From the NCBI GenBank assembly GCA_021789495.1, contig JAJYJM010000019.1:1-36268 (forward strand): a stretch of 36,268 bases of DNA. Reading direction: 5' to 3'. The DNA comes from Nitrospirota bacterium (GTDB lineage: Bacteria > Nitrospirota > JACRHJ01). A program made the position numbers and the translations under genes. Under the pieces are notes generated by a model that saw only the letters and a list, made by a program, of their open reading frames with translations, had not been told where the DNA came from and did not search any database. How positions within the stretch are numbered: position 1 is the stretch's first letter; every line of letters starts with the position of its first letter. This document shows, piece after piece, positions 1 through 36,268 of this stretch.

Positions 1-761
1 TTTTTATCCGCGACCCAGAGCGCCGCACGCACCGCACCCCGCGCGAACACGTCCCTTGAGGACGCCTTGTGCGTTATCTCGATTCTCTCTCCCTGCGTCC
101 CGAAGATCACGGTGTGGTCGCCGACGACATCGCCGATACGGAGCGCCTGGACGCCTATCTCGCCCTTTTTTCTCTCGCCGATGTTGCCATGCCGTGCATA
201 TACCGCGACGTCTTCGAGCTTCCTGCCGCGCCCGTCTGCGATTACCTGCGCCATCTTCAGCGCCGTCCCGGAAGGCGCGTCCTTCTTGTGCCGGTGGTGC
301 GTCTCGACAATGTCGATGTCGTATTCCTCGTCGAGGACGGAGGCCATGTCCTTGAGCGCCTTCAGAAGCAGGTTCACGCCGACGCTCATGTTCGGCGCGA
401 GGACAATCGGGATATGTTTTGCGAACCCGGCCATCTGCTCAAGCTGTTTGGCGTTAAAGCCCGTCGAGCCTATGACCATCGCCTTGCCCGAAGCCTCTGC
501 AATCTTCGCGTTCTCAAGCGTAACCTCCGGGAACGTGAAGTCGATTACGACATCGCCCTTGGATATTATCTTTGCGAGGTCGTCGGAAATCGTTCCGCCC
601 TTCTTGCCAAGGCCAAGGTAATCGCCCACGTCCATCCCGACAAGCTCGTGGCCTTTTCTCTCCGTGGCGCAGGACACGTCGGTATTCGGGTTCTCTATCA
701 GCAGTTCGAGTATCCGCCGCCCCATCCTGCCCGCGGCTCCGGTAACAATGCAGTTGATCAT
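1..761 (-). CDS. dapB: 4-hydroxy-tetrahydrodipicolinate reductase (DapB), C-terminus cut by window edge
   Basis: DapB reduces the DapA product with NAD(P)H in the diaminopimelate/lysine pathway, in the cytoplasm. Reading the minus strand from the ATG at 761-759 gives an open frame to the window edge. It starts with MINCIVTGAAGRMGRR, a Rossmann GxxGxxG nucleotide site. Further in are the FTFPE stretch, GSTGF, and the catalytic signature HHRHKKDAPSGTA with its histidines and lysine. The last visible residues, ALWVADK, match the conserved DapB end, so only about ten residues should be missing. The start lies 8 bases after the dapA stop, so it is the last visible gene of the lysA-TPR-dapF-dapA-dapB operon. 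Identity is firm from the motifs and the context. Confidence 0.96.
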   Translation of the reverse strand, partial: MINCIVTGAAGRMGRRILELLIENPNTDVSCATERKGHELVGMDVGDYLGLGKKGGTISDDLAKIISKGDVVIDFTFPEVTLENAKIAEASGKAMVIGSTGFNAKQLEQMAGFAKHIPIVLAPNMSVGVNLLLKALKDMASVLDEEYDIDIVETHHRHKKDAPSGTALKMAQVIADGRGRKLEDVAVYARHGNIGERKKGEIGVQALRIGDVVGDHTVIFGTQGERIEITHKASSRDVFARGAVRAALWVADK

Positions 762-769
762 TTGCGCAC

Positions 770-1642
770 CTATATCAGCCCGTAATTTTTCATCACGTTT
801 GCAAGCTTCTCGTTGTTTATGTCGCTCATCGGGCAAAGCGGGAGCCGAAGCTCCGGGGAACACTTGCCCATAAGCCCAAGCGCGGTCTTGACGGGTATCG
901 GGTTCGTCTCGAAGAACATGGCCTGGTTGAGCGGCTGGAGCCTGTAGTGCATTTTCCTCGCGCCCTCCATGTCGCCCGCGAAGAACGCGTCGCAAAGAGC
1001 GGCCATGTCGGACGGAGCGACGTTCGCCGTTACGGAGATTACGCCCCTGCCGCCGACGGCCAGGGTCGGAAGCACGGTGAAGTCGTCCCCGGAGAGCACG
1101 GTGAACTTATCGCCGCAGAGCTCGATAATCTCGGAGATCTGCTGGAGGTTCGCGGTGGCCTCCTTTATGGCGACGATATTCTTTACACGGGCGCAGCGCG
1201 CGACTGTCGCGGGGAGCATGTTGACGGAGGTCCGCCCCGGGACGTTGTAGAGCACTATGGGGATGTCCACGGCGTCCGCGACCGCCTTGAAATGCCGGTA
1301 CAGCCCCTCCTGCGTCGGCTTGTTGTAGTAGGGCGTTATCAGGAGCGCGCCGTCCGCACCCGATTTTTTTGCGTGCGCGGTAAGCATGACCGTCTCTTCC
1401 GTGGAGTTGGAGCCTGTGCCCGCAATTACCGGCACGCGCCCGGCGGCCCTCTTTACCGCATATTCGATGACCTGCTCGTGCTCTTCGTAGCCGAGCGTCG
1501 CGGATTCGCCCGTAGTGCCGCAGGGGACTATGCCGTCCGTGCCCGAAGCGATATGCCACTCTATCAGCTCGCCAAGCGCCTTTTCATCGACCTTCCCGCT
1601 CTTAAAAGGCGTGACTATGGCGACAATGGAACCTTTGAACAT
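770..1642 (-). CDS. dapA: 4-hydroxy-tetrahydrodipicolinate synthase (DapA)
   Basis: DapA condenses pyruvate with aspartate semialdehyde, the first committed step of DAP/lysine synthesis. The 290-residue length is normal for the family. GTTGES lies near residues 42-47, the YNVPGRT tyrosine near 132, and the Schiff-base lysine in VAIKEA near residue 160. The frame stays open upstream to 1924, but the ATG at 1642 is chosen because MFKGSIVAIVTPF is the conserved N-terminus and a GGAGGT Shine-Dalgarno sits at 1649-1654, six bases before it. The upstream extension is repeat DNA and dapF antisense. The stop is TAG, 8 bases before dapB. Confidence 0.97.
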   Translation of the reverse strand: MFKGSIVAIVTPFKSGKVDEKALGELIEWHIASGTDGIVPCGTTGESATLGYEEHEQVIEYAVKRAAGRVPVIAGTGSNSTEETVMLTAHAKKSGADGALLITPYYNKPTQEGLYRHFKAVADAVDIPIVLYNVPGRTSVNMLPATVARCARVKNIVAIKEATANLQQISEIIELCGDKFTVLSGDDFTVLPTLAVGGRGVISVTANVAPSDMAALCDAFFAGDMEGARKMHYRLQPLNQAMFFETNPIPVKTALGLMGKCSPELRLPLCPMSDINNEKLANVMKNYGLI

Positions 1643-1668
1643 TTTAAAACCTCCGGTGCTAAGAAAAA

Positions 1669-1721
1669 TGCAGGGGCTCAATTTATCGAGCCCGCGGACG
1701 CGATGAATCGCGCCCCCTACA
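1669..1721. repeat. Intergenic double-palindrome repeat between dapF and dapA
   Basis: The short dapF-dapA spacer is almost filled by two back-to-back palindromes. GGGCTC/GAGCCC arms enclose an AT-rich centre (1674-1693), and GGACGCGAT/ATCGCGCC arms lie at 1696-1716. They are bounded by TGCAGGGG and CCCCTACA. Related elements occur at 16009-16038 and 24692-24733. I infer a dispersed REP-like family. In the mRNA it would form two hairpins upstream of the dapA ribosome-binding site. Confidence 0.7.
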
Positions 1722-1722
1722 A

Positions 1723-2541
1723 TTATAGCAACGCCCCTTTCTCTATCACGCCCTGGTATACGAACACGGCATCGCCTTCCAGGAAGACGTCGGAGAACCG
1801 GCTTCCGTCCCGGTCGAAGTATACTGTAAGCTCGCCGCCTCCGCGCGTCTTTACGCGCACGGGGGATTTCACCAGGCCAGCCGCACCGGCGACAAGCGCC
1901 GACGCCGTCGCGCCCGTCCCGCACGCAAACGTCTCCGCCTCAACGCCGCGCTCGTATGTCCTTAAAAGTATATCGCCGTTTCCCGCCACCTGCGCGAAGT
2001 TCACGTTCGTGCCCGCAGGCGCAAACATTTCATGGCGGCGCGTTTCGGCGCCCAATTTCTGCACGTCCACCTTATCCGCATTGTCTACAAAATATACGAC
2101 GTGCGGCACCCCGGTATTTATAAACGCCGCCCTGTAGTCCTTTCCGCCGATGTTTACGACAACCTCCGGGCGATAGTCCTTAGGGGGGGGCAACTGGACT
2201 TTCACGGAGCTGTCTTTCACCTCGGCACGGATTATCCCCGCCTGTGTCTCGAAACTGAGCCGTCTCCCTCCGATGCACTTCATGTAGGCAAACCGGGCGG
2301 CGCAGCGCGAGCCGTTCCCGCACATCTCCACTTCGCTCCCGTCGGAATTGAAGAAGCGCCAGGCAAAATCCGCCGCCTTCGATTTCTCTATCAGTATCAT
2401 GCCGTCCGCCCCGACGGAGAAATGCTGCCTGCAAAGCCTCCGCGCCATATCCGGGATGTCGCCGGACACCTTCCCCTCGCGGTTGTCGATTATTATGAAG
2501 TCGTTGCCGGAGGCGTGCATTTTGGTGAACTGAATCCGCAT
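1723..2541 (-). CDS. dapF: Diaminopimelate epimerase (DapF)
   Basis: DapF interconverts LL- and meso-diaminopimelate, feeding both peptidoglycan and the lysine made by LysA. The 272-residue product has the N-terminal MHASGNDFIIID signature. The two catalytic cysteines sit in MCGNGSRC (Cys74) and in FACGTGA (Cys207), the cofactor-independent thiol pair of the family. The ATG at 2541-2539 directly follows the TAA of the upstream TPR gene (TAAATG), so translation is probably coupled. The stop abuts the palindromic repeat that separates it from dapA. Length and motifs are complete. Confidence 0.97.
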   Translation of the reverse strand: MRIQFTKMHASGNDFIIIDNREGKVSGDIPDMARRLCRQHFSVGADGMILIEKSKAADFAWRFFNSDGSEVEMCGNGSRCAARFAYMKCIGGRRLSFETQAGIIRAEVKDSSVKVQLPPPKDYRPEVVVNIGGKDYRAAFINTGVPHVVYFVDNADKVDVQKLGAETRRHEMFAPAGTNVNFAQVAGNGDILLRTYERGVEAETFACGTGATASALVAGAAGLVKSPVRVKTRGGGELTVYFDRDGSRFSDVFLEGDAVFVYQGVIEKGALL

Positions 2542-3102
2542 TTATCTCAGCCTCAGGCGGTGGAGCATCTTGCCCGACCACTTGTTTACCGGGTGATTCC
2601 TGTCGAGAAACCGGAAGACCGGCGGTTTCCTTATGCCCATCTTCTCAAGCTCGCCCCGGAGCAGGCGGTTTTCCCTGTCGAGCGCCATCCCCTTCCTGAA
2701 GGCCGTGTGCGCCTTGCGGCGGTTCCCGGATACGAGATATACCCTGCCAAGGTTCAGGAAAAGCTCCTGCCGGAAGAATTCCTTCTGCACGGCCCTCTCG
2801 CAGAGCAATACCGCCTCTTTCGTCCTGCCGGTGAGGGCAAGGGCAAGGCCGGCGTAGGACATGTACCTGGGGTCCTTGTCCCGCAGGAAAAGGGCTTTTT
2901 TAAACGCGGCGAGCGCTTCCTTGAGCTTGTCTCTCTTCAGCAGGTAAAGCCCCGCCTTGAAAAGCTCCTCCGGGTCTTCCCTGTCGCCGGTCGGGTGATA
3001 CCCTTCCTCCCTGGGGAGCGTCCTGTCCCTCTCGACCCAGAGGTCTTCGCGCTCTTTATTGTGTTCCTTATCGCGTTCCTTGTCGTGCTCTTTGTGCATC
3101 AT
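2542..3102 (-). CDS. TPR-repeat protein of the lysine/DAP operon
   Basis: A 186-residue protein of unknown function. Residues 2-17 are a highly charged run of four tetrapeptides (KEHD, KERD, KEHN, KERE), encoded by degenerate 12-base tandem units. From about residue 45 to 150 come two to three tetratricopeptide-like helix pairs, for example LFKAGLYLLKRDKLKEALAA and RYMSYAGLALALTGRTKEAV. The tail is basic. There is no signal peptide, so it is probably a cytoplasmic protein-protein adaptor. Its start overlaps the 3' end of lysA by 35 bases in another frame, and its stop touches the dapF start, so it is firmly inside the operon. A role in DAP metabolism or cell-wall assembly would be a guess. 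Confidence 0.85.
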   Translation of the reverse strand: MMHKEHDKERDKEHNKEREDLWVERDRTLPREEGYHPTGDREDPEELFKAGLYLLKRDKLKEALAAFKKALFLRDKDPRYMSYAGLALALTGRTKEAVLLCERAVQKEFFRQELFLNLGRVYLVSGNRRKAHTAFRKGMALDRENRLLRGELEKMGIRKPPVFRFLDRNHPVNKWSGKMLHRLRLR

Positions 3103-4438
3103 GAGCCGCCTTTTCCCCCAGAAACTCCGGGATTTCCTCTCCGCTTACAAGGCCTTCGTAATCCTCACGCCTCCTTACTATATAATACCTGTCCCCCTCC
3201 ACCATAACCTCGGCGGCCCTGGGACGGGAGTTGTAGTTCGAGGACATCGTAAAGCCGTACGCCCCCGCGCTCATTACCGCAAGCAGTTCGCCGGGCTGAG
3301 GCACGCGCATCGCCCTGTCCTTCGCCAGAAAATCCCCCGTCTCGCATATCGGGCCGACGACATCCGCCAAAAATTCGGGGGCGTCCGTGGTTATTACCTG
3401 TTTTATCTCGTGATACGCCTGGTAAAGCGTCGGGCGCACAAGGTCGTTCATCCCGGCGTCCACGATTATGAAATTTTTCTCCTGCGTTGACTTCCGGTAC
3501 AATACCTTCGTGACGAGGCATCCGGCGTTGCCCGCCAGGACCCTGCCCGGCTCGAATACGAGGGTGCAGCCCAGGTCTTCGAGCACGGGGCGGATTGCGC
3601 GCGCCAGATCCGAGGGCAGGGGCGGTTTTTCGTTTAAATAACGTATCCCGAGGCCGCCCCCGACGTCTATATATTTAATGCCGAGGCCCCTGGATTTCAG
3701 CTTTCTTACAAGCTCCGCCGTTTTCTTCAGCGAATCCACGAAGGGCGATATTTCCGTAAGCTGGGAGCCTATGTGCTGGTGTATGCCCACCACCTTTACA
3801 TTAGGAAGCGCCTCCGCCCGCTCGTACTCGTCCATCGCCTGCTCTATGGAGATACCGAACTTGTTCTTCTTCAGGCCCGTGGAGATATACGGGTGCGTCT
3901 TGGCGTCAACGTCGGGATTCACCCTGAGCGCGATAGGCGCCCTCACTCCGAGCCTGCCCGCGACGCCGTCTATGGCCAGGAGCTCTTCCTGCGATTCTAT
4001 GTTGAACATCAAAATCCCGGCCTTAAGCGCGGCCTCTATCTCGGAGACGGTCTTGCCGACCCCGGCGTAGACAATCTTCGAAGGCATAACCCCGGCCCTA
4101 AGCGCGCGAAAAAGCTCGCCTCCGGATACTACGTCCGCTCCGCCGCCCAAGGCGGAAAACGACCTTACCACCGCAAGATTCGAGTTCGCCTTCATGGCAA
4201 AGCATATGACGTGCGGGATGCCGTCAAAGGCCTCGTCGAATACCCTGAAGTGCCGCGTAAGGGTATTGTAGCTGTAAACGTAGACTGGCGTGCCGACCTC
4301 GCGGGCAATCCTTGAAAGCGGAACCCCTTCGCAGAAAAGGCCGGTAGACCGGCTTCGGACCGCCCCGTCCACGCCAAGCGCCTGCCCCGCTTCTTCCCCG
4401 TTTTCTTTCCCCGGGTCCCGGTATATGAAGTCGTCCAT
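3068..4438 (-). CDS. lysA: Diaminopimelate decarboxylase (LysA) with N-terminal insertion
   Basis: PLP-dependent enzyme of the alanine-racemase fold that decarboxylates meso-DAP to lysine. The PLP lysine is in CFAMKANSN (residue 83 from this start). Also visible are HIGSQ, GGGLGIRY, the EPGR phosphate loop, CETGD and AYGFTMSSNYN. The ATG at 4438 is used; a TTG at 4456 in the same frame is possible. Family members usually run from an FxY stretch straight into ELYCEGVPL. Here about 24 extra residues (roughly 9-32) intervene, encoding AVRSRSTG from a copy of the palindromic repeat (4340-4360). A TTGACC/TTTAAT promoter lies upstream. It is the first gene of the operon. Confidence 0.96.
   Translation of the reverse strand: MDDFIYRDPGKENGEEAGQALGVDGAVRSRSTGLFCEGVPLSRIAREVGTPVYVYSYNTLTRHFRVFDEAFDGIPHVICFAMKANSNLAVVRSFSALGGGADVVSGGELFRALRAGVMPSKIVYAGVGKTVSEIEAALKAGILMFNIESQEELLAIDGVAGRLGVRAPIALRVNPDVDAKTHPYISTGLKKNKFGISIEQAMDEYERAEALPNVKVVGIHQHIGSQLTEISPFVDSLKKTAELVRKLKSRGLGIKYIDVGGGLGIRYLNEKPPLPSDLARAIRPVLEDLGCTLVFEPGRVLAGNAGCLVTKVLYRKSTQEKNFIIVDAGMNDLVRPTLYQAYHEIKQVITTDAPEFLADVVGPICETGDFLAKDRAMRVPQPGELLAVMSAGAYGFTMSSNYNSRPRAAEVMVEGDRYYIVRRREDYEGLVSGEEIPEFLGEKAAHDAQRARQGTR
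4340..4360 (-). repeat. Coding palindromic repeat, copy in lysA
   Basis: On the sense strand it reads CCGAAGCCGGTCTACCGGC, a 6-base-arm palindrome (GCCGGT/ACCGGC) with a conserved CCGAA 5' flank. In lysA it is read in the frame giving R-S-R-S-T-G and lies inside an N-terminal insertion relative to ordinary LysA proteins. Confidence 0.85.
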
Positions 4439-4473
4439 AACTCTATCAAACTCCAAGATTTTTGCAGTGTTTT

Positions 4474-4502
4474 ATTAAAACATATGCGGGGTTTCGGGTC
4501 AA
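4474..4502 (-). promoter_or_regulatory. Sigma70-type promoter of the lysA-dap operon
   Basis: Minus strand: -35 TTGACC (4502-4497), 17-base spacer, -10 TTTAAT (4479-4474). The predicted start is near 4467, about 29 bases before the lysA ATG. Confidence 0.7.
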
Positions 4503-4507
4503 GTTAC

Positions 4508-4529
4508 TTTTCTTTAGCGGGAAAGAAAA
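4508..4529. repeat. Perfect AT-rich inverted repeat upstream of the lysA promoter
   Basis: TTTTCTTT and AAAGAAAA arms (8 bp, perfect) flank a 6-base centre, ending 5 bases upstream of the lysA -35 hexamer. It could be an operator or the end of the GT2 transcript. The low GC of the stem makes a strong terminator unlikely. Confidence 0.4.
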
Positions 4530-4578
4530 CTGACCAGAAGAAAGCGGGGCGGGTTAATCTTTTAAGCCGGCCGATATT

Positions 4579-5448
4579 TCAATGTTTCATTACGTATCTT
4601 TTTGCAACGAAATTAATTCCCCGGCCCAGGACGAAGACCGGCATCGTGAGCCAGTGCCAGGGCCTTGCAAATCGCATGAAAAGCCGCAGGTTGGACATTA
4701 TCTTAAGCCGTGTCTTAAGAAGGCTGAATTCCCCTCCCGTGCTCATGGAAATCTTGTGCCGGACCTTTCCGCCGGGCGCGAAAACAAGCCTGAAACCGGC
4801 CCGGCGCGCCCTGAGGGAGAAATCCGCGTCCTCCGCGTACATACCGTAAGAGGTGTCGAGCAGCCCGACCTTCTCAAGGCACGCGCGGGAGATAAGCATC
4901 GCACAGCCGGTTACGTAATCCGTCTCTTCGACTCTGCCGTAGCGCCCGGAGTCTACTTCCCTGATGCCCCGGTGCGCCGTCAGGCCCATCCAGAGCTTCA
5001 CAATCCCGCCCGCATACCAGATAGTCTCATGGGCCGGTAGACCGGCTTCAGCGATGGCCGCCCCCCTGGAAGAATAGTAATATATCATTGGCCCGATTAC
5101 CCCCGCATCCGGGCGCGTGTCCGCGGCGTCCAGCATCTCCGGGAGGAGGCGCCTGTCCACGACGGTATCGTTATTCAGGAGCAAAACCCACTCCGCGCCC
5201 CTGGCGAGCGCGAATCTTATGCCCTCGTTATTACCCCCGGCATACATTAGGTTCTTTTCGTTTTCCAGCACCTCCGCGCCTGGATACGCCTTTCGCACGG
5301 CGTCCGCCGTACCGTCCGAAGACGCGTTATCCACGACAAGGACTTTGTAGTTCGGGTAGTCCATGCGAAAGAGGGAGTCGAGGCATTCGAGGGTGTCGCC
5401 CTTGCGGTTGTAGTTCAGGACGATTATGTAGATGAGAGGGTTATTCAT
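4579..5448 (-). CDS. Family 2 glycosyltransferase (rhamnosyltransferase-like)
   Basis: A 289-residue GT-A fold glycosyltransferase, probably adding sugars to surface polysaccharide at the inner membrane. The N-terminus YIIVLNYN, the [10 protein letters not shown] nucleotide-sugar site near residues 38-48, the LLLNNDT acidic motif near 90-96, and the later [13 protein letters not shown] and [15 protein letters not shown] (catalytic-loop ED) are typical of WbbL-like enzymes. A copy of the palindromic repeat encodes EAGLPA near residues 133-138, just before the IWYAGG segment, as an apparent loop insertion. The start overlaps the GT4 stop by 8 bases. It is the last gene of the three-gene operon. 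The sugar and acceptor cannot be told from sequence. Confidence 0.9.
5033..5050 (-). repeat. Coding palindromic repeat, copy in the GT2 gene
   Basis: Sense strand TGAAGCCGGTCTACCGGC, same palindrome and orientation as the lysA copy. Here it is read as E-A-G-L-P-A, in a loop upstream of the conserved IWYAGG segment. Confidence 0.85.
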
Positions 5449-6562
5449 CCGCCAGCCTCTCCACGCTTTCCGCGAAGGCGTCCCAGGAAAACCGCTTCTT
5501 CTCCCTTCGCACGTTCTCGCGGAATATTTTTAAACTGTCCGCCTGAAAATATCTTATTACCGCGTCGGCCAGGGCCTCCGGGTCGCCCGGCGGCACCAGG
5601 AAACCCGTCTCCCCGTCTTTCACCACCTCCGGAAGCCCCCCGACCTTCGTGGCGATTACCGGGAGGTTGAATGCGAAGGCTATCTGGGTTATGCCGCTCT
5701 GCGTGGCGGATAGATACGGGAGCACGAGCGCGTCCGCCGCGGAGAAGTAATCGGATACCGATTCGTTAGATATATACTTGTCGATGATCTTGACGTTTTC
5801 TCCTATCCCCAGCCGTTCTATCTGCTCCGTATAGGCATCCTTGTCCTCGTAGAACTCGCCCGCAACGACAAGGGTTACGAAGACTTCTTTCAATATCTTT
5901 GGCATCGCGTCGAGCAGAACATGAAGCCCTTTATATTCGCGGACGAAGCCGAAGAAAAGTATCACCGGCCCGGATACCCCAAGGGCGCGCTTCGATTCGT
6001 CCATGTCCTTCGGGCGTCCGAATACCTCGTAGAGCGGGTGCGGAGTCAGGGCATATTCGGCGCCGGGTTTCAGCTTCAGCAGGTCGTCTCTTACGGCATT
6101 CGACATGACGATGAAATAATCCGTGAGCGAGAAGACGAGCCTCGTGAAGAGCATGTCTCCGGGCCTTTTTTCGTGCGGGATGGCGTTGTCCACAACCAGC
6201 ATTACCCTTGTCCGGCAGAGAAGCTTCGCAACGAGCAATACCGCGAAATACGACGGCCCGAAAAACGGCATCCACCACTTGAGGATTATCAGGTCCGGTT
6301 TTTCTCCGGCAATCCTTATTCCTTCGGGTATCCAGTTGAAGGGGTTGAATGGGTGGAAGAGCGGAGCCGACACCACCTCGACGGGGGACCTGCTTTCGTC
6401 GTCCTGTGTCTTGCCGGGGAAGAGGAATGTCGGATACTGGCGGATGAAGCGGTGGAAGATTACATCATGCCCGCGCTTTTTCAGCGTGTCATGCAGAAGC
6501 GCCAGGAACTGGGCTATTCCTCCGCGCAACGGGTGCGCCGGGCCGATGATTAGGATTTTCAC
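5441..6562 (-). CDS. Family 4/1 glycosyltransferase
   Basis: A 373-residue GT-B retaining glycosyltransferase. The N-terminal [10 protein letters not shown] resembles the GGI/GG acceptor-side glycine loop. The C-terminal half has [52 protein letters not shown] (the nucleotide-sugar E-x7-E-type region) and [12 protein letters not shown]. The start is the GTG at 6562-6560, which overlaps the GT9 stop as GTGA. The open frame upstream of it is GT9 antiframe and would add an unconserved leader. Its stop lies 8 bases inside the GT2 gene. It probably builds a surface glycan with its neighbours; specificity is unknown. Confidence 0.92.
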
Positions 6563-7614
6563 TTCAGAAGCCGCTGCACGGCCTGGAAGGCGTCTTCGAC
6601 GGTAATCCGGTCCATGCAGGTCTCGGCGCAGCTCTGTTTGAAGCAGCCCTCGCACTCCATACCCGGCGAAATGATCTCTCCCAGGCCGTACATCTCGAAC
6701 TCGTGAGAGTTGAAGATATTATTGAAGAGCACGAGCTTCTTGTTAAGCCCGATTGCGATGTGCATACCCATCGTGACAGCGGTAACCATAAGCTCGCACC
6801 TGTCCACGAGGCAAAAGAAATCGCTCAGTGGAAAATGTCCGAGATAGGCGCCGCCGGATTCCTTTGAGAGCCGCAGGTTTTTTTCGTGCTCCTGCTCGCC
6901 GCCGAGGAAAAGCGGGAAATACCCGGCCTTTTGAAGCCTCTCTGCAAGCTCCACCCACCTCTCGTCCCTCCAGAGCCTCGTGACCCATCTGCCGCCGCAG
7001 CCGGTATTCAGCCCCACCACGCGCGCGCCGCCGGGTATGTCGAAATCCGGCCTTTTCTCCGGCAGTTCAAGAATATATTTCTCGCCCTGGAACTTATACC
7101 CGCAGATCTCGAATATCTCCTCCGGGTAGCTCTTCTTGTTGGCCTTGTTCACATCATCCCAGAGCCCGGTAAGGAGCTTGTCGTAGGCGGCCTCGTCAGC
7201 GTTGATGCATTTCCCGCCGGCCATAACGAATCCCCTTTTCGCCTTAGCCTTAATCTGATTGGCCAGGCCCACGGCCTCAAGGTCCTTGTCGAGATTAATC
7301 AGGAGGTCGAACTCCTGCGGGAGGAGCGAAACGACGCTCTGGAGCGTAAAACCCATCTTCCTGTCTACCGCGCCCGGCAATACCTCCGGGGAATATGTGA
7401 GCCAGGTTATAAACGCGCGCGGGTATTCTTCCTTGAACCTGCGCAGAAGCGGGGTAGTACGTATTACATCGCCTATAGCGCCGAGCTTGATGATTAGTAT
7501 GTTGAAATCCGCCGGGTCGTAATACCGGCATCCTTCGCAGTGCACGCCGTGCTTTTTGTGCGGGCGGCAGGGTATGTGGCCCAGGAAATAACGGCAGTCT
7601 CGGTTTAGCTTCAT
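6559..7614 (-). CDS. Family 9 glycosyltransferase (heptosyltransferase-like) with cysteine clusters
   Basis: A 351-residue GT9/heptosyltransferase-family protein, a family that adds heptose to LPS core. The body begins at about residue 37 with [21 protein letters not shown]. Later come [26 protein letters not shown] and the [21 protein letters not shown] acceptor/donor loop. Unusual are a 36-residue N-terminal module with four cysteines (positions 7, 16, 26, 29) and a C-terminal [13 protein letters not shown] cluster, both suggestive of metal or Fe-S binding. First gene of the GT9-GT4-GT2 operon, starting divergently from the propeller gene about 100 bases away. Confidence 0.92.
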
Positions 7615-7672
7615 TCCAGAATATTTACCACAACCGGCCCCGAAAATAAAGAAAATTCCATAGGTTGACAGG

Positions 7673-7701
7673 TTGACTTGGAATCTTTTTAAGGATATAT
7701 T
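7673..7701 (+). promoter_or_regulatory. Promoter of the secreted propeller gene
   Basis: -35 TTGACT (7673-7678), 17-base spacer, -10 TATATT (7696-7701), giving a start near 7708 and a very short leader. An AGAGGA ribosome site lies at 7711-7716, unusually close to the ATG at 7719. A second TTGACA lies 9 bases upstream of the -35. Confidence 0.65.
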
Positions 7702-7718
7702 GAGAAATATAGAGGAAT

Positions 7719-9359
7719 ATGAAAATCATTCTTGTCCTGCTGACATTAACCGCTCTATGCGCCTGGCCCCCGGATGCCGGCGCCGCCCCCGGAGACGTCC
7801 TGTGGCAGTCGGCCTATTCCACGAATCCGGGCCGGGACAGGGACCAGGCGAATTCCGTAGCCGTGGGGCCGGGAGGGATTGTCGCCGCCGCGGGTTTCGC
7901 GAGCGAACCCGCCGGCAATTTCGATTACCTGACCGCCCTGTACGAACCGGGCGGCAACATGCTCTGGGCAAAACGCTACGACCGTTCCTGGAACGATGTC
8001 GGGAAGGCCGTCGCCTTCGACGAAAACGGGAACATACTCGTCGCCGGCGCGAGCAATAACCTCGACAACCCCACAAATACCTATTCCCGGTCTTATTACA
8101 CGGATTACCGGGTCATAAAATACTCCCCTGGCGGAGACATCCTAATGGAGACCCACGCCTCCGGCAGGCTGAACAACAACAGGCCCTCGGGCATCGTCGC
8201 GGACAATTACGGGAATATCTACGTCACCGGATTTGCCATGAACTCCTCGGGCACGTATCCGCTCTACTATACCGTACGGTTCGACAAACATGGCGAGATC
8301 GCCTGGGAGGACTTCGAGGACGTGCGCACGCCCGCCCAGGCCACAGGGATAGCCCTCAACCCGGACGGAGACGTCCTGGTAACCGGCTGGTATAAGGACT
8401 TGGGGACGGGGCAGGACGGCATAATGACGCTGCGTTACAACCCGGAGGACGGCAGGATTCTATGGCAGGACGATTTCAAGCCGCAGATGGACAGCGTAAC
8501 GGCATACGGAATAGCCTCGGACGACGACGGCAATATCATCGTCACCGGTGAGACGAGCGCGGACGGGCCCGACCTGCCTCGGACGGCCCTGACGCTGAAA
8601 TACAGCCCCAAGGGGCGGCTTCTCTGGGCTTCGGATTTCACCGGCTCGGAGTATAAAAACAGGGGCGACGCCGTGGCCGTGGACCACGAGGGGCGGATAT
8701 ACGTCGTCGGCAGGACTTTCAAGGGCAACCAAGGCGGAGACTGGCTCCTGCTCGTCTACGACAAAAACGGAAAGCTGCTATCCTCAAGGACTTACAGCTT
8801 CGGGAAGGAAGGCTTCGCCTCGTCCGTAGCCATAGAGCCGGGCGGAGACCTCATAATCGCGGGAGCCGTCCAGCCTGCGGGCGAGGCCGGCTGGCCGGCG
8901 ACCGGTTCGGCGTCCGGCCTGCCTGAAACCGGCCTGCCGACAGCCAAAAGCCCGGCGCCCCCTGAGTTCATGGTAATAAGGGTGGAGGGCCGGCGGTCCC
9001 TGGACAGGCCGTTCGGAGAATTTTTCGACCCCCGGACGCCCATGTGCCTGAAGAAAGCGCCCATGTGTCTGCTCCGGTGCGTGGAGCTCAAGGCGAAGCG
9101 TTTCGAGCCGGGAGACCCGAAATCTCCCATCCGTGTAAGCGCACAGCCGGTGGCGGGGATGGGCCGCAGGTACGAGTACCGGTTCTTCATAAGCGCCAAG
9201 GACGGCTGGAAGCCGCTCGGAGGATACGGCCCGATGAATAACGTCGTGCTCCAGGCCAAGGAAGGGCCGGGGACGAAGGTCATGGTGCAGGTCCGGAAGG
9301 TCGGCTCCCCGCTTGGTTACGACGCCATGCGGGAGCTTGACATAAGTGACGTATATTAA
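7719..9359 (+). CDS. Secreted beta-propeller (SBBP/delta-60-type repeat) protein
   Basis: A 546-residue exported protein. Residues 1-22 are a Sec signal peptide (MKIILVLLTLTALCAWPPDAGAA). From about residue 40 to 390 there are repeated units of the type 'D..GNI.V.G......DY...KY.P.G..LW', such as DENGNILVAGASNN, DNYGNIYVTGFAMN, DDDGNIIVTGETS and DHEGRIYVVGRTF. These are the blades of an SBBP/delta-60-like propeller. A Gly/Pro-rich linker carries two degenerate copies of the palindromic repeat. The C-terminal 130 residues, with three cysteines in PMCLKKAPMCLLRC, form a separate domain I do not recognise. It probably acts in the periplasm or at the cell surface. The function is unknown. Confidence 0.88.
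   Translation: MKIILVLLTLTALCAWPPDAGAAPGDVLWQSAYSTNPGRDRDQANSVAVGPGGIVAAAGFASEPAGNFDYLTALYEPGGNMLWAKRYDRSWNDVGKAVAFDENGNILVAGASNNLDNPTNTYSRSYYTDYRVIKYSPGGDILMETHASGRLNNNRPSGIVADNYGNIYVTGFAMNSSGTYPLYYTVRFDKHGEIAWEDFEDVRTPAQATGIALNPDGDVLVTGWYKDLGTGQDGIMTLRYNPEDGRILWQDDFKPQMDSVTAYGIASDDDGNIIVTGETSADGPDLPRTALTLKYSPKGRLLWASDFTGSEYKNRGDAVAVDHEGRIYVVGRTFKGNQGGDWLLLVYDKNGKLLSSRTYSFGKEGFASSVAIEPGGDLIIAGAVQPAGEAGWPATGSASGLPETGLPTAKSPAPPEFMVIRVEGRRSLDRPFGEFFDPRTPMCLKKAPMCLLRCVELKAKRFEPGDPKSPIRVSAQPVAGMGRRYEYRFFISAKDGWKPLGGYGPMNNVVLQAKEGPGTKVMVQVRKVGSPLGYDAMRELDISDVY
8883..8950 (+). repeat. Two degenerate coding palindromic repeats in the propeller gene
   Basis: The first unit reads GAGGCCGGCTGGCCGGC (8883-8899; E-A-G-W-P-A). 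The second is more diverged, around 8931-8950 (E-T-G-L-P-T-A). Both lie in the linker between the propeller and the C-terminal domain, in the sense orientation and in the EAGxPA frame. Confidence 0.55.
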
Positions 9360-9370
9360 CCGGGGGGCCT

Positions 9371-9544
9371 ATGTTTACCGATTCTCTGGCGGGGCTTGTA
9401 GGGCATGAAGTCATTGCAATGGCGAACGGCATAAGCTACAGGGGAAAACTCATAGAGGTAACCGAAACGGAGATATTTCTGCAGGGAGAGCTGGGCTGGA
9501 TGCAGCTTGAAGTGGAATACGTAACGGAGATAAGACCGGCATAA
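9371..9544 (+). CDS. Small 57-residue protein, possible Sm-like/SH3-type barrel
   Basis: An ATG at 9371 preceded by a GGGGGG tract opens a 58-codon frame ending in TAA at 9544. It fills the gap between the propeller gene and tdh, which run the same way. The product (MFTDSLAGLVGHEVIAMANG at the start, ending VEYVTEIRPA) alternates short hydrophobic strands: a G-x-x-V start, YRGKLIEVTETEIFLQ, then WMQLEVEYVTEI. That pattern resembles small five-stranded barrels such as LSm/Hfq or PRC-like proteins. No signal peptide. The coding pattern and fit to the gap make it likely real. The fold is a guess from pattern only. Confidence 0.65.
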   Translation: MFTDSLAGLVGHEVIAMANGISYRGKLIEVTETEIFLQGELGWMQLEVEYVTEIRPA

Positions 9545-9580
9545 GTCAGCTTACAGCCCTCATAAGGAAATGAAACCATT

Positions 9581-10618
9581 ATGCTCGCGGTGATAAAAGA
9601 GGCACAGGAGCCGGGACTGGCGCTCAAGGAGGCAGCGGCGCCCGAGCCGGGGCCGGGAGAAGTCCTCGTAAAGATAAACTACGCGTCCATCTGCGGGACG
9701 GACTCGCTTATTTACAACTGGGCGCCCTGGGCGGCGGGCCGCATGAAGCCGCCGGTAATAGTCGGGCACGAGTTCGCGGGGGAGGTTGTCGAAAGCGGGC
9801 CGGGGACGAGCGGCATGAGGCCCGGCACGCGGGTCTCAGCGGAATCTCACGTCTTCTGCGGCAGGTGTCTTCAGTGCCGCACGGGGAAGCCTGAGATATG
9901 CCGCGAACTAAAAATAATGGGCGTGGACAAAGACGGCTCATTCGCGCAATACGCGGCAATCCCGGAAAAGAATATCTGGGTGAACCACCCCGACATCCCC
10001 GACCGGATAGCGACGCTCCAGGAACCTCTTGGGAACGCCGTGGATACATTACTTGCGGAGGACGTAACGGGAAAGAGGATACTGATAACCGGCGCGGGGC
10101 CGATAGGACTCATGTGCGCCGCCCTTGCGCGCGCGTGCGGCGCGGCCAGGGTTATCGTGTCCGACCCGAACGAATACCGGCTCTCGCTCGCGGAAGGGCT
10201 TGGCGCGGACATAGTCCTGAACCCGAAGGTAACGCCGCTGAAGGGGCCGGTCCTGACGGCGACGGCGGGAGACGGAGTGGACGTCCTGCTCGAGGTATCC
10301 GGCAGCAAGGGCGCCCTGCGGGACGCCCTGCCCCTGGTGACGCCGGGCGGGCGGGTGTCGCTGCTTGGGATATTCCGGGGCGAAGCGCAGATTGCCCTTA
10401 CGGAGACGGTGATATTCAAAAAGCTCAGGATTTACGGCATAACCGGGCGCAGGATATTCTCCACCTGGCAGACCTTAAGCAGGCTTCTGTCTTCAAGGCG
10501 GCTCGACATATCGAAGCTGATTACCCACGAGCTTCCGTTAACTGATTTCAAAAAAGGCTTCGATCTGATGGAATCCGGCAGGTGCGGAAAGGTACTGTTC
10601 AGGATAAACGGGGGATGA
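9581..10618 (+). CDS. tdh: L-threonine 3-dehydrogenase (zinc-dependent MDR)
   Basis: Tdh oxidises L-threonine to 2-amino-3-ketobutyrate with NAD+, the substrate of the next gene. The 345-residue protein keeps the E. coli-style numbering of the catalytic zinc site (Cys38, Thr40, His63, Glu64) and the structural zinc lobe C-x2-C-x2-C-x7-C (Cys93, 96, 99, 107). The Rossmann loop is GAGPIGLM, followed by the acidic VSDPNEYRL. The [14 protein letters not shown] stretch is characteristic of Tdh rather than other alcohol dehydrogenases. Its TGA overlaps the kbl start (ATGATG). The two-gene threonine-to-glycine unit makes the call secure. Confidence 0.95.
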
Positions 10619-11790
10619 TGGATAAATTACAGTTTATAAGACAGGAACTCGAATCGCTGAAGGCCGCCGGGCTTTATAACACCGTCCACGAGATTGGCTC
10701 GGCGCAGAGGGCGTGGATAATGGCGGACGGGCGGCGGGTCTTGAATCTCTGCTCGAACAACTACCTTGCCCTTGCGGACGACAGGCGCCTCGTGGACGCC
10801 GCGAAGGAGGCGCTGGAGAGATACGGCGCAGGCCCGGCGGCGGTGCGCTCGATTGCGGGAACGCTGACACTGCACAGAGAACTTGAGGAGGCCCTGGCGC
10901 GCTTCAAGGGCGTGGAGGCGGCGATTGCTCTTCAGTCCGGGTTCATGGCGAACCTTGGCGTTATACAGGCCTTGATGGGTCAGGACGACGAGATATTCTC
11001 GGACGAGCTGAACCACGCAAGCATAATCGACGGAATCCGCCTTTCCAGGGCCCATGTAACCAGATATGCGCACGCGGACGTATCCGACTTGAAATTGAAG
11101 CTTAAGACATCTCCAAGAAAAAAGAAGCTTGTGATAACGGACGGCGTCTTCAGCATGGACGGGGACATCGCGCCCTTAAAGGAAATCGCCGACGCGGCGG
11201 AGAAGTCCGGCGCGATGGTAATGGTGGACGACGCGCACGGCGAGGGCGTGCTTGGGCGCGCGGGCCGGGGGATTGTGGACCACTTCGGGCTTCACGGGAG
11301 AATAGACATCGAAATCGGGACGCTCTCCAAGGCGTTCGGCGTAGTGGGCGGATATGTCGCGGGCAGCGCGGTCTTGATTGATTACTTGCGCCAGAGGGCG
11401 CGGTCATTTCTCTTTTCGTCGGCTACTACCGCGGCGGACACCGCGGCATGCATAGCCGCCGTGAAGATACTTGAGTCCGACGACGGCCCCGTAAAGAAGC
11501 TCTGGGAGAACGCGCTTTATTTCCGGGAGAAGACGCGCGCGCTTGGATATAATACCGGGCGCACCGAGACGCCCATCACGCCGATAATCGTCGGAGACGC
11601 GGAGAAGGCGAAAAAACTATCTTCTATGTTGTTTGCCGAAGAGGTCTTCGCGCAGGCGATAGCCTATCCCACAGTTCCGAAAGGAGCGGCCAGGATACGC
11701 TGTATGGTGTCCGCGTCGCACTCGAAGGGAGATTTGGATTTCGCGGTGGATAAGCTAAAGAAAGCTGGGAAGGAACTGGGAATAATTTAG
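10615..11790 (+). CDS. kbl: Glycine C-acetyltransferase (2-amino-3-ketobutyrate CoA ligase)
   Basis: PLP enzyme of the alpha-oxoamine synthase family that splits 2-amino-3-ketobutyrate with CoA into glycine and acetyl-CoA. Key stretches: [11 protein letters not shown] near residue 45, the glycine-rich [38 protein letters not shown], and the PLP lysine in GTLSKAFG (Lys239). The start is the ATG at 10615 or the adjacent one at 10618, overlapping the tdh stop. The frame stays open a little upstream but without conservation. The adjoining tdh separates it from BioF and other family members. Its stop codon overlaps the stop of the convergent lyase gene. Confidence 0.93.
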
Positions 11791-13172
11791 TTCGGCTCCG
11801 TCAACCGCATCGGGTCGAAGACCTTCCTGAACTCCTCTTCGGAGAGGTATCCCTTTTCTCTTGTAACCTCGGCGACCGATTTGCCGGTTTTAAGCGCTTC
11901 CTTTGCGACCTCGGCGGCGTTCAAATACCCTATGTGCTGGTTCAGCGCGGTGGCGATGCCGAGGCTTTTGTCGACATATTCGCGGCATCTTTTTTCGTTC
12001 GCCATTATGCCTTCCACGCATTTTATGCGGAACACCCCGACAGCGTTTTTCAGAATCTCCGCGCTCATGAGCAGGTTGTGCGCCATAACCGGCATCATGA
12101 CGTTGAGCTCGAGCTGGCCCGCCTGCGCCGCCAACTCTATAGTCCGATCATTGCCGCAGACTTGAAAACCGACCATAGCCAGCATCTCGGCCATGACAGG
12201 GTTCACTTTTCCAGGCATGATGGACGAGCCGGGCTGGACGGCGGGAAGGGTAATCTCGGCAAGGCCTGTCATGGGGCCGGAGGAGAGAAGCCTCAGGTCG
12301 TTCGCTATGCGGATCAGGTCCGAAGCTATTGCCCTCAGCGCCCCGGAGGCCATGAGGACGGCGCCCTGGCTCTGCATGGAATAAAAGAGGTTCGCGGACG
12401 GCCTTAAGTCGAATCCCGTTATCTCTTTTATATATTCCACGACGAGCGGCGCATAGTCTTTGTGCGTGTTGATGCCCGTACCTGCGGCGCTTCCGCCCAG
12501 CCCAAGCTCGCCGAGTTCGGCTATAGCGCCGGCAAGTCTATCGACGCCTCTTTCCACTGCTGCGGCGTAGCCGGAGAACTCCTGGCCGAGGCGAATGGGC
12601 ACGGCGTCCTGGAGGTGCGTCCGGGCGGATTTCAGGATATGGTCGAACCCGGCGGACTTCTTAGAAAGAGACTGTGAAAGCCCGACAAGCTCGCCTGAAA
12701 GGTCATTAAAGGCGGCGATTGCCGCGATGCGCATGGCGGCGGGGAAGACGTCGTTCGTGGACTGGGACATGTTCACGTGGTCGTTCGGGCTGCAGGATTT
12801 ATAGTCCCCCTTTTCACGGCCCATCAGCTCCAGCGCCCGGTTCGCGATGACCTCGTTCGTATTCATGTTGTGCGAGGTGCCCGCTCCGGCCTGGTAGACA
12901 TCCACTACGAACTGGGAATCGAATCTCCCGCCCATGACCTCGTCCGCCGCCTGGATTATCTTGCCGGAGAGCGCATCGTCGAGTTTCCCGAGTTTTCTGT
13001 TGGCCTGGGCCGCAGCTTTTTTGATCACGGCGCTTGCCCGGATAAGTTTCGGGTGGGCGTGAAGCCCTGAGACGGGGAAATTTTCGACCGCTCGCTGGGT
13101 CTGAACACCCCAGTAGGCGTCCTTCGGCACCTTCACTATGCCCAAGGAGTCTCTCTCTTCCCTATATTCCAT
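11787..13172 (-). CDS. Aspartase/fumarase superfamily lyase (aspartate ammonia-lyase-like or class II fumarase)
   Basis: A 461-residue homotetrameric-type lyase that would release fumarate from aspartate, or interconvert fumarate and malate. Conserved regions: [21 protein letters not shown] (about 94-114), [24 protein letters not shown]-like [10 protein letters not shown], and the superfamily signature [11 protein letters not shown]. The first region matches aspartases (GAGTSxNMNTNEV) rather than the GSGTQ/GSGTS of fumarases. MPGKVN is the fumarase-like variant, and QTQRAVENF at the N-terminus is shared by both. I lean to aspartase but leave the symbol empty. The gene lies 20 bases downstream of the lipoprotein gene, probably co-transcribed. 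Its TAA overlaps the kbl TAG. Confidence 0.9.
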
Positions 13173-13192
13173 GTGCGAAAGCTCCGGGAATT

Positions 13193-13936
13193 TTACAGAG
13201 GCAGGGTGATAAAAACCAGCGGGTTTAAGTAATACGGCAGAGAAACGACGACACCGCCGGCGATGTCTTCTATCATGTCCGAGCCGGCCCTCAGGGTATT
13301 CACCATGTCCTTTGGCCGGCTTACCTTGTAGGGATAATATCCCGCGGCGACGCCTCCCGACGGCGTGAAGAGCGCCTTGGCGAACCTGACCTCCGCCTTC
13401 GGCGCGGCCTTTTTAAGCCTCGCCTCGAACCCGTCCTGCCTGTCCTTGACCTGGTATACGAACCATGTATCGACCGTGCCGAAAAAGAACCTCTTTGCGG
13501 CGTGGACGACAGTGCTGTTAATCGTGCCCGGTATCACGCCGTCCGGTTCTCCGTCGAGGATTATCGTCCCGGTGTATGCCGCGCGATGATTGGAGGGCAC
13601 GGTCAGCTTGAGGTCTGTTAAAAACTTGTAGCCCTGGGTCTTTATCTCCACCGCCCCGTACGTCCCCGGCGGCAGGTAGACGCCGAAGTCGCCTGAGTCT
13701 ATGGTGGATATTTCGTAGGTCTTGTTTGCGCTGTCGTTTCTTAAGTATATTTTCGATTTCAGATTATCGGCGGGCATGGATATTCCGTTAATGGTATTCA
13801 GGAGTTCCACCCTCCCGAACACGGCGACCTGACCGTCCGGAGCGGGCACAATATTTCTTGTTACCGTCTTTGCGCCGGTTGTCGCGCATCCGGCAAAAAG
13901 CAGTGCGGCCAGCAGGGGCCAGAGAAGCTTTTTCAT
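13193..13936 (-). CDS. Lipoprotein of unknown function
   Basis: A 247-residue protein starting MKKLLWPLLAALLFAGCATT. This is a lipoprotein signal with lipobox LFAGC and acylated Cys17, so it should be membrane-anchored in the envelope. Residues 35-135 look like an all-beta, carboxypeptidase-regulatory or Ig-like module (VFGRVELL, then YLPPGTYGAVEIKTQGYKF). The C-terminal half has a hydrophobic stretch around SDMIEDIAGGVVVSLPYYLNPLVFITLPL. I do not recognise a named family. It precedes the aspartase-like gene in the same direction. A TTGACA-containing region upstream (13973-13945) may be its promoter. Confidence 0.8.
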   Translation of the reverse strand: MKKLLWPLLAALLFAGCATTGAKTVTRNIVPAPDGQVAVFGRVELLNTINGISMPADNLKSKIYLRNDSANKTYEISTIDSGDFGVYLPPGTYGAVEIKTQGYKFLTDLKLTVPSNHRAAYTGTIILDGEPDGVIPGTINSTVVHAAKRFFFGTVDTWFVYQVKDRQDGFEARLKKAAPKAEVRFAKALFTPSGGVAAGYYPYKVSRPKDMVNTLRAGSDMIEDIAGGVVVSLPYYLNPLVFITLPL

Positions 13937-13944
13937 AAGAGTTA

Positions 13945-13973
13945 TAATATTCCATGAAAGGGGGAATTGTCAA
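13945..13973 (-). promoter_or_regulatory. Possible promoter of the lipoprotein-lyase pair
   Basis: Minus strand TTGACA (13973-13968) with TATTAT about 19 bases downstream, or AATATT at 17. The spacing is not ideal, so this is tentative. Confidence 0.4.
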
Positions 13974-14025
13974 TCTCAAAGGAACGTCTGGACTTCTGTC
14001 TCGGCATATGCTATTAATTAGGGTG

Positions 14026-14493
14026 ATGCTCAAGGAATTCAAACAGTTCGCCTTGCGGGGAAACGTCATAGACATGGCGGTCGGCATAATCGTCGGCGGC
14101 GCGTTCGGCACGATTGTGCGCTCGCTTGTTTCCGACGTAATCATGCCGCCTATCGGCGTGCTTATCGGGAACGTGGATTTCTCCAACCTCTTCCTGGTCA
14201 TCCGGGGCGGAAAGACGCCGCCGCCTTACCCGACGCTTGCGGCGGCGAAGGCGGCGGGCGCGGTAACGATAAACTACGGCGCCTTCTTCAATGACATCAT
14301 AAGTTTTCTGATAGTCGCGGGGGCTGTTTTCATCCTGGTCAGGTCCATAAACAGGTTTGAGAAGCAGGTCCTTGAGTTCAGCCCCGAGCCTGCCACGAAG
14401 CCCTGCCCCTTCTGTTTTTCCACTATTCCCGCAAAGGCGACCCGCTGCCCGCAGTGCACGTCAGACCTTAAAGTACCCGAAAAAACCGCGTAA
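14026..14493 (+). CDS. mscL: Large-conductance mechanosensitive channel with C-terminal zinc ribbon
   Basis: MscL is the homopentameric inner-membrane tension valve for hypo-osmotic shock. The N-terminus MLKEFKQFALRGNVIDMAVGIIVGGAFG is the family amphipathic helix and pore-lining TM1. TM2 is FFNDIISFLIVAGAVFILV near residues 87-105. The ATG at 14026 is chosen because it begins the conserved helix; the frame extends upstream to 13954 without conservation. After TM2, in place of the usual cytoplasmic helical bundle, there is a zinc-ribbon-like CPFC-x10-CPQC module (Cys127, 130, 141, 144). The channel call is firm. Zinc binding is inferred from the cysteines. Confidence 0.95.
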   Translation: MLKEFKQFALRGNVIDMAVGIIVGGAFGTIVRSLVSDVIMPPIGVLIGNVDFSNLFLVIRGGKTPPPYPTLAAAKAAGAVTINYGAFFNDIISFLIVAGAVFILVRSINRFEKQVLEFSPEPATKPCPFCFSTIPAKATRCPQCTSDLKVPEKTA

Positions 14494-14501
14494 CCCCCGA
14501 C

Positions 14502-14530
14502 TTTACAGCCTCCCGTCCGGATGGTATATT
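14502..14530 (+). promoter_or_regulatory. Promoter of the OmpA-family gene
   Basis: -35 TTTACA (14502-14507), exactly 17 bases, -10 TATATT (14525-14530), just after the mscL stop. The predicted leader is about 80 bases. Confidence 0.6.
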
Positions 14531-14618
14531 AATTTTAAAAAGTTTCATGTTAAGGGCAGCTCCATGTTCCAAAAGATTAGGGGTTGTCCTTTTTTATTTT
14601 AACCAAGGGGAGGCGACG

Positions 14619-15965
14619 ATGAGGAAAACGCTTCTTGCCAATCTTGCGGCAATATCCGCGACTTTTATTTTCGCGCACTGCGCGGCGGCGCAGCCTGCGA
14701 GGACAGGCGCCGTCTCGGTGTTCCCGCACCTGGGGTGGTTCTGGACGGAGGGCAGCGAGCCTTACGATGCGCACTCATTCGACTGGGGAATCGGGGCCGG
14801 GTATTCGTTCAGCGAGACAGTCGGCGTCGAGTTCACCTTCGACAAGATGAACCCTGACAGGAAAAGCGGCGCAGGAGGCGACGGCGACACGGACATACAC
14901 ATGTTCAGGTTCGACGGCCTGTACCACTGGAGGCCCGGAAAGAAGCTTGAGCCTTACGTGGGGACAGGGCTCGGGTTCGCCTCCTACGAAGGCTCGGAGA
15001 CCCGCTTCCTCGTGGACGGCGGCGGCGGCATCGAATATTTCATCATGGACAACCTCTCCCTGCGCGCAGATTCGCGTTATATCTTCACGTTCAACCACAC
15101 GACAAGCAATCTCCTTACCACCTTCGGCGCAACGTATTATTTCGGCGGACCGACGGCGCACGCAATGAAGGCGGAAGCCGTCCCACCGGCCCCGGCGCGC
15201 AGGCACAGGGAAGCGAGGGTTGCCCCGAAACAGACCAGGGGCGTCACATGTTTTAATCTCAAGGTGCATTTCGCTTTCAACAAGGCGGACATCAAGCCGA
15301 AATATCATAGCGAACTCAAGCGCATCGCCGATTTCATGCGGGCAAACCCCGACGCCCGCGCAACAATCCAGGCTTATGCGGACGCCGTCGGCTCAAGGGA
15401 ATACAACCTGAAACTTACCGACAGGCGCGCGCAGGCCGTGAAGGACTATCTCGTGAAGTATTTCCATATCGGCGCGGACAGGCTTACGACGGAGGGCATG
15501 GGAAAGTCCGGCCCCATTGCCACGAACCTCACGAACGCGGGCAGGGCACAGAACCGCCGCGCGGTGCGCGTATTCTGCTCCAACGGCAAGGAAATGTCGG
15601 AGCCGAAGCTGAAGCAGAACTGCGTAGGGCTTAAGGTCCTGTTCGATTCCGGCAGCGCGAAGTTCAAGTCCGAATACGAGCCGGAGGTAAAAAGGGTTGC
15701 CGATTACATGAAGGAGCATCCCGAAATGAACGGGACTATCGAAGGCTATACGGACAACACCGGGCCGGGCAGGTTCAACCGGAAGCTCTCGCTTATGAGG
15801 GCGAAGGCCGTGAAGGACAGGCTTGTCAAGGGATACGGAATCTCTGCGGACAGGCTTAATACCGTGGGCTTCGGGGAGAACCGCCCGATACACGCGAACG
15901 CCACGGCACAAGGCAGGGCGAAAAACCGCTACGCCGTGGAGATACTGTGTATGCCGGCTGAGTAG
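14619..15965 (+). CDS. Outer-membrane beta-barrel protein with two OmpA-type peptidoglycan-binding domains
   Basis: A 448-residue protein. Residues 1-26 are a Sec signal (MRKTLLANLAAISATFIFAH, cleavage near AAAQ). Residues 30-178 form an OmpA/OprF-like eight-strand barrel with alternating hydrophobic strands, ending FGATYYFGG. After a Pro/Arg linker come two OmpA C-terminal domains (about 211-320 and 335-444). Each has a 'V/L-x-F-x2-x-S/NKA' start, an 'NxxLxxxRAxxV' helix and a 'GR..NRRA/NRYA' end. Each is bracketed by a cysteine pair exactly 109 residues apart (211/320, 335/444). The ATG at 14619 has a strong AAGGGGAGG site. The double domain should anchor the outer membrane firmly to peptidoglycan. 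Confidence 0.92.
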   Translation: MRKTLLANLAAISATFIFAHCAAAQPARTGAVSVFPHLGWFWTEGSEPYDAHSFDWGIGAGYSFSETVGVEFTFDKMNPDRKSGAGGDGDTDIHMFRFDGLYHWRPGKKLEPYVGTGLGFASYEGSETRFLVDGGGGIEYFIMDNLSLRADSRYIFTFNHTTSNLLTTFGATYYFGGPTAHAMKAEAVPPAPARRHREARVAPKQTRGVTCFNLKVHFAFNKADIKPKYHSELKRIADFMRANPDARATIQAYADAVGSREYNLKLTDRRAQAVKDYLVKYFHIGADRLTTEGMGKSGPIATNLTNAGRAQNRRAVRVFCSNGKEMSEPKLKQNCVGLKVLFDSGSAKFKSEYEPEVKRVADYMKEHPEMNGTIEGYTDNTGPGRFNRKLSLMRAKAVKDRLVKGYGISADRLNTVGFGENRPIHANATAQGRAKNRYAVEILCMPAE

Positions 15966-16008
15966 CTTAAATGCGGATTCTTGGGCTGCGCCGGAATGAC
16001 AAACCATC

Positions 16009-16038
16009 TGTAGGGCGCAAGTAACTTGCGCCCCTACA
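16009..16038. repeat. Intergenic palindrome between convergent genes
   Basis: TGTAGGG-CGCAAGT pairs with ACTTGCG-CCCCTACA with a one-base offset, giving a long hairpin in either transcript. It lies between the convergent OmpA-family and DUF748 genes, where it could help end both transcripts. Same outer motif (TGTAGGG/CCCCTACA) as the 1669-1721 element. Confidence 0.7.
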
Positions 16039-16054
16039 GCCTACGCACACCCTC

Positions 16055-16072
16055 GGTCATTCCCGAATGACC
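16055..16072. repeat. Perfect palindrome GGTCATTC-CC-GAATGACC
   Basis: Eight-base perfect arms with a 2-base centre, followed by ATCGGGAATCCAGGG. The CATTCC/GGAAT words recur at 15985-16000 and 29288-29300, so this appears to belong to a second REP-like family. It sits next to the DUF748 stop codon. Confidence 0.6.
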
Positions 16073-16090
16073 CTATCGGGAATCCAGGGT

Positions 16091-19000
16091 TTATCCCAGG
16101 CTGAAGTCCACGCGTGAGCCTTTTTCTCCTTTTTTCTCCTTTGCCGCGATATGTTCCGGTCTTGTAACGAAGAGCCTTTCGGGGGCAACCTTCCCCGTAG
16201 TCATAAGATAATCCCGGACGGCCCCGGCGCGCTCTGCCGACAGCCGCCTTAAATCCTCCCGGTTGATGCTTATATGCTCCATCATCAGCTTTTCCATCTG
16301 AGGCGGCGGCAGGCTCTTGTCCAGCCCCAGGAAGTTCGTAGGCTTTTTGAACTTCTCCGCCTTGTAGGCCTTCTTCAGGTATTTATTATACTCGTCGGGC
16401 TTTATAACCACGTCGTCCAGGTTGGAAGGCCGCTCTTTTTTGCCCATGTCCTTGTATTTTGCCGCCTTAATTTTCCTCATGAATATGACCTGGCGAAGCC
16501 CGGCATTGTCCTGCGCCGTATCCACGCGCCCCGTTATCTCAAGCTTCAGCTTCGGCCTGTCGTGGAGCGCCTTTGCGATTATGTTCAGCTTCTTTATTCC
16601 ATCGGGGCCGAGGGCCGCTCTGCCGTAAGGGAAGTCGATATAGCCGAGATCCGCTCCGCCGCCGAACAGCTTGCCGATTAAGGCAAACGGCTCCGTCGCA
16701 AGCTTGATTATGGTATTTCTGATAGCGACCCATATCACCCCGCCCAGGCTGAACTTAGGGTCTTTAAGGTTTCCCGATATGGGGACGTCCAGGTCTATCA
16801 GGCCGTTTCTGTCCTTCAGGAGCGCTACGACGAGCCTCACCGGAAGCTTTGCGGCCTTGGGGTTCTCCGGCTTCTCCGAGAGGTCGAACTGGTCCAGCTT
16901 TATGTCGTTCCCCGCTTTGAGCGTGTCCTTTTCAATCAGGTAATGGAGGTTAAGCGAGAGTTGGCCGTTTATAATGTCATAGCCTATGAACTTCCGGGAA
17001 TACGGCGATGTCGGCGGGAGTTCCATGCCGCGAAGCCGCATTGCGATGTCCGCGTAAATTTTCTTTGGGAGCGGTTTTATCTTCCCGGAAATCTCCGCCG
17101 GCGAGACGCCGTTTATTCTGGTCTTTAAGTCCAGGGCAGCCGTATTGTTCGGGTTGGAAGAAAGCCCCGTGACGCTGCCTCCCGTATCGGAGAACTTCAT
17201 CCTGTAATGCGGTTTTATGTGGTCGTCCGAGAAACTTATCGTCCCGCCGCTCATCTTGAAGACCTTTACGGAGAACGGCCTCTCCTCCGGTTTTGAGGGG
17301 ATGTACGGGGTCTTTTTCCGGCCCGCCAATGGGGCAGCCGGGGGGCCTTTTTGCGCGATTACTACGCCCTGGAGATTCGTTTTTCCATCAGGAAGTATCG
17401 CTATGCGGGAGTAAAAACCGGCCAGGGAAATGGTGTCCATCTTCGAAATCCACGGGTTTACGCCGGATTGCAACCCCTTGAAAGACAATGATTTCCACGC
17501 TATGAGCCGGTGATTATCCGCCTTGTCCACGGCGTTGAAATCATCTACCGAGGCGTCGCCGGCGTAGCTTGCGGAAAAGCCGTTTTTCTTAGTGTAACTC
17601 ATTGAAATATTTCCGTTTCCCGAGATCGAGCCAGCGGTGATGTCCATATTCACCCTGCCATGCATATACGGCGTAACCGGTTGAATCGGCGCGTTTTTCA
17701 GGCGCATGGCGACTCTTGCGGAAAACGGCGCCGGGACTATGCTCCCGGACGCGTTTAACCGCCCCCGCCGCCCTACAACCAGCGCGATTTTGAACCGGGC
17801 TTTTGTCCCGCGCCTCGTGCCGATGTTGTTTGCGTAAAGCCTTATGCCGCTCCAGCTCATATTCACCGGCGGAGTTGTCGTCTCGTCCGTAAGGTTTATG
17901 CGGTAGCCGCCAAGAAGCAGGTTCTTAATCAGCGCCTGCCAGAGTTTCGCGGAACCGGCAGTCCTGCGGCGAGCCGGCGGCGCGGCCCTGGTTTTCTTGA
18001 AGAGTGTCGTAAGATTGAACGTCCCGTTTTTCCCGCGCAGGACGGTAATAACGGCGCCGCTCGATTCCACCTTATCCACAACAGCCGTTTTCTTCTCCAG
18101 ATCCGCCGAAAAACCGTTGACAGAAAACCTTTTGACTGTCGTGAAGGTCCCTTCGGGCCTGGCAAGCTTCAGGTCTTTTACAAGGAGTGAGCCGTCCGAA
18201 ACAGTCGTGCCGCCGCCGTATGAAAACCCGGCAGATACGTCCGCTGTCCCTTTCGCGGAGAAGTTCATCATCTGCGCGTAATACGGCGAGTACCGGGCTA
18301 TTTTTATCCCCGTGAGGGCGAGTTTGCCGTCCAACTTGACAGGCCTGGGGACGATATTCCCTTCCACGGCCAGCGACTCCCCCGTCTCCGTCTTTGCGGC
18401 GATTTTAAAGCTCGCCGGCTTTGGTGGCCCGCCGTAATCAAGCCCCGCGAGGCTAACGGAGGTGTCCTTTATAGCCGTCTTGAAATGCCCCGGAACAGAC
18501 ATGTCGGTAAAATTGACCCTGCCGCCGGAGAGCGAGAAATCCCGCAGTTCGACGCGTATCTTTTGGGGCTTCTTTACTTGCGGCTTCGGCGGCGTTTTCG
18601 CGCCCAGGCCAAGGAGTTTCATTACGTTATACTGCCCGTCCGCCTCCCGCACAATGTTCAGACCGGGCTGGTCGATTATAATGCTTGATATTTTATAGTC
18701 CCCTGCAAGGGGTTCCGCATCCTGTATAGTTGCCCCGGCATGAGAAAGTGTCGCAATATTCGACCCGTCCGGATTGTCCACCTTCAGCCCGTCGAGCGAG
18801 ATATTCCCCTGATATAAAAGGCGCGGGATTGTCCCGTCTCCGGGACTGACAAATGAAATCGCCCCGTCTGCGCTCAATGTCCCGGAGGTTATCCTGAGCT
18901 TGTATTGTTTCGGGAGATATTCCATATACTTGGGTATATTCAGGGCGTTAACCCTTATGTTGAACAGCGTTTCTTCTCCCTTTGCAAACGGCTTTGTCTC

Positions 19001-19624
19001 GCCCTTTAGGTCGACCGGCCTTCCGTCGAGTCTGGCGTAGAAGGCGGGATGCACGAATGTGCCTGTATCATATCTGAAATTTGAGATAAACGGCACCATG
19101 ATGGTTATTTCGTCCATGACATGCGAGGCTTTTTTGGGCCGGTCGTCGAAATCCACTCTGCCGCCGCTTATGATTATATTGTCGAGACAGAAATTAAGCG
19201 GTTTCCCTTTTTTCTTTTTAGAACCGCTGATCAGATCCGAAAAATTGTAGGTAAAGTCTTCGTTACGTACAATCCTCACATATGGGTCGTTCACCACAAG
19301 CTCTCTTAAAACCACGCCGCCTTTAAAGACGGATACTATCTGGAAATCCGCTGTTATCTTGCCAACGGATATGAATCTGCCGCCTTTTTGCCCGGCCACG
19401 GAGAGGCCGTAGACCGTAAGGGTAAGGTTGTAGGGGTTAAAGCTGATTTTTCGGATGGCTGTCGGTCTTTTAAGGGCCTTGGAGAGGTCTTTTTCCGCAA
19501 TAATGCGCACTACGGGCGGAACAACGAAAAAACCAAGCAGGGAATAAACCAGAAAAACGCCTGCAAGTATGAGCAGGATTTTCTGTATAGCGTTGACTTT
19601 CTCTTTCAGGCGCGGCTTCCACAT
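16091..19624 (-). CDS. DUF748 / AsmA-like giant envelope protein
   Basis: An 1177-residue protein. One N-terminal membrane anchor (about residues 14-37, ILLILAGVFLVYSLLGFFVV) is followed by a very long, beta-rich periplasmic region. It shows recurring AsmA-family phrases: ISFNPYNLTLTVYGLSV, LRDFSLSGGRVNFTDMS, MSGGTISFSDDHIKP and IDLDVPISGNLKDPKFSLGGVIW. The C-terminal 200 residues (LGPDGIKKLNIIAKALHDRPKLKLEITGRVD... and LSAERAGAVRDYLM) resemble a degenerate OmpA-like fold, as in DUF748 proteins. Known AsmA-type proteins span the periplasm and move lipids. A similar role is inference. It converges on the OmpA-family gene across a 125-base repeat-filled gap. Confidence 0.88.
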   Translation of the reverse strand: MWKPRLKEKVNAIQKILLILAGVFLVYSLLGFFVVPPVVRIIAEKDLSKALKRPTAIRKISFNPYNLTLTVYGLSVAGQKGGRFISVGKITADFQIVSVFKGGVVLRELVVNDPYVRIVRNEDFTYNFSDLISGSKKKKGKPLNFCLDNIIISGGRVDFDDRPKKASHVMDEITIMVPFISNFRYDTGTFVHPAFYARLDGRPVDLKGETKPFAKGEETLFNIRVNALNIPKYMEYLPKQYKLRITSGTLSADGAISFVSPGDGTIPRLLYQGNISLDGLKVDNPDGSNIATLSHAGATIQDAEPLAGDYKISSIIIDQPGLNIVREADGQYNVMKLLGLGAKTPPKPQVKKPQKIRVELRDFSLSGGRVNFTDMSVPGHFKTAIKDTSVSLAGLDYGGPPKPASFKIAAKTETGESLAVEGNIVPRPVKLDGKLALTGIKIARYSPYYAQMMNFSAKGTADVSAGFSYGGGTTVSDGSLLVKDLKLARPEGTFTTVKRFSVNGFSADLEKKTAVVDKVESSGAVITVLRGKNGTFNLTTLFKKTRAAPPARRRTAGSAKLWQALIKNLLLGGYRINLTDETTTPPVNMSWSGIRLYANNIGTRRGTKARFKIALVVGRRGRLNASGSIVPAPFSARVAMRLKNAPIQPVTPYMHGRVNMDITAGSISGNGNISMSYTKKNGFSASYAGDASVDDFNAVDKADNHRLIAWKSLSFKGLQSGVNPWISKMDTISLAGFYSRIAILPDGKTNLQGVVIAQKGPPAAPLAGRKKTPYIPSKPEERPFSVKVFKMSGGTISFSDDHIKPHYRMKFSDTGGSVTGLSSNPNNTAALDLKTRINGVSPAEISGKIKPLPKKIYADIAMRLRGMELPPTSPYSRKFIGYDIINGQLSLNLHYLIEKDTLKAGNDIKLDQFDLSEKPENPKAAKLPVRLVVALLKDRNGLIDLDVPISGNLKDPKFSLGGVIWVAIRNTIIKLATEPFALIGKLFGGGADLGYIDFPYGRAALGPDGIKKLNIIAKALHDRPKLKLEITGRVDTAQDNAGLRQVIFMRKIKAAKYKDMGKKERPSNLDDVVIKPDEYNKYLKKAYKAEKFKKPTNFLGLDKSLPPPQMEKLMMEHISINREDLRRLSAERAGAVRDYLMTTGKVAPERLFVTRPEHIAAKEKKGEKGSRVDFSLG

Positions 19625-19706
19625 GTATTAAGACCCCACAGGACATTGTTGCTTCGCGGATGATTGCTTGCAGACTTCCGACACAAAACTGTCGGCAATT
19701 AGTCAG

Positions 19707-19712
19707 ATTATA
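19707..19712 (-). promoter_or_regulatory. Consensus -10 box upstream of the DUF748 gene
   Basis: Minus strand TATAAT at 19712-19707 without a clear -35 hexamer. It would give a leader of about 75 bases containing a CCGACA/TGTCGG hairpin (around 19677-19694). Confidence 0.35.
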
Positions 19713-19781
19713 CCATCATTATGGGACAATTTGAGAAACCTGGGGGGAAATTTCCGTTTTTCCAGCCCGGAGGGAAGGCGG

Positions 19782-19889
19782 TCATACTTCTCGAACACCT
19801 TGTTCTGCTCTTCCGGGGCCGCTGTGAAGCCTCATAAACTCGCTTACTTCCTGGTTGTCGTCTACAATCAGCAGGTGAAGTTTTTTCAT
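19782..19889 (-). pseudogene. Truncated response-regulator receiver-domain remnant
   Basis: An ATG at 19889-19887 starts MKKLHLLIVDDNQEVSEFMR, which matches the N-terminus of CheY-like receiver domains (beta-1 followed by the paired acidic residues DD). After residue 24 the similarity ends and the frame stops at TGA (19784-19782), giving only 35 residues. A neighbouring frame continues with FEKYDRLPSGLEK and then runs out. No phosphoacceptor Asp or Lys follows. I read this as the decayed start of a response-regulator gene in the 370-base gap between DUF748 and csp. The rest of that gap holds the -10 box, a palindrome at 19914-19927 and the csp terminator. Confidence 0.6.
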
Positions 19890-19929
19890 CAGCGTTCGTC
19901 ATAACAGCTATGACTTGAAAATTCAAGCC

Positions 19930-19966
19930 ATAAAAAATAAAAGCCCCGGAAGGAAACTTCCGGGGC
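19930..19966 (-). terminator. Rho-independent terminator of the cold-shock gene
   Basis: A perfect 10-bp stem GCCCCGGAAG/CTTCCGGGGC (19943-19966), with a 4-base loop, is followed on the minus strand by TTTTATTTTTTAT. It lies about 30 bases after the csp stop. Confidence 0.9.
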
Positions 19967-19994
19967 CGGGTATTGTATTAAAAAGCTTCCGTTA

Positions 19995-20192
19995 TCAGCC
20001 GGCTGTAACGTTGCTGGCCTGCGGGCCCTTCGGCCCATCGGTAACGTCGAACTCCACCTCCTGGCCTTCCGTAAGCGTCTTGTAGCCTTCCATCTTTATC
20101 GCCGAAAAATGAACGAATACGTCTTTGCCGCTCTCCGGCTCGATAAAACCGTAACCCTTGCTCTCGTTGAACCACTTGACCTTTCCCCTCAT
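19995..20192 (-). CDS. Cold-shock protein (CspA family)
   Basis: A 65-residue single cold-shock domain that binds single-stranded RNA/DNA and acts as an RNA chaperone. It starts [23 protein letters not shown]1 is KGYGFIE (12-18) and RNP2 is VFVHFSAI (25-32). [27 protein letters not shown] is the standard C-terminal half. An AGGAGC ribosome site precedes the ATG. The gene has its own promoter, a long leader and a strong terminator, so it is monocistronic. Whether it is cold-inducible cannot be told from the protein. Confidence 0.96.
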
Positions 20193-20351
20193 AAAGCTCC
20201 TTCCGTCTCTTAAGACCTGGCCGGCATATTATAAATTTGCAAACCAGACTATTGGGGGGGACCCGCCCCCGTCAGATAAAAAACCGCGTTAACCTAATAC
20301 CGCGCGGCGACCTCGCGCTGAAATATAAATTATTTGGAATACTATTGTCAA
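20193..20351 (-). promoter_or_regulatory. csp promoter and long structured 5' leader
   Basis: Minus strand TTGACA (20351-20346), 17 bases, TTATAT (20328-20323), with a start near 20316, so a leader of about 120 bases. It contains a GC-rich run (GGGGGCGGGTCCCCCCC, about 20255-20272) able to form a hairpin, and a second TATAAT at 20233-20228. Long leaders are typical of cspA-type genes. Confidence 0.7.
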
Positions 20352-20360
20352 TAGAAATTT

Positions 20361-22340
20361 TTATAATTTATTAGCAACCAGGTTATCTACGACGGAGGGG
20401 TCGGCCAGCGTGGAGGTGTCTCCCAGGTTCTCAATCTCGTTCGCGGCAATTTTCCTTAAAATCCTGCGCATTATCTTGCCGCTCCGGGTCTTGGGAAGTC
20501 CCGGCGCGAACTGGAGCTTGTCCGGGGACGCGATAGGCCCGATTACCGTTCTGACGTGCCCGATGAGCGTCTTCTTTAGATTATCGGAGGCGGCGTAGCC
20601 GTCTTTGAGGGTAACGTATACATAGATGCCTTCGCCCTTGATGTCGTGCGGGTAGCCGACTACCGCGGCCTCGGCTACGGCCTCGTGCGATACGAGCGCG
20701 CTCTCCACTTCAGCCGTGCCGAGCCTGTGGCCGGAGACGTTAATGACATCGTCTATGCGGCCCATCAGCCAGAAGTCCCCGTCCTCGTCCACCCTTGCCC
20801 CGTCGCCTGTGAAATACGCTCCGGGGAAGCGGCTGAAATAGACGTCCTTTATCCTTTTGCTCTCCGGGTCTCCCCATGTGCCGCGTATCATTCCGGGCCA
20901 CGGTTTTTCGATTATCAGGTAGCCGCCTTCGTTCGGACGGACGGGCCTGCCTTTTTCGTCCACAACCCTCGGCACAACGCCCGGAAACGGCCTCGTCGCG
21001 GAGCCGGGCTTAAGCGTCGTAGCGCCGGGGAGCGGAGCGATGAGAATGCCGCCGGTCTCGGTCTGCCACCACGTGTCCACTATCGGCAGCTTGCCGCCGC
21101 CGATGTTATTGTGATACCACATCCAGGCTTCAGGGTTTATCGGCTCGCCTACCGTGCCGAGGACTTTAAGGGAGGATAAGTCGTAAATGCCCGGCCATTT
21201 TTCGCCTTCCTTCATAAGGGCCCTTATCGCCGTGGGGGCGGTATAGAATATGTTGACGCCGAACTTCTCCACTATCTGCCAGAAGCGGCCGGGGTCGGGG
21301 TATGTCGGCACGCCCTCGAAGATAAGCGTCGTCGCGCCGTTACTGAGCGGGCCGTAGATGACGTAGCTGTGGCCCGTTACCCAGCCTATGTCCGCCGTGC
21401 AGAAATGTATGTCCTCTTCTTTGTAGTCGAAAATCCAACGGAAGGTGAGGTTAGTATAGAGAAGGTAGCCTCCGGTGGTATGGAGTACGCCTTTGGGCTT
21501 GCCCGTGGAGCCGGAGGTGTAAAGAATGAAGAGCGGGTCTTCGGCGTCCATCCACTCAGGCGGGCAATAGTTGGTAACTTCCCGGCGGCACATCTCCTCG
21601 TGCCACCATGTATCCCGGCCCGGCTCCATGTCTATGGCGCCCCTGTCCGAGCGGCTTACGACGATGACGCTTTTTATGGATGGGCATTCGTTAAGTGCTG
21701 CGTCCGCGGCGGCCTTCAGGGGGACGTGTCTGCCTCCCCTTATGCCTCCGTCCGCCGTTATAAGGAGCGTGGCTCCGCAGTCCTGTATCCTGTCCTTCAG
21801 CGCGGAAGATGAGAAGCCTCCGAAGACTATGCTGTGCACGGCGCCGATCCTTGTGCAGGCCAGCATGGATATTGCCAGCTCCGGTATCATCGGGAGGTAT
21901 ATGGAGACCCGGTCTCCCTTCTTTATGCCTTTTTCCTTCAGGACGTTTGCGAAGCGGTTGACTTCCCTGTAGAGCTGCTGGTAGGTATAGGTCTTGTAGG
22001 TTCCGTCGTCGGCCTCCCAGATAATCGCGGCCTTGTTTCTGTAGGAAGGGGTATGGATGTATCTGTCGAGGCAGTTATAGGAGACGTTCAGCTTGCCGCC
22101 CTTGAACCACTTTATGCAGGGCTTACCGAAGTCGTAATCCAAGACCTCGTCCCATTTTTTGAACCAGGCGAGGTTCGTCTGGGCCATCTCCGCCCAGAAG
22201 TCTTCCGGGTCCTCCACGGACCACTTGTAGAGCCTCTCGTATTCCTCCATGCTCTTGATGTGGGCGTTCTTGGAAAATTTTGCCCTGGGCGGGAAGACCC
22301 TCTGCTCGTCTAAGAATACCTCTATACCCTGTTCGGACAT
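20361..22340 (-). CDS. acs: Acetyl-CoA synthetase (AMP-forming)
   Basis: Acs activates acetate to acetyl-CoA through acetyl-AMP. The 659-residue length is typical. N-terminal acetyl-CoA-synthetase region: [42 protein letters not shown]-binding loop: [17 protein letters not shown]. Acetate-pocket segment: [19 protein letters not shown]. Adenylate motif: [38 protein letters not shown]. The C-terminal catalytic lysine is in [17 protein letters not shown], the residue acetylated by Pat-type enzymes in other bacteria. The start lies 3 bases after the topA stop and uses GGAGAA within topA, so it is translated from the topA transcript. Confidence 0.97.
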
Positions 22341-22343
22341 CTG

Positions 22344-24656
22344 TTATTCTCCCCCCGCTCCCTCTGCCTTCCCTGATGCGGCATTTTCCCCGGCGGAAGC
22401 TTCCTTGTGCCCGCAGTCCTTGTTCGGACAGGCTATGTACGGGCCGTCCTTCCTGCTGTATTTTTCAACAAGGTACGGGCTTTTGCAATCCGGGCATTCC
22501 TTCGGAACCGGCCTGTCCCAGGAGGCGAAATCGCACTTCGGATAATTGGCGCACCCATAAAAAGGTTTGCCTGCCTTTGTCCTGCGCTCGGAGAGCTCTC
22601 CCCCGCACTTCGGGCACATGACGCCCAGCGGTATGGGCCTGGTGGTCTTGCATTTCGGGTATGCGCTGCACGCCATGAACTTCCCGAACCGTCCGGACTT
22701 TATTACCATCGGGCTTCCGCATTTCGGGCATTTTTCGTCCGTCGCCTCAGGCTGCGCCGCCTGGGCAGAATTGCTTTTGCCTTCGCCGGGAAGCTCCCTG
22801 GTGTTCTTGCATTCCGGGTAGCCGGGGCAGGCCAGGAACCGTCCGTTTCTGCCCCATTTTATCACCATCTTCCTGCCGCACTTCTCACACTCGATGTCCG
22901 TGGGGGTTTCCTCGCGCTTGACGTTCCTCATGCCCTTCTGGGCGTTTATCAGGTCTTTTTCAAACGGGGTGTAGAATTCCCTTACTGTGTCCACCCACTG
23001 CACCCGCCCTTCCTCTATCTCGTCGAGCTCGTCTTCCATCTTCGCCGTGAAGGTTACGTTGAACAGATCGGGGAAGCTCTCCACCAGCAGGTCGTTTACG
23101 ATAAATCCAAGCTCCGTAGGGGAGAACGCATTCGTTTTTTTCTCGACGTATTCGCGGTCTACAATCGTAGACATTATTGCGGCATAGGTGCTCGGGCGGC
23201 CTATTCCTTTTTCCTCAAGCTCCTTTACAAGGCTCGCCTCCGTATACTTTGGCGGGGGCTGTGTAAAATGCTGGCGGGGGGTCAATTCATTAAGCTTGAG
23301 GAGGTCCCCGGTTCGTAGCGGGGGCAGGCTGACAGAGATTTCTGGTTCCGCGCCATCTTCGGTTTCCTTGTCGGACTTTTCCTCGTCTTTGCCTTCCATG
23401 TAGAGCGCCCTGAAGCCGGGGAACTTCACGACCGAGCCTGTGGCCTTGAAGCCGTATCTGCCCGCCTGGATGTCCACGCCGGTCATGTCGAGGACTGCCG
23501 GGTTCATCTGGCTGGCCAGGAAGCGGTTCCATATCAGGCGGTAAAGCGCGAACTGGTCTTTGTCAAGATAGCCCTTCAGGGATTCCGGCTCCCGCTCTGC
23601 GGAAGTGGGCCTGATTGCCTCGTGGGCCTCCTGCGCCTTCTTCTGGGACGCATAGACGGGCGGCTTCTCCGGGAGATAATCCTTCCCGTATTTATCGGCT
23701 ATCAAGGCCCTCGCCTCTTCAACGGCCTCCCTGGATACGCGGGTGGAGTCCGTCCTCATGTAGGTTATGAGGCCGACGGCGCCTTCCGGGCCTATTTCCA
23801 GGCCCTCGTATAGCTGCTGGGCGACGAGCATCGTCTTCTTGGCCGAGAATCTTAGCTTCCTTGCTGCCTCCTGCTGGAGTTTGCTTGTCGTAAAGGGCGG
23901 AACGGGATACTGCTTCTTTTCCTTTTTGTCCACCTTCGAGACGATGAAGGCCTGGTCTTTAAGGTAGGCGGTTATTTCTTCGGCCTGGGCGGAGGCGAGT
24001 ATCTCGAATTTTTTCCCGTCGGATTTTATTATCTTTGCCGTGAAAGGCGGCGGGCTGTCAGCAGAAAGGGCCGCTGTAATGCTCCAGTATTCCTTCGGGG
24101 TAAAGGCCTGTATCTCTCTTTCGCGCTCCACAACAAGCCTGAGCGCCACGGACTGCACCCTCCCGGCGGAGGCGCCCCACTTTACCTTTTTGCCGAGGAG
24201 CGGGCTTACCTGGTATCCGACAAGCCTGTCCAGCACGCGCCTTGCCTGCTGGGCGTCCACCTTGTTCATGTCTATCTTGCCGGGGCTTTTCATTGCCTCG
24301 GTAACGCCCCGCTTCGTAATCTCGTTAAAGAGAACCCGGAATATCTTCTCGCCCGGCGCCTTTATCTCTTCCGCGACATGCCATGCGATGGCTTCTCCCT
24401 CGCGGTCCGGGTCAGGCGCGAGATATATCTTTTCCGCAGACTTGGCGAGCCTCTTGAGCTCCGTAATCACCTTGGCCTTGTCCTTTATTACCTCGTACTC
24501 CGGCATGAAGCCGTTTTCTATGTCTACCGCGAGTCTTTTCCTGGGCAGGTCCCGCACATGGCCGAGAGACGCCTTAACGACATACTTGTCGCCCAGGTAC
24601 TTGTTAATCGTCTTCGCCTTCGCGGGCGATTCGACTACAATCAAATCCTTTGCCAT
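22344..24656 (-). CDS. topA: DNA topoisomerase I (type IA) with C-terminal zinc ribbons
   Basis: TopA relaxes negative supercoils through a 5'-phosphotyrosine. The 770-residue product has the Toprim domain (LIVVESPAKAKTI near residue 5; DxDxE as D82-D84-E86 in APDPDREGE). The active-site tyrosine is Tyr299 in ITYMRTDSTRVS. From about residue 590 there are four zinc-ribbon units: CEKCGRKM...CPGYPEC, CPKCGSPM...CSAYPKC, CPKCGGEL...CANYPKC and CPDCKSPY...CPNKDC. The tail is acidic/Gly-rich. It lies downstream of smg and dprA, a conserved neighbourhood, and directly upstream of acs. Confidence 0.98.
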   Translation of the reverse strand: MAKDLIVVESPAKAKTINKYLGDKYVVKASLGHVRDLPRKRLAVDIENGFMPEYEVIKDKAKVITELKRLAKSAEKIYLAPDPDREGEAIAWHVAEEIKAPGEKIFRVLFNEITKRGVTEAMKSPGKIDMNKVDAQQARRVLDRLVGYQVSPLLGKKVKWGASAGRVQSVALRLVVEREREIQAFTPKEYWSITAALSADSPPPFTAKIIKSDGKKFEILASAQAEEITAYLKDQAFIVSKVDKKEKKQYPVPPFTTSKLQQEAARKLRFSAKKTMLVAQQLYEGLEIGPEGAVGLITYMRTDSTRVSREAVEEARALIADKYGKDYLPEKPPVYASQKKAQEAHEAIRPTSAEREPESLKGYLDKDQFALYRLIWNRFLASQMNPAVLDMTGVDIQAGRYGFKATGSVVKFPGFRALYMEGKDEEKSDKETEDGAEPEISVSLPPLRTGDLLKLNELTPRQHFTQPPPKYTEASLVKELEEKGIGRPSTYAAIMSTIVDREYVEKKTNAFSPTELGFIVNDLLVESFPDLFNVTFTAKMEDELDEIEEGRVQWVDTVREFYTPFEKDLINAQKGMRNVKREETPTDIECEKCGRKMVIKWGRNGRFLACPGYPECKNTRELPGEGKSNSAQAAQPEATDEKCPKCGSPMVIKSGRFGKFMACSAYPKCKTTRPIPLGVMCPKCGGELSERRTKAGKPFYGCANYPKCDFASWDRPVPKECPDCKSPYLVEKYSRKDGPYIACPNKDCGHKEASAGENAASGKAEGAGGE

Positions 24657-24691
24657 CTATATTTTCCGGTTCCCTTTTGTTCTATCGGTCA

Positions 24692-24733
24692 GTTGCAATA
24701 CTCGACGGGCGCAATAAATTGCGCCCCTGCAAC
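24692..24733. repeat. Intergenic palindromic repeat upstream of topA
   Basis: GTTGCA and TGCAAC form the outer arms. A tight inner palindrome GGGCGCAAT/ATTGCGCCC lies at 24708-24727. Third member of the GGGCGC...GCGCCCC family (others 1669-1721 and 16009-16038). It lies between the possible topA promoter and the topA start, so it would fold in the topA leader. Confidence 0.7.
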
Positions 24734-24770
24734 ATTTAAAACAACAAAGGGCGTCGTCAGGCGCCCCGGT

Positions 24771-24799
24771 TATAAAAATCTTTATAAAAGCGCGGTCAA
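24771..24799 (-). promoter_or_regulatory. Possible promoter of topA-acs
   Basis: Minus strand TTGACC (24799-24794), 17 bases, TTTATA (24776-24771), in the smg-topA gap. A short GGGCG/CGCCC hairpin followed by TTTGTTGTTTT (about 24740-24766) overlaps the predicted start. It may be the smg terminator instead. Confidence 0.45.
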
Positions 24800-24830
24800 G
24801 ACCGTTTGCTGTCCCGCGTTTCCGCCACGG

Positions 24831-25304
24831 TCAGTTGAGCAGCCCCTTCAGGCTGCATTCCGTGTTTACGGAGGAGGAATCCGGCAGGAACCTGCCTTGG
24901 GAATACAGCACCAGCCCGAGGAGCGCTTTCATCTGTTCCACACCGAAATCCGAGAGTTTCAGGTCTATGATTTTGTCGATTATGGCCTCACGGAAGGAGT
25001 CGTCCACCACTCCGGAGCGGTTAAGGCGCATCAGGTAGTCATACGCCTGAGGAGACATTGCCTCCTTCTCCCATCGGGCCTGAACGCGCACCCCCCTGAA
25101 ACCCGGCCAGAACTCCACCCCCTCCAGCTCTTCCGCCATCGAGCCCAGGCTCTCGAACCAGGACAGGGCGTCGTCGATGTCCATGAGGTCGTATCCGTCG
25201 TCCAGGAGGCCTTCGATAATGCTTTTGTCTCTGGGGCCGACTGTGTCGTCCTCGGCCATCTGCCGGACGATTACCGCAACTATATCGAGAAAGTCTTCTT
25301 TCAT
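24831..25304 (-). CDS. smg: Smg family protein (DUF494)
   Basis: A 157-residue acidic cytoplasmic protein of the Smg/DUF494 family, function unsettled. The start MKEDFLDIVAVIVRQMAED, the GYDLMDIDDALSWFESL stretch near residues 37-53 and the C-terminal ALLGLVLYSQGRFLPDSSS match the family layout. The order dprA-smg-topA mirrors the smf-smg-topoisomerase-zinc-finger cluster of gammaproteobacteria, which supports the call. A GAGG ribosome site precedes the ATG. It lies 115 bases after the dprA stop; that gap holds no visible gene. Confidence 0.88.
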   Translation of the reverse strand: MKEDFLDIVAVIVRQMAEDDTVGPRDKSIIEGLLDDGYDLMDIDDALSWFESLGSMAEELEGVEFWPGFRGVRVQARWEKEAMSPQAYDYLMRLNRSGVVDDSFREAIIDKIIDLKLSDFGVEQMKALLGLVLYSQGRFLPDSSSVNTECSLKGLLN

Positions 25305-25419
25305 TGGCCTCGAAAAGAACCTGTTATAAGCTTAAAAACTCCGGGAGTTCTCTATGTGCTGCGGAAAATGACGCTTCAGTTTCTTCGATTCTACCACAGC
25401 CCCTCGCCCTCGTAAAGGG

Positions 25420-26535
25420 CTAAATCTCTTTTATGTAATTCATCCCGGAAATTTGCCTGACCAGTCCCTTGAGCTCCATGTCGAGGAGCAGGGACAAAAT
25501 CCTGGACACGGGGAAGCCGGTTTTCTCCGCAATTACATCGACATGTACCGGCTCAAGCGAGATTTGGCTGTAAACGGACATTTCATCCGGGCCAAGAGGC
25601 GGCATAACGGCGGTCTTTTCGGGCGCGTCGCCGTAGTCAAGTGCAAGCTCGCTTACGTATCCCTTCATGTAAGGGAACAGGTCTTCGAGCACGTCCGCCG
25701 GTCCTTCGATGAGCTTTGCGCCTTTTTTGATAAGGCTGTTGACGCCCCTGGAGTTGTCCGCGCTGACGTTCCCCGGCAAGGCGTATACCTCACGGTTCTG
25801 CTCGACGGAATATGACGCGGTTATAAGAGAGCCGGAATCCTTGGCCGCCTCCATGACGATGACGCCAAGCGAAATCCCGCTTATTATGCGGTTTCTGGAC
25901 GGGAAATTGGCCTTGTCCGGGGGCGTGCCCACGGGATATTCCGTGATTACCGCGCCGGATTCGGCGATTTTTTTAAAAAGCTCACCGTTCTCGCGCGGGT
26001 AGGTGACGTCTATACCGCATCCGAGGACGGCAATCGTCCTGCCGCCGCCCGAAAGCGCGCCGCGATGCGCCTCCGTATCTATTCCGCGCGCGCCGCCGGA
26101 GACGATGGTAATCCCCTTTACCGCCAGATCCCTGGCTATTCTTTTCGTCTCACTGAGGCCGTAGTGGGAGGCGTTCCTTGAGCCTACCATTGCCACGGAG
26201 ATCTTATCCCCGACCGTAAGCTCGCCCAGGACATACAGGTATGGCGGAGGGTCGTGTATTTCCTTTAGGTTATACGGATAGCGCGGGTCGGCAAATGTGA
26301 CGACGTCGGCTCCAAGGGCGCGGGCCTTTTTTACCTCGTTTCGGGCCTCTTTCCAGCCCTTGAAGCCCTTGATGCCCTGGAGCGCCTTCGGCCCCATCCC
26401 GTCAACAGAAGCCAGCTCGCTCTTCCCTGCCGCAAAGACCTTCTCCGGGCTTCCGAAGCGAAGTATCAGTCTTTTGTATAAGACCTTTCCGACGCCGTCT
26501 ACGGAGTTGAGGGCCATCCAGGGAACGGCGTCCAT
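25420..26535 (-). CDS. dprA: DNA-processing protein DprA (Smf)
   Basis: DprA loads RecA on incoming single-stranded DNA in natural transformation and also acts in recombination. From the ATG at 26535 the protein is 371 residues. An N-terminal SAM/HhH-like part (LNSVDGVGKVLYKRLILRFGSPEKVF) is followed by the Rossmann core: VAMVGSRNASHYG, TIVSGGARGIDTEAHRGAL, TIAVLGCGIDVTYPREN, NFPSRNRIISG, ALPGN and GVNSLIKKGAKL. It ends with a winged-helix DML1-like tail. A TTG at 26643, two bases after the LysM stop, would add 36 unconserved residues. The ATG fits the family N-terminus better. Likely co-transcribed with the LysM gene. Confidence 0.93.
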   Translation of the reverse strand: MDAVPWMALNSVDGVGKVLYKRLILRFGSPEKVFAAGKSELASVDGMGPKALQGIKGFKGWKEARNEVKKARALGADVVTFADPRYPYNLKEIHDPPPYLYVLGELTVGDKISVAMVGSRNASHYGLSETKRIARDLAVKGITIVSGGARGIDTEAHRGALSGGGRTIAVLGCGIDVTYPRENGELFKKIAESGAVITEYPVGTPPDKANFPSRNRIISGISLGVIVMEAAKDSGSLITASYSVEQNREVYALPGNVSADNSRGVNSLIKKGAKLIEGPADVLEDLFPYMKGYVSELALDYGDAPEKTAVMPPLGPDEMSVYSQISLEPVHVDVIAEKTGFPVSRILSLLLDMELKGLVRQISGMNYIKEI

Positions 26536-26645
26536 CGTTTCCGGAGATGCCGCCGCACCGCCCGCAACTTCCGTTTCGGGGCCGTTATGCAGTCTCTCCC
26601 CGGTTTCCGCGCCTCCTGGAATAACCCGCCCGCGTATAGTCAAAT

Positions 26646-27788
26646 CTACTTCGGCCTGGAATAGTATATACTGTAGCCCGCCTTTAGCGGCCCGTCCGAG
26701 GTTACGACCTTGGCCGCAGCGGTATGCTCCCTGACGGATACAACCCGAATAAGCCCCGTCTTTACGCCGGGAAGCGGGATAGACCTTTCAAGCAGGGTGT
26801 CCTTCCTTGCATAGCCGCCCGGCCGCTTTACGACGAAGGTGTCGCCCGGCAGAACGCCGTCTTTTGCGCCCCTGTCTATGTAAAGTATATCCGCTTGAGT
26901 GACGTCATGCCTGTCGCCGCTTAACGCGGCTATATATCCGGAAACGCCGTACGCCTTCGGGTTTGGCGGCACAGGCTCGTAAACTATAACCGGCTCCTGG
27001 TACAGGAAGAGCCGGTCGGAGATTTTTATGTCCGTGAACGCCTTCGTTATTTTGCCCACCATGAAGCCGTCCCTCGGCCCTTCTATCTCCAGGACTCCCG
27101 ATACCTTTACCAGCCTGCCGAGGGTATCTCCGGTGCCGGGGTCTTCTACCTTCCCCTCGTATCGCCCGATTATGAAACGATCGCCCGCTTTGATTCCGTC
27201 CGTATTGACATAAAGCTTGTCAAAAAGTCCGTAGAGAGCCTGGGGTATCGGGCTGCCCTTTATGGAACGGGGTTTAATTCCTCCTTCATCCACGAAACCG
27301 GCTTCCAGTATGGCTTCCTCGCCTGCCACCGGATGCCTTGTCGGAGGCGGCGGAATGGTAATTATTTTACTTTCCGAGACGGGCGGCCTGCTCATAAGCG
27401 TAGTGCCCTTGCTCACAAAAGGCCCGCGCACGCGCTTCTCGATGGGCGGCGGGACCTCCTTCGCGGCCTTGGGCGGGGCTATGGTAACTCCCGGCGGGAG
27501 CTTGATAACCTGTCCCGGATATATGAGGTTCGGGTTGTGTATGAACGGGTTTTTCTTCCATATCCTGGGCCAGGCGAAGGGATCCGAAAGCCGGGCCTTG
27601 GATATATCCCAGAGCGTGTCTCCCTTTACGATGGTATATCTCCCGGTCCAGGGCACAGCCGACACCGACGTCTGACCGCTGAACGGCCGCCCGCCCGCCT
27701 GGGCCTGGCCTTCTTCCCCGGCGAAGGCGGTGGATAACGAAAAGAACATAGCAAATACGACTATCACCGGCAGGAGTCTCTTTTTCAT
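26646..27788 (-). CDS. Secreted LysM-domain protein
   Basis: A 380-residue exported protein. Residues 1-23 are a Sec signal (MKKRLLPVIVVFAMFFSLSTAFA). A LysM peptidoglycan-binding domain spans about 50-95 (YTIVKGDTLWDISKARLSDPFAWPRIWKKN...YPGQVIKLPPG). A Pro-rich linker follows, then a 230-residue all-beta region with repeated 'G(D/V)xxFxVxR' units (AGDRFIIGRYEG, PGDTFVVKRPGG). I know this architecture from deltaproteobacterial LysM proteins without a set function. A cell-wall role is inferred. It starts 14 bases after the cpoB stop and ends just before dprA, so the three genes are probably one transcript. Confidence 0.87.
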   Translation of the reverse strand: MKKRLLPVIVVFAMFFSLSTAFAGEEGQAQAGGRPFSGQTSVSAVPWTGRYTIVKGDTLWDISKARLSDPFAWPRIWKKNPFIHNPNLIYPGQVIKLPPGVTIAPPKAAKEVPPPIEKRVRGPFVSKGTTLMSRPPVSESKIITIPPPPTRHPVAGEEAILEAGFVDEGGIKPRSIKGSPIPQALYGLFDKLYVNTDGIKAGDRFIIGRYEGKVEDPGTGDTLGRLVKVSGVLEIEGPRDGFMVGKITKAFTDIKISDRLFLYQEPVIVYEPVPPNPKAYGVSGYIAALSGDRHDVTQADILYIDRGAKDGVLPGDTFVVKRPGGYARKDTLLERSIPLPGVKTGLIRVVSVREHTAAAKVVTSDGPLKAGYSIYYSRPK

Positions 27789-27802
27789 AATGCTCTCCTC
27801 GC

Positions 27803-28579
27803 TTATTTGCCCTTCAGTTTGTCAAGCTCATGGTGCGCCTTTTTCGCCGCGTCGCTGTAGGGATAGTTGTCCATTACGCGGTTAAAGCTCTCGCGGGCCT
27901 TGTCCGGATTCCCCATCAGATCGTATGCGACGCCTTCCTTGTAAAGCGCGTCCGGCACCCTGTCCGCGAGCGGATAATCGTCCACGACCTTCTGGTATTC
28001 CTTCACGGCCCCGGCGTAGTCTTTCCGGGTGAATGCTATCTCTCCGAGCATGAACCTGGCGTCGTCCGCAAGGTTGTCCGTCGGGTAGTTCCGGAGGAAT
28101 GCGCTGAACTTGGCCTTTGCATTTTCGTAGTCCCCGGCGGAATATAAGTCCATCGCCTGGTTGAATGCGTCCTGGGCCGCCACCATGCCCTTTGTCGGCT
28201 GCGGGGCCTGCGGGGCCGGGGCAGCAGGGGCGGCGGGAGCCGGGGCGTTTGATTCCGGGGGTATCGGCTGGGGCGCAAGCGGCGCCTGGTTCTCCTTCAT
28301 CTCGCGTATCTGCGCATCAAGGGAGTCCATGCGCTTCTCAAGCGCGGAGATGCGGTTGTCTATCTCTTTCAGCTTCTCCGGCTCGGCCTGGCCTTCCTCG
28401 GCATACTTTGCCTTCGCAACCTGCTTCTGCACCTCGGAGAACTGCTTCTCCAAGACCATGATGTCGCTCTGCATGGGCTCGATGTCCTGCTGGGTCGCAA
28501 AACAGCCGGTCAGGAGAAATATCGGGGCCAGAAGCAACAGCCCAAAAGCGCGGGCTGCCTTTTTGCGGGCGATTTTCAT
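27803..28579 (-). CDS. cpoB: Tol-Pal system protein CpoB/YbgF-like lipoprotein
   Basis: A 258-residue envelope protein. The signal ends in lipobox LLTGC (Cys26). A coiled-coil follows (about 35-95, DIMVLEKQFSEVQKQVAKAK...ISALEKRMDSLDAQIREM). After an Ala/Pro linker comes a TPR domain from about 130 (DAFNQAMDLYSAGDYENAKAKFSAFLRNYPTDNLADDARFMLGE...) of the YbgF/BamD kind. The final repeat has the family-typical form, YPYSDAAKKAHHELDKLKGK. CpoB links Tol-Pal constriction with peptidoglycan synthesis in E. coli. Here it is a lipoprotein, and tolB/pal are not next to it. An AAGGAGG site precedes the ATG. Confidence 0.85.
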   Translation of the reverse strand: MKIARKKAARAFGLLLLAPIFLLTGCFATQQDIEPMQSDIMVLEKQFSEVQKQVAKAKYAEEGQAEPEKLKEIDNRISALEKRMDSLDAQIREMKENQAPLAPQPIPPESNAPAPAAPAAPAPQAPQPTKGMVAAQDAFNQAMDLYSAGDYENAKAKFSAFLRNYPTDNLADDARFMLGEIAFTRKDYAGAVKEYQKVVDDYPLADRVPDALYKEGVAYDLMGNPDKARESFNRVMDNYPYSDAAKKAHHELDKLKGK

Positions 28580-28619
28580 ATCAAGGCGCCTCCTTAGGGG
28601 TTATGTCAATAACGATTAA

Positions 28620-28649
28620 TAGATAGCTTAAACGACAGTAAGTTGTCAA
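28620..28649 (-). promoter_or_regulatory. Possible promoter of cpoB-lysM-dprA
   Basis: Minus strand TTGACA (28649-28644), 18 bases, TATCTA (28625-28620), about 40 bases upstream of the cpoB ATG. The -35 is perfect and the -10 weak. Confidence 0.5.
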
Positions 28650-28681
28650 GAAAAAAGGGGTTTCTTAAATCTCTTTAATGT

Positions 28682-28963
28682 TTAAAGCGGCCACTTTCTT
28701 TCTTTTGCGAAATATTTTATTACCGTCCCGGCGTTATTCAGGCGGGACAGGCGCATGTTCCTGCGCTTGATGGCGTCCACGTCCCCGGTGGGAAACTTCT
28801 CGTTCCTGATGAGCACCATGACCTTCTGCACCCCCGCCATCAGCTTTTTCAAGGTCTCGTGGTCGAATTTCTTTAAATATATCGGGTTTACGAATACGTA
28901 TCCCTCCGATATGTCTTTCGCCACAGCCTCGAGGTTTTTACCCTTCAGGAAATCTTCGGCCAT
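28682..28963 (-). CDS. Small hypothetical protein (93 residues)
   Basis: A soluble, lysine-rich 93-residue protein with no signal or membrane segment: KDISEGYVFVNPIYLKKFDHETLKKLMAGVQKVMVL in the first half and a basic IKRRNMRLSRLNNAGTVIKYFAKERKWPL end. I do not recognise a family. It overlaps the stop of the upstream membrane-protein gene by one base (TGATG), so the two are translationally coupled and probably work together. Residues 15-55 look mixed alpha/beta. Function unknown. Confidence 0.7.
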   Translation of the reverse strand: MAEDFLKGKNLEAVAKDISEGYVFVNPIYLKKFDHETLKKLMAGVQKVMVLIRNEKFPTGDVDAIKRRNMRLSRLNNAGTVIKYFAKERKWPL

Positions 28964-29220
28964 CAGTCCTTCTCCGTAGGAACCGTCTTAAGCCTCGCGC
29001 CTATTATCTGGCCCGCCACCGCGAATACTATGGAAAACGGGATATACCAAAGCGATATTCCCATGCCGATCCTGAGCAGTATGAGAAACGGTATCGACGC
29101 GTGGATATAGAGGAACCACTTGGCGGAAAACTTCCTCGCCCCCCGTCGAAGGTAACCCAGCGGGAGGTTGGACAGCAGCGCGACCGCTATGAGAATTATG
29201 ACCCTGTCGGCGAAAGGCAT
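28963..29220 (-). CDS. Small inner-membrane protein (85 residues)
   Basis: An 85-residue hydrophobic protein with three likely membrane helices: VIILIAVALLSNLPLGYL (7-24), FLYIHASIPFLILLRIGMG (36-54) and WYIPFSIVFAVAGQIIGA (58-75). A basic loop RRGARKFSAK lies between the first two, and the tail is charged. The family is unknown to me. It overlaps the following 93-residue gene by one base. Upstream is a 175-base repeat-containing gap, so the pair may have its own promoter, though none is convincing. Confidence 0.7.
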   Translation of the reverse strand: MPFADRVIILIAVALLSNLPLGYLRRGARKFSAKWFLYIHASIPFLILLRIGMGISLWYIPFSIVFAVAGQIIGARLKTVPTEKD

Positions 29221-29287
29221 AGGTCTTAATAATATATTTTTTATCGCCTCAGGTCAAGTGTTAGAAAGCGGTCGGCGGGTTTATGCC

Positions 29288-29370
29288 TGTCATTCCGAGC
29301 GGAGCCGAGGAACCCACAATTGATTTTAAAAAATCAAAAGTGGGTCCCTCCACTTCGGTCGGGACGACAA
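29288..29370. repeat. Large imperfect inverted repeat (CATTCCGAGCGGAGCCGAGG type)
   Basis: Left arm: CATTCCGAGCGG-type sequence through AACCCAC. Centre: palindrome TTGATTTTAAAAAATCAA. Right arm: GTGGGTCCCTCCACTTCGG ending CGGGACGACA. The arms are imperfect complements, and the centre is itself a palindrome. It fills most of the gap downstream of the porin gene and could act as a terminator or an mRNA-stabilising hairpin. Similar CATTCCGAG... elements are common in environmental bacterial genomes (my recollection, not searched). Confidence 0.65.
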
Positions 29371-29395
29371 AACAAATAGCCAGGAATCCAGCGCC

Positions 29396-30868
29396 TTAGA
29401 ACTTTATCTGCAAGAGCGTCGTGAAGAGGTTATGGCTTTTTAAGTCTATCTTCTCCAGCGAGTCCTTCGCCAGGCCGCTCTCCGCGTGGATGATCTCCCA
29501 GTCCGCCATTACCCTTACGTAGCTGTTCAGGTAATAGTTGGCGCCGAACGTCCACCTGTCCCTGTCGTTTGCGACACCGCTCGTGTTCTCGTCGAGGAAA
29601 TCGTAGCGGACGACAGGCTCAAAGTTGTTCAAGAAGCTCGCCGGGCCGCTTATGCCGTTAACCCTGTACCAGGCTTCGAGATAATATCCGAAGGTATGGG
29701 CGTATTTCTCGAAGGGAGTAGCCGTATTGGATACGTAGGTGTCGTAATATCTCCTCTCCCACTCGAACTCGCCCATCGTCCTTAGGCCCTTGACCATCGA
29801 CGGGGCGTACTCGAAGTCCGCGCCCCATTTTTCATGGTCGCGGTGCCGGTCCACGACGGGCTTGGTGTTGCTCGTGGCGCCCGCATACCAGGAGCCGCCC
29901 AGCGTAAGGCCCTCGACAAAGGGATTTATCCACACGCGGCCCGCCCAGTCTTTCTGGTTGTTGTCGTCCACGTTATTCTTGCCGTTGCCGTTGACAAGCT
30001 CGGTCGCATAGCCGACTCCGAACGGCCTGCCCTTCGTGCGGTACGCGCCGGAGAGCATGACGCCCACGTCCCGGAGCTGCGGGTTGACAATCATGTTCGT
30101 AACAAGCGAGCGGTTGATCGTCGGGATGGCCCCGATGGACATTAACTGATCTACCGAGAACGGGGTCTTGAACTGGCCCAGCGTTACCCTCGTGTAGGGG
30201 ATGTAATCGAGATAGGCGTACGCGTCGGAAAGAAGCGGGTTGGTGGTGCCGTCCATGGAGATCATGAAACCTATCTTTTTGAATATCTTGCCGCCGAAGA
30301 AAAGCTTGGCGCGCCTTACAAAGAAGGTGTTGTCGGCGGTATCGGATATCTGGCCCGTCGGGGGGCTGCCGACCGATATGCCGGAGTCGTCGTAGAGCCA
30401 GCCCGCCTGGAGGAGCGCGCCTATCTTGAGCTTTACCCTGTCCCCGGTAAGCCGGGCGAAGCCGTCCTCGAAGTCCGTCAGCGCGCCGTTCGCCGGTCGA
30501 CCGGCTTCGGACGCGGTTGCCGCGACAGGGGCCGTTTTCGAGGCTACCGGGGCAGGCGCGGGCGTTGGAGAGGGTGCGGCCTCCCGCGATATTCGCTCGT
30601 AATCTTTTTCGCTGATTACACCTTTTTTCTTAAGGACATCGAGCAACCCAAGCGTGCCGGCTGCCGGCGCGGGGGATGCCGCTTCGTTTTTCTTAAGGTT
30701 GTCATAGGCTTGCTGGTCGAGCACGCCCTTTGCCTTGAGCACGTCCAGAAGGTCGTTGTAGGCCGAGGCCGGGCTCCCGGTCCCCGATACCGGCCCGCCG
30801 GCCAGGGCAATGCCCGCGGACAGAAATACAGTTATGAACAAAGACATCAAGACCGCCGTAAACTTCAT
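29396..30868 (-). CDS. Phosphate-selective porin O/P-family outer-membrane channel with N-terminal helical repeats
   Basis: A 490-residue porin-like protein. The signal is MKFTAVLMSLFITVFLSAGIALA (1-23). Two near-identical helical hairpins follow, LLDVLKAKGVLDQQAYDNL (40-58) and LLDVLKKKGVISEKDYERI (75-93), resembling SHOCT-like units. After an Ala/Pro linker carrying the palindromic repeat (EAGRPA, about 121-126) comes the OprO/OprP-type barrel: VRRAKLFFGGKIFKKIGFMISMDGT, YLDYIPYTRVTLGQFKTPFSVDQL, then many beta strands ending in LQIKF with terminal Phe. The ATG at 30868 has GGAGG eight bases upstream. The Moco-like leader suggests an oxyanion such as molybdate or tungstate as substrate (inference). 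Confidence 0.88.
   Translation of the reverse strand: MKFTAVLMSLFITVFLSAGIALAGGPVSGTGSPASAYNDLLDVLKAKGVLDQQAYDNLKKNEAASPAPAAGTLGLLDVLKKKGVISEKDYERISREAAPSPTPAPAPVASKTAPVAATASEAGRPANGALTDFEDGFARLTGDRVKLKIGALLQAGWLYDDSGISVGSPPTGQISDTADNTFFVRRAKLFFGGKIFKKIGFMISMDGTTNPLLSDAYAYLDYIPYTRVTLGQFKTPFSVDQLMSIGAIPTINRSLVTNMIVNPQLRDVGVMLSGAYRTKGRPFGVGYATELVNGNGKNNVDDNNQKDWAGRVWINPFVEGLTLGGSWYAGATSNTKPVVDRHRDHEKWGADFEYAPSMVKGLRTMGEFEWERRYYDTYVSNTATPFEKYAHTFGYYLEAWYRVNGISGPASFLNNFEPVVRYDFLDENTSGVANDRDRWTFGANYYLNSYVRVMADWEIIHAESGLAKDSLEKIDLKSHNLFTTLLQIKF
30492..30510 (-). repeat. Coding palindromic repeat, copy in the porin linker
   Basis: Sense strand CCGAAGCCGGTCGACCGGC, read as S-E-A-G-R-P-A in the linker between the helical hairpins and the barrel. 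Confidence 0.85.
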
Positions 30869-30907
30869 AATGCCGTTCCTCCCTTCAAACCGCCTGATTT
30901 TACGTAT

Positions 30908-30944
30908 TAATAAAAAAGGCGCCTTCTGAATACAGAGGTGCCTT
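30908..30944 (-). terminator. Intrinsic terminator in the porin leader (riboswitch expression platform)
   Basis: Minus strand AAGGC-A-CCT-CTG, loop TATT, CAG-(A)-AGG-C-GCCTT, followed by TTTTTTATT. It lies between the structured leader and the porin ribosome site (about 40 bases before the ATG), so it would attenuate the porin rather than end an upstream gene. An upstream GCCTT (near 31051-31055) could pair with its AAGGC arm as an antiterminator. Confidence 0.8.
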
Positions 30945-30957
30945 GCCGCCTTAAAGC

Positions 30958-31079
30958 CCCTCCTTTCCAAGCCGGCCACAAGACCGGCTCATACGGGAGG
31001 CCGCATCCTTTCGGGTGCGACCCTGTCGGCCTGATACCCCTGGCCCGTGCGTAAGGCTGTAGGTTATCCGGCTCGGAGT
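30958..31079 (-). promoter_or_regulatory. Structured leader resembling the Moco (molybdenum cofactor) riboswitch
   Basis: Minus strand, about 120 bases, starting ACTCCGAGCCGG. A CAGGG (31025-31021) leads into a hairpin CGCA-CC-C/GAAA/GG-A-TGCG, then GGCCTCCCGTAT (31002-30991), a GAGCCGG...CCGGCTT hairpin and TGGAAAGGAG (30969-30960). The arrangement CAGGG-hairpin-CCTCCCGTAT-...-TGGAAAGG matches what I remember of the E. coli moaA leader (Moco RNA, Rfam RF01055). I could not run a covariance search. The 3' hairpin AGCCGGTC...GGCCGGCT (30971-30990) resembles the coding palindromic repeat of this genome. It is followed by an intrinsic terminator, so control is probably transcriptional and negative. 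Confidence 0.6.
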
Positions 31080-31097
31080 TTATTAAATTTTCCGACG

Positions 31098-31126
31098 AGT
31101 ATAAAAAAACCCGCTATAACTGTCAA
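31098..31126 (-). promoter_or_regulatory. Consensus sigma70 promoter of the porin
   Basis: Minus strand TTGACA (31126-31121), exactly 17 bases, TATACT (31103-31098). Predicted start near 31091, giving a leader of about 220 bases before the porin ATG. The 160 bases beyond it, up to tatC, hold no gene I can support. Confidence 0.85.
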
Positions 31127-31264
31127 GATAAATTCAGAAATAGCAACATGCGTGCCAAGAGCACAAAATTGCGCGGATGCTCTACGGACAAGGCTTTAGC
31201 GGCAACGACATCTTATGCGCATCGAACCGGGGCGGGACTATTTTGTCATGGCGCGAACGGAAAT

Positions 31265-31288
31265 GTCCGGGCTCGGGAAGCCCCGGAC
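31265..31288 (-). terminator. Probable terminator hairpin after tatC
   Basis: GTCCGGG(G)CT pairs with AGCCCGGAC around a TCCCG loop, one base after the tatC stop. The following ATTTCCG is a poor T-tract, so the call is moderate. Confidence 0.45.
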
Positions 31289-31289
31289 C

Positions 31290-32096
31290 TTACTCGCTTG
31301 CCCTTTCGGACTCCTCGGCCTTTTCCTTGCGCCGTCCGGTAATCCTCGCCATTATTATGCCCACCTCATACAGCAGTATCATGGGCGCGGCCATGAGGGT
31401 CTGGTTGAACATGTCCGGAGTCGGGGTAAGTATGGCGGCGGCGATGAATGCGGCGAGCACGGCGTATTTGCGGTTTTTGGCAAGGAACTTCGGCGTGACA
31501 AGCCCCAGGCGCGAAAGGACGGTTATGATAACAGGGAGCTCGAAGACCAGCCCGAATGAGAGCATGAACTTCCCGCAGAAATCCACATATTTCTCGATGG
31601 AGATCATCGGCGTGACTTCGCTTATCCCCCATGTCAGAAGAAAGCGCATCGCGAACGGAAGGACTATATACTGGCAGAAGAGCGCGCCCAGGACGAACAT
31701 GACCGTCGCGGAGACAACGAACGGCAGGGCCCATCTGCGCTCCTTCGGCAGAAGCCCCGGAGATATGAACAGCCACACCTGGACAAGTATGAAGGGCAGC
31801 GTAACGAATATGCTCGCTATGAAGGCTATCTTGAACGCCATCCACAGCACCTCGCCCGGAGCGACGGCTATGAGCTTCGTGGGGCTCGGCAGATATGTCG
31901 GGACGACGAACGGCCAGGCGGTCTTCGTCTTCAGCACCAGGGTGAGAGGTATCTTCATCCACCGGAGCAGATACTCCCAGTACTGGAAACACGCGATAAA
32001 GGCGACGAACAGCACGATGACGACATATAAAAGCCGCCTCCGGAGCTCCTCCAGGTGCGCGAGTATCGACATCATCTTCCCGGGTTTTTCAGGCAT
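31290..32096 (-). CDS. tatC: Sec-independent protein translocase TatC
   Basis: TatC is the six-helix membrane receptor for twin-arginine signal peptides. The 268-residue protein starts MPEKPGKMMSILAHLEELRRRLL, with the family LAHLEELRxRL cytoplasmic motif. Next come PSPTKLIAVAPGEVLWMAFKIA (the conserved periplasmic P-x-E segment), LLPKERRWALPF, SIEKYVDFCGKFMLSFGLVFELPVI and ILTPTPDMFNQTLMAAPMILLYEVGI. The frame is open farther upstream, but that part is tatB in another frame. The ATG at 32096 overlaps the tatB stop by 8 bases. A MetMet at residues 8-9 is an alternative start. Confidence 0.96.
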   Translation of the reverse strand: MPEKPGKMMSILAHLEELRRRLLYVVIVLFVAFIACFQYWEYLLRWMKIPLTLVLKTKTAWPFVVPTYLPSPTKLIAVAPGEVLWMAFKIAFIASIFVTLPFILVQVWLFISPGLLPKERRWALPFVVSATVMFVLGALFCQYIVLPFAMRFLLTWGISEVTPMISIEKYVDFCGKFMLSFGLVFELPVIITVLSRLGLVTPKFLAKNRKYAVLAAFIAAAILTPTPDMFNQTLMAAPMILLYEVGIIMARITGRRKEKAEESERASE

Positions 32097-32526
32097 CGGT
32101 CTTCTTCTGGGGCGCCGGTTGACCGGCTTCGGAGGGGGCCGGTTGACCGGCTTCGGACGGGGCTGTCGTGGCCTTGCTTTCTGCGCCGCCTCCGGGGAAA
32201 CTCGCCTTATTTCTCTGAGCCTGTCCGGGCGGGCTGACCGGCTCCTGGTCGGCAAGCTTCGCGTAATCCTCTTCCGTCTCTATGGTATTCTGGACGGGCG
32301 ATGGCGAAGACGCATTGAAATCCACCTGCCTTAAGAGGTCTTCCTTTATTCTCTCGGCGCCGACCTCGGTCTCTATCTGGTTTTTGAATTCGTTCATGGA
32401 CCTCTTGAACTCGTTCATTGCCCTGCCGAGGGATTTTGCCAGTTCCGGCAGCCTTTTCGGCCCGAAAACCAAGAGCGCGACAATAAAAATCAGCAGAAAT
32501 TCGCTTGAATAGCCAAACCCGGGCAT
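32089..32526 (-). CDS. tatB: Sec-independent translocase TatA/TatB-family protein
   Basis: A 145-residue single-span Tat component. N-terminal helix SSEFLLIFIVALLVFGPKRLPELAKSLGRAMNEFKRSMNEF: a Glu near residue 9 and the GPKRLPE hinge favour TatB, while the FG dipeptide is shared with TatA. An amphipathic helix to about residue 70 is followed by a disordered Ser/Pro/Gln tail. The tail ends in two tandem SEAGQPAP units made by two copies of the palindromic repeat. It precedes and overlaps tatC. A promoter and a GGAG ribosome site lie upstream. The TatA versus TatB assignment is not certain. Confidence 0.9.
   Translation of the reverse strand: MPGFGYSSEFLLIFIVALLVFGPKRLPELAKSLGRAMNEFKRSMNEFKNQIETEVGAERIKEDLLRQVDFNASSPSPVQNTIETEEDYAKLADQEPVSPPGQAQRNKASFPGGGAESKATTAPSEAGQPAPSEAGQPAPQKKTDA
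32114..32157 (-). repeat. Two tandem coding palindromic repeats in the tatB tail
   Basis: Two 24-base units spaced exactly one unit apart, each with the sense core TCCGAAGCCGGTCAACCGGC (32133-32114 and 32157-32138). Each is read as S-E-A-G-Q-P-A-P. The identical centre (CA) suggests local duplication of one copy. Confidence 0.9.
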
Positions 32527-32571
32527 AACCGCTCCATTTAAATCGTTACCTTTTTGTCACACAGACTAAAA

Positions 32572-32600
32572 ATTTTATAAAATTTAAAGGGTTAAGTCAA
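32572..32600 (-). promoter_or_regulatory. Promoter of tatB-tatC
   Basis: Minus strand TTGACT (32600-32595), 17 bases, TAAAAT (32577-32572) in the AT-rich gap after batC. Confidence 0.7.
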
Positions 32601-32614
32601 GAAAATAAGAGCTT

Positions 32615-33394
32615 TTACCAGTCTTTCTCGATATACGGCGCTCCCGACTTCTGCGGCATCACGTTTGGAACGGGTGCGCCGATGCTCCTCAGTATCTGCG
32701 CTATCTGCGCCTCGCGCCGGCTCAAGGGATCTTCCTTTTTGCCGGGCTGGAAGTAATTACGCAGGCTCTTCTCCTCCGCGCTCTGGCGGGCAAGCATACG
32801 GTCTACGTCGGATTGGGAAAGACCTTCTCCCTGCCCCTGTCCGGGCTGGTTATTTTTGGCCGTGTTCCCGGCATTGCCGGAGGAGCCGCCCTTCTTATTA
32901 TTGCCCTTGCCGCCCTTTTTCTGGTCGCTCTGCCGTCCCTGTCCGCCGCCGCTTTTTTCCCGGAGGCCGTTCTCGGTCTTTTTCTCCTCTTTTATCCTCG
33001 CCAGCGTCACCTTTATGTTGTGCTCCGTGTCCGCGTCCTTCCTTAAGGCGTACGCCTTTTGGTAGGCCGAGAGCGCCTTGTCGTAATCCCCCGTCCTGTA
33101 GAGCGCGTCCCCAAGGTTATACCACGCCTGGGGCATATAGGGCTTAAGCCTCGCCGCCTCTGAATACTCCCGCGCGGCCTGGTCGAACTGTCCTTTTTTA
33201 TACAGCGCGTCGCCGAGGTTTATATGCGCCTGCGGTTTGCCGGAGTTGTCCTTCGCCGCCGTGGAAAAATCCTTTTTAGCTTCGTCGTATCTCCCCGCGC
33301 TATAGGCCGACATGCCCTTCTCGTTCGGCGTCACAAATGGCGAGAACGCGGTCAATACCGGGAGGAGCAAAAGTATAAAAACAAGCCTTTTCAT
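32615..33394 (-). CDS. batC: BatC-like TPR protein
   Basis: A 259-residue envelope protein. Signal-like N-terminus MKRLVFILLLLPVLTAFSPF. Three TPR units (about 25-125): GMSAYSAGRYDEAKKDFSTAA, AHINLGDALYKKGQFDQAAREYSEA and AWYNLGDALYRTGDYDKALSAY. A low-complexity Gly/Asn/Lys/Gln region (about 145-200) is followed by a conserved end with DVDRMLARQSAEEKSLRNYF. The ATG at 33394 forms an ATGA overlap with batB. The frame upstream of it is batB antiframe. This is the BatC position of the Bacteroides-aerotolerance-type group. The molecular role is unknown; TPRs imply protein binding near the inner membrane. Confidence 0.87.
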   Translation of the reverse strand: MKRLVFILLLLPVLTAFSPFVTPNEKGMSAYSAGRYDEAKKDFSTAAKDNSGKPQAHINLGDALYKKGQFDQAAREYSEAARLKPYMPQAWYNLGDALYRTGDYDKALSAYQKAYALRKDADTEHNIKVTLARIKEEKKTENGLREKSGGGQGRQSDQKKGGKGNNKKGGSSGNAGNTAKNNQPGQGQGEGLSQSDVDRMLARQSAEEKSLRNYFQPGKKEDPLSRREAQIAQILRSIGAPVPNVMPQKSGAPYIEKDW

Positions 33395-34389
33395 ATTATC
33401 ATCGCCGCTATAAGCGCGAGCGCGGACGCAAGGGCAAACCACGGCCCGTATTCCTCCGCGCCGGCGAACTTTTCCTTTGATTTCCTCGCGGCTTTGGGCG
33501 AAAGCACCCTTGCCAGACTGCCCGCCGCGCCCGTGTCCTGCGAGTAAAAATACCGCCCGCCGCCCGCCTCTGCGATAGTTTTCAGCGCCCCCTCGCGCAG
33601 CGACGAGACGACAACCTGTCTGAACCTGTCCTTTTTGTATTTCGGCTGCCCGAAGAAGTCAATCCCTTCCGGTATTCGCCCGCCGCGGGCCGTCCCGACG
33701 CCGACGGTATAGACCTTAAGCCCCGCCGACGCCGCATCCTTTGCCGCGACCGCGGGATCGGGCCCGTAGGTGTTCTCTCCGTCCGTTATCACCACTATCG
33801 CGCGCGGCAGGCCGGATTTTCTAAATTTCGTCGCGGCGGTGATGAGCGCGGCGCCTATCGCCGTCCCCGGGAGGTCCTGCTTCGTTACGTCCGCATCCGA
33901 GAGGAAATCGAGGTATGTTGCATGGTCAAGTGTCGGCGGACAGCTTATGATGGAATCGCCTGAGAAGAGCACAAGCCCGAACCTGTCCCCCGGAGCGTCG
34001 TCCACGAGCTTCTTTATAAACTCCTTCGCGGCGGAGAGCCTGTCGCCGGTAGACCGGCTTCGGGCTCCGCCGTCAGGCACAAGCATGCTGTCGGAGATGT
34101 CGAGCGCGACGATTACGTCCATCGAGACGGGGACTTCCTGCGCGCCTGCGGGCGGCCCCAGTGGCCGGACAAGCGCCGTTACGGCAAGGATTGCAGAGAC
34201 CATAATCAGAATCGACCCTGCCGCAAATTTCCGCGAGCCTTTCCCAAGGCCCAGCCGCGCCATCATCTCAGGCGATGAAAACGCGAGCCGGGCCTGCCTC
34301 ATTCTCCGCGCGGAATATACGAATACCATCCCCAGCGCCGCCACGGGAACAATAAGCCAGAAAAATCCCGGGTATCCGAACGCGCTTAT
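33391..34389 (-). CDS. batB: BatB-like VWA-domain membrane protein, probable AUA start
   Basis: A 332-residue von Willebrand factor A protein. N-terminal membrane segment FGYPGFFWLIVPVAALGMVFVYSARR, a second helix about 58-75, the VWA domain with MIDAS DISDS (Asp97, Ser99, Ser101), VVITDGENTYG, and a C-terminal helix. The only standard start is a GTG at 34344, which would cut the first helix in half and has no ribosome site. An ATA at 34389-34387 has AGGAGG eight bases upstream and overlaps the batA TAA as ATAA, mirroring the ATGA overlap with batC. I therefore use it. The MIDAS loop carries a palindromic-repeat insertion (ARSRSTG, about 109-115). Confidence 0.85.
   Translation of the reverse strand: MSAFGYPGFFWLIVPVAALGMVFVYSARRMRQARLAFSSPEMMARLGLGKGSRKFAAGSILIMVSAILAVTALVRPLGPPAGAQEVPVSMDVIVALDISDSMLVPDGGARSRSTGDRLSAAKEFIKKLVDDAPGDRFGLVLFSGDSIISCPPTLDHATYLDFLSDADVTKQDLPGTAIGAALITAATKFRKSGLPRAIVVITDGENTYGPDPAVAAKDAASAGLKVYTVGVGTARGGRIPEGIDFFGQPKYKKDRFRQVVVSSLREGALKTIAEAGGGRYFYSQDTGAAGSLARVLSPKAARKSKEKFAGAEEYGPWFALASALALIAAMII
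34045..34063 (-). repeat. Coding palindromic repeat, copy in batB
   Basis: Sense strand CCGAAGCCGGTCTACCGGC, read in the R-S-R-S-T-G frame. It inserts about six residues between the MIDAS DxSxS strand and the DRLSAAKE helix, which other Bat proteins join directly. Confidence 0.85.
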
Positions 34390-35372
34390 GATAGCCGCCT
34401 CCTCGCTGCGAATAACGCCCCGCCCAGGAGAAGCAGCGCCAGGCCCACTCCGGCAGGATACGGGAACAATTCGCGATAGCCTCTTATTTTCTCCACCGTA
34501 AGCTCTTTTTTCTTCATGTGCGAGATCGCTTCGTATATGTCTTCGAGCGCCTTGTTGTCCGTCGCCTGGAAGGCCTTCCCGCCGGTTATAGCGGCCATTT
34601 CTTTAAGCGTATTCATGTCCACCTTCGCAAGCAGTATGTGCCCGAACTGATCCTGGAGGTAGAACTTCTGCCCAAGCGGGCCGTATGCGGGCACGGGTGC
34701 GCCTCCGGGCGTGCCGATGCCTATGGCGTAAATCTTTATGCCCTCTTTGGCCGCCGCGCGGGCCGCGGTAATCGGGTCCACGGCGCCCGCGTTGTTCTCG
34801 CCGTCCGTTAAAAGGACGATGACCTTCGATGCGGATTCTCCCTTGAACTTGTTTATGCAGTTTATTACCGCGTCCCCGATGGCCGTGCCGTCAATCTGGA
34901 CGGAGCCTACGTCGAGCTGGTCGAGCAGGCTTACAAGGATATTGCCGTCGGACGTAAGCGGGCACTGAGTGAACGACCGTCCGGCGAAGGCCACGAGCGC
35001 CATCCGGCCCTGGTCGAAGCCCTTTATGAATCTCTTCAGCATAGCCTTCGCCGCCTCGATGCGGTCGGGCTTCAAGTCCTCGGCCCGCATACTCCCGGAG
35101 AGGTCTATCGCAAGCGCGACATCGACTCCGACAATCTTTTTTTTCTGCACCCCCTGGGCCAATCTGGGGCGCGCGGCGGCAACTGTAAAGCAGACAAACG
35201 CGAGGGAGAGAAGAAGCGGCGAAAGCCATAAGAACCTTGCGCGCGGAATCGATTTCGCGAGAGATATGCCGGGGAACGGAACCGAAACCCCTTTTTTGCG
35301 GACGGAAATGTAAAAAAGAATCGGCGCGAGGGCCGAAAGCCACAGGATGGCCGGGTGCAGAAACAGGCCCAT
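34386..35372 (-). CDS. batA: BatA-like VWA-domain membrane protein
   Basis: A 328-residue protein. Membrane helices lie at about 8-23 (AILWLSALAPILFYIS) and 49-66. The VWA domain has the complete MIDAS DLSGS (Asp90, Ser92, Ser94), then FAGRSFTQCPLTSD, DGTAIGDAVINCINKF and VIVLLTDGENNAG. A C-terminal helix near 305-322 precedes an RRR stop-transfer. The ATG at 35372 is preceded by GAGGAGG and overlaps the DUF58 stop by one base (TGATG). The longer upstream frame is the DUF58 antiframe. The group DUF58-BatA-BatB-BatC usually follows a MoxR ATPase, which would lie just beyond the window. Confidence 0.93.
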   Translation of the reverse strand: MGLFLHPAILWLSALAPILFYISVRKKGVSVPFPGISLAKSIPRARFLWLSPLLLSLAFVCFTVAAARPRLAQGVQKKKIVGVDVALAIDLSGSMRAEDLKPDRIEAAKAMLKRFIKGFDQGRMALVAFAGRSFTQCPLTSDGNILVSLLDQLDVGSVQIDGTAIGDAVINCINKFKGESASKVIVLLTDGENNAGAVDPITAARAAAKEGIKIYAIGIGTPGGAPVPAYGPLGQKFYLQDQFGHILLAKVDMNTLKEMAAITGGKAFQATDNKALEDIYEAISHMKKKELTVEKIRGYRELFPYPAGVGLALLLLGGALFAARRRLS

Positions 35373-36268
35373 CAGCGCCTCCTCGCCTGCCTGTGAAAAT
35401 ATCCCGCGAGCGGCGTTATGGGAGAACTCCCCGTAGAGAGCCATACAGGCTCGGCACGGAGCGAATTAAAGAGCGCGGAGCGGTTCTTTTCGGCGGAATC
35501 CCGCCAGTCCTTGAATGCCCTGATAAACGCAGGCGATGAGAAATCCGCGAGTATACGCTCGCCGGTTTCCGGGTCCATCAATTCCGCCATCGTGCCCCAT
35601 CCAGAAGCCGGGCCGCCGGCCTCCCGCCTGTCCGTAGGCACAACCGGCACGAACTCGTGCCTCCTTGACAGCGCCTTCAGAAGGACGGACGCGCCTCCGT
35701 CCGCAGCCGGCAGACCGGCCTCGAGGAAGTCCGAAACCCAGAAGAGCGTCGAGCGGGTCTTGAGCGAGCGCATCAGGGCCTGCGCCGGAACGGTAAAATC
35801 CGTTTTCTTCCCCCGTGGTTGGACGGTCGATAGCGCGGCCAGAAGCCCCAGGACGTGTCTTCTGCCCCTTTTCGGCGGGATAAAAAGCTCCACCCTGTCC
35901 GTATACGCAATAAGCCCGGCCCTGTCCCCGCCCTGCACTGCCAGGAGCGCGGCGGCTGCCGCGAACTCCACCGCAAGCTCGCGCTTGGTCTGGGTCGTCG
36001 TGCCGAAGTCCATCGAGGCTGAGAGGTCCACCGCGAGCATGACGGTCAGGTCCCTCTCCTCGACGAAGGTCTTCACGTGGGGATAGCCCGTCCTGGCCGT
36101 GACGTTCCAGTCTATCGCCCGGACGTCGTCGCCGGGGACGTATTCGCGCACCTCGGTGAACTCGATCCCCCGGCCCTTGAACGTGGAGAGGTATCCGCCG
36201 CTAAGCGCGCCCTCGACCAGCCGGGATGTTTTTATCTCCAGCCGCTTTATTTTCCGGAGTATCTCGTA
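35372..36268 (-). CDS. DUF58 protein, N-terminus cut by window edge
   Basis: The frame runs to the window edge (first visible codons YEILRKIKRLEIKTSRLVEG), so only about 10-15 N-terminal residues are missing. The conserved DUF58 block is intact: STFKGRGIEFTEVREYVPGDDVRAIDWNVTARTG, then VEERDLTVMLAVDLSASMDFG, a VWA-like metal site. It is probably cytoplasmic, working with MoxR ATPases and the Bat proteins in protein or cofactor maturation, which is known only loosely. Two surface-loop insertions, EAGLPAADGG and EAGGPASGWG, coincide with a good and a degenerate copy of the palindromic repeat. First visible gene of the DUF58-bat operon. Confidence 0.92.
   Translation of the reverse strand, partial: YEILRKIKRLEIKTSRLVEGALSGGYLSTFKGRGIEFTEVREYVPGDDVRAIDWNVTARTGYPHVKTFVEERDLTVMLAVDLSASMDFGTTTQTKRELAVEFAAAAALLAVQGGDRAGLIAYTDRVELFIPPKRGRRHVLGLLAALSTVQPRGKKTDFTVPAQALMRSLKTRSTLFWVSDFLEAGLPAADGGASVLLKALSRRHEFVPVVPTDRREAGGPASGWGTMAELMDPETGERILADFSSPAFIRAFKDWRDSAEKNRSALFNSLRAEPVWLSTGSSPITPLAGYFHRQARRR
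35607..35623 (-). repeat. Degenerate coding palindromic repeat in the DUF58 gene
   Basis: Sense strand GAGGCCGGCGGCCCGGC, read as E-A-G-G-P-A. It departs from the consensus in the palindrome centre but keeps frame, orientation and a loop position. Confidence 0.45.
35706..35723 (-). repeat. Coding palindromic repeat, copy in the DUF58 gene
   Basis: Sense strand CGAGGCCGGTCTGCCGGC, read as E-A-G-L-P-A, just after the FWVSDFL strand, where related proteins have a short loop. Confidence 0.75.

Follow-up and report, generated by a model that had tools for sequence, protein, structure and literature searches.

The route by which molybdate and tungstate, present at nanomolar levels, pass the outer membrane has, to our knowledge, hardly been asked about, and passage through general porins is usually assumed. 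The window analyzed here, a stretch of 36,268 nucleotides from the genome of an uncultured Nitrospirota bacterium, carries a porin gene whose leader resembles a Moco riboswitch, and this raises the question of why an RNA of that kind would stand in front of an outer-membrane channel. We consider it probable that a P3-less Moco/Tuco riboswitch controls this OprO/OprP-type porin by termination, and that the porin in turn passes molybdate or tungstate to the ModABC importer. The features on which this reading is built are the following.

31290 to 32255, minus strand: tatC, end gene of the upstream unit and a neighbor outside the switch (PF00902, 224.7 bits)
31098 to 31126, minus strand: sigma-70-type promoter TTGACA-17-TATACT of the porin transcription unit (sequence and promoter scan)
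30944 to 31090, minus strand: Moco/Tuco riboswitch aptamer, P3-less type (RF01055, 58.9 bits, full length)
30969 to 30990, minus strand: aptamer insert hairpin GAGCCGGUCUUGUGGCCGGCUU (22-base insert in the cmscan alignment, and folding)
30953 to 30963, minus strand: extended P1 3' strand GGAGGGGCUUU, 5' half of the predicted antiterminator (partition function)
30934 to 30944, minus strand: AAGGCACCUCU, predicted antiterminator 3' half and terminator 5' arm (partition function and folding)
30912 to 30944, minus strand: intrinsic terminator hairpin and T-tract, expression platform (folding)
30878 to 30885, minus strand: ribosome-binding site AAGGGAGG of the porin (sequence, ATG 9 nt downstream)
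29396 to 30868, minus strand: Porin_O_P outer-membrane porin, 490 amino acids, with signal peptide and C-terminal Phe (PF07396 and structure model)

A P3-less Moco/Tuco riboswitch and its predicted switching

Upstream of the porin leader lie tatA/B-type genes and tatC. The order that had been predicted for the leader, with a promoter, a structured RNA, a terminator with T-tract and only then the ribosome-binding site, is borne out by the minus-strand coordinates: promoter at 31126-31098, RF01055 match at 31090-30944, terminator at 30944-30912, AAGGGAGG at 30885-30878 and the ATG at 30868. The promoter, which had been described as perfectly spaced, has its TTGACA box at 31126-31121 and its TATACT box at 31103-31098, with a spacer of 17 and 11 of 12 consensus matches, and it is the only promoter-like site that the scan returned in 30800-31300.

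The RNA is a genuine RF01055 (Moco/Tuco) class riboswitch of the P3-less type. The covariance test against RF01055, set beforehand, gave 58.9 bits against a gathering score of 36, with the model complete from 1 to 135 and an E value of 8e-12 for the window, and RF01055 was the only Rfam match above gathering across the 36-kb window. Besides the full-length covariance match, the RNA has the conserved junction, the GAAA tetraloop and the terminator platform of the class. In the cmscan alignment the GNRA tetraloop on P4 is GAAA at 31012-31009, and the P2 receptor columns hold CCUACAG/GGCCAGGGG, which departs from the consensus CCUAAG/UAUGG. The original prediction had likened the leader to the Escherichia coli moaA element, and the motif order CAGGG-hairpin-CCTCCCGTAT-insert-TTGGAAAGGAG is indeed present; the likeness does not extend to the P3 stem, whose columns are deleted in the window RNA and filled in the E. 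coli moaA control (103.6 bits), and the window RNA has an extra hairpin in its 22-base insert. At the position of this hairpin, the aligned modA leaders of two congeneric genomes (G003 and G004) hold other hairpins of different sequence. The junction CCGAYAGGG, or near variants of it, is common to the other Nitrospirota copies examined and leaves no space for P3.

P3 is missing in 58 of 176 Moco RNAs, found in hosts with tungsten-cofactor genes, for which Tuco sensing has been proposed (Regulski et al. 2008, PMC2408646), and the window RNA shares its P3-less subtype with these 58. The putative ligand is Moco or Tuco, with Tuco favored because the P3 stem is missing; the step from P3 absence to Tuco rests on that published correlation, and hence we name the ligand Moco/Tuco. 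Three divergent Moco RNAs of family f3 (L015, L016 and L017, with 40, 32 and 28 bits, two of them under gathering) combine the core GATTCGGGTTGGGAAGGAAACG with a hairpin inserted ahead of GGAAAGGAG, lie upstream of modA or moeA, and possibly represent a distinct subtype.

The intrinsic terminator with T-tract that had been expected after the RNA was found as the hairpin 30944-30918 (about -14 kcal/mol when folded alone), followed by an uninterrupted T-tract; since its stem is not continuous, a simple scan for terminators did not pick it up. In a partition function computed on a transcript ending before the terminator 3' arm, GGAGGGGCUUU (30963-30953) pairs with AAGGCACCUCU (30944-30934) with a probability of 0.56-0.84. 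The GGAG within GGAGGGGCUUU doubles as the 3' half of aptamer P1, where its partner is CUCC. Alignment shows AAGGCACCUCU to be identical in the G003 and G004 modA leaders, in which the same antiterminator is predicted; an equivalent one is predicted in the tupA leader of a sister genus (G005), and folding predicted no such antiterminator for the fdhA leaders.

P1 with the terminator and the antiterminator are predicted to be mutually exclusive, which would constitute an expression platform tied to P1. Because GGAGGGGCUUU and AAGGCACCUCU each take part in two helices, the leader would act as an OFF switch, in which the presence of cofactor turns the porin off. When cofactor is scarce, GGAGGGGCUUU would pair with AAGGCACCUCU, the terminator would be blocked and the porin would be made. 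When cofactor is plentiful, ligand would lock P1 (CUCC/GGAG), AAGGCACCUCU would enter the terminator and transcription would halt before the porin. Control of the porin would be exerted by premature transcription termination, in the direction that these modeled helices suggest, and the predicted folding of the leader is consistent with the proposed shut-off by ligand.

The porin, and relatives of it beside molybdate and tungstate importers

The downstream gene had been taken for an OprO/P-type porin, and both sequence and modeled structure agree. PF07396 matches at 61.1 bits (cut-off 20.9), an AlphaFold2 model from 31 sequences has 16 strands and a pLDDT of 77.7 (an earlier model from 7 sequences, with a pLDDT of 49, was discarded in its favor), and the top solved structures in Foldseek are OprP 2o4v (E 2.9e-16) and OprO 4rjw. 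The window porin thus shares the PF07396 family and the 16-stranded barrel with the phosphate and polyphosphate porins OprP and OprO, which are its best fold matches. It differs from them in sequence (14-17% identity), in its N-terminal repeat helices (two repeats of the LLDVLKxKGV type), in its apparent control by RNA and in belonging to a branch linked to tup/mod and not to pst. The porin profile had no meaningful match among PDB sequences, and tblastn of the porin against plasmids gave no match. The selenite/tellurite porin ExtI of Geobacter, which is likewise porin-like and has been implicated in oxyanion entry (PMC5877670), shows weak profile similarity; at 18.5 bits against the NF040900 cut-off of 150 the window porin is not a member of that family. 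Gmet_1042 was dropped as a candidate porin orthologue beside Moco genes; one paper gives it as moeB and another as a porin orthologue.

The link between this porin and molybdenum or tungsten is backed independently of the riboswitch by porin-tupABC and porin-modABC clusters. In the sister genus genome G005, the gene order is tatC, a porin 45% identical to that of the window, 24 nt, a Moco RNA with terminator, tupA, tupB and tupC. Since there is no promoter-like site between the G005 porin and the Moco RNA, the porin and the tungstate importer are probably co-transcribed with the switch in between. A second Porin_O_P copy in G005 (L054, C24/L039) lies downstream of unrelated sequence, with a solute symporter and an acetyl-CoA synthetase-like gene close by, and neither mod/tup genes nor a Moco RNA were found near it. 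The best porins outside the family by the own-family profile, those of G020 (129 bits) and G042 (125 bits), both precede modA-modB-modC; in further lineages a porin stands before modABC (G013) or tupA is followed by a porin (G058). The G020, G042 and G058 loci have no Moco RNA. Porin_O_P genes adjacent to mod or tup occur in at least four Nitrospirota lineages.

A wider porin profile (A2) was run over 396 Nitrospirota genomes, and its top loci outside the own family had modA downstream on the same strand in 24 of 24 cases, mostly with a gap of ~12 nt; because A2 included four mod/tup-adjacent non-family members, this figure describes a conserved arrangement and not an unbiased frequency. The sampled porin-adjacent ModA proteins (five of five) scored 206-225 bits against the TIGR01256 cut-off of 62.5; the TupA identifications have strong scores, yet fall under the NCBIfam curated cut-off. 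For the 30 generic PF07396 hits that scored highest across the phylum, no mod/tup neighbor was found within 1.5 kb. In 24 Nitrospirota genomes from several genera (L111-L134), Porin_O_P is encoded directly upstream of modA, usually by ~12 nt, and is by itself a candidate for a molybdate porin.

Other Porin_O_P branches (L103, L104 and L108, and L106 and L100) adjoin sulfate or phosphate ABC importers; for the neighbor of the Nitrospira porin L103, identification as a phosphate importer was rejected, the profiles showing a sulfate-binding protein. This neighborhood pattern suggests that these Porin_O_P proteins pair generally with oxyanion importers. In the tree, the pst- or sulfate-adjacent porins stand apart from the window branch, which holds tup- and mod-adjacent porins. 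The importer pairings and the tree together make the Porin_O_P proteins of the Nitrospirota look like the outer-membrane counterparts of oxyanion importers, and place the window branch on the molybdate/tungstate side.

Gain and loss of the cassette within the genus, and competing readings

A like leader elsewhere in the window genome (G000) was found once, before fdhA; the original prediction had proposed looking for one before modABC or moa genes. This further Moco RNA (49.7 bits) is followed on the same strand by fdhA, two further genes, fdhD, moeA, modB, modA and modC; the RNA heading this run (C53:25415-37480; L050, L055) is likewise P3-less, and the modA in it is without a switch of the G003/G004 type. 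The window aptamer is 96% identical to the G004 modA leader, 92% to the G003 modA leader and 84% to its own fdhA leader. In G003 and G004 the leader is placed between modB and modA and the terminator is near-identical too. The promoter of the window leader matches the G004 porin promoter, and therefore the modA-like part is the aptamer-terminator block only.

The cassette census covers 30868-31126 of the window plus the modA and porin leaders L021-L024, L047, L048 and L055-L057. Not one of the four congeneric porin orthologues (G001-G004), which are 83-90% identical to the window porin, has an intact aptamer, and the modA leaders of G000, G001 and G002 have none; with the porin and modA sites counted together, each of five congeners has the cassette at one site or none, never at both. 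The intact porin-riboswitch arrangement comes from one genome, and all of the genomes are MAGs. Since four congeners have no aptamer at the porin, its control appears to be labile and not essential to the role of the porin. Collapse of near-identical leaders in assembly is an unlikely cause of the missing aptamers: the empty sites hold a diverged, not copied, terminator, and that of G002 lies within a 129-kb contig at 32x coverage.

Terminator relics homologous to the switch terminator precede the porin in G003, G001 and G002 (local scores of 65, 46 and 41). The next-highest score among 4180 windows was 32, and it belongs to a modA leader. Of 2000 random hairpin terminators given an identical tail, none scored as high as the relics, and no dispersed copies of the terminator sequence rose above control level in the five genomes. 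The G004 porin leader has kept the promoter and has no terminator; in aptamer-less congener leaders the terminator has decayed. The porin tree in the genus is (((G000,G002),G004),G001),G003. The simplest reading would be that the porin leader of the ancestor already had the cassette and that several losses followed; alternatively, G000 may have regained it from a modA-type copy.

The losses at the porin in G001-G004 and at modA in G000-G002 lend some weight to the idea that the window leader is itself a decaying relic, its aptamer and terminator past switching as in the congeners after loss. We think this very unlikely, because the window leader still has an intact promoter, conserved core, GAAA loop and antiterminator and a T-tract without interruption, the porin switch scores higher than the fdhA switch of the same genome (58.9 over 49.7), and in the congeners the terminator decays once the aptamer is lost. 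Hardly credible is the idea that the aptamer match is incidental and that the terminator serves tatABC or is of a generic, dispersed kind. A terminator does stand directly after the tatC stop in G001-G003, but the window terminator is separated from tatC by a promoter and a complete aptamer, and its sequence is common to the modA leaders and otherwise at control level in five genomes. Both forms of this explanation were rejected on the relic homology scores and the lack of a dispersed element.

It is also conceivable, if unlikely, that the switch works and that the porin is a general one, or one for phosphate or sulfate, tied to cofactor status for some other reason, for example by serving the kind of metabolism in which the Mo/W formate dehydrogenase operates. 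Such a role would fit the wider phylum, in which Porin_O_P genes adjoin pst and sulfate importers, and the four congeners whose orthologue has no switch. The pst- and sulfate-adjacent porins are on other branches, however, the window branch being tup- and mod-adjacent, and modA uses the same cassette.

Because the switch precedes the porin and relatives of the porin adjoin molybdate/tungstate importers, we see the porin as the probable regulated entry. Molybdate or tungstate would cross the outer membrane through it to the ModABC importer, and outer-membrane entry would then lie in one feedback loop with the inner-membrane importer and formate dehydrogenase. The original prediction of a switch-controlled molybdate/tungstate porin, off when cofactor is plentiful, finds support in the mutually exclusive helices predicted for the leader and in the porin-tupABC and porin-modABC clusters, from which we infer sensing and transport. 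That the porin is a channel dedicated to tungstate or molybdate, accompanying modABC/tupABC across the Nitrospirota and here placed under a P3-less switch by a cassette common to modA, we would put at slightly better than even.

Precedents and implications

The listed targets of Moco RNAs are cofactor synthesis, molybdate/tungstate importers and Mo/W enzymes, and the word "porin" is absent (Regulski et al. 2008, PMC2408646). The original prediction had named synthesis, importers and molybdoenzymes as the known targets, in agreement with this list; the window switch precedes an outer-membrane porin, a target type outside it. Searches for a Moco riboswitch with a porin, and for molybdate with a porin, returned no such case in the openly licensed literature, so that the RNA class is known and the porin as its target is new in the literature of that kind searched. 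The nearest regulatory precedents are the FUR-regulated Geobacter porin and the B12-switch BtuB. Psp is a PF07396-like porin with FUR boxes in Geobacter and Desulfuromonas (Rodionov et al. 2004, PMC545781), and like the window porin it is a PF07396-type protein placed in metal homeostasis by its control region; Psp has a protein repressor and iron, whereas the window porin would have an RNA and Mo/W. A B12 riboswitch upstream of btuB-type outer-membrane transporters (PMC5317091) similarly joins a riboswitch to an outer-membrane uptake protein for the nutrient or cofactor served. BtuB is a TonB-dependent receptor for cobalamin, whereas the window protein would be a passive porin for Mo/W.

A porin family that accompanies modABC/tupABC and has a member placed under a cofactor riboswitch offers a concrete gene to test, including in the Nitrospirota porin-modA operons. 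With the cassette gained or lost within one genus of five congeners, its regulatory value is testable by comparison. With the window locus, the targets of the Moco/Tuco class would come to include an outer-membrane channel, and if our reading is true, the finished cofactor would set the permeability of the outer membrane for a trace oxyanion.
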